Shown here in pieces: positions 1 through 64,000 of a stretch of 64,000 nucleotides of DNA (positions are counted from its first letter, which is position 1; each line of letters opens with the position of its first letter). This DNA is from Streptomyces sp. TLI_105 (GTDB taxonomy: Bacteria; Actinomycetota; Actinomycetes; Streptomycetales; Streptomycetaceae): assembly GCF_900105415.1 (NCBI RefSeq), contig NZ_FNSM01000001.1, positions 6,952,001 to 7,016,000 on the forward strand. The letters run 5' to 3'. Under the pieces are notes generated by a model, which was given only the letters and a program-made list of their open reading frames with translations, ran no database searches and was not told the origin of the DNA. The position numbers and the translations under genes were made by a program.

Positions 1-159
1 GTGGCCGCTGTGGAACGGCTGGCTCACGAAGCCGGCGGCCGGACACGCCGAGGCGGAGACGTCGGCCGTGGCCGGGGTCGTGGCGACCAGCGCGGGCAGC
101 AGGGCGGCCGTCGCCGCGAGGAGCCGGCTCAGCGCGCGTCGGGAGAGTCCGGTACGCAT
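1..159 (-). CDS. secreted protein, 3' part beyond left edge
   Basis: Only the first 53 codons are in the window. They encode a clear Sec-type signal peptide: MRTGLSRRALSRLL, a hydrophobic Ala/Leu stretch, then ATADVSASACPAAG, with likely cleavage near TADV or SAS-AC. The ATG lies 4 bases after the TGA of the upstream esterase gene, so the two genes are probably translated together from one mRNA. The mature part seen is too short to assign a family. The start choice is firm because the frame opens exactly after the esterase stop. Confidence 0.7.
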   Translation of the reverse strand, partial: MRTGLSRRALSRLLAATAALLPALVATTPATADVSASACPAAGFVSQPFHSGH

Positions 160-163
160 CCGC

Positions 164-1153
164 TCACGCCTTGCGGAGCCGGTCGATGACGCCGTCGATG
201 TCCCGCTGCATCATGTCGTGGCGGATGAAGTGGCCGCCGGGCAGCTCGTACCACTCGTGCGGGATGCCCGCGTTGCCCAGCAGGGAGCGGAACTCCCGCT
301 GTCCCGCGAGCACCTGGGTCTCGTTGGCCGTGTCGAACCAGTTGATCGGGTCGGGGCTGGTGCCGGCGACCAGGAAGACCCGCTTGTTGCGGTAGCTCTC
401 GATCCGCTGCACCGGGTTGTCCGCGCTGACCCGGGCCTCGTCCCAGAACGGCGCCCCGTAGATCGTGCCGCCGTTCAGGTCGAGCGCCGCCGAGCTCGCG
501 TTGGCCCAGTGACCCACGAGGCCGTTGTCCCGGCGCAGGCTGGCCGGCCCGGAGTGGGCGCTCACCGAGGCGAAGTGGCCGTAGTACTTGGCGGCGTACT
601 TCAGCGCGCCGAAGCCGCCCATCGAGAAGCCGGACACGGCACGGCCGTCGTACTCGGCGTACGTACGGAAGTTGGCGTCGATCCACGGGATGAGCTGCGA
701 GATGTGGAACTGCTCCCAGTTCCGCGGGCCGACGTTGGAGCTCACGGGGTTCGAGTACCAGCCCGCGTGCCCGCCGTCGGGCATGACGACGATGATCGGC
801 CTGCCCGCGGTCCAGTCACGGACGCCCTCGCGGTCGAAGGTGATGAAGTCCTGGTCCGTGCCGCCGCCGTGGAGGAGGTAGAGCACCGGGTACGTGCGAC
901 CGCTCCAGTGGTAGTCGTCGGGCAGGAGCACGTTGACGCCGGGGTTCCAGCCGATCGCGCTCGTCGAGAAGCGGTAGTACCACATGCGCGGGTCGGCCTC
1001 GTTGCGGTCCACGATGCGCAGCCCGAAGCCGTCCCCGACGGCGGAGGCCGGTCCCGCCGCGGCCAGGACTCCTCCGCCGCCCAGGGCCAACGCGGCCGAG
1101 AGGCCGCCGGCGGTCTTGAGGATGTTCCGGCGGGTGGGGTTCTTCGCGCTCAA
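164..1153 (-). CDS. Tat-exported alpha/beta-hydrolase esterase (antigen 85/esterase D type)
   Basis: A 329-residue exported serine esterase. I place the start at a TTG preceded by GGAGGT 4 bases upstream; it opens directly on a twin-arginine signal (TRRNILK, residues 7-13) followed by an Ala/Gly/Leu-rich core ending near GPASA. The mature protein has the esterase layout: LLHGGG oxyanion region (about residue 90), the nucleophile elbow GFSMGG near residue 175, and a late Gly-Gly-His near residue 305 as probable catalytic His. The family (PF00756) hydrolyses acyl esters or transfers mycolyl groups; Streptomyces lacks mycolates, so a general secreted esterase is likelier. It is translationally coupled to the next gene at 159. 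Confidence 0.85.
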   Translation of the reverse strand: MSAKNPTRRNILKTAGGLSAALALGGGGVLAAAGPASAVGDGFGLRIVDRNEADPRMWYYRFSTSAIGWNPGVNVLLPDDYHWSGRTYPVLYLLHGGGTDQDFITFDREGVRDWTAGRPIIVVMPDGGHAGWYSNPVSSNVGPRNWEQFHISQLIPWIDANFRTYAEYDGRAVSGFSMGGFGALKYAAKYYGHFASVSAHSGPASLRRDNGLVGHWANASSAALDLNGGTIYGAPFWDEARVSADNPVQRIESYRNKRVFLVAGTSPDPINWFDTANETQVLAGQREFRSLLGNAGIPHEWYELPGGHFIRHDMMQRDIDGVIDRLRKA

Positions 1154-1318
1154 CGTGACCTCCGGGTCGAAGCGGGACGACGGTCGGGAACGTAGCAACG
1201 GCACCGGGCCGGGGTGACCCCGGAAGATTGCGGACTGACAGGCGGCGCCGCGTGGGCTAGGGGGTGCCTCGTCGGTCGGGCGGAGCCCTCGCGTGCCGGT
1301 GGCGGCGGCGCGAGTCGA

Positions 1319-1324
1319 TAGCCT
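1319..1324 (+). promoter_or_regulatory. -10 box of a probable leaderless promoter
   Basis: TAGCCT sits 6 bases before the ATG at 1331 and there is no Shine-Dalgarno sequence, so transcription would start at or next to the start codon. Confidence 0.5.
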
Positions 1325-1330
1325 GGCCGG

Positions 1331-2176
1331 ATGCTCACCGAAGTCACCGCTACCCGCTATGTGACGCCGCTGCGTGAGGGCGGCTCGCTCCCGGGCATCG
1401 TCGAGGCCGACGACCTCGGCACGTACGTCATGAAATTCACCGGCGCCGGCCAGGGGCGCAAGACCCTGGTCGCCGAGGTCGTCTGCGGGCAGCTCGCCCG
1501 GAGACTGGGCCTGCGGGTGCCGGAGCTCGTCACCATCCAGCTCGACCCCGTCATCGGGCTCTCCGAACCCGACCAGGAGGTGCAGGAGCTGCTCAAGGCG
1601 AGCGGCGGCCTCAACCTGGGCATGGACTTCCTGCCCGGCTCGCTGGGCTTCGACCCGCTCGCGTACGAGGTCGACCCCCGGGAGGCCGGCCGGGTCGTCT
1701 GGTTCGACGCGCTGATCAACAACGTCGACCGCTCCTGGCGCAACCCGAACATGCTCGTCTGGCACGGCGACCTGTGGCTCATCGACCACGGCGCCACCAT
1801 GATCTGGCACCACAACTGGCCGGGCGCCCAGGCCTCCGCCGCGAAGCCGTACGACGCCTCCGACCACGCGCTCGCCCCCTTCGCCCCGGACGTCGCCGCC
1901 GCGGCCGCCGAGCTCGCTCCGCTCGTCACCCGCGAGCTCCTGGAGGAGGTCACCGCCGACGTCCCCGACGAGTGGCTCGTCGACGAGCCCGGCTTCGACG
2001 GCACGGACGAGGTGCGCGCCGCGTACGTCTCGGCGCTGCTGCCGCGCGCCGCCACCATCCACGAGCGGATCACGCTCGGGCCGCGCACCGAGAGCCGGCC
2101 GCAGCAGCCGCCCGGCTGGCTCGCCGAACGCCTCGCCCCCCGGAAGCACACCACCGAGAAGGACAGCACGACGTGA
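1331..2176 (+). CDS. HipA-like kinase-fold protein
   Basis: A 281-residue protein resembling the stand-alone HipA-like kinase domain (HipA_2 type). It has a Lys-containing motif GTYVMKFTGAGQG near residues 30-42 (probable nucleotide binding), the catalytic-loop-like NNVDRSWRNPNML near residues 130-143, and LIDHGA near 150, the DFG-like metal site. It is much shorter than full HipA and lacks its N-terminal subdomain, and there is no hipB-like antitoxin beside it. Its stop overlaps the start of the DUF3037 gene (GTGA), so the two form a coupled pair. Such proteins are often mislabelled as aminotransferases; nothing here supports that. Substrate unknown. Confidence 0.8.
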   Translation: MLTEVTATRYVTPLREGGSLPGIVEADDLGTYVMKFTGAGQGRKTLVAEVVCGQLARRLGLRVPELVTIQLDPVIGLSEPDQEVQELLKASGGLNLGMDFLPGSLGFDPLAYEVDPREAGRVVWFDALINNVDRSWRNPNMLVWHGDLWLIDHGATMIWHHNWPGAQASAAKPYDASDHALAPFAPDVAAAAAELAPLVTRELLEEVTADVPDEWLVDEPGFDGTDEVRAAYVSALLPRAATIHERITLGPRTESRPQQPPGWLAERLAPRKHTTEKDSTT

Positions 2177-2556
2177 CCGACCGCGATGTCTTCGAGTACG
2201 CGCTGCTGCGCGTCGTGCCCCGGGTGGAGCGCGGCGAGTGCTTCAACGCGGGAGTGGTCGTCTACTGCCGCGCCCGGTCCTTCGTGGCCGCCCGTACGCA
2301 TCTCGACGAGGCCAAGCTGACGGTGCTCGACCCGGCGGCCGACGTGACCGGCGTGCGGGCCGCGCTGCGCGCCGTCGAGGGGGTCTGTCTGGGCGGCGAC
2401 GCGGCGGGTCAGGCCGCGCGCGACGACGCGGGACGGCGCTTCCGCTGGCTGATCGCGCCGCGCTCCACGGTCGTGCAGCCGGGGCCCGTCCACACGGGTC
2501 TGACCGCCGACCCCGAGGCCGAGGTGGAACGCCTGCTCGACCTTCTCGTCCGGTAG
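2173..2556 (+). CDS. DUF3037 family protein
   Basis: A 127-residue protein starting with GTG that overlaps the kinase stop codon by 4 bases (GTGA), proof of tight coupling. The N-terminal FEYALLRVVPRVERGECFNAGVVVYCR (written here in parts: FEYALLRVVPR, then ECFNAGVVVYCR) is the hallmark of DUF3037, a family of unknown biochemical role. There is no signal peptide or membrane segment. In many genomes this family follows a HipA-like kinase gene, so it is probably a partner or target; that is inference. Confidence 0.8.
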   Translation: MTDRDVFEYALLRVVPRVERGECFNAGVVVYCRARSFVAARTHLDEAKLTVLDPAADVTGVRAALRAVEGVCLGGDAAGQAARDDAGRRFRWLIAPRSTVVQPGPVHTGLTADPEAEVERLLDLLVR

Positions 2557-2604
2557 CTCGTCCGGTAGGGGCAAAGGGAGTGACCTGGTGCACCCGGTGG
2601 GCCG

Positions 2605-2633
2605 TTGACACCGGGTGCCAGGGCTTCTAGCGT
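2605..2633 (+). promoter_or_regulatory. sigma70-type promoter for the SDR gene
   Basis: TTGACA (2605-2610), a 17-base spacer, and TAGCGT (2628-2633) form a near-consensus housekeeping promoter about 105 bases before the SDR start at 2739. Confidence 0.7.
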
Positions 2634-2652
2634 CTCGTCCTGCGGACGATAC

Positions 2653-2666
2653 TAAGCGGTCGCTCA
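2653..2666. promoter_or_regulatory. palindrome, possible operator in the SDR leader
   Basis: T-A-AGCG-GT-CGCT-C-A is a small inverted repeat (arms AGCG/CGCT) about 20 bases downstream of the -10 box, where a TetR-type repressor would block transcription. No regulator gene is adjacent, so the binding protein is unknown. Confidence 0.35.
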
Positions 2667-2738
2667 TGTGCGGGACGCAGGAGCGGACGGACGGTTCGGC
2701 CGCCACCAGGGACGATCCAACGGCGAGGAGAACCAAGC

Positions 2739-3500
2739 ATGTCCACCACCGAGCAGCGCGTAGCCATTGTCACGGGTGCCGCACGGGGCATCGGCGCGGC
2801 CACCGCGCTCCGCCTGGCGGCCGAGGGCCGCGCCGTCGCCGTGCTCGACCTCGACGAGGCGGCCTGCAAGGACACCGTCGAGAAGATCACCGCCGCGGGC
2901 GGCACCGCCCTCGCGGTCGGCTGCGACGTCTCGGACGGCGCGCAGGTGGAGGCCGCCGTCGCGCGGGTCGCCGCCGAGCTCGGCGCGCCGACGATCCTCG
3001 TCAACAACGCGGGCGTGCTCCGCGACAACCTGCTCTTCAAGATGTCCGAGTCCGACTGGGACATCGTCATGAACGTCCACCTCAAGGGCGCCTTCCTGAT
3101 GGCGAAGGCCGTCCAGAAGCACATGGTGGACGCGGGCTTCGGCCGGATCGTCTCCCTCTCCTCCTCCTCGGCGCTCGGCAACCGCGGCCAGGCCAACTAC
3201 TCGGCCGTCAAGGCGGGTCTGCAGGGCTTCACCAAGACCCTCGCCAAGGAGCTCGGCAAGTTCGGCGTCACCGCCAACGCCGTCGCCCCGGGCTTCATCG
3301 TCACCGAGATGACCGCGCAGACCGCCGAGCGCGTCGGCATGGGCTTCGAGGAGTTCCAGGCGGCCGCCGCCTCCATGATCCCGGTGGCGCGGGTCGGCCG
3401 CCCCGAGGACGTCGCCAACGCGATCGCGTTCTTCACGGGCGACGACGCCGGCTTCGTCTCCGGCCAGGTCATGTACGTGGCCGGCGGCCCGCTCAACTGA
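2739..3500 (+). CDS. 3-oxoacyl-ACP reductase-type SDR (FabG family)
   Basis: A 253-residue classical short-chain dehydrogenase/reductase. The NADP site TGAARGIG is near residue 12, NNAG near 89, and the catalytic Ser...Tyr-xxx-Lys is seen as SLSSSSALG followed by YSAVK near 154-158. It matches the FabG length and the C-terminal PEDVANAIAFF/VSGQV pattern, so it probably reduces a beta-ketoacyl thioester or a related ketone with NADPH. The ATG has GGAG 9 bases upstream. A second SDR follows 28 bases downstream in the same direction, so they are likely co-transcribed from the promoter at 2605. It is not in a fatty-acid synthase cluster, so the primary fabG role is doubtful. Confidence 0.88.
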   Translation: MSTTEQRVAIVTGAARGIGAATALRLAAEGRAVAVLDLDEAACKDTVEKITAAGGTALAVGCDVSDGAQVEAAVARVAAELGAPTILVNNAGVLRDNLLFKMSESDWDIVMNVHLKGAFLMAKAVQKHMVDAGFGRIVSLSSSSALGNRGQANYSAVKAGLQGFTKTLAKELGKFGVTANAVAPGFIVTEMTAQTAERVGMGFEEFQAAAASMIPVARVGRPEDVANAIAFFTGDDAGFVSGQVMYVAGGPLN

Positions 3501-3528
3501 CGACCGACAGCGAGAGGAGGAGGCGCGC

Positions 3529-4296
3529 ATGAGCGCACAGGAACGGCCGGAGCCCTCCGGCAAGGTCGCCCTCGTCACCGGCGCCAGCCGGGGCATCGGC
3601 TACGGCGTCGCCGAGGCCCTCGTCGCCCGCGGCGACCGGGTCGTCATCACCGGACGCGGCGAGGAGGCCCTCAAGGAGGCCGTCGAGAGGCTCGGGGTCG
3701 ACCGGGTCATCGCCGTCCCCGGCAAGGCGCACGACGAGGCCCACCAGGCCGCCGCCGTCGAGGCGGCCATGGACGGTTTCGGCCGTCTGGACTTCCTGGT
3801 CAACAACGCCGGCACGAATCCCGTGTTCGGGCCCATCGCGGACATGGACCTCGGAGTGGCCCGCAAGGTGTTCGAGACGAATGTGATCTCCGCGCTCGGT
3901 TTCGCCCAGCGGAGCTGGCACGCCTGGCAGAAGGAGCACGGCGGGGCGATCGTGAACATCGCCTCGATCGCCGGCGTCTCCGCCTCGCCTTTCGTCGGCG
4001 CATACGGAATGAGCAAGGCCGCGATGATCAATCTGACCCTTCAGCTGGCGCATGAATTCGCGCCGGTCGTGCGGGTCAACGCGATCGCTCCGGCCGTCGT
4101 GAAGACGAAATTCGCGCGGCCGCTCTACGAGGGCCGCGAGGCGGAGGCGGCCGCCGCCTATCCGCTCGGCCGGCTCGGCGAGCCCGAGGACATCGGCGGG
4201 GCGGCGGCCTTCCTCACCTCGTCACAGTCGGAGTGGATCACCGGCCAGACGCTCGTCGTCGACGGCGGCATTTTCCTGAACGCCGGAGTCGGGTGA
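3529..4296 (+). CDS. SDR family oxidoreductase
   Basis: A 255-residue classical SDR. Motifs are TGASRGIG near residue 17 (nucleotide binding), NNAG near 92, and YGMSK near 158-162 with Ser in SIAGVSASPF as the remaining catalytic residue. The C-terminal EPEDIGGAAAFLTS and ITGQTLVVDGG are standard. A strong GAGGAGG lies just upstream of the ATG. It is co-directional with and 28 bases from the preceding SDR; the two are only moderately similar, so this is a pair of paralogues with possibly sequential reductions rather than a fresh tandem copy. Substrate not predictable. Confidence 0.88.
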   Translation: MSAQERPEPSGKVALVTGASRGIGYGVAEALVARGDRVVITGRGEEALKEAVERLGVDRVIAVPGKAHDEAHQAAAVEAAMDGFGRLDFLVNNAGTNPVFGPIADMDLGVARKVFETNVISALGFAQRSWHAWQKEHGGAIVNIASIAGVSASPFVGAYGMSKAAMINLTLQLAHEFAPVVRVNAIAPAVVKTKFARPLYEGREAEAAAAYPLGRLGEPEDIGGAAAFLTSSQSEWITGQTLVVDGGIFLNAGVG

Positions 4297-4303
4297 CCGA
4301 TAA

Positions 4304-4332
4304 CCGGACACTTTCCGGATTCTCTTGTCCGG
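4304..4332 (+). terminator. hairpin after the SDR pair
   Basis: CCGGACA (4304-4310) pairs with TGTCCGG (4326-4332) across a 15-base loop, 8 bases after the SDR stop codon. There is no U-run, so termination is plausible rather than certain. Confidence 0.45.
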
Positions 4333-4384
4333 ATTGACCCCGGTTGTGCGCTGAATGCCTCAAGTGCCCCGGCGGGCTCGAACA

Positions 4385-4412
4385 TTGACCTGGCGGGGTG
4401 CTGCGGTATCGT
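4385..4412 (+). promoter_or_regulatory. promoter for the binding-protein gene
   Basis: TTGACC (4385-4390), 16-base spacer, TATCGT (4407-4412); about 34 bases before the start at 4446. Confidence 0.55.
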
Positions 4413-4445
4413 CGGCCGACCCCTGGCTGAACGAGGAGCGTGCAC

Positions 4446-6023
4446 GTGTTCAACCGGACCAGTCTGCAGGCCGCTGCAGCCCTTGTGTCCATATCCCTGG
4501 TAACCGGATGCGGTGTCTTCTCGGACAGCGAATCCGCCGGGGAGCAGAGAATCGTCGTCGGCACGACGAGTTCTCCCACCACGCTTGATCCGGCCGCCGC
4601 CTGGGACAATTCCTGGGAGCTTTTCCGGAATGTCTTCCAGACCCTGGTGAGTTTCCCGACGGGCAGCACCACCCCGCAGTCGGACGCCGCCGACTGCAAG
4701 TTCACGGACACCTCCAGTCGGGTCTTCGAATGCAAGCTCGTGGAGGGCCTGACCTTCTCCAACGGGCACAAACTGGACGCCAAGGCCGTCCAGTACTCGA
4801 TCGAGCGCATCCGCACGATCAACCACAAGGGCGGCCCGAACGGCATGCTCGGCTCGCTCGACAAGATCGACACCGTCGGCGACCGCACCGTCGTCTTCCG
4901 GCTCAACAAGTCGGACGCCACCTTCCCCTTCGTGCTCGCCACCCCCGCGATGTCGCTGGTGGACCCCGCCGAGTACCCGGCCGACCAGCTCCGCAAGGAC
5001 GGCAAGGTCATGGGCTCCGGCCCGTACGTCCTCGACTCGTACACCGAGCGCGAGACGGCGGAGCTGACGAAGAACCCCACCTACAAGGGCTTCGCCGACC
5101 GCAAGAACGGCGGCGTCACGATCAGGTACTTCGACGCCTCCGACGCCATGGTCGCCGCCCTCCGCAAGAAGGAGATCGACGCCACCTACCGCGGCCTCAC
5201 CGCCGAGGAGGTCGTCGCCCTCCAGGAGGACAAGCCGGAGAACAAGGGCCTCCAGCTCGTCGAGTCGACCGGCGCCGACATCCGCTACCTGGTCTTCAAC
5301 ACCCAGGACAAGTCCGTCGCCAAGCTGCCCGTCCGCAAGGCCATCGCCCAGCTCGTCGACCGCGACGAACTGGTCAACAAGGTCTACCAGGGCACCGCCG
5401 AGCCCCTGTACTCGATGGTGCCCAAGGGCATCGCCGCCCACACCACCAAGTTCTTCGACCGCTTCGGCTCGCCCAACGAGGAGAAGGCGAAGAAGATCCT
5501 CCGCAGCGCCGGCATCACCGACCCCGTCGAGCTGGACTTCTGGTACACCACCGACCGGTACGGCTCCTCGACGGCCGCCGAGTTCACCGAGCTCAAGCGG
5601 CAGCTGGAGGAGTCCGGCCTCTTCAAGGTCACCCTGCACGGCAAGCCCTGGAAGGAGTTCCAGGCGGGCTACCAGAAGGGCGAGTACCCGGTCTTCGGCC
5701 GCGGCTGGTTCCCCGACTTCCCGGACCCGGACAACTTCGTCGCCCCCTTCGTGGGCAAGGAGAACGTCCTAGGCACGCCCTACGAGAGCTCCCGGATCAC
5801 CAACGAACTGCTGCCGAAGTCCCGCCGCGAGAGCGACCGCGGGACCGTCACGGACGAGTTCGTGGAGGCCCAGGAGATCCTGGTCCAGGACGTCCGGCTG
5901 CTGCCCCTGTGGCAGGGCAAGCTGTACATCGCGGCCGGGGAGGACATCGGCGGCAGCGAGCGCGCCCTCGACCCGCAGACGGTCATGCAGATGTGGGAGC
6001 TGAGCCGCCGCGCCAGCTGGTAG
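4446..6023 (+). CDS. ABC transporter substrate-binding lipoprotein (peptide/opine type, SBP family 5)
   Basis: A 525-residue exported solute-binding protein. I choose the GTG at 4446 because GGAG lies 7 bases upstream; an in-frame GTG at 4440 would sit only one base from it. The signal ends in the lipobox VTGC near residue 20, so the protein is lipid-anchored. Landmarks of SBP family 5 follow: TTSSPTTLDPAAAWDN, then GLTFSNGHKLDAKAVQYSIERI near residue 105 (given as GLTFSNGHKLDAK and YSIERI), and a C-terminal GWFPDFPDPDNF. The likely ligands are peptides, nickel or sugars. No permease or ATPase genes are adjacent: a transcription terminator and ung follow. It is therefore an orphan receptor that must use a transporter encoded elsewhere. 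Confidence 0.88.
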   Translation: MFNRTSLQAAAALVSISLVTGCGVFSDSESAGEQRIVVGTTSSPTTLDPAAAWDNSWELFRNVFQTLVSFPTGSTTPQSDAADCKFTDTSSRVFECKLVEGLTFSNGHKLDAKAVQYSIERIRTINHKGGPNGMLGSLDKIDTVGDRTVVFRLNKSDATFPFVLATPAMSLVDPAEYPADQLRKDGKVMGSGPYVLDSYTERETAELTKNPTYKGFADRKNGGVTIRYFDASDAMVAALRKKEIDATYRGLTAEEVVALQEDKPENKGLQLVESTGADIRYLVFNTQDKSVAKLPVRKAIAQLVDRDELVNKVYQGTAEPLYSMVPKGIAAHTTKFFDRFGSPNEEKAKKILRSAGITDPVELDFWYTTDRYGSSTAAEFTELKRQLEESGLFKVTLHGKPWKEFQAGYQKGEYPVFGRGWFPDFPDPDNFVAPFVGKENVLGTPYESSRITNELLPKSRRESDRGTVTDEFVEAQEILVQDVRLLPLWQGKLYIAAGEDIGGSERALDPQTVMQMWELSRRASW

Positions 6024-6032
6024 CGGGCCTGC

Positions 6033-6066
6033 GGGGGCCACTGTCAGTGGCCCCCGGTAGGTTTTC
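6033..6066 (+). terminator. intrinsic terminator
   Basis: A perfect 9-bp stem, GGGGGCCAC (6033-6041) with GTGGCCCCC (6047-6055) around a TGTCA loop, followed by GGTAGGTTTT. It ends the binding-protein transcript. Confidence 0.8.
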
Positions 6067-6105
6067 GGACGGAGTAACAGGAACGTCCACCGGAGGTTGT
6101 TGACC

Positions 6106-6789
6106 GTGACCGACACCAGCATGCTGCCCGAGTCCTGGCGGGGTGTCCTCGGCGAGGAGCTGCAGAAGCCGTACTTCGCCCAGCTCACCGAGTTCGTCGA
6201 GGAGGAGCGCGCCAAGGGGCCGGTCTTCCCGCCGAAGGACGAGGTCTTCGCCGCCCTCGACGCCACCCCGTACGACAAGGTGAAGGTCCTGATCCTCGGT
6301 CAGGACCCCTACCACGGCGAGGGGCAGGGCCACGGCCTCTGCTTCTCCGTCCGCCCGGGTGTGAAGACGCCGCCCTCCCTGCGGAACATCTACAAGGAGA
6401 TGCACGAGGAGCTCGGCCACCCGATCCCGGACAACGGCTATCTGATGCCGTGGGCCGAGCAGGGCGTCCTCCTGCTCAACGCCGTGCTGACGGTCCGCTC
6501 CGGCGAGGCGAACTCGCACAAGAACAAGGGCTGGGAGAAGTTCACCGACGCGGTGATCACCGCCGTCGCCTCCCGCCCCGACCCCGCCGTCTTCGTCCTG
6601 TGGGGCAACTACGCGCAGAAGAAGCTGCCGCTCATCGACGAGGAGCGGCACGTCGTGGTGAAGGGCGCGCACCCCTCGCCGCTGTCGGCGAAGAAGTTCT
6701 TCGGCTCGCGGCCCTTCACCCAGATCGACGCGGCCGTCGCGGCCCAGGGACACGAGCCGATCGACTGGCGCATCCCGGACCTCGGCTGA
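6106..6789 (+). CDS. ung: uracil-DNA glycosylase
   Basis: A 227-residue family 1 UDG that removes uracil from DNA to start base-excision repair. The water-activating motif GQDPYH is at about residues 65-70 and the DNA-intercalation loop HPSPLSAKKFFGSRPF near 189. The NLAB-like VLTVRSGEANSHKN is also present. Full family length. The start is GTG 6106 because CGGAGG ends 9 bases before it; upstream in-frame TTG codons at 6097 and 6100 crowd that site. It stands alone between the terminator at 6033 and the next gene. Confidence 0.95.
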   Translation: MTDTSMLPESWRGVLGEELQKPYFAQLTEFVEEERAKGPVFPPKDEVFAALDATPYDKVKVLILGQDPYHGEGQGHGLCFSVRPGVKTPPSLRNIYKEMHEELGHPIPDNGYLMPWAEQGVLLLNAVLTVRSGEANSHKNKGWEKFTDAVITAVASRPDPAVFVLWGNYAQKKLPLIDEERHVVVKGAHPSPLSAKKFFGSRPFTQIDAAVAAQGHEPIDWRIPDLG

Positions 6790-6859
6790 GCCTCGGCCCG
6801 ATCCGGGCCGGGTGCGGCTAGCGTCGTCATTCCCAGTGGGTGAGCGGGTGGAGGTCGCG

Positions 6860-7333
6860 GTGACCGAGCAGCAGCAGGTGTCGGACGACGGGGTCATGAC
6901 CAGGATCGGGCAGGCCATGATGCTGCTCCACGGCGGCGACCGCGAGGAGGCCCGCAACCGCTTCGGGCTGCTGTGGCAGCAGATCGGCCCGGACGGCGAC
7001 CCCCTGCACCGCTGCACCCTCGCGCACTACATGGCCGACGCCCAGGACGATCCCGACACCGAGCTGGCCTGGGACCTGCGGGCGCTGAGCGCGGCCGAAG
7101 GGCTCGCCGAGGAGCGGCTCGCCGCGCACGACTCGGCGGCCGCCCTCCGGGCGCTGTACCCCTCGCTCCATCTGAACCTGGCCGCGGACTACGTCAAGCT
7201 CCGACGGCCCGACGCCGCGCGGGTCCATCTGGACCGGGCCCGCGCCGCCTCGGACCATCTCGACGACGACGGCTACGGGAACGGGGTACGGGCCGCGATC
7301 GAGCGTCTGGAGCTGCGGCTCAGGGACGCGTGA
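6860..7333 (+). CDS. TPR-like helical repeat protein
   Basis: A 157-residue cytoplasmic, all-helical protein. Several stretches read like tetratricopeptide helices: GQAMMLLHGGDREEARNRF, then HYMADAQDDPDTELAWDLRAL, then NLAADYVKLRRPDAARVHLDR. The GTG at 6860 has GGAGG 5 bases upstream, which sets the start; an open upstream extension has no ribosome site. A similar gene is common in Streptomyces but has no known function. TPR proteins usually mediate protein-protein contacts, so a scaffold role is a guess. Confidence 0.75.
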   Translation: MTEQQQVSDDGVMTRIGQAMMLLHGGDREEARNRFGLLWQQIGPDGDPLHRCTLAHYMADAQDDPDTELAWDLRALSAAEGLAEERLAAHDSAAALRALYPSLHLNLAADYVKLRRPDAARVHLDRARAASDHLDDDGYGNGVRAAIERLELRLRDA

Positions 7334-7351
7334 CCGACCCGGTGGGGAGGT

Positions 7352-7837
7352 TCACCGGCCGTACGCGCCGTGACAGATCCTGGCCTGGGCGCTGTCGGGG
7401 TCCCAGCCGCCGTACCGCTCGCCCAGGTCGCAGACGTCCGCCCGGGAGACCGGCGGGTTCCTCGGCAGCTCCGTGAGCTCCGGCAGCACGGGAAGGTCCG
7501 GCCGGGCCACCGGGCGCGGATGCTCACGCTGTCGCGGTACGGGGGCGGGGTGCGGTCTCTCCGGGCGGGGAGGCGTCACCGCCCGCCGGTGCTGCCCCGC
7601 CGGAGGTGTCGCGCGGGGCGCGGCGGACGGCGGGGGAGCGGGGAGCGCCGCCTCGAGGGCCTCGCGGGCCGGGCCCTCGACGATCTGCGGTGCCACGTCC
7701 TGGGCGGGGGCGGTGTCGGCCGCGGGCGCGGAGACGGGGGCGGGTGCCGTCGGCGGGGCGTCCACCGAGACGCAGCCCGCCAGGGCGGCGACCGCCGCTC
7801 CGACCAGGATCTTCGCTGTTGTTCGGGTTCCATGCAC
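7352..7837 (-). CDS. small proline-rich lipoprotein
   Basis: A 161-residue lipoprotein. A GTG start leads into the signal KILVGAAVAALAGC, with lipobox ALAGC at about residues 18-22. A long Pro/Ala-rich linker follows (about residues 25-120), as in proteins that span the cell wall, then a compact C-terminal domain, ADVCDLGERYGGW...ARICHGAYGR, with two cysteines that could form a disulfide. I recognise this C-terminal motif from other Streptomyces hypothetical lipoproteins but know no function. There is no clear Shine-Dalgarno site. Confidence 0.72.
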   Translation of the reverse strand: MHGTRTTAKILVGAAVAALAGCVSVDAPPTAPAPVSAPAADTAPAQDVAPQIVEGPAREALEAALPAPPPSAAPRATPPAGQHRRAVTPPRPERPHPAPVPRQREHPRPVARPDLPVLPELTELPRNPPVSRADVCDLGERYGGWDPDSAQARICHGAYGR

Positions 7838-7891
7838 CCGCGCAACTCTGCTGGTCCGTACGCGATCTTCGCGCCCCTACCGGCGGGGAAT

Positions 7892-7918
7892 GCCCCGCAC
7901 GGGTGAGCCGTGCGGGGC
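7892..7918 (-). terminator. hairpin after the DinB-like gene
   Basis: GCCCCGCACGG (7892-7902) and CCGTGCGGGGC (7908-7918) form a perfect 11-bp stem with loop GTGAG, 26 bases past the DinB-like gene stop; no U-run. Confidence 0.55.
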
Positions 7919-7943
7919 CCGGTCTTGACCGGTCCGGCCGGGG

Positions 7944-8471
7944 TCAGTCCCCGGTCGCGCCGTCGATGCGCTCGCGGATGAGGTCCGCGTGACCGTTGTG
8001 GCGGGCGTACTCCTCGATCATGTGGAGGTAGATCCACCGGAGGTTGAAGGTCTCGCCGGTGCGGTGCTCGCCCACGCCCAGGTCGTCGAGGTCACGGCCG
8101 GCGGCCAGGGTGCGCGCGTGGGCGATCTCGGCCTGCCAGGTGGCGTGGGCCTCCTCGTAGGTGTCCTCGTCCGTGACGTGGATGTCCCCGTCGCGGTCCT
8201 CCTCCGTCGAGTAGATCCACTCCGCCTTCTCGCCGGCCAGGACGCGGCGGAACCAGCCGCGCTCGACCTCGGCCATGTGCCGGACCAGGCCAAGGAGGTT
8301 GAGGTCCGAGGGCGGGGCGGACGGGGTGCGCAGCTGGGCGTCGTCGAGCCCCTCGCACTTCATCGCGAGGGTCGCGCGGTGGAAGTCGAGCCACTGCTCC
8401 AGCGCCTCGCGCTCGCCCGTGGTGGTGGCCGGGTCGACGCGCGGGATGGTGTCGGTGCGTTCGGTGGTCAT
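7944..8471 (-). CDS. DinB-fold protein (mycothiol-dependent transferase-like, DUF664)
   Basis: A 175-residue four-helix DinB-superfamily protein. Features are LEQWLDFHRATLAMKCEGL near residue 20 and the metal-ligand-type motifs LGLVRHMAEVERGW and HMIEEYARHNGHADLIRE (His-x3-Glu and Arg-His-x-Gly-His-x-Asp). In actinomycetes such proteins are often mycothiol S-transferases that detoxify electrophiles. An alternative in-frame ATG at 8480 is possible (GGAG lies only 3 bases before it); I keep 8471 because it matches the usual MTTERTD-type N-terminus of this family. A hairpin at 7892 follows. Confidence 0.82.
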   Translation of the reverse strand: MTTERTDTIPRVDPATTTGEREALEQWLDFHRATLAMKCEGLDDAQLRTPSAPPSDLNLLGLVRHMAEVERGWFRRVLAGEKAEWIYSTEEDRDGDIHVTDEDTYEEAHATWQAEIAHARTLAAGRDLDDLGVGEHRTGETFNLRWIYLHMIEEYARHNGHADLIRERIDGATGD

Positions 8472-8605
8472 GGGCGGCATCGTCTCCCATGATCGCGGGC
8501 GGCGCCAGGGGGTCTCGTGCCGGTCGGGCGTCGCGAGCCCGCCCGACCGGCACGACACCGCCCAGGGGTTCCGCGATCTGCCCGGCCCGCCGTCCACCGC
8601 CCGCG

Positions 8606-9223
8606 TCAGGCGAGGTCTCCGAGCATGCCGCGCAGCAACTCGTCGAAGCCGATGCGCAGTTCGGCGCGGCTCGGCACGGCCGCGTGGAAGGAGCCCGCCG
8701 CGCAGGAGAACATCAGGCCCTCGCTCCAGGCGATCAGCGAGAGCGCGTGCCGTTCGGGCTCCGCGGAACCGGCCGCCGCCATCATCGCGATCAGCGGGGT
8801 GTGGAACGTGGAGCCGGCCGAGTCGAAGAAGGCGCGCAGTTCGGGCCGGCGGGTGGCCTCCAGGGCCAGCTCGTAGCGGGAGACGAGCAGGGAGCGGTGG
8901 TCGGTGAGGTAGCGGTGCAGGGCGAGGGCGAGCGCGTCGACCAGCGCGTCGCCGCCGCTCTCCGGGCCGGGCAGCTCGTGTGGGGTGAGGACCTCGGCCT
9001 CCCGCTGGACCTGGCGCCGCACGGCCGTCTCCAGGAGGGCCTGGCGGGTGCGGGCGTGGTTGGACGTCGAACCCTGCGGCAGTCCGGCCCGTTCGTCCAC
9101 GGCACGGTGGGTCAGGCCCCGCATCCCGCGCTCGACGAGGAGGGCGAGCGCGGCGTCGCCGATCCGTTCGGCGCGGGAGGCGGAGGGCTCCGGGGCGGGG
9201 GTCCGGGTGGTGGCGCGAGTCAT
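8606..9223 (-). CDS. TetR/AcrR family transcriptional repressor
   Basis: A 205-residue TetR regulator with its N-terminal helix-turn-helix at about residues 20-65 (RIGDAALALLVERGMRGLTHRAVDERAGLPQGSTSNH). The C-terminal half is a ligand-binding and dimer domain with no recognisable ligand signature. It is transcribed divergently from the FAD monooxygenase gene, with two identical palindromes (9247-9260 and 9281-9294) between them. This is the classical arrangement for a repressor that controls itself and its divergent target. The ATG has no good ribosome site, so the message may have little or no leader. Confidence 0.88.
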   Translation of the reverse strand: MTRATTRTPAPEPSASRAERIGDAALALLVERGMRGLTHRAVDERAGLPQGSTSNHARTRQALLETAVRRQVQREAEVLTPHELPGPESGGDALVDALALALHRYLTDHRSLLVSRYELALEATRRPELRAFFDSAGSTFHTPLIAMMAAAGSAEPERHALSLIAWSEGLMFSCAAGSFHAAVPSRAELRIGFDELLRGMLGDLA

Positions 9224-9246
9224 GGGGACAACCTACTACCGGCGTG

Positions 9247-9294
9247 ACTACACCTGTAGTACCGTCGCGACGGAAGGGTCACTACACCTGTAGT
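9247..9294. promoter_or_regulatory. two identical palindromic operators for the TetR regulator
   Basis: ACTACA-CC-TGTAGT occurs twice, at 9247-9260 and 9281-9294: perfect 6-bp arms, same 2-base centre, 34 bp centre to centre. They occupy the divergent TetR/monooxygenase promoter region. A partial half-site (CCTACTACC) precedes the first copy. Confidence 0.72.
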
Positions 9295-9373
9295 TCCAGA
9301 CCCGGTCTGGCCGACCCGACCCGACCCGTCCCGCCCGTCCCACCGTCCCGACCGCCCGAACCGAGGAGCAGCC

Positions 9374-10627
9374 ATGGAACAGCAGCACCGTGCCGTCGTC
9401 ATCGGAGCCGGCATCGGCGGACTCACCGCCGCCGTCGCCCTGAACCGGCGCGGCTGGCAGGTCACCCTCCTCGAACGCGCCACCGACCTCGCCCCCGTGG
9501 GCGCCGGCATCGCCCTCGCCCCCAACGCCCAGCGCGCCCTCGACGTCCTCGGCCTCGGCCACCGCGTCCGCGAGCTCTCCGCCTGGCAGGGCGACGGCGG
9601 CATGCGCACCCCCGGCGGCCGCTGGCTCTCCCGCACCGACGCCAAGGCCGCCGCCGCCCGCTTCGGCGGCCCCCTCGTCCTCCTCCACCGGGCCACCCTC
9701 GTCGACATCCTCACCTCCGCCCTCCCCGAGGGCGTCGTCCGCACCGGCGTGACCGCCACCGTCACCGACCCCGGCGACGACCACCGCCCCGCCCGGCTCA
9801 CCGTCTCGGACGCCGGGGCCACGGACCGCGGCGAGATCGAGGCCGAGCTCGTCATCGCCGCCGACGGCATCCACTCGGCGACCCGCCGGACCCTCTTCCC
9901 CGACCACCCCGGCCCCCGCTACTCCGGCAGCACCAGCTGGCGCGTCGTCGTCCCCGCGCCCGCCCGGCCCTTCGCCCCGCACGAGACCTGGGGCGCCGGC
10001 CGGCTGTGGGGCAGCCAGCCCCTCAAGGACGGCCGGGTCTACGCGTACGCCATGGCCGTGGCCCCCGCCGGCGCCCACGCGCCCGACGACGAGAAGGCCG
10101 AACTTCTCCGGCTCTTCGGGGACTGGCACCACCCCGTCCCCGAGATCCTCGCCGGCGTCACCCCCGACCGGATCCTGCGGCACGACGTCCACCACCTGCC
10201 CGACCCGCTGCCCGCCTTCCACCGGGGCAGGGTCGCCCTCCTCGGCGACGCCGCGCACGCGATGATGCCGAGCCTCGGCCAGGGCGGCAACCAGGCCGTC
10301 GAGGACGCCGTCGTCCTCGCCCACCACGCCCGCACCGCCCCCGGCCTCGTGCCGGGCCGCGCGCTCGCCGCGTACACCGCCGACCGGCTGCCGCGCACCA
10401 CCGCCATCGTCCGCAAGGCCGCCCGCACCGGCGCGATCACCATGCTCTCCGCCCGCCCCGCCGTCGCCCTCCGCGCCGCGGCCGTCGGCGCCCTCTCCCG
10501 CTTCGGGCCCGGCCTCGCCCTGCGCGGCTTCGACGGCATCTGCGACTGGAACCCGCCCGTCGACCCCGTCCCTCCGGCCGGGGAGGCGACCCCTCCCCCC
10601 GGCCGGGGGGACGACCCGTCCGCGTAA
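9374..10627 (+). CDS. FAD-dependent aromatic-ring monooxygenase
   Basis: A 417-residue class A flavoprotein monooxygenase (salicylate/p-hydroxybenzoate hydroxylase type). The N-terminal FAD-binding VIGAGIGGLTAA is at residues 9-20, with ERA closing the ADP-binding fold. ADGIHSATR near 165 is the DG motif and LLGDAAHAMMPSLGQGGNQAVEDA near 290-313 (GD motif) binds the FAD ribityl chain. Full length and intact. GAGGAGC lies before the ATG. It probably oxidises an aromatic or polyketide-like small molecule with NAD(P)H and oxygen, possibly inactivating a drug. Expression is likely held down by the divergent TetR protein. Confidence 0.88.
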   Translation: MEQQHRAVVIGAGIGGLTAAVALNRRGWQVTLLERATDLAPVGAGIALAPNAQRALDVLGLGHRVRELSAWQGDGGMRTPGGRWLSRTDAKAAAARFGGPLVLLHRATLVDILTSALPEGVVRTGVTATVTDPGDDHRPARLTVSDAGATDRGEIEAELVIAADGIHSATRRTLFPDHPGPRYSGSTSWRVVVPAPARPFAPHETWGAGRLWGSQPLKDGRVYAYAMAVAPAGAHAPDDEKAELLRLFGDWHHPVPEILAGVTPDRILRHDVHHLPDPLPAFHRGRVALLGDAAHAMMPSLGQGGNQAVEDAVVLAHHARTAPGLVPGRALAAYTADRLPRTTAIVRKAARTGAITMLSARPAVALRAAAVGALSRFGPGLALRGFDGICDWNPPVDPVPPAGEATPPPGRGDDPSA

Positions 10628-10687
10628 GCTGACCGGCGCGAACGGCCCTTACGGCCAGGGCCGGCGAACGACGACAAGGGAGACCCC

Positions 10688-11593
10688 GTGAAGGTTGGCT
10701 GCATCGGACTCGGCGACATCGCGCAGAAGGCCTACCTCCCCGTCCTCGGCACCCTCCCCGGGGTCGAACTCCACCTCCAGACCCGCACCCCGGCGACCCT
10801 GGAGCGGGTGGCCGACACCCTGCACCTGCCCGCCGACCGGCGCCACCGCGACCTCGACTCGCTGCTCTCCGCCGGGCTCGACGCGGCCTTCGTCCACGCC
10901 TCCACCGCCGCCCACGCCGAGATCGCCGGCCGGCTGATCGAAGCCGGCGTCCCCACGTACGTCGACAAGCCCCTCGCGTACGAGTACGCCGACTCCGAGC
11001 GGATCGTGGAGCTCGCCGAGAAGCGCTCCGTCAGCCTCGCCGTCGGCTTCAACCGGCGCCTCGCCCCCGGCTACGCCCAGTGCCTCGACCACCCGCGCGA
11101 CCTGATCCTCCTCCAGAAGAACCGCATCGGCCTGCCCGAGGACCCCCGCACCCTCGTCCTCGACGACTTCATCCACGTCGTCGACACCCTGCGCTTCCTG
11201 CTGCCCGGCGAGATCGAGCACATCGACGTGCGCGCCCGGATCCGCGAGGGGCTCATGCACCACGTGGTGCTCCAGCTCTCCGGCGACGGGTTCACCGCCA
11301 TCGGCATGATGAACCGGATGAACGGCTCCACCGAGGAGGTCCTGGAGGTCTCGGGGCAGGACACCAAACGCCAGGTCCTCAACCTCGCCGAGGTCGTCGA
11401 CCACAAGGGGCAGCCGACCGTGCGCCGCCGCGGCGACTGGGTGCCCGTGGCCCGGCAGCGCGGCATCGAGCAGGCGGTCCTCGCCTTCCTCGACTCGGTG
11501 CGGGACGGCCGGGTGCTCAGCGCCAGGGACGCCCTGCTCACCCACGAGCTGTGCGAGCGCGTCGTCCGCGAAGCACTGACCCAGGCCTCCTGA
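10688..11593 (+). CDS. Gfo/Idh/MocA family oxidoreductase
   Basis: A 301-residue NAD(P)-dependent oxidoreductase. The Rossmann motif GCIGLGDIAQKAYLP is at residues 4-18, VHASTAAHAEIA near 75, the active-site-loop YVDKPLAYEYADS near 95-107 (the EKP-like motif appears here as DKP), and VGFNRRLAPGY near 120. The family oxidises or epimerises sugars and related polyols. GTG start with GGGAG 6-7 bases upstream. It follows the monooxygenase by 60 bases and could be its co-transcribed partner. It converges with the SnoaL-like gene, ending 7 bases from it. Confidence 0.85.
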   Translation: MKVGCIGLGDIAQKAYLPVLGTLPGVELHLQTRTPATLERVADTLHLPADRRHRDLDSLLSAGLDAAFVHASTAAHAEIAGRLIEAGVPTYVDKPLAYEYADSERIVELAEKRSVSLAVGFNRRLAPGYAQCLDHPRDLILLQKNRIGLPEDPRTLVLDDFIHVVDTLRFLLPGEIEHIDVRARIREGLMHHVVLQLSGDGFTAIGMMNRMNGSTEEVLEVSGQDTKRQVLNLAEVVDHKGQPTVRRRGDWVPVARQRGIEQAVLAFLDSVRDGRVLSARDALLTHELCERVVREALTQAS

Positions 11594-11600
11594 CCGCACG

Positions 11601-12044
11601 TCAGGCGCGGCGCCAGCGCTCGTCCACGACGACCGAGGAGAGCCGCCAGCCGTCGGCGGTGCGGCGCGCCGCGAAGGCGTAGCGCCCACCGCAGACGAAG
11701 TCCTCGCCGGTGGCGAACCGCATCGGGTTGACGTAGTCGGCGCCGATGTCCGCCCGGTCCCCGGTCTCCGGGTACCCGCCCGGCTCCCGGAACCGCACCC
11801 GCCGGTTCACGATGAGGTGCTGGCGTACGGGAAAGAGGGGCAGCGTCGCGGCGAGCCAGTCCGCGACCTCCGCCGCCGGCCCCTCGATCCCGCCCGAGCC
11901 GCGGTAGTCGGCCCTGCCGTCCGGGGCGAACAGGCCCCGGTAGGCGCTCCAGTCGCCCTCGTCCACGGCCGCGGCGTAGCCGGTGACCAGGTCGTCGAGG
12001 GCGAATCGGTCCATCACGGTCGCGAGGTCCACGCGCTGCGTCAT
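11601..12044 (-). CDS. SnoaL-like (NTF2-fold) protein
   Basis: A 147-residue cone-fold protein. It begins MDRFALDDLVTGYAAAVDEGDWSAYRGLFAPDGRADYRG (in parts: DLVTGYAAAVDEGDW, YRGLFAPDGRADY), the usual NTF2/SnoaL_4 pattern, and ends with ADGWRLSSVVVDERWRRA. The family includes small ketosteroid-isomerase-like enzymes and ligand binders, so the reaction cannot be named. The start is the ATG at 12044; the open frame continues upstream but without a ribosome site. It is divergent from the flavin reductase gene, 73 bases apart. Confidence 0.78.
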   Translation of the reverse strand: MTQRVDLATVMDRFALDDLVTGYAAAVDEGDWSAYRGLFAPDGRADYRGSGGIEGPAAEVADWLAATLPLFPVRQHLIVNRRVRFREPGGYPETGDRADIGADYVNPMRFATGEDFVCGGRYAFAARRTADGWRLSSVVVDERWRRA

Positions 12045-12104
12045 CGGCTCAGTGTCGGGCAGCGGAGGCCAGGGGCCAAGGGGTGTGCGGCGGCCGCCGC
12101 CGGT

Positions 12105-12110
12105 CATACT
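12105..12110 (+). promoter_or_regulatory. -10 box of a probable leaderless promoter
   Basis: CATACT lies 7 bases before the flavin-reductase ATG at 12118 and no Shine-Dalgarno site is present. Confidence 0.45.
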
Positions 12111-12117
12111 GGCCGCC

Positions 12118-12711
12118 ATGCGCGTGAACATCGATCCCGACCTGACCGACCGCACCTCCTTCTACCGGCTGCTGACCGCCACCGTCGTGCCCCGGCCGAT
12201 CGCCTGGGTGTCCACGGCCTCGGCCGACGGCACGGACAACCTCGCCCCGCACTCCTTCTTCACCATCTCCTCGGTGGCGCCGCCGGTCGTGCAGTTCACG
12301 TCGGTCGGGCGCAAGGACTCGCTGCGCAACGTGGAGGAGACGGGGGAGTTCGTGGTGAACCTCGCCCCCGAGGGGCTCTTCGAGCGGATCAACGCCACGG
12401 CCACCGACTTCCCGCGCGGGGTGAGCGAGTTCGACGCGTGCGGCATCGAGCGGGAGCCGAGCCTGCGGGTGAAGCCGCCGCGGGTCGCCCAGTCGCCGGT
12501 GGCCCTGGAGTGCGAGCTGCACAGCACGCTGCGGATCGGCGACTCCACGGTCGTCTTCGGCCGGGTCGTGCACGCGGCGGTCGACGAGTCCGTCATGGTC
12601 GACGGCCACCCCGAGATGACCCTGATGCGCCCGCTGACCCGGCTCGGCAAGAACGAGTGGGGCACCCTGGGCGGCATCGAGGAGATCGCCAGGGTGCCCT
12701 ACCGGGACTGA
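12118..12711 (+). CDS. flavin reductase family protein (FMN-binding split barrel)
   Basis: A 197-residue protein of the flavin-reductase-like family. Typical elements are FYRLLTATVVPRPIAWVST at residues 12-30, NLAPHSFFTISSVAPPVVQFTSVG near 41-64, and a DTxxNVEETGEFVVNLA-like stretch near 75-88. Such proteins bind FMN and either supply reduced flavin to monooxygenases or reduce small substrates. The FAD monooxygenase at 9374 is of a self-reducing class, so a direct link is not required. A hairpin follows at 12731. Confidence 0.85.
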   Translation: MRVNIDPDLTDRTSFYRLLTATVVPRPIAWVSTASADGTDNLAPHSFFTISSVAPPVVQFTSVGRKDSLRNVEETGEFVVNLAPEGLFERINATATDFPRGVSEFDACGIEREPSLRVKPPRVAQSPVALECELHSTLRIGDSTVVFGRVVHAAVDESVMVDGHPEMTLMRPLTRLGKNEWGTLGGIEEIARVPYRD

Positions 12712-12730
12712 GGCCGCCGGACACGCGCGA

Positions 12731-12756
12731 GCGCCCCGTCCGTGGGGACGGGGCGC
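12731..12756. terminator. bidirectional hairpin between convergent genes
   Basis: GCGCCCCGTCC (12731-12741) and GGACGGGGCGC (12746-12756), a perfect 11-bp stem with loop GTGG, lie between the ends of the flavin reductase (+) and LamG-protein (-) genes. Confidence 0.65.
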
Positions 12757-12789
12757 CCGGTCATGCGGTGATGCGGTCAGGCGGGCGTG

Positions 12790-15700
12790 CTACGGGTTGA
12801 CCGGCAGCACGGGGGTGAAGAGCGTGGGCACGTTCCACTGCTGCGCCGGGGTGCCGTTGCAGTCGAACAGCTGGAACACGGTGCCCCAGTTGCGGTTGGC
12901 CCACGGCACGTCGAGGCAGCGGCCCGACTGCGGGTTGTAGATCGAGCCGTCGGCACGCGGCAGCCACTGCTGGCCGCCCTCGCCCAGGCACTGCCAGAAG
13001 ATCACGGCGCTCTGCGACGTGGTCTGGTTTCCGCTGACGGCGACGCACTGGCCCTGCTGGGTCAGCGTGCCGTTGGCGTTCACGCTGAGCTTCTGCGCGT
13101 CGGAGCCGTTGCAGCCCCACAGCTGGGGATGCATGCCGTTGCCGCTGTTGTTGTTCGGCGCGTCCACGCAGATGTCCGGGGAGGGGGCGAAGCGGATCGG
13201 GCTGCCGGCCGTGGTGGCCTGCGGGGTGTAGCCCTGGTAGACGGCGAGGTTGCTGACCCGGCCGGCCAGCCAGTTGCTGGGCTGGCTCTGGTACTTGTAG
13301 CGGCCCATGACCAGCTTGCCGCTCGGCGCCGGGCTGGTGCCCGCCGCGTGGAAGCCGCTGGAAGCGAGCCGGCCGTTGACGTACAGGCTCATGGCACCGG
13401 TGGTGGCGTTGTACGTCGCCGTCAGCTGGGTCCAGACGCCGGCCTGGAACGCGTTGGCCGGGGTGACCGTGGCGTTGAAGTCGTACGGCCAGCCGTCGTC
13501 GTCACCGCGGGCGACGGCGAAGCGCCAGTTGCCCGAGTCCGCCCACAGCATGAACGCGCTGCCGTGGGTCGTGTCCTGGCTGACGATCACGCCGTCGGGC
13601 TTGTCCATCTTCGCCCAGGTGCTGACCGTGAAGCTCTGCCGGGTGTCGACGACCTTGTCCGGTGCGGTGAGGCTCGACTTCAGGGTGTCGCTGAAGACCG
13701 CGACGGTGGCCGGGCGGCCGTCGACCGTGTCGGGGGCGTAGCCGATGTTCGCCTCGGTGGCGTCGTTGCCGGCCGGGACGGACTTCTTGTTGTCCAGGCG
13801 CCACTGCACGGTCGGTGCCTGGGTGTTGCCGCGCACCTGGTAGCCGGCGAAGCCGTTCACCGCGCCCGCGTTCACCGTGGCCGCCCAGGAGTGCAGCGTG
13901 CCGGCCGTGTCGAGGGCCCAGAAGTCCGGCACTCCGTCGTCGCCGGCGCCGCCGTCGGTGACGTCGCCGTCGGAGCCGACGCGCGGGTACGCGGAGCCGG
14001 TGATGCCGTAACCGATGCGGGTCGCGGGCTGCGCCGTGACGCCGGTGAACACGGTGTACGTGAGACCGAGGTCGTCGGTGCGGGTGGCGGTGGCGAGCTT
14101 GTACTGGAAGATGTCGCCGCTGGTGCGGTTGCGCACCCACAGGGCCGGGGCGGTGTCCGCCGTGGTGGCGGTGGACAGGTTCAGGGTGTTGCCCGGGACC
14201 ATCAGGTCCTTGTCGTCCCAGTCGCCGCTGCCGGACACCAGGGTCGGCGGGGCGAGCGTCTGGTTGGACTTGACCGGGTAGAACCACAGCTTGCCGGACT
14301 CGACGGCGAGCAGACCGGTCGCGTCGGACACCTTGCGGCTCGGCGTGCGCGTGGTGCGGGACGGGCCGGTCGGGGTGATCTGGCTGGAGTACTGCCAGGT
14401 CCCGACGTTGTGGTAGCCGGTGCAGGAGCTCGCGTACGCCGCGTCGCAGTCCGGCTTGTCCACGGTGTGCTTGGTGCCGAGGGTGAAGCGGCCCGGGTCG
14501 GACAGCGTGTTGTCGTAGGCGAACAGGTCGCTGCCGCCGAGAGCGCCGACCGTGGCGGGCTCGCGGTGGACGAACAGGTCGTCGACGTTGCGGCCCGGGT
14601 CGAGCGAGCCGCGGTGCGCGATCCGGTAGTCCTTCCAGGTGCGGCCGGTGGACACCTCGGGCGCCTGGAGGGCGGTCGCGGCGGTGCCGCTGGGCTGCAT
14701 GCTGGTGCTGCTGCCGTCGGTGGCGCGTCCGTGGGTGACCAGGTTGCCGTTGTTGTCCGGGATCAGGATGTCGGGCCGGGCGTCACCGGTGGTGTCGCCG
14801 AAGGCGACCGGGCCGTCCTTCCACGGCACGTAGAAGGCGTACGAAAGGGTCTGGGAGGAGTTGCCCGCCTCGTCGAGGACCCGGGCGTAGACGATGTTGG
14901 TGCCCCAGTGGGTGGGCTTGACGCTGATGCCGCTCACCGAGAGGGGGCTGCCGCAGGTCTGCTGGGCGCCGACCAGCTGCGGGTCGAAGCCCCACTGGAC
15001 GCAGGCCAGGCCCGAGGAGCGCAGTCCGGCGCCGGGGCTCGGGTCGGACGCGGAGATCGGGATGGAGCCGGTGTCGCCGAGGCGCAGATTGGTGATCTGG
15101 CCGTTGCCGGCCGGCGGGTACTGGGTGGCGGGGTCGGTGAACTGGCCGAAGGCCATGACCGGCGGGGTCATGTCGACGGCGAAGTGGCAGGTGGTGCTGG
15201 AAGGGCCGCGCAGCAGGCCGTCGTCGCCGTGGGTGGCCCAGGCGTAGTTGTGGCCGTTCTGCAGGATGCCGACCGGCAGGGAGTAGGTGGCCTCCGACCA
15301 GTTCGACACGAAGCCGGACCAGCCCTGGTGCGCGGTCGCGCCCGCGGTCTCGTCCCAGACGTCGACCCACTCGGTGAGCTGGCCCTGGTTGGGGCTGCTG
15401 ACCCGGGAGATCAGGTCGGTGTGGGTGTCGGTGACCCAGCCGTACGAGGACGCGGAAACGCCGCCGCACGCCTGGGTGTCGCCGGCGACGACGCGGCGCG
15501 GGGCCGGGTTGGCGCGCAGGTTGTCCGGGGTGTTGGGCGGGAAGTCGTACTCGGTGCTGAGCGTGGCGTCGTAGCTGAAGCGCTTGAAGCCCATCTTGTC
15601 GCCGGAGCCCTCGTTGCCGCGCAGGACGAAGGCGAGCGGCTTGCTGGTGTCGCGGATCGCGTCCCGCATGGCGCCGGTGACGTTGAAGTCGACGGGGATG

Positions 15701-17145
15701 TCGTTGTAGCAGGCGGAGTTGGTGCCGTTGCCGGGCACCCACTTGCCGTCCAGCCACTCCCGGACCTCGTGGTTGTTCCAGGAGACCGAGCCGTCGAACT
15801 CACGGGCCCGGTAGACGTTCACGGGGTACGTCGTGGAGCAGGACCAGTCCGAGGAGATGTACTGGTTGACGCGCAGGTTGGCGTAGTTGACGGTCGAGCC
15901 GTAGTACCCGTTGACGTCGAACTCGAACAGGGCGCGCTCGATGCCGTTCGGGGACTCCCAGCCCTGGTAGCCCGAGCCGGGGCGGTCCCGGTCGTTGGAG
16001 CCGGAGCGGTCGAAGTTGCCGGTGCCGGTCCACGCCTGCATGACCCAGGCGTGGTGCTGCTTGCCGCGGGAGTCGCGCGACCAGGCGGGGTCGATGTAGA
16101 CGGGGTAGCTGGTGTCCGCGCCGTCGAGCAGGTCCATGCTGGGGGCCAGGGCGATGGCGCCGCGGCCCTTGCCGGCCGCGCCGGTCGCCTTCGCCTGCGT
16201 GACGGGGATCTTGGCGACGGTGGCGCGGGCGCCGGGGCCGTCGGGGCTGCTCAGTCCGTCGACGGCGCCGTTGGCCTTGTCGATGGGCGCGGAGGCGTCC
16301 ATGTCGGCGTACTTGCCGCCGCGCGCGGCCGGCCGTCGGGCCTCCTTCGCGGACCACATGACCGGAGCGGGTGCGCGGAAGACGGTGTCGCGGCCGTCGC
16401 CGGCGGTGAGGTTGCCGTCCTTGTCCTTGGCGAGGGTGAGGCCCTTGGTCTCCGCCGGGAACACCAGGTTCCGTACCGCCGGGACGGTGGCCGCGGTCGG
16501 GCTGCGCAGGATCACGACGGTGGCGTAGCCGCCCCACTTGGTGGCGGTGACCTTCAGGTCGGTGTCGGGCGCCACGTTCTCGAAGAGGGCGCCGTTGCCG
16601 CTGAGGACCGGCTTGGGCAGCGCGCCGGGGAACGGAGAGGAGACGGACAGCTGTTGGCCGTCCTCGGTGGTCATGGTGGCCAGCGGGCCGGTGCCGCCGC
16701 CGGAGAGCACGAGGTCGGAGTCGGCGGCCTTCGGGGCCACCGTGCCGTCCGCGCGGGTGATCAGGGTGTCGTCGAGGGTGACCCAGCCTCCGCCCTTGCC
16801 CTTCATGCGCTGGGCTTCGAGGCTGCGCTCGGTGCGGAGCTTGCCCTGGGGCGTGACGACGGTGGTGCTGAACTCGTCGGTGAGTTCCGGGACCTGGACG
16901 TCCTTGCCGGTCTCCCGGGCCTTCAGCTTCGCTTTCTCCGCGGCGGTGCGGGCCGCCGTCGGCTTCGGGCGCTCGGTGCTGCCCCGGGAGGGGGTGGGAG
17001 CGGCCGGGGAGGCCGACGGATCGGGCCGCGGCGAGGGTGAGGCCTGTGCCGCGTAGGGCGCGGTGGCCAGCAGCGCGGCCGACATCGCCAGGACGGCGGC
17101 GGCCGCAACGGGCCTTCGTCGCCCGGTTCTTGGTGCAGTGGACAT
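12790..17145 (-). CDS. giant secreted protein: DNRLRE, FG-GAP-like, LamG and ricin-type lectin domains
   Basis: A 1451-residue exported protein. The signal peptide (MSTAPRTGRRRPVAAAAVL then a hydrophobic core to YAAQAS) is followed by a Pro/Ser linker. About residues 345-560 form a DNRLRE-like region (YPVYIDPAWSRDS, RALFEFDV). Fibronectin-like segments follow (TPDNLRANP near 540; VDMTPPVMAFG), then an FG-GAP-type repeat (FGDTTGDARPDILIPDNNGN near 780). About 1110-1310 is a LamG/concanavalin jellyroll (FTVSTWAKMDKPDG, MSLYVNGRL), and 1315-1448 a ricin B beta-trefoil with QKLSVN, QQWLPR and QQWNVP QxW repeats. The ATG at 17145 has GGGGGA 9-10 bases upstream. It is divergent from the RHS gene and shares with it the ricin fold; a surface glycan-binding or sheath role is inferred. 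Confidence 0.85.
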   Translation of the reverse strand: MSTAPRTGRRRPVAAAAVLAMSAALLATAPYAAQASPSPRPDPSASPAAPTPSRGSTERPKPTAARTAAEKAKLKARETGKDVQVPELTDEFSTTVVTPQGKLRTERSLEAQRMKGKGGGWVTLDDTLITRADGTVAPKAADSDLVLSGGGTGPLATMTTEDGQQLSVSSPFPGALPKPVLSGNGALFENVAPDTDLKVTATKWGGYATVVILRSPTAATVPAVRNLVFPAETKGLTLAKDKDGNLTAGDGRDTVFRAPAPVMWSAKEARRPAARGGKYADMDASAPIDKANGAVDGLSSPDGPGARATVAKIPVTQAKATGAAGKGRGAIALAPSMDLLDGADTSYPVYIDPAWSRDSRGKQHHAWVMQAWTGTGNFDRSGSNDRDRPGSGYQGWESPNGIERALFEFDVNGYYGSTVNYANLRVNQYISSDWSCSTTYPVNVYRAREFDGSVSWNNHEVREWLDGKWVPGNGTNSACYNDIPVDFNVTGAMRDAIRDTSKPLAFVLRGNEGSGDKMGFKRFSYDATLSTEYDFPPNTPDNLRANPAPRRVVAGDTQACGGVSASSYGWVTDTHTDLISRVSSPNQGQLTEWVDVWDETAGATAHQGWSGFVSNWSEATYSLPVGILQNGHNYAWATHGDDGLLRGPSSTTCHFAVDMTPPVMAFGQFTDPATQYPPAGNGQITNLRLGDTGSIPISASDPSPGAGLRSSGLACVQWGFDPQLVGAQQTCGSPLSVSGISVKPTHWGTNIVYARVLDEAGNSSQTLSYAFYVPWKDGPVAFGDTTGDARPDILIPDNNGNLVTHGRATDGSSTSMQPSGTAATALQAPEVSTGRTWKDYRIAHRGSLDPGRNVDDLFVHREPATVGALGGSDLFAYDNTLSDPGRFTLGTKHTVDKPDCDAAYASSCTGYHNVGTWQYSSQITPTGPSRTTRTPSRKVSDATGLLAVESGKLWFYPVKSNQTLAPPTLVSGSGDWDDKDLMVPGNTLNLSTATTADTAPALWVRNRTSGDIFQYKLATATRTDDLGLTYTVFTGVTAQPATRIGYGITGSAYPRVGSDGDVTDGGAGDDGVPDFWALDTAGTLHSWAATVNAGAVNGFAGYQVRGNTQAPTVQWRLDNKKSVPAGNDATEANIGYAPDTVDGRPATVAVFSDTLKSSLTAPDKVVDTRQSFTVSTWAKMDKPDGVIVSQDTTHGSAFMLWADSGNWRFAVARGDDDGWPYDFNATVTPANAFQAGVWTQLTATYNATTGAMSLYVNGRLASSGFHAAGTSPAPSGKLVMGRYKYQSQPSNWLAGRVSNLAVYQGYTPQATTAGSPIRFAPSPDICVDAPNNNSGNGMHPQLWGCNGSDAQKLSVNANGTLTQQGQCVAVSGNQTTSQSAVIFWQCLGEGGQQWLPRADGSIYNPQSGRCLDVPWANRNWGTVFQLFDCNGTPAQQWNVPTLFTPVLPVNP

Positions 17146-17433
17146 GCTCGTGTATCCCCCATGCATGTGCGTGGTCCCGGCGCGTTGCGCGCAGAGATCG
17201 GGGGCACTTTGGCAGGGGCATGGCCAGCGAACAAAATCAGCCACGCCGACCGTGTCCATCTTGTGTGCAGCCTTCACGAATTGCACATGACGTGATCTAG
17301 AACACGTCCGAATTTCACCTGCTCATGGGATACGGGCGGTTGTGGCGACTGCTACCTTCCCGTCCGATTGCGCCGTCGACCAGCAGGGTCGAACGGCCCT
17401 TGCCTACTTTCAACTTTCAACGGGGGATGAGCG
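17146..17433. promoter_or_regulatory. divergent control region of the LamG and RHS genes
   Basis: 288 bases without a gene separate the two starts. The region is less GC-rich than its surroundings (for example around 17270-17320) and must hold both promoters, but I cannot assign -35/-10 boxes with confidence. A CTTTCAACTTTCAAC direct repeat at about 17408-17422 precedes the RHS ribosome site GGGGGA. Confidence 0.4.
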
Positions 17434-20400
17434 ATGCCACGCTTTGGCATGCGCCGAACCGGGCGACTTTCACGGACACGGGCGACCGTTCCGTTGATCG
17501 TCGCCCTGACGGCGTCCCTTCTGGCAGTGCCGGCGGCCCAGGCCGCTCCGGTGAAGCTGGACTTCGACAGAATCTGGCAGCCGCCGAAGACGCCGCTGCC
17601 CCACACCGCCTCGATACCGGGGACCACGGCGAAGAAGCGCGGCCCGGTGGCCCCGCCGCACGCGGTGCCGAAGCGGGCCACGGCGGCCGCCGCCCTACCG
17701 GCCGTCACCGCGCTGAGCGGCACCGCGCTGCCCACGAAGGCCCCGGCCCGCGCCGGACGACTCCCCGTGTGGGTGGGCCCCGCCACGAAGGCGCCCAAGG
17801 CCCCGCTGCCCGCGGTGACCGTAGTACGCGAGGACGGCACGGCGGCCCGCGCCGCAGGCGTGCACGGCCTCCTGTTCTCCGTTGCCGCGGTCGACGCCGC
17901 GACCGGCCGGGACGCGCACGGCACGGTGCCGGTCCAGGTCGGCCTCGACCTGGCAGAGCTCCAGCGCGCCACCGGCGGGCAGTTCGCTGCGCGCGGCCGC
18001 CTGGTGGCGCTGCCCGCGTGTGCCGCGACCACCCCCGAGCTGGCGTCCTGCCGGGTCCGTACCCCGCTGGCCGCCCACTACGACAAGGCCACCGGCCGGC
18101 TGACCGCCGACCTCGCCGTGCCCGCCCTGGCGGCCGCGCCCGCCCGGGTCACCGGCGGCGCGACCCGCTCGCCGCTGCTCGCGTCGGCGGGCGGCGCGAG
18201 CGCCCCGAGCAGCGCTCCGATGCTGCTCGCCGCCGAGACCGGTTCCGCGGGCGGCGGCGGCGACTACAAGGCGTCCGGCCTCACGCCGTCCTCGGCCTGG
18301 GCGGCGGGTGGCTCCTCGGGCGCGCTGACCTACAGCTATCCGTTCCAACTGCCGCCGGCCCTCGGCGGCCAGGCGCCGTCCCTCGCGCTGGGCTACGACT
18401 CCTCCTCGGTGGACGGCCGTACCTCCGCCACCAACGCCCAGGCGTCCTGGATCGGCGACGGCTGGGACCTCAACCCCGGCTTCATCGAGCGCACCTACAA
18501 GCCCTGCGACAAGGCGGGCATCACCCACTCCGGTGACCTGTGCTGGGGCGGCTTCAACACGAGCCTCTCGCTCGGCAGCCACTCCGGGCCGCTCGTCCGG
18601 GTCGCCACCGGTGCGGCCGGCACGGACGCGGCGACCGGTGTGTGGCGGCTGAAGAACGACGACGGCACGAAGATCGAGTTCGGCTCGGGCGCCGCCAACG
18701 GCGTCCAGGACGGCGCCTACGCCAAGGTCACCGACACCGCCGGCACCGTCTACTACTTCGGCGTCAACCACCTGCCCGGCGGCGACAAGAGCGATCCGGC
18801 GACGAACTCCGTCTCCGGCGTGCCCGTGTACTCCCCGAAGTCCGGCGACCCGTGCTACGACCCGGCCAAGGGCAACGCCTCCTGGTGCACGATGTGGCAG
18901 CGCCTCCAGCTGGACCACGTCGTCGACGCCCACGGCAACCTGACGACGTACACCTGGGCGCCCGAGACCAACTACTACGCGCGGGGCGGCGGCCAGAACC
19001 CGGGCGCCGGCACGCTCACCGCGTACACCCGCGCCAACACCCTGGCCTCGGTCGCCTACGGCCAGCGCCTGTCCGATCAGGTCGCGGCCAAGGGCGGCCT
19101 CCAGCCCGCCGTCCGGGTGACGCTCGGCACCGCCGAGCGCTGCCTCGACACGGCCGTCTGCGACCCCTCGCAGCGCACCGAGGCGAACAAGAACAACTGG
19201 CCCGACGTCCCGGTCGACCAGGAGTGCAAGGGCTCCGGCACCTGCTCCAACCTGTCGCCGACCTTCTTCACCACCCGCCGGCTGGCCTCCGTCCTGACGC
19301 AGGTCCGGGTGAACAACGTCTGGCAGGACGTCGACTCCTACGTCCTGAAGCACTCGTTCCCCGACCCGAAGGACGCCACCAGCCAGAAGGCCCTGTGGCT
19401 CGACTCGATCCAGCGCACCGGCAAGGCCGGCAGCCCGGCGATCACGCTGCCCGCGGTGACCTTCGTCCCGGTGATGCTCGCGAACCGGGTCGACGGCACC
19501 GACCTCGTCCCCGCGCCGCCGCTGATGGACCGGCCGCGCATCCAGCAGATCAAGAACGAGACCGGCGGCGTCCTCAACGTCGACTACAACCTGCCGGCGT
19601 GCTCGCGCCTGAACCATGTGATGCCGTCCGCCGAGGACGACAACACCATGGCCTGCTACCCGGTCCGCTGGACCCCGCCCGGCTCGGTCGCCGGCTCGGA
19701 CCCCGTCCTCGACTGGTTCAACCACTACACCGTCGCCTCGATCACCGAGAACGACACCACGACCGACGCCCCGCAGAAGACCAGCCGCTACGCCTACGGC
19801 CCGGCCGGCTGGCACCGGGACGACAGCGAGTTCACCGACCCCAAGTCCCGGACCTGGGGCGAATTCCGCGGCTTCGCCACCGTGACCGCCACCACCGGCA
19901 GCGGCAACGACGGCCCCAAGTCGCAGACCCGCACCACCTACCGGCAGGGCATGAACGGTGACGTCCGCAAGGACGGCTCCACCCGCGGCGTCCAGCTCAC
20001 GGACGCCCTCGGCCGGTCCGTCCCCGACAACGACTGGCTCAGCGGCCAGGTGCTCCAGACCGAGACGTACGACCAGGCGGGCGGCAGCGTCGTCAGCCGC
20101 AGCGTCTCCGCCGCCTCGGGCGAGGTGACGACCGCGACCCACGCGCGCGGCTCCGGCCTGCCCGACCTCGTCGCCCGCTACACCGCCACCACCAGCACCG
20201 TCACCGACCAGGGCAAGAAGGCCGACGGCAACTGGCGGTCCACGGTCACCACCACCACGACCGACCCGACGCACAACAACCGGGCCGTCACCACCCTGGA
20301 ACAGGCCGAGGGCCTCCCGGACCTGTGCACCCGCGCGGGCTACGCCACGGGCCCCGACGCCCAGGTGAGCGGCCTGGTCGCCGAGCAGACCGTGGTCTCC

Positions 20401-23400
20401 GGCACGGACGCCTGCACCGCGGTCGCCACGGCCGCCAACACCGTCGCCCGCACCCGTACCTCCTACGACAACCTGCCGAACGGGCAGGCGGCCGCCACCG
20501 GCGACGCCACGAAGGCGGAGGTCCTGGAGCGCTACGAGGCGGACGGCACGCCCTTCTTCGTGCCGACCGCGATCACCACCTACGACGCCTACGGCCGGAC
20601 CGCCTCGGTCAAGGACCCGAACAGCAAGGACACCCAGCACCCGGACGGGGCCGTCACCACGACCTCGTACACGCCCGCCGCGACCGGCGAGCTGCCCTCC
20701 ACGCTGACGGTCGCCGCCCCCGTGCCCGGCTCGACGGGCACCTGGGACAGCGTCACCACCATGGACGTCCGGCGCAACCTGGCCCTGACCGTCAAGGACC
20801 AGAACCTCAAGACGACCACGGAGACGTACGACGCGCTCGGCCGGCTCACCGGCGTCTGGCTGCCCGGTCGCACCCCGGCGGCCAACCCGAACGCGAACAT
20901 GACGTTCGGGTACGCGGTCTCCAACCAGGCCGGTGTCCCGTCGACGACCACCACCGACAAGCTGACGAAGGACGGCGAGACACCGGTCTACGTCAAGAGC
21001 GTCGACATCCTCGACGGCTTCGCCCGGACGCGGCAGACGCAGACGTCACCGGCCAACCCCGCCTACACCGGCCGGCTGGTCTCCGACACGCTGCTCGACT
21101 CGCAGGGCCGCACGAGGACGGCCAACGCGCCCTGGTACAACGGCGTGTCGGGCCCGACCGGCACGCTGCTGCCCTCGGCGGAGAGCACGATCCCGTCGCA
21201 GACGCGCACCACGTACGACGGCCTGGGCCGCGCCGTGGTCACCGCCTCCTGGTCGCTGGGCGTGGAGCAGTCCCGGACCACGACCGACTTCAAGGGCGTC
21301 GACCGGACGGACGTCGTGCCCCCGAAGGGCGCCGCGCCGACCACGACCCTCACCGACGGCCGAGGCCGCACCACGGAGCTGTGGCAGTACACCACTCCCA
21401 CCGCGACGGGCCTGCCGGCCGACGCCACCGTCACGCGCTACACGTACACGGTGGACGGCAGCCCGCTCACCCGCAAGGACGCGGTGGGCAACACCTGGTC
21501 ATACGGCTACGACCAGCGCGGTCGCCAGATCAGCGCGTCCGACCCCGACACCGGCACGACCACGCAGACGTGGGACGCCGCCGGACGGCTCGGCAGCACC
21601 ACCAACGGCAAGGGCCAGACGGTCACCTTCACCTACGACCTGATCGGCCGGAAGGCCGGCATGTTCGACGGCACCGCCCCGACCGCCGACAAGCAGCTCG
21701 CGGCGTGGACCTTCGACACCGCGACGGCCGGCAAGGGCAAGCCCGCCTCGTCGACGCGCTACGTCGGCGGCACCGGCGGCCAGGCGTACACCACCACGAT
21801 CAAGGGGTACGACGACGGCTACCGCGTCACCGGATCCACGGTGAGCATCCCCGGCACGGACGCCGGACTGGCCTCGGGCACGTTCTCGTACACGACCAGC
21901 ACGGTCTACGACAAGATCACCGGCAGCCCCAAGGAGACGGTGCTCCCGGCGCTCGGCGGCCTCCCGATGGACGACGTCGTGTACTCGTACAACGACTACG
22001 GCCAGATGTTCAAGTACGCGGGCGCGACGACGTACGACACGCAGACGGAGTACGACGCCTTCGGACGTCCGATCCGCTCGACCGTCAACCCGTGGGCCAC
22101 GCAGGTCGTCTCCACCACCGACTACGACCAGGCCACCGGCCGGGTCAAGCAGCATTTCGTCGACAAGCAGACGTCCACCACGGGCGCCGTCCAGCAGACC
22201 GGCTACACCTACAACGACGCCGGCCAGGTCACCTCGATCACCGGCATCGCCGACAACACCCCGTCCCAGACCGACCGCCAGTGCTTCACCTACGACGCGC
22301 TCGGCCGGCTCACGACGGCCTGGACCGACAAGGGCGGCCTGACCGCCCCGGAGGCGGGACAGACCCAGGACCAGGGCGGCTGCGCCACGACCACGCCGAC
22401 CGCCACGAACATCGGCGGCCCGGCACCGTACTGGCAGGACTACGGCTACGACCTGACGGGCAACCGCACCCGGCAGGTCAGCCACGACCCGGCAGGCGAC
22501 ACCACCAAGGACGTGACCACCACCCAGACGTTCAACGCCCCCGGCACCGTCAACACCCCGACCACCGCCCCCACCACGGGCGGCGGCACGGGTGGCCCGC
22601 ACGCCCTGCTCACGTCGACCGCCAAGACGGCGACGACCACCAACAACGACAACTTCCAGTACGACGCGGTCGGCAACACCACGTCCTTCCGCGCCGGCAA
22701 GGCGGGCACCAGCAGCCTGACCTGGAACACCGAGGGCAAGCTCGCCTCGCTCACCACCGCCACCCAGATCAAGGGCATCGGCGGCAAGTGCATGGACATG
22801 CAGGGCGGCAGCACCACCAACGGCAACCCGGTGCAGATCTACACCTGCAACAGCGGCGCGGGGCAGCGGTTCGCCACCGCCCGGGACCGGCTCTCCACCG
22901 CCGACAAGTGCCTGCAGGCCATGGGCACCGCGGCCGGCTCGCCGGTCCAGATCCAGCCCTGTGACGGCACCGCCGCCCAGACCTGGACGGCGCGTCCCGA
23001 CACCACCTTCTACAACCCCGCCTCGGGCCGCTGCCTCGCCGTCCCCGGCGACGTCACCACCGACGGCACCGACCTCGTCCTCGGCGACTGCGCCACCACG
23101 GTGCCCACCGGACAGAAGTGGACCGTCCCCGACACCACCACGACCTACGTCTACGACGCGGACGGCAACCAGCTGGTCCGCCGCAACCCGGGCAAGACCA
23201 CGATCAGCCTCGGCACCGACGAGCTGACCGTGGACACCGCCTCGGCCAACAAGACGCAGACCGGCACCCGCTACTACCCGATCCCCGGCGGCATGACCAT
23301 CGTCCGCACGGGCGCGGGCACCGCCACCGGAGCGTTCGTCGTCCAGACCGCCGACCACCACGGCACCAACGGCCTCAGCATCGACCTGTCCACGTTGACC

Positions 23401-24519
23401 GCCACCCGGCGCCCCACCGACCCCTTCGGCAACGCGCGCGGCACCCAGCCGTCGGCGTGGGCCGGCGACAAGGGCTTCGTCGGCGGCACCAAGGACACGG
23501 CGACGGGCCTGACCAACCTCGGCGCCCGCCAGTACCAGCCCGGCACGGGCCGCTTCATCAGCACGGACCCGCTGCTGAACAGCGGCGACCCGCAGAGCTG
23601 GAACGGCTACGCGTACGCGGACAACAACCCCGTCACCAACTCCGACCCGGACGGCCGGATGTGCCTGCACGGTTCGCCGGGCGGCGGAAAGGACGGGATC
23701 TGCGCGGGAGTGAAGACCACCAAGGACCATTTCGGGGACACCGATGGTGTCATCGGCGACGGCTCCAACAACTGCACCCAGGCGTACTGCATGGACCACG
23801 CGCTGCGGATGGAGGACGAAGCCGACGAGAACGGGGCGTGGAACGTCGCTCCGAACCAGCCCCTGTTCGGACACTCGGGCCATATGTCACCGGCCAAGAA
23901 GGCCTACAACCAGGCCCGCAAGGCCGAGCGTGTGGCCAAGGAGCACGCCGCCGCACGTCTGCTGGGCGCGGCACGCTGGAAGATCGCAGAGGACTACATG
24001 TACGAGGAGATCATGCGGAACCTGCGGTCCAGCACCTTCCAGACGATCTCCGACGGCCTCTCCGTGGGCGACGACCCGGTCACGAGTGCCGGCGCGGAGG
24101 CCGTCGCCACCTTCCTCTGGTTCAAGAAGGTGAGGGCGGGGGCCGACTGGGACCACAAGCCCAAGCTCGCGGCGATGATGGGCCTGAGCACCTCGTCGGA
24201 CTACAACTTCATGATCCCCGGAACCGGCGACGAGATGTACTACGACATCTGGTCGAACGTGCACTACGGCTTCGTGGGCATGGCGGCAGGCTTCGGTGAG
24301 GGCCGCCTGGAGGACGGCCCCCAAGCGCCGTTCCCCGGCATGGAGATCTTCACCGGAGACACCGACGCCGGTGACATCGCCAGCGTCCGCGGCGGCATCG
24401 ACATGTTCAAGAGGTACGGCTCCAACATGACCCGGGAGCAGTTCCACCAGGGCGTCATGGACACCGTCGCCGCAATGAAGGAGGCGAACGCCCCGCAGTT
24501 CCACCGCGGCAACGGCTGA
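17434..24519 (+). CDS. secreted RHS-repeat polymorphic toxin with nested ricin domain
   Basis: A 2361-residue exported RHS/YD-repeat protein. The signal peptide runs to about residue 35 (ASLLAVPAAQAA). About 270-370 is the SpvB/TcaC-like start (SSGALTYSYPFQLPP, LALGYDSSSVDGR, GDGWDLNPG). YD repeats fill roughly 790-1775 and 1900-2030 (YDALGRLT, YDQRGRQIS, YDAFGRPI). At about 1779-1899 a complete ricin trefoil (GGKCMDMQGG, QRFATA, QTWTA, QKWTVP) interrupts them. The RHS core box ARQYQPGTGRFISTDPL is near 2030 and DPDGR near 2071 marks the usual toxin junction. The last 290 residues include FLWFKKVRAG near 2226 and YYDIWSNVHYGFVG near 2268, resembling polymorphic toxin type 44; its activity is unproven. 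GGGGGA precedes the ATG by 6 bases. No immunity gene follows. Confidence 0.88.
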   Translation: MPRFGMRRTGRLSRTRATVPLIVALTASLLAVPAAQAAPVKLDFDRIWQPPKTPLPHTASIPGTTAKKRGPVAPPHAVPKRATAAAALPAVTALSGTALPTKAPARAGRLPVWVGPATKAPKAPLPAVTVVREDGTAARAAGVHGLLFSVAAVDAATGRDAHGTVPVQVGLDLAELQRATGGQFAARGRLVALPACAATTPELASCRVRTPLAAHYDKATGRLTADLAVPALAAAPARVTGGATRSPLLASAGGASAPSSAPMLLAAETGSAGGGGDYKASGLTPSSAWAAGGSSGALTYSYPFQLPPALGGQAPSLALGYDSSSVDGRTSATNAQASWIGDGWDLNPGFIERTYKPCDKAGITHSGDLCWGGFNTSLSLGSHSGPLVRVATGAAGTDAATGVWRLKNDDGTKIEFGSGAANGVQDGAYAKVTDTAGTVYYFGVNHLPGGDKSDPATNSVSGVPVYSPKSGDPCYDPAKGNASWCTMWQRLQLDHVVDAHGNLTTYTWAPETNYYARGGGQNPGAGTLTAYTRANTLASVAYGQRLSDQVAAKGGLQPAVRVTLGTAERCLDTAVCDPSQRTEANKNNWPDVPVDQECKGSGTCSNLSPTFFTTRRLASVLTQVRVNNVWQDVDSYVLKHSFPDPKDATSQKALWLDSIQRTGKAGSPAITLPAVTFVPVMLANRVDGTDLVPAPPLMDRPRIQQIKNETGGVLNVDYNLPACSRLNHVMPSAEDDNTMACYPVRWTPPGSVAGSDPVLDWFNHYTVASITENDTTTDAPQKTSRYAYGPAGWHRDDSEFTDPKSRTWGEFRGFATVTATTGSGNDGPKSQTRTTYRQGMNGDVRKDGSTRGVQLTDALGRSVPDNDWLSGQVLQTETYDQAGGSVVSRSVSAASGEVTTATHARGSGLPDLVARYTATTSTVTDQGKKADGNWRSTVTTTTTDPTHNNRAVTTLEQAEGLPDLCTRAGYATGPDAQVSGLVAEQTVVSGTDACTAVATAANTVARTRTSYDNLPNGQAAATGDATKAEVLERYEADGTPFFVPTAITTYDAYGRTASVKDPNSKDTQHPDGAVTTTSYTPAATGELPSTLTVAAPVPGSTGTWDSVTTMDVRRNLALTVKDQNLKTTTETYDALGRLTGVWLPGRTPAANPNANMTFGYAVSNQAGVPSTTTTDKLTKDGETPVYVKSVDILDGFARTRQTQTSPANPAYTGRLVSDTLLDSQGRTRTANAPWYNGVSGPTGTLLPSAESTIPSQTRTTYDGLGRAVVTASWSLGVEQSRTTTDFKGVDRTDVVPPKGAAPTTTLTDGRGRTTELWQYTTPTATGLPADATVTRYTYTVDGSPLTRKDAVGNTWSYGYDQRGRQISASDPDTGTTTQTWDAAGRLGSTTNGKGQTVTFTYDLIGRKAGMFDGTAPTADKQLAAWTFDTATAGKGKPASSTRYVGGTGGQAYTTTIKGYDDGYRVTGSTVSIPGTDAGLASGTFSYTTSTVYDKITGSPKETVLPALGGLPMDDVVYSYNDYGQMFKYAGATTYDTQTEYDAFGRPIRSTVNPWATQVVSTTDYDQATGRVKQHFVDKQTSTTGAVQQTGYTYNDAGQVTSITGIADNTPSQTDRQCFTYDALGRLTTAWTDKGGLTAPEAGQTQDQGGCATTTPTATNIGGPAPYWQDYGYDLTGNRTRQVSHDPAGDTTKDVTTTQTFNAPGTVNTPTTAPTTGGGTGGPHALLTSTAKTATTTNNDNFQYDAVGNTTSFRAGKAGTSSLTWNTEGKLASLTTATQIKGIGGKCMDMQGGSTTNGNPVQIYTCNSGAGQRFATARDRLSTADKCLQAMGTAAGSPVQIQPCDGTAAQTWTARPDTTFYNPASGRCLAVPGDVTTDGTDLVLGDCATTVPTGQKWTVPDTTTTYVYDADGNQLVRRNPGKTTISLGTDELTVDTASANKTQTGTRYYPIPGGMTIVRTGAGTATGAFVVQTADHHGTNGLSIDLSTLTATRRPTDPFGNARGTQPSAWAGDKGFVGGTKDTATGLTNLGARQYQPGTGRFISTDPLLNSGDPQSWNGYAYADNNPVTNSDPDGRMCLHGSPGGGKDGICAGVKTTKDHFGDTDGVIGDGSNNCTQAYCMDHALRMEDEADENGAWNVAPNQPLFGHSGHMSPAKKAYNQARKAERVAKEHAAARLLGAARWKIAEDYMYEEIMRNLRSSTFQTISDGLSVGDDPVTSAGAEAVATFLWFKKVRAGADWDHKPKLAAMMGLSTSSDYNFMIPGTGDEMYYDIWSNVHYGFVGMAAGFGEGRLEDGPQAPFPGMEIFTGDTDAGDIASVRGGIDMFKRYGSNMTREQFHQGVMDTVAAMKEANAPQFHRGNG

Positions 24520-24540
24520 TCCGGCACCTCCCGGCACGAC

Positions 24541-24586
24541 CCGGGCGGCGGCTGTCCTCACCTCGGTGAGGACAGCCGCCGCCCGG
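24541..24586 (+). terminator. very long hairpin after the RHS gene
   Basis: Perfect 20-bp arms at 24541-24560 and 24567-24586 with loop CCTCGG, 21 bases past the RHS stop. No U-run, but one of the strongest stems in the window. Confidence 0.75.
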
Positions 24587-24602
24587 CGTCCCGCCCCATG
24601 GA

Positions 24603-24640
24603 AGAAAGGCCCGCACGGCCGAGGCCGTGCGGGCCTTTCT
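24603..24640. terminator. bidirectional intrinsic terminator (uppP side)
   Basis: Perfect 18-bp arms 24603-24620 and 24623-24640, beginning AGAAAGG and ending CCTTTCT, so either strand gives a U-containing tail. It closes uppP (minus) and backs up the RHS terminator. Confidence 0.8.
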
Positions 24641-24676
24641 CGCTGCTCCCGATCGGCGCCGGGTGTACTGGCCCGG

Positions 24677-25552
24677 TCAGCCCGCGGACTCGCCCGCGTG
24701 CGGGCTCAGCACGCCCGCCGATACCAGCACGATCAGCAGGATGCCGAGCAGGATGCGGTAGATCACGAAGGGCATGAAGGACTTCGTGGTGATGAACTTC
24801 ATGAACCACGCGATCACCGCGTAGCCGACGACGAAGGCGATGATCGTGGCGAAGATCGTCGGACCCCAGGAGACGTGGCCGCTCTCGCCCGCGTCCTTCA
24901 GCTCGAACACGCCCGAGGCGAGCACCGCCGGGATGGCGAGCAGGAAGGAGTACCGGGCCGCCGCCTCGCGGGTGTAGCCCATGAACAGACCGCCGGAGAT
25001 CGTCGCGCCCGAACGGGAGACGCCCGGGATCAGGGCCATCGCCTGGCAGACGCCGTAGATCAGGCCGTCCTTCACACCCAGGTCCTTGAGCGTCTTGCGC
25101 TCGCGCATCGCGCGGTGCCGGCCGCCGATCTCGTCCCGGGCGGCGAGCCGGTCGGCGATGCCGAGGACGACGCCCATCACGATGAGGGTGGTCGCCGTGA
25201 TCCGCAGGTCGCGGAAGGGGCCCTCGATCTGGTCCTTGAGCGTGACGCCGAGGACGCCGATCGGGATCGAGCCGACGATCACCAGCCAGCCCATCTGGGC
25301 GTCGTGGTCGGAGCGCATCGCCTTGTTCGTGAGGGAGCGGAACCAGGCCGAGACGATCCGGGCGATGTCCTTGCGGAAGTAGATCAGGACCGCCGCCTCC
25401 GTGCCGATCTGGGTGATCGCGGTGAAGGCCGCCCCCGGGTCCTCCCAGCCGGCGAACGCCGCCGTGAGGCGGAGGTGCGCGCTGGAGGAGATGGGAAGGA
25501 ACTCCGTCAGCCCCTGGACGAGTCCCAGGATGAACGATTCGAACCAACTCAT
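24677..25552 (-). CDS. uppP: undecaprenyl-diphosphatase
   Basis: A 291-residue integral membrane phosphatase that recycles undecaprenyl pyrophosphate to the monophosphate carrier for peptidoglycan synthesis, and gives bacitracin tolerance. Both signature motifs are intact: the N-terminal QGLTEFLPISSSAHL (residues 13-27) with its catalytic Glu, and PGVSRSGATISGG near 170 with the catalytic Arg. About eight hydrophobic segments follow the family topology. It is the usual BacA/UppP length. Monocistronic, with a strong terminator 36 bases downstream. Confidence 0.95.
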   Translation of the reverse strand: MSWFESFILGLVQGLTEFLPISSSAHLRLTAAFAGWEDPGAAFTAITQIGTEAAVLIYFRKDIARIVSAWFRSLTNKAMRSDHDAQMGWLVIVGSIPIGVLGVTLKDQIEGPFRDLRITATTLIVMGVVLGIADRLAARDEIGGRHRAMRERKTLKDLGVKDGLIYGVCQAMALIPGVSRSGATISGGLFMGYTREAAARYSFLLAIPAVLASGVFELKDAGESGHVSWGPTIFATIIAFVVGYAVIAWFMKFITTKSFMPFVIYRILLGILLIVLVSAGVLSPHAGESAG

Positions 25553-25647
25553 GGGGCTAGGGCCGTCCCGTTATGTACGTGTGCGGTCAGAAGGTCGTGC
25601 GCAGCGTACATGCCCAAGATGACGGGCCCGTGGCGAGGCCCGTGGCG

Positions 25648-26406
25648 CTACCGGAGCGCCGTCTCCCGCACCGGATCGGGCTCCCCGGCCGCAGCCCCGC
25701 CGGCGGCGGCCCGCAGGCCGTGCCGCTTGCGCCAGGCCACCACCGCGGCGCCGAGGCCCGACAGGGCGATGAACCCCGCCGAGAAGAGGAACGCCGGCGA
25801 GCCCGGCGAACCCGCCTGGGCGCCCGCCACCACGTACGCCGCCGTGTTCGGCAGGGAGCCGAGCGCCGTCGCGACCAGGAAGGGGACGTACCGCATCCGC
25901 GAGACGGCCGCGCAGTAGTTGGCCGCCGCGAACGGCACCCCGGGGAACAGCCGGATCGCCAGCATCGAACGGAACCCGTGCCGGCTCAGCTGCCCGTCCG
26001 CCGCCGTCAGCCAGCGGCCCCGCACCAGCGGCCGCAGCGCGTCCTGACCCAGGAACCGGCCGAGCGCGAACGCGATCCCCGCGCCGAGCACCGTCCCCGC
26101 GAGCGCCCCCGTCAGACCGGCCGCGGCACCGAAGAGCGCGCCCGCCGCCAGGTTGAGCACCGGACGCGGTACGAACGCCGCCGCGCACACCCCGTACGCG
26201 AGACCGAAGAGCAGCACCGCCCCGGCACCGCTCGTGTGCGGCGGCCAGCCCGAGGCGAGCATCCGCTGCGGCTCGTAGAGGACCACGAGGGAGGCGGCCG
26301 TGAGCAGCAGGAGCGCGAGCAGCGACAGTCGCGAGCGGGGGGAGAGCAGGGCCCGGGAACAGCGGACGGCGAGGGAGCCCGGCGGCCGGGGGACGGGAGC
26401 GAGCAT
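25648..26406 (-). CDS. TVP38/TMEM64 (VTT-domain) membrane protein
   Basis: A 252-residue polytopic membrane protein. A basic N-terminus leads to the first helix (LSLLALLLLTAASLVVLY). The VTT core comprises FVPRPVLNLAAGALFG, an internal GTVLGAGIAFALGRFLGQD (GxxxGxxxxYxxGR-like) and RLFPGVPFAAANYCAAVS, with the helix pair typical of DedA-related scramblases or transporters. There are about six helices in all. Function in bacteria is unsettled: lipid scrambling or ion-coupled transport. It is divergent from the DNA alkylation repair gene. Confidence 0.82.
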   Translation of the reverse strand: MLAPVPRPPGSLAVRCSRALLSPRSRLSLLALLLLTAASLVVLYEPQRMLASGWPPHTSGAGAVLLFGLAYGVCAAAFVPRPVLNLAAGALFGAAAGLTGALAGTVLGAGIAFALGRFLGQDALRPLVRGRWLTAADGQLSRHGFRSMLAIRLFPGVPFAAANYCAAVSRMRYVPFLVATALGSLPNTAAYVVAGAQAGSPGSPAFLFSAGFIALSGLGAAVVAWRKRHGLRAAAGGAAAGEPDPVRETALR

Positions 26407-26418
26407 TCGGGGAGAGTA

Positions 26419-26432
26419 ACGGACGCGTCCGT
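26419..26432. promoter_or_regulatory. 14-bp perfect palindrome in a divergent promoter region
   Basis: ACGGACGCGTCCGT reads the same on both strands and lies 13 bases upstream of the VTT gene start and about 90 bases upstream of the alkylation-repair gene. A possible operator for either; binding protein unknown. Confidence 0.4.
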
Positions 26433-26456
26433 AGGAGCGCCGTAATGTGCGTCATG

Positions 26457-26499
26457 TCCGTCCGGGCGTGCTCCCGGGATCCGTCCGGGCGTGCTCCCG
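26457..26499. repeat. 23-bp-period direct repeat, two copies
   Basis: TCCGTCCGGGCGTGCTCCCG occurs at 26457-26476 and again, identical, at 26480-26499, separated by GGA. It lies in the leader of the DNA alkylation repair gene. Confidence 0.8.
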
Positions 26500-26523
26500 A
26501 GTGCGCCGTTACCGAGAGGCCCC

Positions 26524-27228
26524 ATGACCGACACCGCGCCGCCGCCCGCCAGCGCCCTCGCCGACACCGTCCTGGAGCGGCTCACCGCCGTCTACCCCGC
26601 CGCGGGGAACCCCTTCCGGGCCCAGGAGATGGTCGCGTACATGAAGGGCGCGGCCCCCTTCCTCGGCATCCGCACGCCCGAGCGCCGCGCCCTGTCCCGC
26701 ACGGTCCTCGACGGCACCCCGCGCCCCGACGAGACCGACTGCGCCGCGATCGCCCTGCGCTGCTTCGCCCTCCCGGAGCGCGAGTACCACTACTTCGCCG
26801 TCGACTACCTGCGCCGGTACGTGAAGCGCTGCTCCTCGGGCTTCCTGCCGGTCGCCCGCCGGCTCGTCACCACCGTCTCCTGGTGGGACACGGTCGACCA
26901 CCTCGCCGCCCATGTCGTCGGCGGCCTGGTCGCGGCCGATCCCGCCCTGGCCACCGAGATGGACGCGTGGATCGACGACGAGGACCTGTGGGTCGTCCGC
27001 ACCGCCCTCCTCCACCAGCTGCGCTTCAAGGACGCCACCGACGCGGACCGGCTCTTCGCCCACTGCCTGCGCCGCTCGGCCCACCCCGACTTCTTCGTCC
27101 GCAAGGCCATCGGCTGGAGCCTGCGCGAGTACGGCAGGACGGCTCCCGCCGAGGTCCGCGCCTTCGTCACCGCCCACGGCTCCCGTCTCCCCCCGCTCTC
27201 CGTCCGCGAGGCCCTCAAGAACCTCTGA
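26524..27228 (+). CDS. DNA alkylation repair protein (AlkD-like, HEAT-like repeats)
   Basis: A 234-residue all-helical protein of the AlkD/AlkC superfamily. These DNA glycosylases use HEAT-like repeats to flip or capture alkylated bases such as 3- and 7-methylpurines. Family features are NPFRAQEMVAYMKGAAPFLGI at residues 28-48, REYHYFAVDYLRRY near 90, SWWDTVDHLAAHVVG near 120 (the WDxVD motif carrying the key Asp), and FVRKAIGWSLREYGR near 195, the conserved kinked-helix motif. Complete length. The ATG at 26524 follows GAGAGG by 4 bases; an upstream in-frame start at 26491 has no ribosome site. Confidence 0.9.
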   Translation: MTDTAPPPASALADTVLERLTAVYPAAGNPFRAQEMVAYMKGAAPFLGIRTPERRALSRTVLDGTPRPDETDCAAIALRCFALPEREYHYFAVDYLRRYVKRCSSGFLPVARRLVTTVSWWDTVDHLAAHVVGGLVAADPALATEMDAWIDDEDLWVVRTALLHQLRFKDATDADRLFAHCLRRSAHPDFFVRKAIGWSLREYGRTAPAEVRAFVTAHGSRLPPLSVREALKNL

Positions 27229-27264
27229 CCCCACCCCGGTCCCGGGCCGGATCAACTCCTGCGC

Positions 27265-27270
27265 CAGAAT
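27265..27270 (+). promoter_or_regulatory. -10 box of a probable leaderless promoter
   Basis: CAGAAT lies 6 bases before the patatin ATG at 27277; no ribosome site. Confidence 0.4.
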
Positions 27271-27276
27271 CGGTAC

Positions 27277-28134
27277 ATGACGAAAACGGGGAAGCGGACG
27301 GCGCTGGTCCTGGGGGCCGGGGGGCTCGTCGGAGCGGGATGGGAGGCCGGGGTGCTGCGCGGGCTCCTCGACGCCGGGATCGATCTGACCACCGCCGATC
27401 TGATCGTCGGCAGCTCCGCGGGGGCCGTCGTCGGGGCGCGGCTCGCCTCCGGGCGGGGCGGGCTCGACGCCCTGTACGAGGAGCAGCTCGACGGGGAGGC
27501 CACCGAGGCCGCCGCACGGCTCGGGATCCCCACGATCCTCCGGTACGCCTTTGCCGTCCTGCGCTCCCGGACCCCCGAGGAGTACGGGCGCAGGCTCGGC
27601 CGGCTCGCCCTCGCCGCCCCCACGGTGGCCGAGGCGGACCGCCGCGCGACCGTCGCCCGGCGGCTCGGCCGGGCCGCCGACTGGCCCGCGCGGCCGCTGC
27701 TGATCACCGCGGTCGACGCCGAGACCGGCGAACTCGCCGCGTACGACGAGGACAGCGGCGTCCCGCTGACCGACGCCGTCACCGCGAGCTGTGCCGTCCC
27801 CGGCGTCTGGCCCCCGGCGACGATCGACGGGCGCCGCTGGATCGACGGCGGCATCCACTCCACGGCCAACGCCCACCTCGCCGTCGGCCACGACCGGATC
27901 GTCGTCATCGCCCCCAGCGCCCGGGGCGGCAAGGTCGTGCTCTCCCCGGCCCGGCAGGGCGCCGACCTCGCCGCCGCAGGGGCGCGCGTCGAGGTGATCA
28001 CCCCCGACGAGGCCTCCCGCAAGGCGATCGGGCACAACGCGCTGGACCCCGCGCACCGGGCCGCCGCGGCCCGCGCCGGACGTGCCCAGGCCGCCTCCCA
28101 CGCCGAGGCCGTCGCCGCCGTCTGGGCCGGGTGA
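27277..28134 (+). CDS. patatin-like phospholipase
   Basis: A 285-residue patatin-family lipid acyl hydrolase. The glycine-rich oxyanion loop GAGGLVGAGWEAG is at residues 13-25, the nucleophile elbow GSSAG at about 50-54, and the dyad Asp in DGG (WIDGGIHST) near 190. These define a Ser-Asp dyad enzyme acting on membrane or neutral lipids. There is no signal peptide, so it acts inside the cell. The next gene begins 38 bases downstream in the same direction. Confidence 0.88.
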   Translation: MTKTGKRTALVLGAGGLVGAGWEAGVLRGLLDAGIDLTTADLIVGSSAGAVVGARLASGRGGLDALYEEQLDGEATEAAARLGIPTILRYAFAVLRSRTPEEYGRRLGRLALAAPTVAEADRRATVARRLGRAADWPARPLLITAVDAETGELAAYDEDSGVPLTDAVTASCAVPGVWPPATIDGRRWIDGGIHSTANAHLAVGHDRIVVIAPSARGGKVVLSPARQGADLAAAGARVEVITPDEASRKAIGHNALDPAHRAAAARAGRAQAASHAEAVAAVWAG

Positions 28135-28172
28135 CGAGCGGGCCGGGTGACGAGCCGGGTGACAATGAGAGC

Positions 28173-29018
28173 GTGAACGAGCACATCCCCGTCATCCGCG
28201 AGGTCGATCAGGGCACCGCACGCCTCATGCCCGACGTGGACCGGGAGCGGGCCTGGCTCCTGACGGTCGACGGCGCACCCCAGTCGTACGTCGACCTGGA
28301 CGATCCGGCGTACCTGGAGTTCGAGTACGCGCGGCGCCTCGCCCATGTCGTCGACGGCGCCGCCGGGCCCGGCGCGCCCCTCGACGTCCTCCACCTGGGC
28401 GGCGGGGCGCTCTCGCTGCCCCGGTACGTCGCCGTCACCCGGCCCGGCTCGCGTCAGGACGTGGTCGAGGCCGACCGGGGACTGCTCGCCCTGGTCGAGG
28501 AGCACCTGCCGCTGCCCGAGGGCTCGGGGACCACCGTGCACGCGGCGGACGCCCGCGCCTGGCTGGAGGCGGCGCCGGACGCCTCGGCCGATCTGATCGT
28601 GGGCGACGTCTTCGGCGGCTCGCGCGTGCCCGCGCACCTCACCTCCGTCGAGTACGCGCGCGAGGTCCGGCGCGTCCTGCGGCCCGGCGGTCTCTACGCC
28701 GCCAACCTGGCCGACGGCGCGCCCTTCGCCTTCCTCCGCTCCCAGCTCGCCACCTTCGCCGTCGTCTTCCCCGAACTGGCGCTCGTCGCGGAGCCCGCCG
28801 TGCTGCGCGGCCGCCGCTTCGGGAACGCGGTGCTCATCGCCTCGGGGCGGGAGATCGACACTGCCCGCCTCGCGCGGCGTGCGGCGGCCGACGCCTTCCC
28901 CGCGCGCGTGGAGTACGGGGAGACGCTCGACCGGTTCACCGGCGGCGCACAGCCGGTCCTCGACGCCGGGGCCGTCCCGTCACCCGCTCCCCCGGAGGGC
29001 GCCTTCGGCATCGGCTGA
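28173..29018 (+). CDS. spermidine synthase-like SAM-dependent protein
   Basis: A 281-residue Rossmann-fold methyltransferase-superfamily protein of the spermidine-synthase-like group. The SAM/dcSAM site is VLHLGGGALSLPRYVAVTRPGS near residue 70, followed by VEADRGLL (acidic strand-2 end) and DARAWLEAAPDASADLIVGDVFGGSRVPAHLTSVEY, where the catalytic Asp of true polyamine synthases would lie. Streptomyces has many such proteins without the polyamine-binding motif, so true spermidine synthesis is unlikely. GTG start with GAGAG 4 bases upstream. Its last 39 bases overlap the convergent MFS gene. Confidence 0.8.
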   Translation: MNEHIPVIREVDQGTARLMPDVDRERAWLLTVDGAPQSYVDLDDPAYLEFEYARRLAHVVDGAAGPGAPLDVLHLGGGALSLPRYVAVTRPGSRQDVVEADRGLLALVEEHLPLPEGSGTTVHAADARAWLEAAPDASADLIVGDVFGGSRVPAHLTSVEYAREVRRVLRPGGLYAANLADGAPFAFLRSQLATFAVVFPELALVAEPAVLRGRRFGNAVLIASGREIDTARLARRAAADAFPARVEYGETLDRFTGGAQPVLDAGAVPSPAPPEGAFGIG

Positions 29019-30302
29019 GGCGCCGGGGGCGGGGGCGCCCGCGACCTCCTTCGTGTGCGGGCGGCGCGTCAGGTTCCGTACGTCCGGCACGAACAGGACC
29101 AGCGCGGTGACCAGCACCATCAGCGCCGCCGCGCCCCACAGCGCCTCGCTCCGGCCGAACGCGCTCTCCGCCGGGCCCGCCAGGGCCGTGGACAGCGGCA
29201 GCAGCGCTGTCGAGCCGAACCAGTCGTAGGCCGAGACCCGGGACAGCTTCTCCTCCGGGATCTCCTGGTGCATGGTCGTCATCCACGAGACGCCGAAGAC
29301 CTCGATCGCCACCCCGCTGACGAACATCGCCGCCGTCAGACCGGCCGCGTCCAGCGGCACGGCGAGCGCGGCGGAGGGCAGTGCGATCGGGAAGACGCAC
29401 AAGGTCCCGACGAAGAGCATCCGGCGCGGCTTCCACCGGGTCATCAGGACGGCGCCCGCGACCGTCCCCGCCCCGTACGCGGCGAGCGCGATGCCCCAGG
29501 GGCGCGAGCCGCCCAACTCGTCCCGGGCGACCAGCGGTCCGTACACGGACTCGACCGCGCCGATCAGGCCCACCACCACCGAGAACTGCGCGACGATCGA
29601 CCACAGCCAGGGCCGGCCGACGAACTCCCGCCAGCCCTCCCGCAGATCCGCGAAGAGCCCGCCGCCGGGCGCGCGGTCCGGGATGCCGCTCACGTCGAGG
29701 AAGGCGCGCAGGCCGCCTGCGACGGCGAAGGCGACCGCGTCGATGGCGAGGACCCAGCCCGGTCCGACGAAGGCGACGAGCGCGCCGCCGAGCGCCGCAC
29801 CGCCGATGGCGGCGCCGTGCATCGCCATCCGGAAGACGGCGAAGGCACGGCTCGCCTGCTCCCCGCTGACGCTGGACATGAGCATGCCCTCGGCCGCCGG
29901 GTTGAAGAAGGCCTGACCGGTGCCGCAGAGCGCGGTGAGCACCATCATCTGCCAGACGCGTGCCTCGCCGGAGAGCACGAGGACGGCGAAGGCGGCCTGC
30001 GAGACGCAGTTGAGGGCGTTGGCCGCGACCATCACCCGGTGCCGGGGCACCCGGTCGGCCACCGCGCCGCCGATGAGCAGGAAGAGGACCAGCGGCGCGA
30101 AGCGCGCCATGGCCACCAGACCCACGTCCCCGGCGTCGCCCCCGGCGTCGAAGACCGCCCAGGTCGTGGCGATCAGCGCGCCGTGCGTGCCGAGGTTGGT
30201 CACGATGGTGGCGGCGGTGAGCAGGAGGTAGTTGCGGCCGGCCCACTCGGGGCGGCGGGGGCGGGACGGTGCCTGGCGGGGGGAGGCGGCGGGTGATGTC
30301 AC
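28980..30302 (-). CDS. MFS transporter
   Basis: A 440-residue major facilitator with about 12 hydrophobic segments. It carries GGAVADRVPRHRVM in the loop between helices 2 and 3, the A-motif variant typical of drug-efflux or enterobactin-exporter-type members. The first helix is YLLLTAATIVTNLGTHGALIATTW. I choose GTG 30302 because a promoter (TTGGCA, 18 bases, GATAGT) ends 6 bases before it, giving a leaderless message; the longer frame starts with a TTG that is itself the -35 box. The C-terminus overlaps the convergent spermidine-synthase-like gene by 39 bases. Substrate unknown. Confidence 0.85.
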   Translation of the reverse strand: MTSPAASPRQAPSRPRRPEWAGRNYLLLTAATIVTNLGTHGALIATTWAVFDAGGDAGDVGLVAMARFAPLVLFLLIGGAVADRVPRHRVMVAANALNCVSQAAFAVLVLSGEARVWQMMVLTALCGTGQAFFNPAAEGMLMSSVSGEQASRAFAVFRMAMHGAAIGGAALGGALVAFVGPGWVLAIDAVAFAVAGGLRAFLDVSGIPDRAPGGGLFADLREGWREFVGRPWLWSIVAQFSVVVGLIGAVESVYGPLVARDELGGSRPWGIALAAYGAGTVAGAVLMTRWKPRRMLFVGTLCVFPIALPSAALAVPLDAAGLTAAMFVSGVAIEVFGVSWMTTMHQEIPEEKLSRVSAYDWFGSTALLPLSTALAGPAESAFGRSEALWGAAALMVLVTALVLFVPDVRNLTRRPHTKEVAGAPAPGASADAEGALRGSG

Positions 30303-30308
30303 CCCGGG

Positions 30309-30338
30309 ACTATCCCCGGCTCCTCCCCGTACTGCCAA
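30309..30338 (-). promoter_or_regulatory. leaderless promoter of the MFS gene
   Basis: On the minus strand TTGGCA (30338-30333), 18-base spacer, GATAGT (30314-30309), then 6 bases to the GTG at 30302. Both boxes are near consensus. Confidence 0.6.
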
Positions 30339-30427
30339 CCGGATTTGTCCCGGGGCCCGTCACCGCCGGAGAGCCGACCGCCGGGGCCGACACGGCGGTC
30401 GGCCCCGGCGGTCAGGCGGTCGGGCGG

Positions 30428-31573
30428 TCAGGACCCGGAGGGGGCGAGCCGGACCGTGGAGAGGATCTGCCGGATCGTCGTGTCGGGCAGCTCGTCCTTG
30501 ACGCCGTCGGCCCCGTAGAGCACCCAGGTCGAGAAGTCGCCTGCCGTGTTCTTGAAGGTGAAGGCGTAGGACTTGCCGTCCGTCTCGCACTTGTTGCGCT
30601 TCTTGACGCCCGGCGCCGTGGCGGTCGCCAGGCTGCCGGTGAGACCGGACTTCGTGGTGTACGGCACGGACTTGGTGATCTTGATGGTGCTCTGCGGCAT
30701 GTGCTGCGCGTAGCCGCCCCACACCCACGTACCGGCCTCGCCGCGCGCGGCGGTCGCGGTGTCCTTGGCGCCCTGACCGCCCTTGGTGCCGGCGGTGGCC
30801 AGGCTCCAGGTCTCGGCGGTGCCGTTCTTGTCGACGTCGTAGGCGCACCACTTGGTCTTGAGGCTCGTGGGGCTGGACATCGTGACCAGCGGAGCGCCGC
30901 CGCCCTTCTTCTCGTCCTCGAAGAAGGTGATCGAGCCCGGCTTGTGCACCTCCCACTCCGGCGGTACGTCGAAGAGGGTGCCGTACTTCGGGTTGTAGAC
31001 GACCTTCCAGCCGGGGACCGTCGGCTGCTGCGCCGCGCCGTCGCGCGGATTGGCGATCGACTGGCTCGGGTCGGGCGCCGGGGCGGACGAGGGGTCCGCG
31101 GAGGCGGTGGCGGTGACGGACGGCTTGGGATCGTCGGCGGTGTCCTTCTGGTCGTCGTCCTTGCCGAGCACCAGGAAACCGGTGACTCCGGCCGCGACGA
31201 CCACGGCGGTGGCGGCGACGATCGCCACGAGCGTCGTCTTCTTCCCGCCGCCGGGCCCGCCGGGCTGTCCGGGGCCGGGCACCGCGTACTGCTGCGGCAC
31301 GGTCGGCTGCTGGTACGGGTTGGGGTGACCCGGCTGCTGGGCGTACCCCTGCTGCGGGTAGCCCGGCTGCGCCGGCGGCTGCTGCGGGTAGCCGGGCTGC
31401 GCCGGCTGCTGCTGCGGATACCCGGGCTGCGCCGGCTGCTGCTGCGGATACCCGGGCTGGGTCGGCGGCTGCTGATACGGGTTCGGCTGCTGGTACCCCG
31501 ACTGCTGGTAGGGGTTCTGACTCTGGTCCTGCGGGTTCTGCTCGCCCCCGGGCGGCTGCTGTCCTGGCCACAT
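30428..31573 (-). CDS. membrane protein with Pro/Gln/Tyr repeat cytoplasmic tail
   Basis: A 381-residue type II membrane protein. Residues 1-110 are a low-complexity tail rich in Pro, Gln, Gly and Tyr, including four exact 10-residue repeats like QPGYPQQQPA. KKTTLVAIVAATAVVVAAGVTGFLVLG (about 110-137, written here as the segment after KK) is one transmembrane helix. A charged linker (DDDQKDTADDPKPS) precedes an outside domain with NPKYGTLFDVPPEWEV, a single CAYD cysteine and a late NKCETDGKSYAFTF, so one extracytoplasmic disulfide is possible. This layout is common in Streptomyces proteins of unknown function. No enzymatic motif is visible. Confidence 0.78.
   Translation of the reverse strand: MWPGQQPPGGEQNPQDQSQNPYQQSGYQQPNPYQQPPTQPGYPQQQPAQPGYPQQQPAQPGYPQQPPAQPGYPQQGYAQQPGHPNPYQQPTVPQQYAVPGPGQPGGPGGGKKTTLVAIVAATAVVVAAGVTGFLVLGKDDDQKDTADDPKPSVTATASADPSSAPAPDPSQSIANPRDGAAQQPTVPGWKVVYNPKYGTLFDVPPEWEVHKPGSITFFEDEKKGGGAPLVTMSSPTSLKTKWCAYDVDKNGTAETWSLATAGTKGGQGAKDTATAARGEAGTWVWGGYAQHMPQSTIKITKSVPYTTKSGLTGSLATATAPGVKKRNKCETDGKSYAFTFKNTAGDFSTWVLYGADGVKDELPDTTIRQILSTVRLAPSGS
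31351..31470 (-). repeat. four 30-bp tandem coding repeats
   Basis: Units at 31351-31380, 31381-31410, 31411-31440 and 31441-31470 differ at only a few bases and encode the Pro/Gln/Tyr repeats of the membrane protein's tail. The unit is a multiple of three, so copy number can change without breaking the frame. Confidence 0.9.
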
Positions 31574-31665
31574 GGCCAGTAACCATAGAGGTGCGGGGGC
31601 GGCTCGACCACGCCCGCCCCCGGGCCGGGCGCGAACAGGGGATGGCCAAGGCTGCTACTCGCGGG

Positions 31666-31671
31666 TAACAT
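31666..31671 (+). promoter_or_regulatory. -10 box of a probable leaderless promoter
   Basis: TAACAT, 8 bases before the thioesterase ATG at 31680; no ribosome site. Confidence 0.5.
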
Positions 31672-31679
31672 CACGGTCC

Positions 31680-32132
31680 ATGAGCGCAGACCAGATGTCC
31701 GTCGGCGAGATGCTCGCCGCCACGGTGCCCATGGCCGGAACCCTGAACCTGGAGTTCCTGGAGACCACCGCCGAGCGCGCCGTCGTGCGCCTCCCGGACC
31801 AGCCCGCCTACCACAACCACGTCGGCGGCCCGCACGCCGGAGCGATGTTCACCCTCGCCGAGTCCGCCAGCGGCGCCATAGTGCTCGCCGCCTTCGGCGA
31901 CCAGCTGAGCCGCGCGGTCCCGCTCGCCGTCAAGGCCGAGATCGGCTACAAGAAGCTGGCCATGGGCGTCGTCACGGCCACCGCCACCCTCGGCCGCCCC
32001 GCCGCCGAGGTCGTCGCCGAACTCGACGCCGGACAGCGACCGGAGTTCCCGGTGCGGATCGACATCACCCGTGAGGACGGCGCCGTGACCGGCGAGATGA
32101 CCGTCGTGTGGACCCTCCGCCCGAACGCCTGA
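31680..32132 (+). CDS. hotdog-fold thioesterase-like protein (DUF4442/PaaI type)
   Basis: A 150-residue hotdog protein. The conserved HNHVGGPHAGAMFTLAESASG near residues 42-62 contains the HxxG/HAG element that packs around the acyl thioester in DUF4442 and PaaI proteins, and KAEIGYKKLAMG is the partner strand. It probably hydrolyses acyl-CoA, but the specific substrate is unknown. The size is normal for one hotdog domain. It is monocistronic by position, flanked by a divergent membrane-protein gene and a downstream DedA gene 178 bases away. Confidence 0.82.
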   Translation: MSADQMSVGEMLAATVPMAGTLNLEFLETTAERAVVRLPDQPAYHNHVGGPHAGAMFTLAESASGAIVLAAFGDQLSRAVPLAVKAEIGYKKLAMGVVTATATLGRPAAEVVAELDAGQRPEFPVRIDITREDGAVTGEMTVVWTLRPNA

Positions 32133-32310
32133 TCCCCGGCCCCGCCGCACGCCGCCCTCGCAACCCTCCGGGGTGCGGGGGCGTCCGTATGGGGGGGGCG
32201 GTGCTCGTCGAGGGCCTCGTCCCACCGGCCGGGGTAGGCTTCGACGGCGTGCCCGTCGAGGTGTGTCCGGGCCATCGAGCAGCTGAGCAGCCGATACGGG
32301 AGGAAGCGCG

Positions 32311-32964
32311 TTGCACGTCCAGGAGTGGCTGGAGACGATCCCCGCGGTCGCCGTCTACGTCCTTGTGGCGGTGGTGATCGGGCTGGAGAGCCTGGGCATC
32401 CCGCTCCCCGGCGAGATCGTGCTCGTGAGCTCGGCCCTGCTCGCCTCGCAGCACGGCGACATCAATCCGTACGTCCTCGGCGCCTGCGCCACCGCCGGCG
32501 CGATCGTCGGCGACTCGATCGGATACGCGATCGGCCGCAAGGGCGGGCGGCCGCTGCTCGCCTGGCTGGGCGGGAAGTTCCCCAAGCACTTCAGCGAGGC
32601 CAACATCGGGCTCGCCGAGAGCTCCTTCCAGAAGTGGGGCATGTGGGCGGTCTTCTTCGGCCGCTTCATCGCCCTCCTCCGCATCTTCGCGGGGCCGCTC
32701 GCGGGCGTGCTGCACATGCCGTACTGGAAGTTCCTCATCGCCAACGTCCTCGGCGGCATCCTGTGGGCCGGCGGCACCACGGCCGTCATCTACTCGGTCG
32801 GCGTCGTCGCCGAGGCCTGGCTCAAGCGCTTCTCCTGGCTGGGCCTCGTCCTCGCCGTGCTGATCGGCATCGCCTCGATGCTGGTCGTCCGGAACCGCGC
32901 CAGGAAGGCGGCGGCGCAGCGGGCCGAGGCCGCGGAGCCGGAGCCGGTCCCGGCGACGGACTGA
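32311..32964 (+). CDS. DedA family membrane protein
   Basis: A 217-residue DedA-family membrane protein. Motifs are ESLGIPLPGEIVLVSSALLAS near residue 27 (the ExxxP.PGE reentrant loop), GDSIGYAIGRKGGRPLL near 70 (GxxxGYxxGRxxG), and FFGRFIALLRIFAGPLAG near 115 (FxxRFxPxxR-like; the second Arg is present). These are the residues needed for DedA activity in lipid-carrier flipping and membrane homeostasis. The TTG start at 32311 has GGGAGGA 7 bases upstream, a very strong site. The C-terminus is a short basic/acidic tail. Confidence 0.9.
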   Translation: MHVQEWLETIPAVAVYVLVAVVIGLESLGIPLPGEIVLVSSALLASQHGDINPYVLGACATAGAIVGDSIGYAIGRKGGRPLLAWLGGKFPKHFSEANIGLAESSFQKWGMWAVFFGRFIALLRIFAGPLAGVLHMPYWKFLIANVLGGILWAGGTTAVIYSVGVVAEAWLKRFSWLGLVLAVLIGIASMLVVRNRARKAAAQRAEAAEPEPVPATD

Positions 32965-32979
32965 GCGCGGACCGCACGC

Positions 32980-33027
32980 GTACGGAACGGAGGGCGGCCC
33001 CCGACGGGGTGCCGCCCTCCGCCGTAC
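32980..33027. terminator. bidirectional hairpin between DedA and carbonic anhydrase genes
   Basis: GTACGG plus GGAGGGCGGC (32980-32998) pairs with GCCGCCCTCC plus CCGTAC (33011-33027) with a small bulge. A second copy of the right arm lies at 33052-33069 (18-bp direct repeat). Confidence 0.65.
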
Positions 33028-33076
33028 GGTGAGGCGGCGCTCCTGTCGTGCGGTGCCGCCCTCCGCCGTGCGGGCC

Positions 33077-33604
33077 TCAGTCCTCGAAGGCCTCGGCGTG
33101 GCCCTTGGCGAGGTGCAGGTACATCTCGGCGTTCAGCCGGATCCCCGCCTTCTCCTCGTCGGTCAGCGGGCGGCGCACCTTCGCCGGGACCCCCGCGACC
33201 AGCGAGCCCGGCGGGATCTCCATCCCCTGCGGGACGAGCGCCTGGGCGGCGACGAGCGAGCCGGCGCCGATCCGGGCCCCGTTGAGGACGGTCGCGCCCA
33301 TGCCGACGAGCACGTCGTCCTCGATCACGCAGCCGTGCACGGTCGCGTTGTGGCCGACGGTCACCCGGTCCCCGATCGAGACGGGGAAGCCGGGGTCGAC
33401 GTGGACCGTGCAGTTGTCCTGGATGTTGGAGTCCTCGCCGATCGCGATCGGGCCGCAGTCCGCCCGCAGCACCGCGTGGTACCAGACGCTGGCGCGGGCG
33501 CCGAGCGTGACCTCGCCGAGCACCACGGAGGTCGGGGCGGTGAAGGCGGTCGGGTCGATCCGCGGCTCCTTGCCGCCCACTCCCTTGATCAACGCCTCTG
33601 TCAT
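33077..33604 (-). CDS. gamma-class carbonic anhydrase-like protein
   Basis: A 175-residue left-handed beta-helix protein with hexapeptide repeats (VVLGEVTLG, VVWYH, IAIGEDSNIQDN, VSIGDRVTVG, VLVGMGATV). The zinc histidines of the gamma class are present: CTVHVD near residue 83, then VGHNATVHG near 106-114. It therefore probably binds a metal and may hydrate CO2, although many relatives (YrdA/PaaY type) act as thioesterases or have unknown activity. The ATG at 33604 has AGGAG 7 bases upstream. It is divergent from the acyltransferase gene. Confidence 0.85.
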   Translation of the reverse strand: MTEALIKGVGGKEPRIDPTAFTAPTSVVLGEVTLGARASVWYHAVLRADCGPIAIGEDSNIQDNCTVHVDPGFPVSIGDRVTVGHNATVHGCVIEDDVLVGMGATVLNGARIGAGSLVAAQALVPQGMEIPPGSLVAGVPAKVRRPLTDEEKAGIRLNAEMYLHLAKGHAEAFED

Positions 33605-33739
33605 GGTTCGCTCCTGATCGTCGGATCCTGGGATCGTCAGCCCTCGTGTCACGCCCGGGGGTGCCCCCGGGCGCAGCCTATGCCGTGCTCATGACGGACA
33701 TCACAGCGCACCGCACTGATCAGGTACGACGGCTCCGAC

Positions 33740-33745
33740 TACGGT
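33740..33745 (+). promoter_or_regulatory. -10 box of a probable leaderless promoter
   Basis: TACGGT, 6 bases before the acyltransferase GTG at 33752; no ribosome site. Confidence 0.45.
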
Positions 33746-33751
33746 GGCCGG

Positions 33752-34519
33752 GTGCCCAGGAACAGAAACACGTTCTCATCCCTCGCCGCCTGGCGGCGCA
33801 GGGTCCTCGCCCGTGCCGTGCAGGGCGGCTGGCGCTGGGTGCAGCAGGCCGGCTCCGTCACCGCCGAACATCCCGGGAAGCTGCGGTTCCGCCGCCTCGG
33901 CGCGGGCACCCGGCTCGCCTTCCCGCAGGGCACGGTCTTCGGCGAGCCGTGGATCGAGATCGGCGAGTGCTGCATCATCGCCGAGCAGGTCACGCTGACG
34001 GCGGGGATGCTGCCGGACCTCGACCTCGGGACCGACACGGTCCTGACCCTGGGGGACGGGGTCGTCCTCGGGCGGGGCAGTCACGTCATCGCCGACGCGA
34101 AGGTGACGATCGGCTCGGACACGTACTGCGGCCCGTACGTCTACATCACCTCGACGAACCACAGTTACGACGACCCGGACGAGCCCGTCGGCCGCCAGTG
34201 GCCCCGCTCGGAACCCGTCTCCATCGGCCCCGGCTGCTGGCTCGGCACGGGCGCGGTGATCCTTCCCGGCGCGCGCCTCGGCCGCAACGTCGTCGTCGCG
34301 GCGGGCGCGGTGGTGCGCGGCGAGGTCCCGGACCACTCGGTCGTGGCGGGCGCCCCCGCGAAGGTCGTCCGCAGCTGGGACCCGGAGAACGGCTGGCAGC
34401 CCCCGCTCCGCACCCCCGCCCCGACCCCCATCCCGGAGCACGTCACCCCGGAGCAGCTCGCGGCGCTGGCGGTCTGGGAGGCCCAGCGCACGGGCAGCTC
34501 CGAGTCCGTGCCGTCGTGA
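33752..34519 (+). CDS. hexapeptide-repeat acyltransferase
   Basis: A 255-residue left-handed beta-helix acyltransferase (LbH family). Hexapeptide strands include IEIGECCIIAEQVTL, LTLGDGVVLG, VTIGSDTYCGPYVYI and VSIGPGCWLGTGAVILPGARLGRNVVVAAGAVV. The loop TSTNHSYDDPDEPVG near residue 135 contains the His used as general base by xenobiotic/sugar O-acetyltransferases. The last part, VPDHSVVAGAPAKVVR, is standard. Acetyl-CoA is the usual donor; the acceptor is unknown. GTG start, apparently leaderless. Confidence 0.85.
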   Translation: MPRNRNTFSSLAAWRRRVLARAVQGGWRWVQQAGSVTAEHPGKLRFRRLGAGTRLAFPQGTVFGEPWIEIGECCIIAEQVTLTAGMLPDLDLGTDTVLTLGDGVVLGRGSHVIADAKVTIGSDTYCGPYVYITSTNHSYDDPDEPVGRQWPRSEPVSIGPGCWLGTGAVILPGARLGRNVVVAAGAVVRGEVPDHSVVAGAPAKVVRSWDPENGWQPPLRTPAPTPIPEHVTPEQLAALAVWEAQRTGSSESVPS

Positions 34520-34547
34520 TCGGGCCCGGCCTGGCGGGCCGGTCCTT

Positions 34548-35411
34548 CTAGCCCGTCGCCAGGAGGACCGTGCCCACCAGGGCGAGGCCCGCGCCCGCCG
34601 CCTGGACGGCGCGGAGGCGTTCCTTGAGGACGCCGCGGGCCGCGAGGGCCGTGACGACCGGGTAGAGGCTGGCGAGGACGGCGGCGACGGTGACCGGGCC
34701 CTGCTGCGCGGCCATCGCGTACGTGCCGTTGGCGGCGACGTCCGCGAGGCCCACGAAGGCGAGGGCCGGGAGCGCCGCGCCGACGGCCCGGGGCCCGCCC
34801 TCGGGGAGCGCGCGGCCGCCGCGGCGCACCGAGGCGTACAGGGCTCCGCCGCCGACCAGGACGTTGGTGACGCGCTGGACGAACAGGGCGAGGAACAGCC
34901 CGGTGACGGTCGTGGACGCCTCGGCGATGAGCGCCATCACCGAGCCGAAGCCGAAGGCGGCGACCAGGGTCAGCAGGACCGCCTGGCGCTGGACGGGCGC
35001 CCCGCGCAGCTCCGGCCCGCCCGCGAGCACCACGCCGAGGATCGCCACGCCGATGCCGGCGAACTGGAGCAGCCCCGGCCGGTCGCCGACGAGCAGGCCC
35101 ACGGAGACGGGGACGACGACGCCGAGGGAGCCGAGCGGGGAGACCACGCCCATGGGGCCGAGCGCGAGCGCCTTGTAGAAGGCGAGCATGGCCGCCGGGC
35201 CGACGACGCCCGCCCCGACCGCGTACCAGAGCTGGGGCCCCGCCTCGGTCCAGGCGCCGGTCGCGAGGACGATCGCGCCCAGGACGAGGACCGCGAGGAC
35301 CTGGGAGACCACCACGACGGTGAGGGCGGGGATCCGGCGGGTGAGGAGTCCGCCCCCGAAGTCGGCGAGGCCCCAGAGAAGGCTGGTGGCCAGGGCGAAC
35401 AGGGCGGTCAT
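34548..35411 (-). CDS. EamA/DMT-superfamily transporter
   Basis: A 287-residue membrane protein with ten predicted helices in two EamA halves (LLWGLADFGGGLLTRR at the start; ASLYPVVTALAARGVLKERL near 245, the classic end-of-domain motif). It probably exports amino acids or related metabolites. The ATG at 35411 has GAGGA 4 bases upstream. It is divergent from an XRE-cupin regulator gene, and a palindrome (35477-35489) lies between, which suggests that regulator controls it. Confidence 0.85.
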   Translation of the reverse strand: MTALFALATSLLWGLADFGGGLLTRRIPALTVVVVSQVLAVLVLGAIVLATGAWTEAGPQLWYAVGAGVVGPAAMLAFYKALALGPMGVVSPLGSLGVVVPVSVGLLVGDRPGLLQFAGIGVAILGVVLAGGPELRGAPVQRQAVLLTLVAAFGFGSVMALIAEASTTVTGLFLALFVQRVTNVLVGGGALYASVRRGGRALPEGGPRAVGAALPALAFVGLADVAANGTYAMAAQQGPVTVAAVLASLYPVVTALAARGVLKERLRAVQAAGAGLALVGTVLLATG

Positions 35412-35476
35412 GGATCCTCGCAAGGGCGTGCGGCAGTACAGTGCAGTGAACAATCGGGTGCACCCCACCGTAGTTC

Positions 35477-35489
35477 AGTTCATTGAACT
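35477..35489. promoter_or_regulatory. palindromic operator candidate for the XRE regulator
   Basis: AGTTCA-T-TGAACT, a perfect 13-bp palindrome, lies between the divergent EamA and XRE-cupin starts. A related sequence, CAGTGCAGTGAAC, lies about 35 bases to the left. Confidence 0.5.
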
Positions 35490-35515
35490 CTGTCATCCAG
35501 AATATTGGACGGAAT

Positions 35516-36088
35516 GTGTCGGACCTCGACCAGCTCACGCAGTCGCTCGCCCGGAACCTGAAGCGCTGGCGCAAGGAGCGGGGATTCACCCTGGACGCGC
35601 TCGCCGCACGCGCCGGAGTCAGCCGCGGCATGATCATCCAGATCGAGCAGGCCCGGACCAACCCCAGCGTCGGCACCACCGTGAAGCTGGCCGACGCCCT
35701 CGGCGTCTCCATCACGACGCTCCTCGACTACGAGCAGGGCCCCCAGGTCCGGCTCGTCCCGCCCGGCCAGGCCGTCCGGATGTGGTCCACCTCCACCGGC
35801 AGCCACACCACCCTCCTGGTCGGCACGGAGGCCCGCGGCCCGCTGGAGCTCTGGTCCTGGACCCTCATGCCCGGCGACGGCACCGCCTCCGACCCGCACC
35901 CGGAGGGCACGGTCGAGCTGCTGCACGTCACCGCCGGCACGCTCACCCTGGTCGTGGACGGCGAGGACCACCCGCTGCCCGCCGGCACCTCCGCCGTCTT
36001 CGAGGCGAACGTCCCGCACACCTACCGCAACGACGGCGACGAGCCGGTCGAGATGACGATGGCCGTCTCCATCCCGCCCGTACGCTGA
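35516..36088 (+). CDS. XRE-family regulator with C-terminal cupin domain
   Basis: A 190-residue regulator. The N-terminal helix-turn-helix (SLARNLKRWRKERGFTLDALAARAGVSRGMIIQIE, about residues 10-45) is followed after residue 80 by a one-domain cupin ending with HTYRNDGDEPVEMTMAVS, including the metal-site-like HPEGTVELLHVTAGTL near 125. Such fusions sense a small ligand and usually control an adjacent transporter or catabolic gene; the divergent EamA gene fits. GTG at 35516 is the likely start; an in-frame TTG at 35483 lies inside the operator palindrome and has no ribosome site. Confidence 0.85.
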   Translation: MSDLDQLTQSLARNLKRWRKERGFTLDALAARAGVSRGMIIQIEQARTNPSVGTTVKLADALGVSITTLLDYEQGPQVRLVPPGQAVRMWSTSTGSHTTLLVGTEARGPLELWSWTLMPGDGTASDPHPEGTVELLHVTAGTLTLVVDGEDHPLPAGTSAVFEANVPHTYRNDGDEPVEMTMAVSIPPVR

Positions 36089-36119
36089 GACGGGCGCCCC
36101 CCAGCCGGACGGCGGTTGT

Positions 36120-36125
36120 TAGCGT
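36120..36125 (+). promoter_or_regulatory. -10 box of a probable leaderless promoter
   Basis: TAGCGT, 7 bases before the YbaK-like ATG at 36133. Confidence 0.45.
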
Positions 36126-36132
36126 GAGGCGC

Positions 36133-36696
36133 ATGCGCGCACCCATCGGAGACTTCGACGACGCCCGTCCCGCCCCCGACTGCCTCGACCTCCTGACCGG
36201 CCCTGTCGCCGCCGCCGTCCGCGCCTGGACGGGACCCGTCCCGGCCGACCGGGTGCTGTACGTGGACACCGACCCGGCCATCGCCGACACGGCCGTCTTC
36301 GTGGAGCACCACGGGCCCGAACTCCTCGACGCCTCCGCCAACTGCGTGGTCGTCGCGGGCAGGCGCGGGGAGACGACCACCCTCGCCGCGTGCCTCGTGA
36401 AGTCGGCGACCCGGGTCGACGTCAACGGCCTCGTCCGCAAGCATCTCGGCGCCCGCAAGGCCTCGTTCGCGCCGATGGACACCGCGACCGGCGAGACCGG
36501 CATGGAGTACGGCGGGATCACCCCGCTCGGCCTCCCGGCCGACTGGCCGCTGCTCGTCGACGCCGCCGTCGTCGACACCGAGTGGGTCCTCGTCGGCAGC
36601 GGCCGCCGCCGGGGCAAGCTCATCCTCCCCGGCAAGGCCTTCGCCCAACTCCCCGGCGCCGTCGTCCTGGAGGGCCTCGGCGTCCCCGTCGGCTGA
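36133..36696 (+). CDS. YbaK/ProX-type aminoacyl-tRNA deacylase
   Basis: A 187-residue YbaK/EbsC-family editing domain. Conserved elements are VVVAGRRGETTTLAACLVKSATRVDVNGLVRKHLGARKASFAPMD (in parts: CVVVAGRRGE, VKSATRVDVNGLVRKHLGARKASFA near residues 95-120), the Lys and Gly-x-Pro loop TGMEYGGITPLGLP near 122-135. These proteins strip wrongly attached amino acids from tRNA in trans. Specificity (Ala, Cys or Pro) cannot be told. It follows the XRE gene in the same direction but has its own promoter. Confidence 0.85.
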   Translation: MRAPIGDFDDARPAPDCLDLLTGPVAAAVRAWTGPVPADRVLYVDTDPAIADTAVFVEHHGPELLDASANCVVVAGRRGETTTLAACLVKSATRVDVNGLVRKHLGARKASFAPMDTATGETGMEYGGITPLGLPADWPLLVDAAVVDTEWVLVGSGRRRGKLILPGKAFAQLPGAVVLEGLGVPVG

Positions 36697-36712
36697 GGGC
36701 GCGGCCGGGGGC

Positions 36713-37153
36713 TCAGCCCAGACGCGGTATCTCGATCGCGGGGCAGCGGTCCATGACCATGTCGAGGCCCGCCGCGCGGGTCCGGGCGAACGCGTCGTCG
36801 TCGACGACGTCCAGCTGGAACCAGACCGCCTTGGCGCCGATCGCGACGGCCTCGTCGGCGACGGCCCCCGCCAGCTCGCTGTTCACGAAGACGTCGACGA
36901 CGTCGACCGGGAACGGGATGTCGGCCAGCGAGGCGTAGCCCTGCTCGCCGTGGACCGCCTCCGCCTTCGGGTGCACCGGGACGATCCGCTTGCCGAAACG
37001 CTGGAGGACGGCCGCCACCGCGTACGCGGCACGGGACCGGTTCGACGAGAGGCCGACCACCGCCCAGGTGTCGCCCGTGGACGTCAGGATCCGCCGCACC
37101 GTCTCCGACGCGGAGTACGCGGCGGGGCCGGTGGTCGTGGTGTCTGCGCTCAT
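36713..37153 (-). CDS. CoA-binding domain protein
   Basis: A 146-residue single-domain CoA-binding protein (Rossmann-like, YccU type). It shows WAVVGLSSNRSRAAYAVAAVLQRFGKRIVPVHPKAEAVHGEQGYASLADIP (key pieces VVGLSSNRSRAAY near residue 33 and VPVHPK near 60), then VDVVDVFVNSE and a C-terminal GLDMVMDRCPAIEIPRL, the strongly conserved family end with its Cys. It probably binds CoA or acyl-CoA; a regulatory role is assumed but unproven. It converges with the YbaK gene, 16 bases apart. Confidence 0.85.
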   Translation of the reverse strand: MSADTTTTGPAAYSASETVRRILTSTGDTWAVVGLSSNRSRAAYAVAAVLQRFGKRIVPVHPKAEAVHGEQGYASLADIPFPVDVVDVFVNSELAGAVADEAVAIGAKAVWFQLDVVDDDAFARTRAAGLDMVMDRCPAIEIPRLG

Positions 37154-37361
37154 CGCTTCTGCTGCCTCTCGTCGGTGCGGTCCGTCTGTGAGAAGAACGA
37201 GCCGCGGCGGGCCGGGATTCCCGTACGCGTGACCCGGCGGCCCTGAGATCTCCCTTAGGGGCCCTCGGTCCACGTCGCATCGGCCCCCGCCGGGGAGGGC
37301 GAGGCCCGGGGGGACGCAGCGTGCCGGGAGGGCTCCGGAGGAGGCCGGGCCGGACGGACCG

Positions 37362-37367
37362 TAGGCT
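37362..37367 (+). promoter_or_regulatory. -10 box of a probable leaderless promoter
   Basis: TAGGCT, 6 bases before the YigZ-family ATG at 37374. Confidence 0.45.
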
Positions 37368-37373
37368 GGTCGG

Positions 37374-38000
37374 ATGCAGGAGCAGTACCGCACGCCGGCC
37401 CGCGAGGGTGTGCACGAGACCGAGATCAACCGCTCGCGCTTCCTCTGCGCGCTCGCGCCCGTCGCCGACGAGCGCGAGGCGCAGGAGTTCGTCGCGCGGA
37501 TCCGCAGGGAGCACCCGACCGCCACCCACAACTGCTTCGCGTACGTCCTCGGTGCCGACGCCTCCGTGCAGAAGGCGAGCGACGACGGCGAGCCCGGCGG
37601 CACGGCCGGCGTCCCCATGCTCCAGATGCTGCTGCGCCGCGAGATGCGGTACGTCGTCGCCGTCGTCACCCGCTACTACGGCGGTGTGAAGCTGGGCGCG
37701 GGCGGCCTGATCCGCGCGTACGGCGGGGCGGTCGGCGAGGCGCTCGACGCCCTCGGCACCATCACCCGGCAGCGCTTCCGGCTCGCCACCGTCACCGTCG
37801 ACCACCAGCGCGCGGGCAAGCTGGAGAACGACCTGCGGGCCACCGGTCGCGCCGTCCGCGAGGTGCGGTACGCCGACGCCGTCACGATCGAGATCGGCCT
37901 TCCCGACGCGGACGTGCCCGCCTTCCGCGGCTGGCTCGCCGACGCCACGGCCGGCACGGCCTCCTTCGAACTCGGCGGCGAGGCGTACGGCGACGCGTGA
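37374..38000 (+). CDS. YigZ/IMPACT family protein
   Basis: A 208-residue UPF0029 protein. The IMPACT N-terminal domain shows INRSRFLCALAPVADEREAQEFV near residue 20, HNCFAYVLG near 47, DDGEPGGTAGVPMLQMLL near 67 (the DxGEPxGTAGxP signature), and VTRYYGGVKLGAGGLIRAYG near 99. The second, RNA-binding-like domain follows. The eukaryotic relative IMPACT modulates the GCN2 stress kinase; bacterial YigZ function is unknown but ribosome association has been suggested. Its stop codon lies inside the first copy of a 20-bp direct repeat. Confidence 0.88.
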   Translation: MQEQYRTPAREGVHETEINRSRFLCALAPVADEREAQEFVARIRREHPTATHNCFAYVLGADASVQKASDDGEPGGTAGVPMLQMLLRREMRYVVAVVTRYYGGVKLGAGGLIRAYGGAVGEALDALGTITRQRFRLATVTVDHQRAGKLENDLRATGRAVREVRYADAVTIEIGLPDADVPAFRGWLADATAGTASFELGGEAYGDA

Positions 38001-38030
38001 GACGTCACAGGCGACGCGTGAGACGTCACA
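37990..38030. repeat. 20-bp direct repeat straddling the yigZ stop codon
   Basis: GCGACGCGTGAGACGTCACA occurs at 37990-38009 and, identical, at 38011-38030 (21-bp period). The first copy includes the TGA of the YigZ-family gene, so one copy is coding and the other is not. Confidence 0.9.
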
Positions 38031-38046
38031 CGTGACGCACCTCACG

Positions 38047-38059
38047 TGACGGACCGTCA
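38047..38059. promoter_or_regulatory. palindrome upstream of sbcDC
   Basis: TGACGG-A-CCGTCA, perfect 6-bp arms, within a cluster of TGACG/CGTCA motifs (38000-38082) preceding a -10-like TAGCGT at 38157-38162. A possible operator for sbcDC. Confidence 0.4.
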
Positions 38060-38226
38060 GTGATGCCCCCTGCATGACGTGGTGCGGCCGGGCGCCGGGG
38101 CGTGCCCGGCCGCACGCGCCCCCGTGGACGGGCCGCGCCCACCAGCCCGCTCGGGATAGCGTGGTGCGCGCACACGAACGGGAACCGGCGGCGAGGGGCA
38201 GGGCACATGCGGGGTGGGGCGGCATC

Positions 38227-39402
38227 GTGAGGCTCCTGCACACCTCGGACTGGCATCTCGGCCGGTCCTTCCACCGCGTCGGTCTCCTCGACGCCCAGGC
38301 CGCCTTCCTCGACCACCTCGTGGCGACCGTCCACGCGCACGACGTGGACGCCGTCCTCGTCGCCGGGGACGTCTACGACCGGGCCGTGCCCCCGCTGCCC
38401 GCCGTCGAGCTCTTCGACACCGCGCTGCACCGCCTCGCCGAGGCCGGGGTGCCCACCGTCATGATCTCGGGCAACCACGACTCCGCCCGGCGCCTAGGCG
38501 TCGGCGCCGGACTCATCGAGCGGGCCGGCATCCACCTCCGTACCGACCCCGACGGCATCGGCACCCCCGTCCTCCTCTCCGACGCCCACGGCGAGGTCGC
38601 CCTCTACGGCCTGCCCTACCTCGAACCCGTGCTCGTCCGCGAGCGGCTCGGCGCCGAGAAGGGCGGCCACGAGGCCGTCCTCGCCGCCGCCATGGACCGG
38701 GTCCGCGCCGACCTCGCCCGCCGGCCCGCCGGCACCCGCTCCGTCGTCGTCGCCCACGCCTTCGTCGCGGGCGGCGCGCCGAGCGACAGCGAGCGGGACA
38801 TCACGGTCGGCGGCGTCGCCGCCGTCCCCGCCGGGATCTTCGACGGCGTCGACTACGTCGCCCTCGGCCACCTCCACGGCAGCCAGACCCTCACCCCGCG
38901 CGTCCGCTACTCCGGCTCCCCCCTCGCCTACTCGTTCTCCGAGGCCGACCACCGCAAGAGCATGTGGCTGATCGACCTGGGCCCCGGTGGTCCCGACGGG
39001 GCGATCACCGGCGACGTGCGCCTCGACTGCCCCGTCCCGCGCCCCCTCGCCCGCATCCGGGGGCGACTCGACGACCTCCTCGCCGACCCCGGGCTCACCC
39101 CGCACGAGCAGTCCTGGGTCGAGGCCACCCTCACCGACCCCGTGCGGCCCCCCGAGCCCATGGCCCGGCTCACCGAACGCTTCCCGCACACCCTCAACCT
39201 GGTCTTCGACCCCGAGCGGACCTCGGACGACCCCGGCGCCTCCTACGCCCAGCGCCTCCGGGACCGCAGCGACCAGCAGATCGCGGAGGACTTCGTGGCC
39301 CACGTGCGCGGCGGCGCCCTCGACGGCGCCGAACGGACGGTCCTGTACGGCGCCTTCGACGACGTCCGCGTCGACACGGCCGAGCGCGAGGTGGGCCGGT
39401 GA
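38227..39402 (+). CDS. sbcD: exonuclease SbcCD, nuclease subunit SbcD
   Basis: The 391-residue Mre11-type phosphoesterase subunit of SbcCD, which with SbcC cuts DNA hairpins and protein-blocked ends. All five metallophosphoesterase motifs are visible: HTSDWHLGR (residues 5-13), VAGDVYDRA near 45, SGNHDSARR near 80, VVVAHAFVAGG near 174 and LGHLHGSQ near 215. The GTG at 38227 begins the family-typical VRLLHTSDWHLG; the open frame extends upstream with no family similarity. It overlaps sbcC by 4 bases (GTGA). Confidence 0.95.
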   Translation: MRLLHTSDWHLGRSFHRVGLLDAQAAFLDHLVATVHAHDVDAVLVAGDVYDRAVPPLPAVELFDTALHRLAEAGVPTVMISGNHDSARRLGVGAGLIERAGIHLRTDPDGIGTPVLLSDAHGEVALYGLPYLEPVLVRERLGAEKGGHEAVLAAAMDRVRADLARRPAGTRSVVVAHAFVAGGAPSDSERDITVGGVAAVPAGIFDGVDYVALGHLHGSQTLTPRVRYSGSPLAYSFSEADHRKSMWLIDLGPGGPDGAITGDVRLDCPVPRPLARIRGRLDDLLADPGLTPHEQSWVEATLTDPVRPPEPMARLTERFPHTLNLVFDPERTSDDPGASYAQRLRDRSDQQIAEDFVAHVRGGALDGAERTVLYGAFDDVRVDTAEREVGR

Positions 39403-42400
39403 GGCTGCACCGCCTGGAGATCACCGCCTTCGGCCCGTTCGGCACCACGCAGAGGATCGACTTCGACGCCCTGTCCTCCGCCGGGCTCTTCCTCCTCCAC
39501 GGGCCGACCGGCGCCGGCAAGACCTCCGTCCTCGACGCCGTCTGCTTCGCCCTGTACGGAAGCGTGCCCGGCGTCCGCCAGACCCCCGGCGCCTCCCTGC
39601 GCAGCGACCACGCCCCCGTCGGCACGTACACCGAGGTCCTCCTCGAGCTGACCGTGGGGGACCGGCGTCTGGAGATCACCCGTCGCCCCGCCCAGCAGCG
39701 GCCCAAGAAGCGCGGCGGCGGCTTCACCACCGAGAAGGCCCAGACCTGGCTCCGCGAGTACGACCCGACCACCGGTGAGTGGGCCGGCCTCAGCCGCTCC
39801 CACCAGGAGACGGGAGAGGAGATCACCCAGCTCCTCGGCATGAGCCGCGAGCAGTTCTGCCAGGTCGTCCTCCTCCCGCAGGGCGACTTCGCCCGCTTCC
39901 TGCGCGCCGACGCCGAGGCCCGGGGCAAGCTCCTCGGCCGCCTCTTCGACACCCGCCGCTTCGCCGCCGTCGAGGAACGCCTCGCCGAACTGCGCCGCAC
40001 CGCCCAACAGCAGGTCGAGGACGGGGACGCGCGGCTGCTCACCCTGGTCCACCGCATGACCCAGGCCGCCGGCGGCCTCGACGCCGCCCGCACCCCCGTC
40101 GAGGGCCGGCCGGGCGACCCCGGGCTCGCCGACTCCGTCCTCACCTGGGTCGCCGTCGCCCGCACCGAGGCACGTGAAGCCCTCGACATCGCGGACGTGC
40201 GCCTCACCGCGGCCGAGGCCGCCCGGGACGCCACGCGCGCCGCCCTCGACGCGGAGAACGACCTCGCCGCCCGGCAGGCCCGGCACGCCGACGCCCTCCG
40301 GCGCCGCGAGCGGCTCACCGCGCGGGCCCCCGAGCGCGACCGCCTCCAGGACGCCCTCGACCGGGGCCTCAAGGCCGACCGGGTGGCCCCCGCCCTCGGA
40401 CTGCGCCGCGACGCCGAGCGCGAGCACGCCGCCGCGCACACCGCCCGGGAGCGTGCCCGCGCCCTGCTGCCCCCCGACCTCGCCGAGGCCGGCGCCGAAC
40501 ACCTCTCCACCCTCGAACACCGACTGCGCGAGGAGCTCGGCGGCCTCGACGCGGCCCGCCGCGCCGAGCGCCGCGCGGCCGCCGTCGCCGAGGAACGCGC
40601 CGTACTCGCCAGGGAGGCGCGCGCCGACGAGGACGCCCTCCGGGACGCGGCCGACTGGCTCGCCGGCTGGGAACCGCGCCGCACGGCCCTCGCCGAACGC
40701 GTCGAGGCCGCCCGCGACGCCGCCGCCCGCGCCGAACACCTCGCGGGCCGTCTGGAGCCCGCCCGCCGCAGGCTCGCCGCGGCCCGCCGCCGCGACTCCC
40801 TCGCCCGGGAGGCCCGGGCGGCCGAGACCCGCCTCGCGGAGGCCCGCGAGCGGCGCAACGCGGCCCACGAGAGCTGGCTCGACGTCAAGTCCCGGCGCCT
40901 GGAGGGCATCGCCGCCGAACTCGCGGTCGCCCTCACCCCGGGCGACCCCTGCCAGGTCTGCGGTTCCACCGACCACCCGGCCCCCGCCCGCACCACCGCC
41001 GGCCACGTCGACCGCGCCACGGAGGACGCCGCCTACGCGGCCTACAGCCGCGCCGAGGAGACCCGCACGGCCGCCGAACGCGAACTCGCCGTCACCCGCG
41101 AGTCCTGGTCCGCGGCCCGTACGGAAGCCCTGACCGGGCTGGAGACCGCCGACCCCGGATCCGAGCCCAACGTCCGCGAACTGGCGGACGAGGTCGATGA
41201 GTTGGCCCGGCTGCACGCCGAGGCGCACGCGCTCGCCGGACAGACGCACGGCGCGCGCGAGGCGCTCGCACGGGCCGAGCGGGAGCACGAGGAGCGGGTG
41301 GGCGCGCAGCGCGAGGCCGAGCGGCGGGTCGCCGCGCGCACCTCGCGACGGGAGGCCCTGGAGCGGGAGCAGTCCGCGCTCGACGAGGAACTCGCCCGGG
41401 GACGCGGCGCGTTCGCCAGCGTGGCCGAACACGCCACCCGCCTGGAGCGGCGGATCGCCCTCCTGGTCGACGCCGCCGGAGCCGTACGCACCGCCGAACT
41501 CGCCGCCCAGCGCCTCAAGGAGGCCGACGACCGGCTCGCCGACGCCGCCTACAGGGCGGGCTTCGCCACCCCGGCCGAGGCCGCCGGCGCCCTCCTCGGC
41601 GAGGGCGAGCGCCGCGACCTCCAGCACCGCGTGGACGCCTGGCAGGCGGAGGCCGCCGCCGTCGCGGACCGACTCGCCGAGCCCGGCACGGCCGAGGCCG
41701 CCGCCCGCCCGCCCGCCGACCCCGCCGCCGCGGCGGCCGCGCACACGGCGGCCGAACGCGCCCTCCGCGAGGCCGACTCCGCCCTGGCCGCCGCCCGCGA
41801 GCGGGCCGCCGGACTCGCCGGACTCTCCCGGCAGGCCGTCACCGAGGTCCGCCGCCTCGGGCCGCTGCGCGAGGAGTACGACCGGGTGGCCCGGCTCGCC
41901 GCCCTCACCGCCGGCACCTCCGCGGAGAACGAGCGCCGGATGCGCCTGGAGTCGTACGTGCTCGCCGCCCGGCTCGAACAGGTCGCGGCGGCCGCGAGCG
42001 CCCGCCTCCAGCGCATGTCCTCGGGCCGCTACACCCTCGTCCACTCCGACGCGCGCTCCGGCGGCAAGCGGTCCGGTCTCGGACTGCACGTCGTCGACGC
42101 CTGGACCGGAAACGAACGCGACACGGCCACGCTCTCCGGCGGCGAGACCTTCTTCGCCTCGCTCGCGCTCGCCCTCGGCCTCGCCGACGTCGTCACCGAC
42201 GAGGCCGGCGGCGTCAGGCTCGACACCCTCTTCATCGACGAGGGCTTCGGCAGCCTCGACGAGCAGACGCTCGACGAGGTCCTCGACGTCCTCGACTCGC
42301 TGCGCGAGCGGGACCGCAGCGTCGGCATCGTCAGCCACGTCGGCGACCTGCGCCGCCGGATCCCGGCCCAGCTGGAGGTCGTCAAGGCGCGGCAGGGCTC

Positions 42401-42443
42401 GACGGTGCGGCTGCGCACCGGCGGGGACGCGCTCAGCGGCTGA
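39399..42443 (+). CDS. sbcC: exonuclease SbcCD, SMC-like ATPase subunit SbcC
   Basis: A 1014-residue Rad50-type ATPase partnered with SbcD. The N-terminal lobe has Walker A GPTGAGKTS near residue 35 and a Q-loop around LLPQGDFARFL near 160. Long Arg/Ala/Glu-rich coiled coils flank the zinc hook CQVC near 519, by which two SbcC arms join. The C-terminal lobe has the ABC signature LSGGETFFASLALALGL near 910 and Walker B LFIDEGFGSLDEQ near 945. Its start GTG overlaps the sbcD stop. Its last 11 bases overlap the convergent Lrp gene end. Confidence 0.95.
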   Translation: MRLHRLEITAFGPFGTTQRIDFDALSSAGLFLLHGPTGAGKTSVLDAVCFALYGSVPGVRQTPGASLRSDHAPVGTYTEVLLELTVGDRRLEITRRPAQQRPKKRGGGFTTEKAQTWLREYDPTTGEWAGLSRSHQETGEEITQLLGMSREQFCQVVLLPQGDFARFLRADAEARGKLLGRLFDTRRFAAVEERLAELRRTAQQQVEDGDARLLTLVHRMTQAAGGLDAARTPVEGRPGDPGLADSVLTWVAVARTEAREALDIADVRLTAAEAARDATRAALDAENDLAARQARHADALRRRERLTARAPERDRLQDALDRGLKADRVAPALGLRRDAEREHAAAHTARERARALLPPDLAEAGAEHLSTLEHRLREELGGLDAARRAERRAAAVAEERAVLAREARADEDALRDAADWLAGWEPRRTALAERVEAARDAAARAEHLAGRLEPARRRLAAARRRDSLAREARAAETRLAEARERRNAAHESWLDVKSRRLEGIAAELAVALTPGDPCQVCGSTDHPAPARTTAGHVDRATEDAAYAAYSRAEETRTAAERELAVTRESWSAARTEALTGLETADPGSEPNVRELADEVDELARLHAEAHALAGQTHGAREALARAEREHEERVGAQREAERRVAARTSRREALEREQSALDEELARGRGAFASVAEHATRLERRIALLVDAAGAVRTAELAAQRLKEADDRLADAAYRAGFATPAEAAGALLGEGERRDLQHRVDAWQAEAAAVADRLAEPGTAEAAARPPADPAAAAAAHTAAERALREADSALAAARERAAGLAGLSRQAVTEVRRLGPLREEYDRVARLAALTAGTSAENERRMRLESYVLAARLEQVAAAASARLQRMSSGRYTLVHSDARSGGKRSGLGLHVVDAWTGNERDTATLSGGETFFASLALALGLADVVTDEAGGVRLDTLFIDEGFGSLDEQTLDEVLDVLDSLRERDRSVGIVSHVGDLRRRIPAQLEVVKARQGSTVRLRTGGDALSG

Positions 42444-42882
42444 GGGGGCGCCGGGGCAGCGGCGAGGAGTAGACGACGCTGGTGGTCACCGCGCCGAGCG
42501 TGGCGACCTTCCCGCTGATCGCCTCCAGGTGCTTCATGGAGCGGGCGGCGACCTTGAGGACGAAGCAGTCGTCGCCGGTGACGTGGTGGGCCTCGAGGAC
42601 CTCGGGCGTGGTGTCGAGCAGGTCGTGGAACGGCTTGTAGTTGCCGTGCGGGTAGCGCAGCCGTACGAAGGCCAGGATGGGCAGGCCCAGGCGGTCCTGG
42701 TCGACGATCGCCGTGTACCCCGTGATCACCCCGGCGTCCTCCAGGCGCCGCACCCGCTCGGTCACCGCGGACGGCGACATCGACACGGCGCGGGCGAGCT
42801 CGGCGAAGCTGGCGCGGCCCTCGGACTGGAGCGCTTCGAGGATGCGCCAGTCGGTGGCGTCCGGGGTGTATGCGGTGCTCAT
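42433..42882 (-). CDS. Lrp/AsnC family transcriptional regulator
   Basis: A 149-residue Lrp-type feast/famine regulator. The N-terminal helix-turn-helix DATDWRILEALQSEGRASFAELARAVSMSPSAVTERVRRLEDAGVI (about residues 8-53; key pieces FAELARAVSMSPSAV) is followed by the RAM ligand-binding domain with the TGDDCFVLKV strand near 107. The ATG at 42882 has no ribosome site, and the frame stays open far upstream, so the start rests on family alignment. The upstream region carries a 17-bp hairpin and 27-bp tandem repeats, possible self-binding sites. Its 3' end overlaps sbcC by 11 bases, convergently. Confidence 0.88.
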   Translation of the reverse strand: MSTAYTPDATDWRILEALQSEGRASFAELARAVSMSPSAVTERVRRLEDAGVITGYTAIVDQDRLGLPILAFVRLRYPHGNYKPFHDLLDTTPEVLEAHHVTGDDCFVLKVAARSMKHLEAISGKVATLGAVTTSVVYSSPLPRRPLSR

Positions 42883-42900
42883 GGAGGAGAGCGTGCAGGG

Positions 42901-42936
42901 GAATCCCCGGTCGATCAAGTGATCGACCGGGGATTC
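42901..42936 (-). terminator. 17-bp perfect hairpin between the DUF885 and Lrp genes
   Basis: GAATCCCCGGTCGATCA (42901-42917) and its exact complement (42920-42936) lie 18 bases before the Lrp start and about 120 bases after the DUF885 stop. It may terminate DUF885 or act as an Lrp operator; no U-run. Confidence 0.6.
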
Positions 42937-42975
42937 TCGCGATCGGAGACGCGCGGAGGCGGGAGATCCCGGATC

Positions 42976-43051
42976 CGGGATATCGGACACGGGATCTGAC
43001 TCCGGGATATCGGATACAGGATCTGGCTGCGGGATATCGGATACGGGAGAT
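42976..43051. repeat. 27-bp tandem repeat with GATATC cores, three units
   Basis: Units starting CGGGATATCGGA at 42976, 43003 and 43030 repeat every 27 bases; the third runs to the DUF885 stop codon. Each holds GATATC and a GGATC(C/T)-like stretch. In the minus-strand frame of the Lrp gene they would encode VSDIP-x-x-DP repeats, but no start codon supports that. Confidence 0.85.
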
Positions 43052-43052
43052 C

Positions 43053-44765
43053 TCAGAGGCGGGAGATCTCGTCCACCAGGTCGTCCAGACCGAGGGGGCC
43101 CTGCGAGAGGGCCGCCATGTGCCAGGCCTTCGCGTCGAACGCCTCGCCGTGCGCGGCCCGCGCGTTGGCCCGGCCGAGCAGCCAGGCGCGCTCGCCCAGT
43201 TTGTAGCCGATCGCCTGGCCGGGCATCGACAGATAGCGGGTCATCTCGCTCTCCACGAAGGACGGCGGGCGGCTGCTGTGCAGCTGGAAGAACTCCTGGG
43301 CGAGCTCCGGCGTCCACCGCTCGCCCGGGTGGAAGGGCGACTCCGCGGGGATCTCCAGGCCGAGGTGCATGCCGATGTCCACGATCACCCGGCACGCGCG
43401 CATCATCTGGCCGTCGAGGTAGCCGAGGCGCCGCTCCGCGTCGGGCAGGAAGCCCAGTTCGTCCATCAGGCGCTCGGCGTACAGCGCCCAGCCCTCCGAG
43501 TTCGCGCTGACCTTCCCTATGGTCGCCTGGTAGCGGGAGAGCCGGTCGGCGACGTGCGCCCACTGCGCGATCTGCAGGTGGTGGCCGGGGACGCCCTCGT
43601 GGTACCAGGTCGACACCAGGTCGTACACCGGGAAGCGGGTCGTGCCGTCCACGGGCAGCCAGGTGCGGCCCGGGCGCGAGAAGTCCTCGGACGGACCCGT
43701 GTAGTACGGCGCGGCGGCGCCGCCGGGCGGCGCGATCCGGGACTCCACCCGTCGTACCCGCTCCGCGAGTTCGAAGTGGTGGCCGTCGAGCGCCTCGATG
43801 GCCTCGTCCATCAGCTCCTGGAGCCAGACCCGGACCTCCTCCACGCCCTCGATGTGCGTGCCGTGCTCGTCGAGGTGGGCGAGCGCCTCCCAGGGGCCCG
43901 CGCCCGGCAGGATCCGCTCGGCCTCGGTCCGCATCTCGTCGAGGAGCCTGTGGTACTCGCTCCAGCCGTACGCGTACGCCTGGTCGAGGTCCAGATCGGT
44001 GCCGTTGAAGAAACGGGTCCAGCGCTGGTAGCGCTCGCGGCCCACCGTGTTCGGCGCGTCGGCCACGGCCGGCGCGTACACGTCCCGCATCCAGTCCCGC
44101 AGTGCCCCGACGGCGGCGGTGGCGCCCTTCGCGGCCGTCGCGAGCTCGGTCCTCAGGTCCTCGGGGAGCGTGGCGGGGCCGGCGGCGGCGAACTCCTCGA
44201 ACCAGCCCGGCTTCCCGTTCTCCCCGCCCGCCCACTCGGTGAGCTGCTCGACGAACGTGGCGGTGGGGCGCGGCCCGCCGAAGAGCCCCCGCTCCAGGCC
44301 CAGCGCGAGGGAGGCGCGGTAGCCGTCGAGCGCGTCCGGGACCGCGCGCAGCCGGGCGGCGACCGCCTCCCAGTCCTCCTCGGTCTCCGTCGGCATGACG
44401 GTGAAGACGATGCGGACGCTGTGCGCGGGCGAGCGCATGTTGCTGACCGTGCGGAGGTTCTCCTCGGCCTCGTGCATGGCCAGTTCCGCCGTCAGTCGCT
44501 CCCGCAGCAGCCGGGCGCAGCGCCGCTCGGCGTCGCTGTCCGCGCCGGGTGCCCGCTCGGCCTCGTCGAGACGGGCGAGCGTGCGGCGGGCGAGGTCGGC
44601 CACCGCCCGCTGGCCGGCGGGCGAGAAGTCCGGCAGCAGTCCGGCGCTCTCCTTGACTCCCAGGTACGTACCGGTGATCGGGTCGAGGGCGATGAGTGCG
44701 TCGACGTGGTCGTCGGCGACCTGGCGGGGCAGCGCGCTGCTGGAAGTGTCTGGCATGGGGGTCAT
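43053..44765 (-). CDS. DUF885 family protein (predicted zinc carboxypeptidase-like)
   Basis: A 570-residue cytoplasmic protein of the DUF885 family. The near-universal motif WYHEGVPGHHLQIAQW near residues 383-398 provides HExxxxH-type metal ligands, and NSEGWALYAERLMDELGF near 425 supplies the downstream Glu. The C-terminal AIGYKLGERAWLLGRA is also conserved. Relatives are related to M32/M3-like peptidases, though activity is rarely shown. The first ATG (44765) has GGAGG 7 bases upstream; a second ATG at 44756 is less well placed. No signal peptide. Substrate unknown. Confidence 0.85.
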   Translation of the reverse strand: MTPMPDTSSSALPRQVADDHVDALIALDPITGTYLGVKESAGLLPDFSPAGQRAVADLARRTLARLDEAERAPGADSDAERRCARLLRERLTAELAMHEAEENLRTVSNMRSPAHSVRIVFTVMPTETEEDWEAVAARLRAVPDALDGYRASLALGLERGLFGGPRPTATFVEQLTEWAGGENGKPGWFEEFAAAGPATLPEDLRTELATAAKGATAAVGALRDWMRDVYAPAVADAPNTVGRERYQRWTRFFNGTDLDLDQAYAYGWSEYHRLLDEMRTEAERILPGAGPWEALAHLDEHGTHIEGVEEVRVWLQELMDEAIEALDGHHFELAERVRRVESRIAPPGGAAAPYYTGPSEDFSRPGRTWLPVDGTTRFPVYDLVSTWYHEGVPGHHLQIAQWAHVADRLSRYQATIGKVSANSEGWALYAERLMDELGFLPDAERRLGYLDGQMMRACRVIVDIGMHLGLEIPAESPFHPGERWTPELAQEFFQLHSSRPPSFVESEMTRYLSMPGQAIGYKLGERAWLLGRANARAAHGEAFDAKAWHMAALSQGPLGLDDLVDEISRL

Positions 44766-44805
44766 CCTGGCGCCTCCGGAGGGCCTGCGTCACCCTCGTC
44801 AGGCC

Positions 44806-45303
44806 TCAGTCGGCTGACAAGGAGGGGCCGGGGGAGGGCGGTAGCAGGGGGCCGCATTCCCACTGCTGGAAGATCAGTCGGGTCTCGACGCGGGCCACCT
44901 CGCGCCGCGAGGTGAACTCGTCGAGGACGAGACGCTGCAGGTCGGCGGGGTCCGCCACGGCCACGTGGACGAGGTAGTCGTCGGGACCGGTGAGGTGGAA
45001 CAGCGCCCGGGACTCGGGAAGGGCCCGGATCCGGTCGACGAACGGACCGATCAGTTCACGCCGGTGGGGGCGGACCTGGACGAGAAGCAGCGCTTCGAGC
45101 CCGCGCCCGAGTTTGGCCGGATCCAGTCGTAGCTGGTGTCCGAGGATCACCCCGGTGCGGCGCAGCCGTGCCACCCGGTCGAGGCAGGTGGAGGGTGCGA
45201 CGCCGACCTCGGCGGCGAGTTCGCGGTAGGTGCTCCGGGCGTCGTTCTGCAGGAGGCGAAGAATGTGCAGATCGACCGCGTCCAGTACGACAGAATCGGC
45301 CAT
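44806..45303 (-). CDS. Lrp/AsnC regulator divergent from the trans-sulfuration gene
   Basis: A 165-residue Lrp-family regulator. The helix-turn-helix LDAVDLHILRLLQNDARSTYRELAAEVGVAPSTCLDRVARLRRTGVI (key part YRELAAEVGVAPSTCLDRV, about residues 26-44) is followed by the RAM domain with LTGPDDYLVHVAVAD near 102. It is transcribed divergently from a PLP enzyme of methionine/cysteine metabolism with only 59 bases between starts. By analogy with MdeR-MdeA in Pseudomonas, it probably activates that gene in response to an amino acid; this link is inferred from position. Confidence 0.88.
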   Translation of the reverse strand: MADSVVLDAVDLHILRLLQNDARSTYRELAAEVGVAPSTCLDRVARLRRTGVILGHQLRLDPAKLGRGLEALLLVQVRPHRRELIGPFVDRIRALPESRALFHLTGPDDYLVHVAVADPADLQRLVLDEFTSRREVARVETRLIFQQWECGPLLPPSPGPSLSAD

Positions 45304-45362
45304 CTGGCGAACGTAACACGGTGATGTGACGCTACTTCCCGGTATCCGTTCACAGTGCCGCC

Positions 45363-46589
45363 ATGGACGCCATGGATCACGGCCTCTCGGCCATCCCGAG
45401 GGCCCTTGCCACCGAAGCCGTGCACGCCGGCCGCGAAGACCTCGCCGGACTCGGACTGCACGCCCCGCCGATCGACCTGTCCACCACCTATCCCTCGTAC
45501 GACGCCCGGGCCGAGGCCGCCCGGATCGACGAGTTCGCCACCACCGGCGCCCGGCTCGACGGCCCGCCCGTCTACGCCCGGCTCGACAACCCGACCGTCG
45601 CCCGCTTCGAGGAGGCCCTCGCCCGCCTGGAGGGCGCCGAGGCCGCCGTCGCCTTCGCCAGCGGCATGGCCGCCCTCACCGCCGTGCTCCTCGCCCGGGC
45701 GAGCCAAGGGCTGCGGCACGTCGTCGCGGTCCGCCCGCTGTACGGCTGCAGCGACCACCTCCTCGACGCCGGGCTGCTCGGCACCGAGGTGACCTGGACC
45801 GACCCGGCGGGCATCGCCGACGCGATCCGGCCCGACACCGGCCTCGTCATGGTCGAGTCGCCCGCCAACCCGACGCTCGCCGAGGCCGACATCCGGGCCA
45901 TCGCCCACTCCTGCGGCTCCGTCCCGCTGCTCGTCGACAACACCTTCGCCACGCCGGTGCTCCAGCGCCCCGTCGAGCAGGGCGCGCGCATCGTGCTGCA
46001 CAGCGCCACCAAGTACCTGGGCGGTCACGGCGACGTCATGGGCGGAATCGTCGCCTGCGACGAGGAGTTCGCCCGTACCCTCCGTCAGGTCCGGTTCGCC
46101 ACCGGCGGAGTGCTCCACCCCCTCGCCGGATACCTGCTGCTGCGGGGCCTCTCCACCCTCCCGGTACGGGTCAGGGCGGCGTCCTCGACGGCCGCGGAGC
46201 TGGTCCGGCGGCTCGCCGTCGACCCCCGCGTCGCCCGCGTCCACTACCCGCGGATCGGCGGCGCGATGATCGCCTTCGAGGTGTACGGGGAGCCGCACGA
46301 CGTGATCGCCGGCGTACGGCTCATCACCCCGGCGGTCAGTCTCGGCAGCGTCGACACCCTCATCCAGCACCCGGCCTCCATCAGCCACCGCATCGTGGCC
46401 GAGGGAGACCGGCGCTCCGCGGGCGTCAACGACCGGCTGCTGCGGATGTCGGTCGGCCTCGAGGACGTCGAGGACCTGTGGCGCGACCTGACCCAGGCGC
46501 TCAGCGCTCCGCCGGCCGGGTCCCTTCGCGCGGCTGCTCCTGCCGTGCCCGAGCGCCCGGTCGCGGCGTCGAGGACAGCCGGGCGGTGA
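45363..46589 (+). CDS. PLP-dependent trans-sulfuration enzyme (cystathionine/methionine gamma-lyase type)
   Basis: A 408-residue Cys/Met-metabolism PLP enzyme. Motifs are PPVYARLDNPTVARFEEALARLEG near residue 66 (phosphate-contacting Tyr-Arg), FASGMAAL near 98, VDNTFATP near 195 (Asp contacting the pyridine nitrogen) and SATKYLGGHGD near 214 with the Schiff-base Lys near 217. The family removes or replaces gamma-substituents of cystathionine or methionine. Compared with typical members, the segment between VHYPRI and GGAMIAFEV is about 15-20 residues short. The C-terminus carries an extra Ala/Pro-rich tail that overlaps the next gene by 89 bases on the other strand. Confidence 0.85.
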   Translation: MDAMDHGLSAIPRALATEAVHAGREDLAGLGLHAPPIDLSTTYPSYDARAEAARIDEFATTGARLDGPPVYARLDNPTVARFEEALARLEGAEAAVAFASGMAALTAVLLARASQGLRHVVAVRPLYGCSDHLLDAGLLGTEVTWTDPAGIADAIRPDTGLVMVESPANPTLAEADIRAIAHSCGSVPLLVDNTFATPVLQRPVEQGARIVLHSATKYLGGHGDVMGGIVACDEEFARTLRQVRFATGGVLHPLAGYLLLRGLSTLPVRVRAASSTAAELVRRLAVDPRVARVHYPRIGGAMIAFEVYGEPHDVIAGVRLITPAVSLGSVDTLIQHPASISHRIVAEGDRRSAGVNDRLLRMSVGLEDVEDLWRDLTQALSAPPAGSLRAAAPAVPERPVAASRTAGR

Positions 46590-47952
46590 TCACCAGGGTG
46601 CCCTCCTCGATCTGGTAGTCGAGGGGGAGGTTCAGCGCCCGCATCGCGGCCACCATCCCCGTGTTGGAGGACTGCGTCACGGCGTACACGCTGTCGCAGC
46701 CGGTCTCCTCGGCCATCGCCACCAGCCGGCCGAGGAGCTCGGAGCCGATGCCGCGCCGCTGCCAGTCGTCCTCGACGAGGAGGGCGACCTCCGTCTCGTC
46801 GCCGTCCCACAGCAGGTGGCCGAGGGCGACGAGACGGCCGGAGGCCGTCTGTACGGCGAGGGTGCGGCCGAAGCGGGGGCTGAGCAGGTGGTCGAGGTAG
46901 CGGTCGGCGTCGCCGACGGGGCCGTGGTAGCGCAGGCCCAGGGTGCGGGCCGAGCAGCGGTCGTGCATGGCGCGCGCGGCGGGCAGGTCGCGCTGGTCGG
47001 CGCGGCGGACCGTGATCTCGTTGCCCTCCGGCAGGGTCAGCACGTCCTGGCTGCGCGGGACGCGGGGGCCGAGCCGGGCGTCGAGCTCGACGAGGGCGCG
47101 GGCCCGGGCGAACTCGGTCGGGGTGAAGGGCAGATGGGGCCGCTCGACGATGAGGGTGCCGCCGTGCGGGTCGCGCAGCCGCATCACGGTCTCCTCCAGG
47201 ACGCCTTCGACCGGGGCCTGTTCGCCGGTGGGGCGGCCGGTCAGCGAGACCGCCGGCACGGAGTGGAGGGTGCAGCGGCCGAGGAGCTGCCGCAGTGCGA
47301 GCGGCAGTTCGGCCGCGTCGAGCGCGGTACGGGTGGCGAGGCCCAGGACCCGGGTGGGGGTGTCCACCAGGTCGTGGGTGTCGGCCCGCTCGGTCCAGGT
47401 GTCGCGGCCGCCGGCCGCGGCCGTCTCGCGGGCGAGGGCCTGCGCGGAGAGGCCGACGGGGGCGCGCAGCAGGAACTCGTCGACCGTGCCGTCGGCGAGC
47501 GGATGGGTCTGGAGGGTGAGGATGTCCACGCCCAGGCGGGCGAGGACCGTGCACAGCGCGGCGAGGCTGCCCGGCGTGTCCGCGACGGTGGTCCGCATCC
47601 GCCACAGCGTCGTCTCGGCCGGTGCCCCGGACTCCCCCTCCGTCTCCTGCTCGTTCGCCGGGGATCCGCTCGGGGCCGACAGGTCGGTGGTGGGGCGCCC
47701 GCCGGTGTGACCGGCGGGCGGGGCATGGTCGGCATGACTGCGCCTGCGTGCCCACCAGGTGTGGAACGCGGCGGTGGCGACCAGCGTGATCGCGGAGAAG
47801 ACCAGGAGGTAGGGGCCGTCGGGGCCCTTGACGATGGTCTTGGCGATCGTGTCGGCCACCACCACGGCGGTGAACAGGGCGGCGAGCTCGATCAGGTCGT
47901 GCCGCCAGTGGTGCGGACGGCGGGCGCTCTTCGAAGACGTCACATCGGTCAT
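46501..47952 (-). CDS. membrane-anchored ACT-GNAT protein
   Basis: A 483-residue protein with an uncommon order of domains. Two hydrophobic helices at about residues 18-62 (LIELAALFTAVVVADTIAK; YLLVFSAITLVATAAFHTW) anchor it to the membrane. An ACT-like domain follows at about 115-190 (RMRTTVADTPGSLAALCTVLARLGVDILTLQTHP, the classic ACT ligand strand/helix), then a linker, then a C-terminal GNAT acetyltransferase at about 320-465 with VEDDWQRRGIGSELLGRL (acetyl-CoA pyrophosphate loop) near 415. This suggests amino-acid-controlled acetylation of a protein or small molecule. Start ATG 47952, weak ribosome site. Confidence 0.82.
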   Translation of the reverse strand: MTDVTSSKSARRPHHWRHDLIELAALFTAVVVADTIAKTIVKGPDGPYLLVFSAITLVATAAFHTWWARRRSHADHAPPAGHTGGRPTTDLSAPSGSPANEQETEGESGAPAETTLWRMRTTVADTPGSLAALCTVLARLGVDILTLQTHPLADGTVDEFLLRAPVGLSAQALARETAAAGGRDTWTERADTHDLVDTPTRVLGLATRTALDAAELPLALRQLLGRCTLHSVPAVSLTGRPTGEQAPVEGVLEETVMRLRDPHGGTLIVERPHLPFTPTEFARARALVELDARLGPRVPRSQDVLTLPEGNEITVRRADQRDLPAARAMHDRCSARTLGLRYHGPVGDADRYLDHLLSPRFGRTLAVQTASGRLVALGHLLWDGDETEVALLVEDDWQRRGIGSELLGRLVAMAEETGCDSVYAVTQSSNTGMVAAMRALNLPLDYQIEEGTLVITARLSSTPRPGARARQEQPREGTRPAER

Positions 47953-48008
47953 GACTTCACTGTGACCCAGCGGTGTTGCGTGATCGCGAACGCTTTGTGA
48001 CTGACGGG

Positions 48009-48032
48009 TTAAGTGCCGATCTGTTGACTTAA
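48009..48032. repeat. inverted repeat in the ACT-GNAT upstream region
   Basis: TTAAGT (48009-48014) and ACTTAA (48027-48032) frame a 12-base spacer in an unusually AT-rich patch between the DUF6493 stop and the ACT-GNAT promoter region; role unknown. Confidence 0.4.
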
Positions 48033-48040
48033 AGACCAAT

Positions 48041-50890
48041 TCAGGCCGTTTCTGTCGGAGGCTGATCGACCCCCTGACGGAGTGCGCTCAGCAGCCGTCC
48101 GGCCTGCACCACCAGCTGCGAGGAACCCCGCCCCGAGGCGAGCGTTTCGAGCCCGGCGACCTCCCCGCGGGCCCCGCACCGCTCCACGCAGTCGGCGGCC
48201 ACCGCGAGGACCTCGCCGAGCCCCCGTACCGGCTGCGCCGGGGCGAGCACCCCCGGAAGCATCGCCTCGAGCACCGTCCAGACCGTGGGGTGCGCACCCG
48301 TGGCGGCCGCCGTCCGGGCCGCGTCCGCCAGCCGGTTCGGCTTCACCGAGCCCTCCGCCACCAGCCACGCCAGCTCCGTGCCGAGCCGTCGGGCGTTCAG
48401 CTCGCCCCGCGCCGCCAGGACGAGCACGCCGTCCACCGCGCGCAGCCGGTCGTCCGCGTCCACGCAGCCGAGACCGAACGCCAGGGTCAGCAGCACCGCG
48501 CGGCCGACCGGCCCGTCGGCCTCGACCAGTGCGGTCAGCGGTTCGGTCGCGCCCCGCGAGTCTCCCTCGACGCAGTGCGCGAGGGTCGGCAGAAGGCAGG
48601 CCGCGAGCAGTTCACGGTCGGCCGGCAGCACCGGGGCCCCCTGCGCCCGGCCCTCCACCCCGTGAGGGCAGCGGCGGGGGGCCGCCTCCAGAGCGCCACC
48701 GAGCCACTGGAAGGCGGGCGGGAACTCCGCCCGGACCGTCTCGTGCTCGCCGAGATCGACCACGATCCGGTCGCTCAGCCGCCGCCTCGTCGGCGTCCTG
48801 TCCTCGTCCCGGGGGAGGAACCGCACGGTCGCCCCCACGGCCGTCTCCTCGCGCAGCCAGGCGGCGAGCCGCCGGCCGGCCGGGGTGCCGAGCGCCACCG
48901 CCTCCTCGGCCGCCCGGCAGGCCGACGGATCGGCCCGCAGCACCCGCACCAGGGCCTGGGCGAGATCGGCCGGAGCGGGCTCGACGCCGGAGTCCCGGTA
49001 CTCCCGCAGCCGTTCCACCAGGATCCGCGGGTCGATCGCCCCCGTGCTCCAGGTCGGCGTGGCGAGGAGGAACGGCAGCGCGTCCGTGCCCACGAGATCG
49101 GCGGTCTCCCACAGCCGGGCGTCGAGGACCCCCGAAAGGGCCTGGTGGAGACAGGAGTCCGGACCGGGGCCCCGAGTCCGGCGGGACTCGACGAGCGCCG
49201 GATTCAGCAGCCCCAGCAGCCCCGCGAGCACCACATGGACCCCATGGGTCTCCTGCGTGAAGTAGTGGGTCTCCTGCTCCCACGGGCGCCAGGGGAAGGC
49301 CTCCCGCACCGCCTCCGCCACGGCCGCCCGGTCCCGGTGCGCATGCCGCACCAGGCCGTCGAGCGCCCGCTCGAACGCCGCGGGCTCCTCCGAGAGCCGC
49401 TTCACCACCAGCTGTGCCACCAGCTCCTCGACCGTCGTCGCCGGGGGCGTGAGCCGCTGCGCCTCCGGCACCGGCGGCAGGATCTCCTCGTACGGAAGCG
49501 CCGTCCCCTGCCCCAGGTCCGCGCCGAACAGCTCCTCGGCGGCCTGCCGGTGCATCGGGCTCAGCAGCCCGGCGGCCTCCGCGAGTTCGCGCCGCACCCC
49601 GGCGTCCACGGCCTGCAGATGACGGCCGACCAGCTTGAGGGCCCGCTCCTGCACATCGGTGTCCTCGCTCCCGAAGGCCTCCGTCACGGCGGGCAGCAGC
49701 TCCCCGGCCGCGCCCGGCTCCTTGGCCAGCACCTTGCCGACCAACGCCAACTGGGCCCGCACCAGCTTCTTCTCGGTACGGAAGAGGACACCGGCCGTCA
49801 TCTCCGCCAGCGCCCCGACCGGCAGCGTCCCCGCCGAGGCGAGCTCCGTCAGGACGTCCTGCGCGTACCCGGCGACGAGCGAGGGCGCGTCGGACGCGAT
49901 CCCGATCCAGTCCGGGATCCGCTCCCGCAGCTCCTCCGCGTCCGGTTCGAGCAGCCGCACCATCTCCAGCGGGAGGCGCAGGTTCCGGAGGGGACCGCCG
50001 TGCAGCAGCCGGGACACGCACACGTCCAGGACCTGGGCCCGGTCCAGGACCCCTTCCTCGACGAGCGTCCGCAGGGCCGTGGGCCAGTACCTCTGTGCCC
50101 GACGGCCGAGGGTGCGGGCCAGCCGCTCGGGGGGCTCGGCCATCGCGAGGGCGTGGGCCACCAGGACCGGTGTCTGCGGGTCCTCCCGGAGCCGCTCCAC
50201 GAGCCGGTCGTCGGTGATGTGCCGGGTCCAGGCGGTGACGTAGCCGTCGGTGGGCGGAACCGTGTGCCCGGAGCGGGCCATGAGCCCGTGGAGCAGCGTG
50301 TAGCTGTTCTCCGCCACCGCCCGGCGCCCGGCCAGACGCCCCGCCAGGTCCGCCCCCCACTCCGGGTCCCGGTCGCCGAGCGCCTCGAGAGCGAGTGCGC
50401 CGTCCTCCTCCCGGATCAGCAGGTCGCGCGCGCCGAGCCAGCTCGCGGCCGCCGCGGCCGTCGGGAGACAGCCGGCGCCCGCCACGTACAGCGCGCTGCG
50501 GATGAGGTCCGGCAGGTGCGGGGGCGTCGCCCACTTTCCGGCGCGCACCTCCGCGCGCAGCGCCGTGAGCCGGGTGAGCGCGACCTTGCGCGCGGCGGCG
50601 TCCAGCGGTTCCAGGAGCCCCGGCACCGCGGCGGCCCGCCCCTCGCGCACGGCGACGAGCAACTCCTCGACCCCGCCCTCGCCCTGCACGCCGGTGCTGC
50701 CGCCGCCACCGACGCCCACGCCACCTGTACCACCACCCGCACCGGCCGCGTCGTCGTCAGCCGTGGGGCCCCCTGCGTCGACGGTCTCGCCGGTCGCCAC
50801 TTCGTCAGCCATCCCGGTCGCCATGCTCGTCCCCGTCCCGTTCCCCATGGTGCTCCCCCTGCCCCGCGGCTCGCCCCGCGTCCCCGTCAT
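48041..50890 (-). CDS. DUF6493-like helical-repeat protein
   Basis: A 949-residue, mostly alpha-helical cytoplasmic protein with HEAT-like repeat character. After a Gly/Thr-rich, low-complexity N-terminus (about 1-75), it reads EELLVAVREGRAAAVPGLLEPLD near 76 and alternating Leu/Ala-rich helices to the end; the last part includes RGSSQLVVQAGRLLSALRQG. I recognise it as the DUF6493 family, which in Streptomyces is encoded directly after a SWIM zinc-finger gene. Here its ATG overlaps the last base of that gene's stop codon (TGATG), so it was translationally coupled. The partner is now a remnant, so expression may be weakened. Function unknown. Confidence 0.75.
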   Translation of the reverse strand: MTGTRGEPRGRGSTMGNGTGTSMATGMADEVATGETVDAGGPTADDDAAGAGGGTGGVGVGGGGSTGVQGEGGVEELLVAVREGRAAAVPGLLEPLDAAARKVALTRLTALRAEVRAGKWATPPHLPDLIRSALYVAGAGCLPTAAAAASWLGARDLLIREEDGALALEALGDRDPEWGADLAGRLAGRRAVAENSYTLLHGLMARSGHTVPPTDGYVTAWTRHITDDRLVERLREDPQTPVLVAHALAMAEPPERLARTLGRRAQRYWPTALRTLVEEGVLDRAQVLDVCVSRLLHGGPLRNLRLPLEMVRLLEPDAEELRERIPDWIGIASDAPSLVAGYAQDVLTELASAGTLPVGALAEMTAGVLFRTEKKLVRAQLALVGKVLAKEPGAAGELLPAVTEAFGSEDTDVQERALKLVGRHLQAVDAGVRRELAEAAGLLSPMHRQAAEELFGADLGQGTALPYEEILPPVPEAQRLTPPATTVEELVAQLVVKRLSEEPAAFERALDGLVRHAHRDRAAVAEAVREAFPWRPWEQETHYFTQETHGVHVVLAGLLGLLNPALVESRRTRGPGPDSCLHQALSGVLDARLWETADLVGTDALPFLLATPTWSTGAIDPRILVERLREYRDSGVEPAPADLAQALVRVLRADPSACRAAEEAVALGTPAGRRLAAWLREETAVGATVRFLPRDEDRTPTRRRLSDRIVVDLGEHETVRAEFPPAFQWLGGALEAAPRRCPHGVEGRAQGAPVLPADRELLAACLLPTLAHCVEGDSRGATEPLTALVEADGPVGRAVLLTLAFGLGCVDADDRLRAVDGVLVLAARGELNARRLGTELAWLVAEGSVKPNRLADAARTAAATGAHPTVWTVLEAMLPGVLAPAQPVRGLGEVLAVAADCVERCGARGEVAGLETLASGRGSSQLVVQAGRLLSALRQGVDQPPTETA

Positions 50891-51053
50891 CACGCCGCCC
50901 CGCCGACGGCCGTGGCCGTCCGCCGCGCCATCCGGACCGCAAGCACGTGCTTGCACGGCCCCCCGCCGTCTCCAGGCCGAGCAGCCGGCCGGAGCCCGTG
51001 GGCTCCGGCGCGGACGGGCGGAGGCGGGCGAGCGCCTGTACGGATCGCGTCAT
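50890..51053 (-). pseudogene. SWIM zinc-finger gene with large internal deletion
   Basis: The first about 32 codons (MTRSVQALARLRPSAPEPTG, then SGRLLGLETAGG) match the start of Streptomyces SWIM zinc-finger proteins. They are then joined, in a different frame, to that family's C-terminus: GPCKHVLAVRMARRTATAVGG and stop. PCKH is the second half of the CxCx(n)CxH SWIM motif. The whole middle, roughly 400 residues by my recollection of the family, is missing, and the junction lies in a G-run (GCGGGGGGCC). The original stop still overlaps the DUF6493 ATG, so the operon structure survived the deletion. Confidence 0.72.
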
Positions 51054-51121
51054 GGGTACGACGGTAGGACGCCGCACTGACAATCACCCGGGACGGACCT
51101 CCGCACGCCCCTGACCTGGGG

Positions 51122-52714
51122 TTACTGCCCGACCTGACCCGGCTGGAGCACCTTGCTGAACAGCACCGTGCCGCCCTCGGCCCGCAGCCGTACGGTCAGC
51201 TCCCCGCTGTGGCCGTCGATGTCGACCTCGCCGAAGTACTGCGGGCTCTCCATCGGCGACAGGTTCCCCCGCTCCGGCGCCCGCACGAACACCCGCTCCG
51301 GGCCGAACGTGGCGTCCAGGGCGTTCGCCGGGAACCCGCCCGCCGCCAGCGGCCCGGACACGAACTCCCAGAAGGGGGCGAAGTCCTGGAAGGCCGCCCG
51401 CTCCGGCGCGTAGTGCTGCGCCGAGGTGTGGTGGACGTCCGCCGTCAGCCACACCGTGCCGGTGATCCGCCGGTGCTTCACGAACCGCAGCAGCTCCGCG
51501 ATCTGGAGCTCCCGGCCCAGCGGCGCGCCCGGGTCGCCCTGGGCGATCGCCTCGAAGTTCGCCGCGCCGTCCGGGACGACCAGACCGATCGGCATGTCCG
51601 CCGCGAGCACCTTCCACACCGCCCGGGACGCGGCCAGCTCCCGCTTCAGCCACGCCAGCTGCCCGGCGCCGAGGATGCCGGTGGTGTCGTCGGCCTGCCG
51701 GCCGGGCGAGTTGGCGTTCCGGTAGGAGCGCATGTCGAGCACGAACACGTCGAGCAGCGGCCCGTACCGCACCACCCGGTGCATCCGCCGCTCGCGCCCC
51801 TCCCCGCGCGCGTGGAGCGTGGAGACCGGGAAGTACTCGCCGAACGCCCGCGAGGCCCGGGCCGCGAGGACGTCCACGTCCTTCTCCGTGTAGCGGGGGT
51901 CGTCCAGGATCTGTCCCGGGTACCAGTTGTTCCGCACCTCGTGGTCGTCCCACTGCACCACCGACGGCACCTGCGCGTTGAAGGCCCGGACGTTGTGGTC
52001 GAGGAGGTTGTAGCGGAAGTTGCCCCGGTACTCGTCGAGGGTCTCGGCGACCTTCGACTTCTCCGGGGTCGTGACGTTCCGCCAGATCCTCCCGTCCGGC
52101 AGGGTCACGCTGGGCTGGATGACCCCGTCGGCGTAGATCGTGTCGCCGCTGCACAGGAAGAAGTCCGGGTCGAGCCGGCGCATCTCCTCGTACGCCCGGA
52201 AGCCCCCGATGTCCGGGTTGATGCCCCAGCCCTGACCCGCGATGTCCCCGGACCACAGGAAGCGGACCCCGTCGCGGCGCCGCTCCGGGGCCGTGCGGAA
52301 GGTGCCGAGGACCGGCTCGCCCGCCCGGCGCGGATCGTCCGGGTCGACGAGGGTGACCCGGTAGTGGATCTGCTCGCCCGCCGGCAGGCCGCGCAGCACG
52401 GTCGTGCCGGTGAAGTCCGTGCCCGCGTCCATCAGCGGCCCGAAGTGGCGGCGCGCGTGCCGGAAGGACTCGGTCGCCGACGTCTCCACGAGCATCCGCG
52501 CCGGCCGGTCCGAGCGCACCCACACCAGACCGGAGGAGGCCGTGACGTCACCCGCCTGCACACCCCACTCGGCCCGGGGCCGGCCCGAGAGCGCGAACGC
52601 GGGAGCGGCGAGACCGGTGCCGCCGAGGGCCAGCGCCGCCGAGGCGGCCAACGAGCCGCGCAGGAGGCCGCGTCGAGCGGGGGAGGGTGAAGAGCCGGGC
52701 AGAGGAAGGGACAT
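51122..52714 (-). CDS. phoD: alkaline phosphatase/phosphodiesterase PhoD
   Basis: A 530-residue exported PhoD-family phosphatase. A Tat signal (ARRGLLRGSLAASAALALGG, about residues 13-32) precedes an Ig-like PhoD N-terminal domain (WGVQAGDVTASSGLVWVRSDRPA). The metallo-core follows: SGDIAG near 153, CSGDTIYADG near 190, WDDHEV near 275 and TADVHHTSAQHY near 440. These give the Ca/Fe active site that releases phosphate from phosphodiesters and teichoic-acid-like polymers outside the cell. GGAGG lies 7 bases before the ATG. A PHO box about 100 bases upstream indicates control by PhoR-PhoP under phosphate starvation. Confidence 0.93.
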   Translation of the reverse strand: MSLPLPGSSPSPARRGLLRGSLAASAALALGGTGLAAPAFALSGRPRAEWGVQAGDVTASSGLVWVRSDRPARMLVETSATESFRHARRHFGPLMDAGTDFTGTTVLRGLPAGEQIHYRVTLVDPDDPRRAGEPVLGTFRTAPERRRDGVRFLWSGDIAGQGWGINPDIGGFRAYEEMRRLDPDFFLCSGDTIYADGVIQPSVTLPDGRIWRNVTTPEKSKVAETLDEYRGNFRYNLLDHNVRAFNAQVPSVVQWDDHEVRNNWYPGQILDDPRYTEKDVDVLAARASRAFGEYFPVSTLHARGEGRERRMHRVVRYGPLLDVFVLDMRSYRNANSPGRQADDTTGILGAGQLAWLKRELAASRAVWKVLAADMPIGLVVPDGAANFEAIAQGDPGAPLGRELQIAELLRFVKHRRITGTVWLTADVHHTSAQHYAPERAAFQDFAPFWEFVSGPLAAGGFPANALDATFGPERVFVRAPERGNLSPMESPQYFGEVDIDGHSGELTVRLRAEGGTVLFSKVLQPGQVGQ

Positions 52715-52816
52715 GAGAGAGCCTCCGGGGTCGGTCGTTCCGGTCACGGACGGCGCGCCGTGTCCGTGCCTGCCGGGCCGGGCGCGCCGCCCCATGCCTA
52801 ACGGCCGGGTGCGGCG

Positions 52817-52838
52817 GCCACACGAACCCCGCGTGAAC
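52817..52838 (-). promoter_or_regulatory. PHO box (PhoP-binding direct repeats)
   Basis: On the minus strand GTTCACGCGGG (52838-52828) is followed directly by GTTCGTGTGGC (52827-52817): two 11-base direct-repeat units of the Streptomyces PhoP consensus, the first nearly perfect. It lies about 103 bases before phoD and after the MocR stop. Confidence 0.7.
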
Positions 52839-52862
52839 AGATCGCCCTCCTGGCGGCCCGCC

Positions 52863-54272
52863 TCACCCCCTCCCGCACCCCTCCGCCACCCACCTGATCC
52901 CGGTGCCGATGGCCGAAGGAGCCAGGTGCGCGTACCCGATGACGAGCCGTACGTCCTCGTCGGACGGCCGGGCGGTGCCGTACTCCTCCAGAGTCCGCAG
53001 CGCCACCCCCGCCTCCGCCGCCCGCGCGAGGAACCGCTCCGGGGGCCCGAACCGGGCCGGTACGCGCGCGATGACGTGGAGTCCGGCCGCGATGCCACTC
53101 ACTCGGGTGCCCGGAAGGTGCTCCGCGAGGGCGGCGAGCAGCGCGTCCCGCCGCTCCCGGTAGGCGCGTTGGCAGCGGCGCAGCTGACGGTCGTACCCGC
53201 CGCGCGTCACGAACTCCGCGAGGACGGCCTGGTCGAGCACGGGATTGCCGAGGTCCATCGTCCGCTTGCGCTCGACGATCTCGTCGAGCAGCGCCTCCGG
53301 GACGAGCATCCAGCCGAGCCGCAGCCCCGGGGCCAGCGACTTGCTGACCGAGCCCGTGTAGGCGACCCGCTCGGGGTCGAGTCCCTGAAGTGCGCCGACG
53401 GGGGCGCGGTCGTAGCGGAAGTCGCCGTCGTAGTCGTCCTCCAGGACGTATCCGTCCACGGCGCGCGCCCAGTCGAGGAGGGCGGCCCGGCGCTCCGCCG
53501 ACCAGCTGATGCCGGACGGGAACTGGTGCGAGGGCGTCACGACGACCGCCCGCACTCCGGAGTCGGCGAGCGGCCCCGGGCGCAGTCCCTCCTCGTCCAG
53601 CGGCAGCCACACCGTCTCCAGGCCGGTCGAGGCGAACAGGCGCCCGTGCTCCGGGCTGCCGGGATCCTCGATCCCGACCCGGCGCAGTCCGCGCGCGCGC
53701 AGGACGAAGCCGAGGAGGGTCGACGCCTGTGCCACGCCCGAACAGACCACGAGTCGCTCCGGATCGGCCACCACGCCCCGTCGCCGCGCCAGCATCGCGG
53801 CCAGCGCCTCGCGCAGCTCGGGGAGCCCGCGCGGATCCGGGTAGCCGAGCGCCGGGTGGGGGAGGCGCGTGAGCACGGACCGCTGCGCCGCCGCCCACGC
53901 GCTCCTGGGGAACAGCGACAGGTCGGGGGTCCCCGGCCGGAAGTCCACCCGGACCCCGGGCGCCCCGGCTGCCAGGTCACGGGCCCCGCGCACGGCCGCT
54001 CGGGCCGCGCCGCCCACCCAGGTCCCCGCACCCCGGTCGCTCCGCAGGTACCCCTCGGCCGTCAGCTGTTCGTACGCCTCGGTGACGAGGCCCCGCGAGA
54101 CGCCGAGGTCGGCAGCGAGCGCGCGGGTCGACGGCAGTCGCGTCCCGGCCGCGAGCCGGCCCGAACGCACCGCCTCCCGCAAGGCCTCCTGCAGTGTCCG
54201 CCCCCGCCGCCGCGCCGGAGCGCCGACGGCCGGCAGAAGCAGCTCCCAGGCCGCCTGCCCCTGGCTCCTCAT
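52863..54272 (-). CDS. MocR-type GntR/aminotransferase regulator
   Basis: A 469-residue MocR regulator. A GntR winged helix (LREAVRSGRLAAGTRLPSTRALAADLGVSRGLVTEAYEQLTAEGYL; key part LPSTRALAADLGVSRGLVTEAYEQL, about residues 46-70) is fused to a fold-type I aminotransferase domain. The PLP residues are intact: YLEDDYDGDFRYD near 272 (written here after Gly-Tyr-Val) and the Schiff-base Lys in GSVSKSLAPGLRLGW near 310. Such proteins use PLP or an amino-acid aldimine as effector and control vitamin B6, taurine or GABA genes. A saccharopine-dehydrogenase-like gene lies upstream in the same direction, a possible target. Start ATG 54272. Confidence 0.9.
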   Translation of the reverse strand: MRSQGQAAWELLLPAVGAPARRRGRTLQEALREAVRSGRLAAGTRLPSTRALAADLGVSRGLVTEAYEQLTAEGYLRSDRGAGTWVGGAARAAVRGARDLAAGAPGVRVDFRPGTPDLSLFPRSAWAAAQRSVLTRLPHPALGYPDPRGLPELREALAAMLARRRGVVADPERLVVCSGVAQASTLLGFVLRARGLRRVGIEDPGSPEHGRLFASTGLETVWLPLDEEGLRPGPLADSGVRAVVVTPSHQFPSGISWSAERRAALLDWARAVDGYVLEDDYDGDFRYDRAPVGALQGLDPERVAYTGSVSKSLAPGLRLGWMLVPEALLDEIVERKRTMDLGNPVLDQAVLAEFVTRGGYDRQLRRCQRAYRERRDALLAALAEHLPGTRVSGIAAGLHVIARVPARFGPPERFLARAAEAGVALRTLEEYGTARPSDEDVRLVIGYAHLAPSAIGTGIRWVAEGCGRG

Positions 54273-54357
54273 GTCGCACGACCCTTCTCGCCGTCTTCGA
54301 CCGGGAGTTCACCGATCCGCCCCGGTCGTGACCCATGATGCCGAGAGCGGCCGGGAG

Positions 54358-55389
54358 TCAGTGCTGCACGTCCAGGGAGAGGTGCGCGGACAGCGCGCGC
54401 AGGAACTCGGGCGCGTCGAACATCTCGCCGGCCGAGGCGACGCCGGTCGTCCGGGTCCGGCCGGTGAGGATCCGGTGGACCGCCTCCACCGCGAGCGGTG
54501 CGCTGACGGCGTAGATGTCCCTGCCGGTGGCGACGGCCCGGCGCTCCGCGCCTCCGGAGCGGACGAGGACGTCCACGAGGAAGGTCTGTGCGGACCGGCC
54601 GCGCTCGTCGACGGCGGCCGGTGCGGACGCGTCCGGCGCCGACAGGTCCCGGGCCGCGTCGACCGCCATGTAGGTGCGTACCTCGGGCACCGCCAGGTGG
54701 CTGGGGACGGTCACGACGTCGGCCATGGTGAACTCGCCGATGACGGGCCGGGTGCCCATGGGGGCGGGGAAGGGCCACTCCAGGACGGGGAGCGCCTCGT
54801 CGTGGTACTCCAGCCGGCCTCCGGTGTGGCGGACGTGCCGGCCGCCGCGCCGCTCGCGGGAGACCTTGCCCGCCGCGAGGGTTCCCGCCGTGGGGTGCCA
54901 GCTGCTCAGTCCGTACGCGACGTGCACCTCGTCGGCCGTCGTCCAGTCGCCCATGGCCGTGGTGGCCAGCAGGTCGCCGAGGCCGCCGTAGAAGGCCATG
55001 GCGGGGACGATCGCCGTTCCCGCGGCACGGGCCCGGTCGGCGAAGCGCGCGAAGGTGTCGGCGTTGGCCTCGATCTCGGCCGCCACGTCCACGTACGGGA
55101 TCCCGGCGCGCAGCGCAGCCTCGATCACCGGGGCGCCGGTCACGGCGAACGGTCCGGCGCAGTTGACGACGGCCGCCGCGCCGGCCAGCGCGCGGTCGAG
55201 CGAGGCCGGGTCGTCGACCGACGCCGGGCGGACGTCGAGCCCGTCGTGGGACGCGGCGAGCGTCCGCAGCCTGTCGGCGTCGCGGCCGGAGAGCACCGGG
55301 ACGAAGCCCCGCTCCAGCAGTTCCGCCACCACGAAGCGCCCGGTGTGACCGTAGGCGCCGAACACCGCGACCGTCCGACCCGATTCCAT
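54358..55389 (-). CDS. saccharopine dehydrogenase-like NAD(P)-binding protein
   Basis: A 343-residue Rossmann-fold protein of the trans-acting enoyl reductase/saccharopine dehydrogenase-like family. The nucleotide site is VFGAYGHTGRFVVAELLERGF at residues 8-28, with LSGRDADRL closing the fold near 33. VNCAGPFAVTGAPVIEAALRAGIPYVDVAAE near 75 (key part NCAGPFAVTG) matches the family. No lysine-pathway genes are nearby, so the substrate is unknown. The ATG has GGGAGAAG upstream. It is divergent from the GlxA-type regulator gene, 108 bases apart, which may control it. Confidence 0.85.
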   Translation of the reverse strand: MESGRTVAVFGAYGHTGRFVVAELLERGFVPVLSGRDADRLRTLAASHDGLDVRPASVDDPASLDRALAGAAAVVNCAGPFAVTGAPVIEAALRAGIPYVDVAAEIEANADTFARFADRARAAGTAIVPAMAFYGGLGDLLATTAMGDWTTADEVHVAYGLSSWHPTAGTLAAGKVSRERRGGRHVRHTGGRLEYHDEALPVLEWPFPAPMGTRPVIGEFTMADVVTVPSHLAVPEVRTYMAVDAARDLSAPDASAPAAVDERGRSAQTFLVDVLVRSGGAERRAVATGRDIYAVSAPLAVEAVHRILTGRTRTTGVASAGEMFDAPEFLRALSAHLSLDVQH

Positions 55390-55484
55390 GACTTCTCCCT
55401 CTGTTCCCAGTTGTCGAATGTTCAACTACTGCCATCCTGGCGGCCGGTGCGGTCGACCGCGAGTGTCCGGAACGCCACGCCCCG

Positions 55485-55490
55485 TACAAT
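55485..55490 (+). promoter_or_regulatory. -10 box of a leaderless promoter
   Basis: TACAAT, one base from consensus, 7 bases before the GlxA-type ATG at 55498. Confidence 0.6.
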
Positions 55491-55497
55491 TACGGAC

Positions 55498-56472
55498 ATG
55501 GGTACGCTCGCGCTGGCCGTCACCGACGGCATGCTGCACTTCGAACTCTCCCTCGCACACGAGGTGTTCGGATCCGTCCCGGACGCCGTCACCGTCCCCT
55601 GGTACGACGTGGCCGTCTGCGGGCCGGGCCCCGTCTCGGTCGAGCGGTTCCGCCTGGAACCCGACGGCGGACTCGACCGGCTCCCGTACGCGGACACGGT
55701 GATCGTCCCGGGCTGGGCCGACGTCGACAGGGAACCGCCCGCCGACCTGGTCGACGCGGTACGCGCGGCCCACGAGGCGGGCGCGCGCGTGGCCTCCCTG
55801 TGCACGGGCGCCTTCGTCCTCGCCGCCGCGGGCCTCCTCGACGGACGGCGCGCCACCACGCACTGGGCGCACACCGAGACCCTGGCCGGGCGGTACCCGC
55901 GCGTGGAGGTCGACCCGGACGTGCTCTACGTGGACGAGGGCACGGTGCTCACCTCCGCCGGCAAGGCCGCCGCGATGGACCTCTGCCTGCACCTCGTCCG
56001 CCTCGACCACGGCTCCGCGATCGCCAACACGGTCGCCCGACGCCTGGTCGTGCCCCCGCACCGGGACGGCGGACAGGCCCAGTTCGTCACCGCACCCGTG
56101 CCCACCCGGCAGGACCACCCGCTCACCGAGCTGCTGCCCTGGGCGGTCGAACGGCTCGGCGAACCGCTGACCGTGGAGGACCTGGCACGCCGGGCGCGCA
56201 TGAGCTCGCGCCACCTGGGCCGCCACTTCCGGGCCGCGACCGGCACCACCCCGCTGCAATGGCTGCTCACCCAGCGGATCCGCCGCGCCCAGGAGCTCCT
56301 CGAAGCCACCGACGACAGCGTCGACGCCATCGCGGAGGCCACCGGCATGGGCACCGCCACCACGCTCCGCCGCCACTTCAACCGCACCGTCGGCGTGCCC
56401 CCGGACACCTACCGCCGCACCTTCCGCTCCCGGACCGGCCCCGCCGGACGTGTCGAAAGTGGTCCCCGATGA
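55498..56472 (+). CDS. GlxA-type AraC regulator with DJ-1/PfpI domain
   Basis: A 324-residue regulator. The N-terminal DJ-1/PfpI-like domain (residues 1-180) contains VASLCTGAFVLAAAGLLDGRRATTHW (nucleophile-elbow region SLCTGAF near 100, with Cys) and DEGTVLTSAGKAAAMDLCLHLV near 143. The C-terminal AraC double helix-turn-helix is at about 218-315: LTVEDLARRARMSSRHLGRHFRAATGTTPLQWL and AIAEATGMGTATTLRRHFNRTVGVPPDTYRRTF (in parts). These regulators respond to nitrogenous or electrophilic metabolites. It is divergent from the saccharopine-dehydrogenase-like gene and precedes an EamA transporter gene, either of which could be its target. Confidence 0.9.
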   Translation: MGTLALAVTDGMLHFELSLAHEVFGSVPDAVTVPWYDVAVCGPGPVSVERFRLEPDGGLDRLPYADTVIVPGWADVDREPPADLVDAVRAAHEAGARVASLCTGAFVLAAAGLLDGRRATTHWAHTETLAGRYPRVEVDPDVLYVDEGTVLTSAGKAAAMDLCLHLVRLDHGSAIANTVARRLVVPPHRDGGQAQFVTAPVPTRQDHPLTELLPWAVERLGEPLTVEDLARRARMSSRHLGRHFRAATGTTPLQWLLTQRIRRAQELLEATDDSVDAIAEATGMGTATTLRRHFNRTVGVPPDTYRRTFRSRTGPAGRVESGPR

Positions 56473-56512
56473 CGTGACGGAAGTGGACCTCAACCCGGGC
56501 CGCGCGGCTCCC

Positions 56513-56518
56513 TAGCGT
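56513..56518 (+). promoter_or_regulatory. -10 box of a probable leaderless promoter
   Basis: TAGCGT, 7 bases before the EamA ATG at 56526 (a GGAGG also falls in this gap, 3 bases before the ATG). Confidence 0.4.
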
Positions 56519-56525
56519 CGGAGGC

Positions 56526-57695
56526 ATGAACGCGAACGCCCTGCGCGGGGTCCTCCTGGTGACCCTCGCCTACGCCCTCGTCGGTGCCTCCTTCACCGCC
56601 AACAGCCTGCTCGGCGCCTATCCGTACGCGGGCGGGCAGGCCCTCCGCTACGGTGCCGCCTGTCTGCTCCTCCTCCCGCTGCTCGGCCGTGGCGGGCTCG
56701 CTCCGCTGCGGCTCCTGACCGCCCGTCACCGGCTGCGGCTCGCCGCCCTCGCCGCCGTCGGCATGGTCGGCTTCAACCTCGCGGTCCTGGCCGCCGAACG
56801 GACCGCGGAGCCCGCCGTCCCCGGCGTCCTCGTCGGCTGCGCCCCGGTCGTCGTCGCCGTCCTGGTCCCGCTCACCGAGGGCCGCGGGCCCGCCCCCGCC
56901 GTGCTGTACGGGGCGCTGCTCGTCGCCGCCGGCGCCTTCACCGTGCAGGGCTGGGGCCGGACGGACCTGGCCGGGATCGGCTGGTCGGTGGCGGCGCTCG
57001 CGGGTGAAGTGGGGTTCACCGTCCTGGCCGTCCCGGTGCTGCGGGTGCTCGGGCCGAAGCTGCTGACGGCCGCCGTGTGCGGGATCGGCGCGGCCGAGGC
57101 GGCGCTCGTCGGCCTGGTCGTGGACGGCGCCGGGTTCGTGCGGATGCCGACGGCCGTGGAGACGGGGGCCCTGGTCTGGCAGGCGGCCCTGGCCACGGTC
57201 GTCGGGTTCGTCCTCTTCTACATGGGTGTCCAGCGCGTCGGCATGGAGAGGGCCACTCTCTACACCGGGGCCATCCCGATCGCCGCGGCTCTGAGCGCAG
57301 CCCTGGTCGGAGGCGCCGCCTTCGGCCTTCCCCAGGCGGTCGGCAGCCTCCTCGTCGGTGCCGGAGCCGCCCTGGGCACGGGCCTGTTCACCCGCTCGGC
57401 CCGCCCGGGCTCAGCGGCTGCCGTCGAGGATCACGCGCGCGACCAGAGCGGGGTCGTCGTTCATCGGCACATGGCCGCAGCCGGGCAGCCGGACCAGGCG
57501 CGCGGCGGGCAGGGCGTGCTTGGCGCGGATGCCCTGGCGGCGCAGCAGCAGCCGGTCGCGGGTGCCCCAGGCGACGGTGACGGGGACCGACGGGACGTCG
57601 TCGCGGAAGAGGGCGGTCCGGCCCGCCGTCAGCGTCTGGTGGAAGCCGGTGGCCTGTCGCAGCGCGAGCGTCTCGGCGACGACGGCCTCGGGTGA
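56526..57695 (+). CDS. EamA/DMT transporter with antisense-derived C-terminal extension
   Basis: A 389-residue frame. Residues 1-290 are a normal ten-helix EamA transporter (VTLAYALVGASFTANSLLGAYP at the start; MERATLYTGAIPIAAALSAALVGGAAFG near 240, the second-domain end motif; last helix GSLLVGAGAALGTGLF). A typical family member would stop here. Instead the frame runs on for about 100 hydrophilic residues (Asp, Arg, Gln, Gly rich) through 57695, of which 285 bases are exactly antisense to the alpha/beta-hydrolase gene. The extension looks like an accidental read-through after loss of the native stop. Substrate unknown. Confidence 0.8.
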   Translation: MNANALRGVLLVTLAYALVGASFTANSLLGAYPYAGGQALRYGAACLLLLPLLGRGGLAPLRLLTARHRLRLAALAAVGMVGFNLAVLAAERTAEPAVPGVLVGCAPVVVAVLVPLTEGRGPAPAVLYGALLVAAGAFTVQGWGRTDLAGIGWSVAALAGEVGFTVLAVPVLRVLGPKLLTAAVCGIGAAEAALVGLVVDGAGFVRMPTAVETGALVWQAALATVVGFVLFYMGVQRVGMERATLYTGAIPIAAALSAALVGGAAFGLPQAVGSLLVGAGAALGTGLFTRSARPGSAAAVEDHARDQSGVVVHRHMAAAGQPDQARGGQGVLGADALAAQQQPVAGAPGDGDGDRRDVVAEEGGPARRQRLVEAGGLSQRERLGDDGLG

Positions 57696-58241
57696 CCGGC
57701 GGGCGGGGCGCGCGTAGATCGTGCTGGTGAGGGCGGTGCGTCCGGCGGCCGTGCGCGAGAGGCGCTCGATCACCGGAACGGGCAGCGACAGGGCGGCGCC
57801 GCGCATGGCCCGCAGCGTCCCGAAGGCGTACCGCCGCTCGGCCTCCGACCAGAAGCCGGCGGGGGAGAGGGCGGTGACCGAGCGCACCAGCTTCTCCCGG
57901 CCGAGCTCCAGGGCGAGCAGCCCGCCCAGCGAGTTCCCCGCCACGTGCGGCCGCTCGAAGCCGACGGCCTCGCAGAAGGCGCCGAGCACGGGGACGACGG
58001 TGGACAGGTCGTACGGGAGGCCCTCCGGCAGTCCGTCGGAGGCCCCGAAACCGGGCAGGTCGACGGCGATCACCTCGCGTTCGACGGCGAGGACGTCGAG
58101 GACGGGCCCCCAGGCCTGCCAGTGGTGCCCGATGCCGTGGAGCAGCAGCAGGGGCTCGCCCGCCCCCCGCCGCTCGTACGTCATGGAGATGTCGCGGGGA
58201 CCCGCCGGGGTCTCGATCGTGAACGCGATCCGTGCGGGCAT
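57411..58241 (-). CDS. alpha/beta hydrolase
   Basis: A 276-residue alpha/beta-hydrolase. LLLLHGIGHHWQAWGPVLD near residue 30 is the oxyanion loop, DLPGFGASDG near 58, the nucleophile elbow AGNSLGGLLALEL with Ser near 98, and GCGHVPMNDDP near 258 with the catalytic His. There is no signal peptide. Likely a small-ester or lactone hydrolase, or a C-C hydrolase. ATG 58241 has GAGGGGG upstream. The 3' 285 bases lie opposite the extended EamA frame. It is divergent from the sigma factor gene. Confidence 0.87.
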   Translation of the reverse strand: MPARIAFTIETPAGPRDISMTYERRGAGEPLLLLHGIGHHWQAWGPVLDVLAVEREVIAVDLPGFGASDGLPEGLPYDLSTVVPVLGAFCEAVGFERPHVAGNSLGGLLALELGREKLVRSVTALSPAGFWSEAERRYAFGTLRAMRGAALSLPVPVIERLSRTAAGRTALTSTIYARPARRSPEAVVAETLALRQATGFHQTLTAGRTALFRDDVPSVPVTVAWGTRDRLLLRRQGIRAKHALPAARLVRLPGCGHVPMNDDPALVARVILDGSR

Positions 58242-58417
58242 GCGGCCCCCTCGCTTCCTCGTGAAGCTTCCTCGTGAACACCGGCAGGCGCCACCTTCTG
58301 ACCGGCGGGCGCCACCATTTAGACGCCCCGTCAGCAAGAATTACCGCTCAGTAGCCAGGAGTTCAAGACGGGAGCCGGAAACTGGACAGGACCGATGACG
58401 TGGGCTGGGATGGAAGC

Positions 58418-59323
58418 GTGCCCACCGACACCGACACCGACACCCTGACCGAACTCTTCGAGGAGCACCGCCCCATGCTCCTCGGCGTCGCCTACCGGAT
58501 GCTCGGCCGCACAGCCGACGCCGAGGACGTCGTCCAGGAGGCCTGGCTGCGCTGGACCGCCGCGGACCGGGCCGCCGTCCGCGAGCCGCGCGCCTTCCTC
58601 GTACGGATCACCACGCGGCTCGCCATCGACCGGCTCCGCCAGGCGCAGGTGCGCCGCGAGTCCTACGTCGGCCCCTGGCTCCCCGAACCCCTCGTCACCG
58701 ACTTCGGCCCCGCCACCCCCGACAGCGCCGAGCGCGCCCTGCTCGCCGACTCCGTCTCCCTCGCGGTCCTCGTGGTGCTCGAATCCCTCTCCCCGCTGGA
58801 GCGGGCCGTCTTCGTGCTCCGCGAGGCCTTCGGCTTTCCGTACGGGGAGATCGCCACCGCCCTCGACCGCTCCGAGGCGGCCGTGCGCCAGCTCGCCGGC
58901 CGCGCCCGGCGCCACGTCGACGAGGGGAGGCCGCGCTACGACGTCGACCCGGCCGAGCGCCGCGACCTCACCGAGCGCTTCCTCTCCGCCGCGGCCGGCG
59001 GCGACCTCGGCGAGCTCCTCGCGCTCCTCGCCCCGGACGTCCGGCTCGTCGGCGACAGCGGCGGCAAGTCCAAGGCGCCGCTGCGGATCATCGAGAGCGC
59101 CGACAAGGTCGGCCGCTTCCTCGTCGCCGTCGCCCGGGACTCGTGGGACGGGTACGAGGTGCGCTTCCTGGAGCTCAACGGCGCCCCGGCCGTGCTCGTC
59201 CTCGCGGACGGAGAGCCCGAGACCGTCTTCCAGGTCGAGGTGCGCGACGGACTGGTCCAGTGCGTCCACATCATCCGCAACCCCGACAAGCTCCAGGGCC
59301 TCGTCCGCCTCGCCGACGACTGA
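58418..59323 (+). CDS. sigJ: ECF41-type RNA polymerase sigma factor with SnoaL-like domain (SigJ)
   Basis: A 301-residue extracytoplasmic-function sigma factor. Region 2 (ELFEEHRPMLLGVAYRMLGRTADAEDVVQEAWLRW; key part VAYRMLGRTADAEDVVQEAW) and region 4 (LSPLERAVFVLREAFGFPYGEIATAL, EAAVRQLAGRARRHV) are intact. After the linker motif GPWLPEP comes a C-terminal NTF2/SnoaL-like domain with GDSGGKSKAPL and, at the end, NPDKLQGL. WLPEP, the D-G-G-K/R motif and NPDKL are hallmarks of group ECF41, in which the extra domain acts as a built-in regulator in place of an anti-sigma factor. GTG 58418 follows GGATGGAAG; GTG 58400 is an alternative. A terminator follows at 59352. Confidence 0.9.
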   Translation: MPTDTDTDTLTELFEEHRPMLLGVAYRMLGRTADAEDVVQEAWLRWTAADRAAVREPRAFLVRITTRLAIDRLRQAQVRRESYVGPWLPEPLVTDFGPATPDSAERALLADSVSLAVLVVLESLSPLERAVFVLREAFGFPYGEIATALDRSEAAVRQLAGRARRHVDEGRPRYDVDPAERRDLTERFLSAAAGGDLGELLALLAPDVRLVGDSGGKSKAPLRIIESADKVGRFLVAVARDSWDGYEVRFLELNGAPAVLVLADGEPETVFQVEVRDGLVQCVHIIRNPDKLQGLVRLADD

Positions 59324-59351
59324 CGGAGATCACGCCAGTCGGCCGGAACTC

Positions 59352-59384
59352 GCCCCGCCTCCCCTTCCGGGAGGCGGGGCCTTT
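59352..59384 (+). terminator. intrinsic terminator after sigJ
   Basis: GCCCCGCCTCCC (59352-59363) pairs with GGGAGGCGGGGC (59369-59380), loop CTTCC, followed directly by CTTTTGC: a 12-bp stem with a U-run. Confidence 0.88.
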
Positions 59385-59467
59385 TGCTGCGCGGGGTTCA
59401 CAAGGGCGCGAACGTCCTGTGAACGATCCAGGTCAGAGGGTCACATTCAGGGACGTTCGACAGAGGA

Positions 59468-59481
59468 TTGGTCTTGACCAA
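59468..59481. promoter_or_regulatory. DasR-like (dre) operator over the GntR promoter
   Basis: TTGGTC-TT-GACCAA is a perfect 14-bp palindrome that contains the -35 hexamer TTGACC. It closely matches the DasR-responsive element core TGGTCTAGACCA, differing at one central base, so a GntR/HutC-family protein (DasR or the gene product downstream) probably represses here. Confidence 0.6.
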
Positions 59482-59502
59482 GGGGGTGGCTCGCCTTATG
59501 GT
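59474..59502 (+). promoter_or_regulatory. promoter of the GntR gene
   Basis: TTGACC (59474-59479), 17-base spacer, TATGGT (59497-59502), about 80 bases before the GTG start at 59583. Confidence 0.65.
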
Positions 59503-59582
59503 CGCAGAGTTAGTGCAGGAACCTTTAATAAACAAGGGCGCGGAAAAACGCCGCGGGACACGGCGAATTGCGGAGGATCAGG

Positions 59583-60323
59583 GTGGGGACCACGCAGCTG
59601 ACATCGGTACCGGAGCCGAAGTACCAGCACCTCAAGACAGTCATCGGCGAAGCGCTCGACTCGGACTTCGCGGTCGGGGAGATCCTGCCCAACGAGCGCG
59701 AACTCGCGGCGCGCTTCGGCGTCGCCCGTGCCACGCTCCGTCAGGCCCTGGAGCAACTGGAGCTGGAAGGCCGCCTGCAGCGCCGCCGCGGCGTCGGCAC
59801 CACCGTCGCCCCGCCGCGCGTCGGCGTCGACGTCTCCACCACCCAGCAGGCCTGGCCCGGCGTCGGCGACGACGTCTGGCAGCCCCAGGACTCCACCACC
59901 GACGTGGCCCCGGCCGCCGTCGCGCGCGTCCTGGAGACCGCCGCCGACGAGCAGGTGCACATCGTCCGCCGCCTCCGCATCAGCCAGGGCCAGCCGGTCG
60001 CGGCCGAGCTGCTCTACGTGCCGGCCGGCTCCGTCCCGGACCTCAGCGCCATCGACGCGCCCGCGGGTCCCGCCCGCGCCCGCGCCGTGCTCCGCGAACT
60101 CCAGCACCTCGCCCTCGACGGTCAGGACCGCGCCGTGGAGCTCGGCTCCGCCCGCGCCGACGACGCCAAGGAGCTCGACCGGCTGCCGGGCGCGCCCGTC
60201 CTCGTCGTGACGACCCGCTACCTCTCCGCCGGACGTCCGGCCGCCGTCTCGGTGGCCACCTACCGCGCCGACACCTGCCGCCTCACCTTCGGCGACTCGG
60301 CCGACCTGGTCATGGCCTCGTAG
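59583..60323 (+). CDS. GntR-family (HutC/DasR-like) transcriptional regulator
   Basis: A 246-residue HutC-subfamily GntR protein. The winged helix is at about residues 15-72 (PKYQHLKTVIGEALDSDFAVGEILPNERELAARFGVARATLRQALEQLELEG; key part LPNERELAARFGVARATLRQAL) and is followed by QRRRGVGTTVAPPR. The C-terminal UTRA-like domain (about 90-240) contains VRRLRISQGQPVAAELLYVPA and VATYRADTCRLTF and probably binds a sugar phosphate or amino-sugar ligand. The GTG at 59583 has GGAGG 6 bases upstream. A DasR-like palindrome overlaps its own promoter, suggesting autoregulation or control by DasR. Two transposase-less inverted-repeat elements follow. Confidence 0.88.
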   Translation: MGTTQLTSVPEPKYQHLKTVIGEALDSDFAVGEILPNERELAARFGVARATLRQALEQLELEGRLQRRRGVGTTVAPPRVGVDVSTTQQAWPGVGDDVWQPQDSTTDVAPAAVARVLETAADEQVHIVRRLRISQGQPVAAELLYVPAGSVPDLSAIDAPAGPARARAVLRELQHLALDGQDRAVELGSARADDAKELDRLPGAPVLVVTTRYLSAGRPAAVSVATYRADTCRLTFGDSADLVMAS

Positions 60324-60365
60324 GACTCCCCGCGCCTTCGGACACCGGCCCGTCACCAGGAGGCT

Positions 60366-60568
60366 CCTGGGGCCTGTCCGGCGGATCAGGGCCGGGGCCG
60401 CGACGCCCGGCACGGCGCCTCGCCGCGTTGCCGGAGCGCCCCCACAGCTCCGCTGTCGAGGCGCTCCGGCGCCTTGCGATCCGCCCCCTCGGCCCTGGCG
60501 GGCCTGGGGGACCCCCTGCATCAGACGCCGCGGCCTTCTCCGGCCCGGATCCGCCGGACACCCCCTGG
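60366..60568. mobile_element. MITE-like inverted-repeat element A
   Basis: About 203 bases with no gene. The ends form an imperfect inverted repeat of about 35 bases whose core TGTCCGGCGGATC (60375-60387) is matched exactly by GATCCGCCGGACA (60548-60560). The centre holds another hairpin (GCCGGAGCGC / GCGCTCCGGC). There is no transposase; it resembles short palindromic elements seen scattered in Streptomyces genomes, from memory. It directly abuts element B. Confidence 0.6.
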
Positions 60569-60717
60569 TGTCCTGAGTCGGAGATTCTTGGGTGGTTCTC
60601 TCAGCCTCCGGCCTTCGGGCCGACGGTTCCAAGTCGAGCCCCGACCTGGTGAGAAGCGGGCGCGGCCGCCGGTCGATCGAAGCAGAGATCTGCCTAAAGA
60701 CTTCCGACTCAGGACAC
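60568..60717. mobile_element. MITE-like inverted-repeat element B
   Basis: 150 bases with perfect 15-bp ends, GTGTCCTGAGTCGGA (60568-60582) and TCCGACTCAGGACAC (60703-60717). The match continues imperfectly inward (GATTCTT against AAGACT). No transposase. Its right end touches the TAG stop codon of the ROK gene (60719-60717), so insertion may have occurred at a CTAG-like target (CTGG on the left, CTAG on the right). Confidence 0.65.
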
Positions 60718-61874
60718 TAGCGGCGGGCCGTCACCGTGCCCTCGACGGCGAAGAGCTGCTCCTCGACGTGGTCGAGGGCGAGCCGCAGGGCGCCCGTGCC
60801 CACCGCGGCCTCGCCGAGCAGGGACAGCACCACCCGGGGCGGCCGCAGGCAGAACCGCGCCAGTTCCTCGCGGAGCGGCTGGAGCACCCCGTCGAGGCCG
60901 GCCGCCCAGCCGCCGACGACCACCAGCTCGGGGTCGATGGCGAGGACCAGGGCCGCCACGTCGTGCACGAGCCGCTGGATGAAGCGGTCCACCGCCGCCT
61001 CCGCGCGCGCGTCGCCCTTGCGGGCCAGTGCGAAGACCTCGGCGACCGCCTGCTCGTCCAGCGGGTGCAGCGGCTCGTCCGTGGTCGAGAGGAGACGCTC
61101 CGGGGTCACGCCCTGGCCGAGCAGGTGCAGGGCGCCGATCTCCCCGGCCGCCCCGCCGAAGCCCCGGTGCAGCCGGCCGCCGATCAGCGAGCCGGCACCG
61201 GGGCTGAGGCCGGCGAGGACGAAGACGATGTCGTCGGAGTCGGTCGCGGCGCCCTTCCAGTGCTCGGCGACGGCCGCCGCGTTGGCGTCGTTCTCCACGA
61301 TCACCGGGCAGCGGAAGGAGCGCCGCAGCCGCTCGCCGAGCGCGAGGCCCGTCCAGCCGGGCAGCGCCGTGCCGAGGCGTACGGTGCCGTCGGCCTCCAC
61401 GATGCCGGGCGTGCCGACGCCGACGGCCCGCAGGTTGGACCGGGCGACCCCGGCCCTGCGCAGCACGTCGGCCACGACCGTACGCACCCGGTCCAGGCGC
61501 TCGTCCTCGGACGCCGTCTCCGACACCTCGCGGGACCCGGCGCCGATGATGCGCCCGTCCAGACCGGAGAGCAGGGCGGCCACGCGGTGCGGACCGATCT
61601 CGATGCCGAGCAGATGGCCGGCCTCCGCGCGGAAGCGGAACCTCCGCGCCGGGCGACCCTGCCGCCGGGCCTCGCCCTCCTCGGGCGCCGACTCGACGAC
61701 GAGACCGCCCTCCATGAGGCCCTCGACGACCCCCTCGACCGTGGGTCGCGACAGGCCCGTGATCCGGGTCAGATCCGTGAGCGTGGGCGCGTCGGCGCCG
61801 CGCAGCGCATGGAGTACCACCGCGGAGTTGATCCGCCGCAGCAGAGACGGATCCCCGCCGGTCAGCCGCCCCAC
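60717..61874 (-). CDS. ROK-family transcriptional regulator
   Basis: A 385-residue ROK protein with an N-terminal helix-turn-helix (LRRINSAVVLHALRGADAPTLTDLTRITGLSRPTVEGVVEGLMEGGL; key part LTDLTRITGLSRPTVEGVV, about residues 32-50) and a C-terminal actin-fold sugar-binding domain. VGVGTPGIV near 160 and VENDANAAAVAEH near 193, with the catalytic-type Asp, are present, as is FGGAAGEIGALHLLG near 240. The zinc motif CxCGxxGC that normally follows is missing. GTG 61874 has GGGAGGA 7 bases upstream, better than the longer GTG at 61898. Probably a repressor of sugar genes. Its stop codon abuts element B. Confidence 0.88.
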   Translation of the reverse strand: MGRLTGGDPSLLRRINSAVVLHALRGADAPTLTDLTRITGLSRPTVEGVVEGLMEGGLVVESAPEEGEARRQGRPARRFRFRAEAGHLLGIEIGPHRVAALLSGLDGRIIGAGSREVSETASEDERLDRVRTVVADVLRRAGVARSNLRAVGVGTPGIVEADGTVRLGTALPGWTGLALGERLRRSFRCPVIVENDANAAAVAEHWKGAATDSDDIVFVLAGLSPGAGSLIGGRLHRGFGGAAGEIGALHLLGQGVTPERLLSTTDEPLHPLDEQAVAEVFALARKGDARAEAAVDRFIQRLVHDVAALVLAIDPELVVVGGWAAGLDGVLQPLREELARFCLRPPRVVLSLLGEAAVGTGALRLALDHVEEQLFAVEGTVTARR

Positions 61875-62009
61875 AGTGTGTCCTCCCAGCTCGTGCACCT
61901 CTTCGGCGGATGGTACTCAATGGGCCCGGTCGCGGCGAGTGCCGCCCCCGCGACGGACCCGGGCGCACGGCGCCCCGTACCTGACGGGGCGCCAACTGTC
62001 GTACGGGCG

Positions 62010-62036
62010 GAGCGGGGCGGTCTCGCCGCCCCGCTC
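62010..62036 (-). terminator. hairpin after mug
   Basis: GAGCGGGGCGG (62010-62020) and CCGCCCCGCTC (62026-62036), loop TCTCG, a perfect 11-bp stem 55 bases past the mug stop on the minus strand. Confidence 0.65.
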
Positions 62037-62090
62037 ACCGCCCGCGGGGGCCCGCCGGAGGAGCCGAGTCCGCGGTCCGTCCCGGAACCG

Positions 62091-62642
62091 TCACCGAGCC
62101 GCCTCCCGGAGGCGGGCGAACTCCTCGGCCATCGTCGCCGTCGTCCAGTGGGCGTTGAGACCGCTCGGGTTGGGCAGTGCCCAGATCCGGGTGGACCCGA
62201 TCGTGCGGTCCTGCGGCCCGATCGTCGCCTTCGGCTCCCCGAAGGCCGTGCGGTACGCGGTGACGCCGACGACCGCGAGCCAGCGCGGTTCGAGGCGTTC
62301 CACCTTCTCCACGAGCAGCCGCCCGCCCTCGCGGTACTCCTCGCGGCTCAGCTCGTCGGCCCGTGCGGTCGCCCGCGCCACCACGTTCGTGATGCCGAGT
62401 CCGTACGTGAGGAGTTCTTCCTGCTCGTCCGGCCGCAGCCGCCTCGGTGTGAACCCGGACAGGTGCAGCACCGGCCAGAAGCGGTTGCCCGGGCGGGCGA
62501 AGTGGTGGCCCGTCGCCGCCGTCATCAGCCCCGGATTGATCCCGCAGAAGAGGACGGAAAGGCCGCTCGCGACCACGTCGGGAACGACGCGGTCGCGAGC
62601 GGCCTCCAGCTCCTGCTGGGTGAACCGGGGGGTCCGGGTCAG
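62091..62642 (-). CDS. mug: G/U mismatch-specific DNA glycosylase (Mug/TDG family)
   Basis: A 183-residue family 2 uracil/thymine DNA glycosylase that removes U or T mispaired with G and ethenocytosine. Motif 1 is FCGINPGLMTAATGHHFARPGNRFWPVLH (key GINPG near residue 26) and motif 2 NPSGLNAHW near 160. Length and ending match Streptomyces homologues. The start is unclear: no ATG, GTG or TTG lies near the expected N-terminus (TRTPRFTQQELEAARD), so I mark a CTG at 62642 that overlaps the purB stop codon. Translation coupled to purB termination is the likely explanation. First repair enzyme after ung in this window, but not in its operon. Confidence 0.85.
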   Translation of the reverse strand: MTRTPRFTQQELEAARDRVVPDVVASGLSVLFCGINPGLMTAATGHHFARPGNRFWPVLHLSGFTPRRLRPDEQEELLTYGLGITNVVARATARADELSREEYREGGRLLVEKVERLEPRWLAVVGVTAYRTAFGEPKATIGPQDRTIGSTRIWALPNPSGLNAHWTTATMAEEFARLREAAR

Positions 62643-64000
62643 AGGATCGCCCCGGGGGTGTAGGCGGCGGCCTCCGGGTGCTGCTTGAGGATCTCCTCGA
62701 TGCGGGAGACCACGGAAGCGACCTGGTCGGCGGCGGCGCCCGTGAAGGACAGCTTGTCCGCCATCAGCTCGTCGAGCTGCGCCCGGTCCAGCGGGATCCG
62801 CTCGTCGGCGGCCAGCTTGTCGAGGAGCTCGTTGCGCTCGGCGCCCTGCTCGCGCATGGCGAGGGCGGAGGCGACGGCGTTCTCCTTGATGGCCTCGTGG
62901 GCGACCTCGCGGCCCACGCCGGCGCGGACGGCGCCCATGAGGACCTTGGTGGTCGCCAGGAAGGGCAGGTAGCGGTCGAGCTCGCGGGCGACGACGGCCG
63001 GGAAGGCGCCGAACTCGTCGAGCACGGTGAGGAAGGTCTCCAGCAGGCCGTCGAGCGCGAAGAAGGCGTCCGGCAGCGCGACCCGGCGGACCACGGAGCA
63101 GGACACGTCGCCCTCGTTCCACTGGTCGCCCGCCAGCTCACCGGTCATCGAGGCGTAGCCGCGCAGGATGACCATGAGGCCGTTGACGCGCTCGCAGGAG
63201 CGGGTGTTCATCTTGTGCGGCATCGCCGAGGAGCCGACCTGGCCGGGCTTGAAGCCCTCGGTGACCAGCTCGTGGCCCGCCATCAGGCGGATCGTCTTGG
63301 CGATCGAGGACGGGGCGGCGGCCAGCTGCACCAGCGAGGTGACCACGTCGTAGTCGAGCGAGCGCGGGTAGACCTGGCCGACCGAGGTGAAGGCGTGCGC
63401 GAAGCCGAGGTGACCGGCGATCCGCTGCTCCAGCTCCGCCAGCTTGCCGGCGTCGCCGCCGAGCAGGTCCAGCATGTCCTGCGCGGTGCCGACCGGGCCC
63501 TTGATGCCGCGCAGCGGGTAGCGGCCGAGCAGCTCCTCCAGACGGGCGTACGCGACGAGCAGCTCGTCCGCCGCCGTCGCGAAACGCTTGCCGAGGGTGG
63601 TCGCCTGGGCGGCGACGTTGTGCGAGCGGCCGGCCATGACCAGCTCCGCGTACTCGGCGGAGAGCTTGCCGAGCCGGGCGAGGACGGCGACCGTGCGGTC
63701 CCGCATCAGCTCCAGGGAGAGCCGGATCTGCAGCTGCTCGACGTTCTCGGTGAGGTCGCGCGAGGTCATGCCCTTGTGGACGTGCTCGTGGCCGGCGAGG
63801 GCGTTGAACTCCTCGATGCGGGCCTTCACGTCGTGCCGGGTGACCTTCTCGCGCTCGGCGATGGAGCCGAGGTCGACCTGGTCGAGGACGCGCTCGTAGT
63901 CGGCGAGGGCGGCGTCCGGAACCTCGATCCCGAGGTCCTTCTGCGCACGCAGCACGGCGAGCCACAGCTGACGCTCCAGCTTCACCTTCTGCTCGGGGGA
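62639..64000 (-). CDS. purB: adenylosuccinate lyase, N-terminus beyond right edge
   Basis: 453 residues are in the window; the start is outside it (the frame continues as SPEQK before VKLERQLWLAV). PurB splits SAICAR and adenylosuccinate in purine synthesis. The fumarase/ASL signature GSSAMPHKMN near the middle is intact, as are AGHEHVHKGMTSRDLTENV (His and the T-S-x-D loop) and GRSHNVAAQATTLGKRF. The usual family length is about 480, so about 20-30 residues are missing. Its 3' end overlaps the mug frame by 4 bases, giving a purB-mug operon. Confidence 0.95.
   Translation of the reverse strand, partial: SPEQKVKLERQLWLAVLRAQKDLGIEVPDAALADYERVLDQVDLGSIAEREKVTRHDVKARIEEFNALAGHEHVHKGMTSRDLTENVEQLQIRLSLELMRDRTVAVLARLGKLSAEYAELVMAGRSHNVAAQATTLGKRFATAADELLVAYARLEELLGRYPLRGIKGPVGTAQDMLDLLGGDAGKLAELEQRIAGHLGFAHAFTSVGQVYPRSLDYDVVTSLVQLAAAPSSIAKTIRLMAGHELVTEGFKPGQVGSSAMPHKMNTRSCERVNGLMVILRGYASMTGELAGDQWNEGDVSCSVVRRVALPDAFFALDGLLETFLTVLDEFGAFPAVVARELDRYLPFLATTKVLMGAVRAGVGREVAHEAIKENAVASALAMREQGAERNELLDKLAADERIPLDRAQLDELMADKLSFTGAAADQVASVVSRIEEILKQHPEAAAYTPGAIL

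Follow-up and report, generated by a model that had tools for sequence, protein, structure and literature searches.

The genome of Streptomyces sp. TLI_105 carries an RHS polymorphic toxin gene that raises a simple question: how can a toxin of this type be kept without an immunity gene behind it? We addressed this question for a window of 64,000 nucleotides (NZ_FNSM01000001.1, positions 6,952,001 to 7,016,000), the term window denoting the whole stretch of DNA analysed. A preliminary description had proposed that the protein ends in a DPDGR junction followed by an unrelated tip resembling polymorphic toxin type 44, and both points were borne out. The reading frame of the toxin gene is uninterrupted, DPDGR occupies residues 2071-2075 and 286 residues follow up to the protein end. 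The HMM comparison suggested as a check was positive: in the whole protein, PF15607 (Ntox44) matched residues 2229-2324 (E 3.1e-13, 50.4 bits against a Pfam gathering cut-off of 24), and the tip alone gave E 2.1e-14 and 54.2 bits with this family and zero matches to NCBIfam models. A non-toxin assignment of the C-terminus, named beforehand as an outcome that would speak against the proposal, did not turn up.

Table 1. Features of the toxin locus in the window (positions counted from the first nucleotide of the window).
Feature	Position	Strand	Basis or remark
Hairpin behind partner gene, near left-hand block end	12731..12756	-	folding
Divergent partner gene, LamG-like and ricin-type lectin domains, left-hand gene	12790..17286	-	PF13385, PF00652
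RHS/YD-repeat protein gene	17434..24519	+	2361 aa; ricin-type lectin, C-terminal Ntox44 toxin; probably secreted
Probable N-terminal secretion signal, residues 1-38	17434..17547	+	translation judged by eye
Ricin-type beta-trefoil lectin domain, residues 1777-1896	22762..23121	+	PF00652 E 1.6e-22
RHS-associated core to DPDG(R) junction, residues 1996-2074	23419..23655	+	TIGR03696 E 6.6e-18
Variable C-terminal tip, 286 aa, residues 2076-2361	23659..24516	+	comparison with relatives
Ntox44 toxin domain, mostly alpha-helical, residues 2178-2361	23965..24516	+	PF15607 and structure model
Hairpin behind toxin gene, right-hand end of two-gene block	~24538..24590	+	folds in four species
uppP (undecaprenyl-diphosphatase), convergent neighbour outside block	24677..25552	-	PF02673 E 1.1e-86

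Ntox44 is a widespread (T6SS, T7SS, RHS) yet poorly understood family. It is termed an RNase or nuclease in the parts of the literature covered, the RNase label is also used in databases, and its characterisation is attributed to Ma et al. 2017a by PMC9635880. In the sections of Zhang et al. 2012 (PMC3482391) available to us the immunity column is empty for Ntox44, and the excerpts of the literature covered here describe no immunity protein for this family.

In all four copies on the window's chassis (the window, S. diastatochromogenes, S. litmocidini and S. nymphaeiformis), the Ntox44 frame is open without stop or frameshift. The WDHK and SNVHYGFVG motifs as well as the near-invariant domain positions D63, H64, K65, N98, H100, Y101, G102, G105 and D137 are kept in all four. 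With regard to the motifs tabulated in Zhang et al. 2012 (DxK, GNxxxG and DxxxD, as far as the table was accessible), the tip has DHK, SNVHYG with S replacing the first G, a change shared by 71 of 73 aligned rows, and D134xxD137, with D137 found in 68 of 73 rows. An AlphaFold2 model of the domain (pLDDT 91.6, pTM 0.89) predicts an all-alpha protein of nine helices with three short strands of 3-4 residues; structure searches with the domain gave no lead on activity. An inactive toxin had been one of the options considered in the preliminary description, and a toxin that is inactive or decaying could lose its immunity. The raised dN/dS of the tip (0.46-1.00 compared with 0.31-0.40 for the main body, and 1.22 within the Pfam stretch for the pair window-L004) and the DxxD in place of the published DxxxD motif would fit such decay. 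The open frames and the retained near-invariant positions, however, disfavour it, and we consider it improbable.

Directly behind the toxin gene, the arrangement is as previously described, with a hairpin after the stop and uppP next on the opposite strand. The hairpin starts 19 bases past the stop, contains 24 base pairs and a single bulge (the 75-base stretch folds at -60.2 kcal/mol) and is followed by no T-run. The gap between toxin stop and uppP measures 157 bases, so that no immunity gene fits. A mechanical scan returned a 450-aa ORF (24566-25918) starting 47 bases past the stop, which was rejected as an antisense mirror because it overlies uppP on the opposite strand and has a higher GC content at first (0.85) than at third codon positions (0.70). 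Immunity encoded within the toxin gene itself, in another frame or on the opposite strand, had been named as a finding that would overturn the proposal, and long antisense ORFs do exist (e.g. 23887-24561). No embedded gene stood out in the other frames of the tip, where open runs are not longer than in RHS-body controls (for the best other frame, the shortest open run among the four species reaches 235 codons compared with a mean of 289, sd 53, over 35 control windows), and synonymous divergence is higher, not lower, in the tip (pS 0.24-0.36) than in the body (0.11-0.15). We give this explanation practically no weight.

The toxin gene and its divergent partner gene form a discrete 11.9-kb two-gene block that is 90-93% identical in S. 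diastatochromogenes, S. litmocidini and S. nymphaeiformis and lies at unrelated sites in the four species. Its limits are 12706/12717, as judged from two of the three relatives, and 24583-24590, where DNA identity with all three stops at the toxin hairpin; directly past this hairpin the four copies have no DNA in common. None of the four species has an immunity gene directly behind the toxin gene, in contrast to the linked immunity of classical polymorphic toxin systems (Zhang et al. 2012). The missing linked immunity is thus a property of a whole lineage comprising at least four Streptomyces species.

Two genes flanking the toxin gene might offer protection instead. The partner gene, whose true start may be nearer 17235, is the sole other gene of the block and is conserved together with the toxin gene (86-95% identity across the long segments compared, roughly 61-84% across short N-terminal ones), and its product could act as a protector outside the cell. 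Yet the same partner also lies next to RHS genes that carry other tips, among them G209 with a linked immunity-like gene, and S. diastatochromogenes combines an open toxin frame with a partner frame broken into two parts, making such a role highly unlikely. Protection by the convergent uppP, for instance if the toxin hit the undecaprenyl lipid cycle, would be in line with a uppP paralog of 44% identity that S. nymphaeiformis carries 5.6 kb past its toxin gene and with an orphan gene of A1, a membrane-protein family found next to Ntox44 genes elsewhere, that lies 3' of and convergent with uppP in G244 (L149). However, uppP adjoins none of the three related toxin copies and is missing from the compared DNA of S. 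diastatochromogenes (L002, L142) and S. litmocidini (L003, L143) and from the other toxin stretches of 3 kb or more. It is also near-universal (188 of 199 genomes), and in the same 199-genome search neither A1 nor window-type RHS genes lay beside any of 29 other uppP sites. We regard protection by uppP as very unlikely.

The lack of a neighbour gene is unusual for this RHS chassis. We compared 20 chassis relatives with other tips, drawn from the 22 places that scored best once the window's genome and lineage were set aside; G024:C8 and G107, scoring in the same range, were left out, and two paralogs in the window's genome were viewed separately. In 17 of the 20, the tip is followed on the same strand by a coding-like ORF whose start lies between -51 and +105 bases from the stop. 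The mechanical rule applied here additionally picks out ORFs at the window, L003, L004, L010 and L018, which were rejected by judgement: all except that of L003 show first-position GC of 0.81-0.93, higher than at third positions, and the ORFs at the window, L003 and L004 begin within the hairpin and extend into unshared DNA. Among the 17 accepted ORFs, several have first-position GC slightly exceeding third and those of L135 and L140 are weak. Of the rejected ORFs, two (L010 and L018) would score membrane-like. RHS polymorphic toxins of Streptomyces that have a divergent LamG/lectin partner resemble the window locus in chassis, partner gene and exchangeable tip and differ from its lineage in the gene behind the tip. 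A swappable tip on a constant chassis, as in classical polymorphic toxins, is illustrated by relative L085, whose tip behind the RHS core (TIGR03696) starts like that of the window and ends differently. Lectin domains occur in two of four scanned chassis relatives. An immunity-bearing relative, L174, has one, so that the lectin does not account for the missing gene.

A different picture emerged at other Ntox44 loci. Among 22 actinobacterial loci assessed, 13 are followed by a gene whose product is a membrane protein, a lipoprotein or a membrane-anchored protein and 9 are not; this tally omits G289 (contig end), L005 (not assessed) and L118 (frame broken by stops), includes L019 although only a toxin fragment is present, and counts G224 and G291 once with L002 and L003, which are the same genomes. 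The search for conserved genes beside homologous C-termini, likewise proposed at the outset, was thus fruitful for a majority of loci and empty for the rest. On chassis other than the window's, 13 of 18 loci have such a neighbour, and Treponema and Photobacterium loci agree with a membrane or lipoprotein-type neighbour. Membrane-like stretches were seen in 14 of 15 Ntox44 neighbours compared with 0 of 17 other-tip neighbours, or 5/5 compared with 0/17 when collapsed to families (Fisher p about 4e-5), a comparison that involved judgement since the neighbours of L055 and L056 came from an inspection of the frames and the 17 ORFs from the mechanical rule. The 15 omit Sinorhizobium L117 (next gene 378 bases off, no membrane stretch) and Kitasatospora L120 (no gene between Ntox44 and a convergent gene), and L115 and L121 (A1 on plasmids) were not added. 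The neighbours are diverse, comprising A1 membrane proteins, A7 lipoproteins and single anchored proteins. The main membrane family has no convincing match in Pfam or NCBIfam, is absent from the window's genome and shows W..C.(I/V)G, then N and AN, with PPWWP as a frequent ending. At four sites it survives next to Ntox44 remnants that have decayed.

These membrane or membrane-anchored neighbours, which represent candidate immunity families for Ntox44, suggest that the family attacks the envelope, a site of action other than the one its RNase label implies. Secreted or transmembrane immunity suits a surface-acting toxin according to the relevant passage of Zhang et al. 2012. We infer from the neighbour genes that Ntox44 probably acts in the cell envelope and not as an RNase. 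The window protein, judging from its sequence, is probably exported. In part by analogy with other RHS toxins, we envisage that the RHS shell would enclose the tip, that the core would cleave the chain near DPDGR and that the tip would be freed at a target cell bound partly via the lectin, whose envelope the Ntox44 domain would then harm. Linked immunity would be unnecessary if the weapon were aimed chiefly at organisms that are not close kin, or if the producer's envelope were insensitive; toxins against distant organisms need no self immunity, as stated in the part of Zhang et al. 2012 at hand. That an intact Ntox44 tip on a lectin-bearing chassis, in a two-gene block without immunity, serves as an exported, envelope-damaging weapon mainly against non-kin is a reading to which we give an even chance. 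Slightly more tentative is the broader history in which Ntox44 is an envelope toxin normally guarded by membrane proteins or lipoproteins and the window lineage dropped self-protection to become a plain exotoxin against non-kin. The locus represents a natural example in which several species maintain an intact polymorphic-type toxin that lacks linked immunity, and it bears on how kin-directed weapons may turn into general ones.

The chief rival to this non-kin weapon is immunity in trans, i.e. an unlinked immunity gene of an unrecognised family. The diversity of neighbour families makes a further family plausible, and A1 genes apart from toxins do occur: A1 is present in 61 of 295 Streptomyces genomes, and no Ntox44 remnant was seen at 24 of 28 further sites away from toxins. 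Against it stand searches for A1 and A7, the two neighbour-gene families of other Streptomyces Ntox44 loci, in S. diastatochromogenes, S. litmocidini and the genome of the window: they returned no A1 match, and for A7 only a hit of E 0.05 in the window's genome and nothing in the other two. A1 is likewise missing from 7 of 8 neighbourless genomes searched, the neighbourless G143 carrying an A1 gene elsewhere. As the block lies at unrelated sites in four species, an unlinked gene would be required each time. Immunity elsewhere, as the preliminary description had put it, is therefore weakened and in our view unlikely, while retaining some probability. Its interpretation is partly supported overall; the most informative facts, the lineage-wide absence and the membrane or lipoprotein neighbours of other Ntox44 genes, are invisible from the window alone.

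Alternatively, the tip might be an enzyme for the producer's own envelope, e.g. in development, for which immunity would be irrelevant. This would explain the missing gene, and a database protein fusing Ntox44 with an M15-type peptidase (P0102) makes an envelope enzyme conceivable. We nevertheless find a domestic role rather improbable given that Ntox44 is patchy (13 of 295 Streptomyces genomes, with one copy in the window's own genome of two contigs, 100% complete), that the tip is only 59-74% identical between species compared with 91-93% for main body residues 271-1770, that L085 carries another tip, and that Ntox44 elsewhere occurs in PAAR, Hcp-type or WXG100 proteins or in a gene beside VgrG.

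Compared with Ntox44 (Bacterial toxin 44, PF15607) of T6SS, WXG and RHS proteins at large, the window shares the domain, the near-invariant residues and the predicted helical fold and differs in its lack of a linked immunity gene, which in other Streptomyces, where present, encodes a membrane protein or lipoprotein. Four of the loci without a neighbour belong to a second RHS chassis (G157, G143, G270, G330) and resemble the window in having an Ntox44 tip with no immunity gene seen behind it. They differ in a shorter tip, D134 not being kept in L010 and L013, and in their N-terminal part, which contains SpvB (PF03534) and TcdB-mid (PF12256) in both loci scanned, 2 of the 4.

A Pfam profile search of the tip, the variable C-terminal segment that follows the DPDGR junction of the RHS protein, gave a match to PF15607 (Ntox44) well over the Pfam cut-off, bearing out the type 44-like C-terminus named in the preliminary description. 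The toxin ORF is uninterrupted, and the statement that no immunity gene is visible behind it also holds, since a long hairpin and then uppP on the opposite strand follow the stop. Ntox44 occurs once in this genome. No gene closely follows the RHS paralog L112; its counterpart L113 sits within an open frame just 532 residues long.

Features of the toxin locus and associated genes
Feature	Position	Strand	Size	Remark
Toxin ORF	17434-24519	+	2361 residues	RHS protein
Ricin-type lectin domain				N-terminal to RHS core
RHS-associated core	reaches residue 2074			
Tip			286 residues	last part matches PF15607 (Ntox44)
Hairpin			long	begins 19 bases after toxin stop
uppP	24677-25552	opposite to toxin		157 bases from toxin stop
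Partner gene (LamG/lectin)	12790-17286	-		divergent from toxin
Left limit of shared DNA	12706 or 12717			just behind partner gene
Right limit of shared DNA	24583-24590			hairpin end
RHS paralogs L112, L113				own genome; two, carrying other tips
A1 genes behind Ntox44 (L006, L007, L011, L012, L019, L050, L051, L053)			ca. 95-140 aa	small membrane proteins

Scanning genome contigs yielded three close relatives of the locus, in S. diastatochromogenes, S. litmocidini and S. nymphaeiformis, and one distant locus. Shared DNA extends at 90-91% identity to the right limit in all three and at 92-93% to the left limit in the two relatives with fetched flank. Both limits thus define the unit as an 11.9-kb divergent gene pair with a hairpin near each end, which occupies unrelated sites in different species. 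The partner is a large LamG/lectin protein, divergent from RHS genes in several Streptomyces; in S. diastatochromogenes its reading frame falls into two parts. No third gene was seen inside the block, and the absence of linked immunity is a property of the whole lineage. That the partner itself acts as protector is very doubtful, and an immunity gene overlapping the toxin gene is barely conceivable.

The missing neighbour gene is unusual for this chassis, i.e. the RHS protein apart from its tip. The RHS core is present in 216 of 295 Streptomyces genomes (E 1e-20). With the window's genome and lineage set aside, DNA behind the gene was fetched at 20 of the 22 top-scoring places. Coding-like same-strand ORFs beginning between 51 bases before and 105 bases after the stop were found in 17 of these 20, often with lower GC; imported immunity genes tend to lower GC. 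The exceptions are L122, L132 and L133, the first of which (genome G188) shares the start of the window's tip and has a different end.

The tip looks functional, judged from its sequence. None of the four species copies has a broken tip frame, and the near-invariant Ntox44 residues are kept. Identity among the four species is 91-93% over residues 271-1770 and 59-74% in the tip (74%, 70% and 59% to the window's tip for S. diastatochromogenes, S. litmocidini and S. nymphaeiformis, respectively). Both pN and pS are higher in the tip (0.17-0.28 and 0.24-0.36) than in the body (0.04-0.05 and 0.11-0.15), which suggests older or exchanged tips and not decay, while tip ratios close to or over 1 in comparisons with S. 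nymphaeiformis make relaxed or diversifying selection possible. The predicted domain model (73-row alignment) is nearly all helical with a pLDDT of 91.6 and gave no lead to an enzyme class; in the full-tip model pLDDT stays below 50 over the first 39 residues. Ma et al. 2017a is reportedly the source of the Ntox44 characterisation.

Ntox44 was found in 13 of 295 genomes sampled from the genus, in 11 of 293 from the order-level sample and in 2 of 296 from the phylum-level one; the three samples overlap. The suggested search for small genes beside homologous C-termini elsewhere gave a mixed picture: 13 of 22 distinct assessable Ntox44 loci (S. nymphaeiformis included) have a downstream gene of interest and nine do not. 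Eight of the 13 belong to one family, A1; L055 is A1-similar with a like C-terminus, three form a second, lipoprotein-like family (L015 and L016, sharing CGG and EWYYWAQYG, and the distant match L056, E 2.4e-4), and L057 is membrane-anchored beside a weak Ntox44 match. Of the neighbourless loci, four sit on the window's chassis and four on a second one; the ninth is L054. No immunity gene was seen at the second-chassis proteins L070, L071, L072 and L073, and both that were scanned (L070, L072) carry SpvB and TcdB-mid domains. Plasmid Ntox44 genes of Treponema and Photobacterium overlap the gene that follows, which encodes a protein with an N-terminal membrane stretch; the Sinorhizobium and Kitasatospora plasmid loci have no such neighbour. 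Membrane-like stretches (19-residue Kyte-Doolittle mean of at least 1.6) occur in 14 of 15 Ntox44 neighbours versus 0 of 17 other-tip neighbours and 2 of 19 other plasmid-stretch coding genes, the 15 being non-independent and collapsing by family to 5/5 versus 0/17. The mechanical rule alone gives 10 of 11, with L016 just below threshold, L055 and L056 not flagged and the mirror ORFs of L010 and L018 excluded. Where present, Ntox44 partners are of one kind: membrane, lipoprotein or membrane-anchored.

A1 proteins share W..C(D/E)(I/V)G and AN motifs, often end in PPWWP, and have no better match than E 0.3 in Pfam and E 0.024 in NCBIfam. Inspection of 28 further sites showed an A1 gene following the decayed remains of Ntox44 at four of them (L146, L147, L151, L157), as expected of immunity outliving its toxin, so that A1 behaves, with reservations, like a candidate Ntox44 immunity family; its presence in 61 of 295 Streptomyces genomes, many without toxin, means that it may have other roles. 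The chief rival explanation, an unlinked gene conferring immunity in trans, is possible though unlikely; against A1 in this role, the family was not found in the genomes of the window, S. diastatochromogenes and S. litmocidini, and is absent from seven of the eight genomes in which Ntox44 lacks a neighbour; G143, the remaining one, has A1 elsewhere. Protection by uppP is a minor and improbable alternative: a paralog (44% identical, L004:14464-15234) lies 5.6 kb beyond the toxin gene of S. nymphaeiformis, and in genome G244 the 3' side of uppP (L149:578-1450) is occupied by an orphan A1 gene, but uppP adjoins the toxin only in the window and not in the three related copies. The proximity of uppP or a paralog to two toxin genes and one orphan A1 is perhaps chance.

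The safest statement is that the locus encodes an intact Ntox44 RHS toxin in a lineage without linked immunity. It is built like a classical polymorphic toxin system but lacks the linked immunity which, in the available text of Zhang et al. 2012 (PMC3482391), marks such systems, and should thus not be filed there without caveat. According to the same text, a toxin with a predicted site of action on the cell surface has secreted or transmembrane immunity, and just a single immunity family consists of lipoproteins. The accessible parts of publications naming Ntox44, including a Klebsiella paper (PMC9134191), term it an RNase, nuclease or toxin domain and describe no immunity protein for it. In our leading account, Ntox44 would act on the cell envelope and the protein would serve as a weapon against non-kin. 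The database protein P0102 fuses Ntox44 to an M15-type (PF13539) peptidase domain, an arrangement that would be compatible with a wall target.
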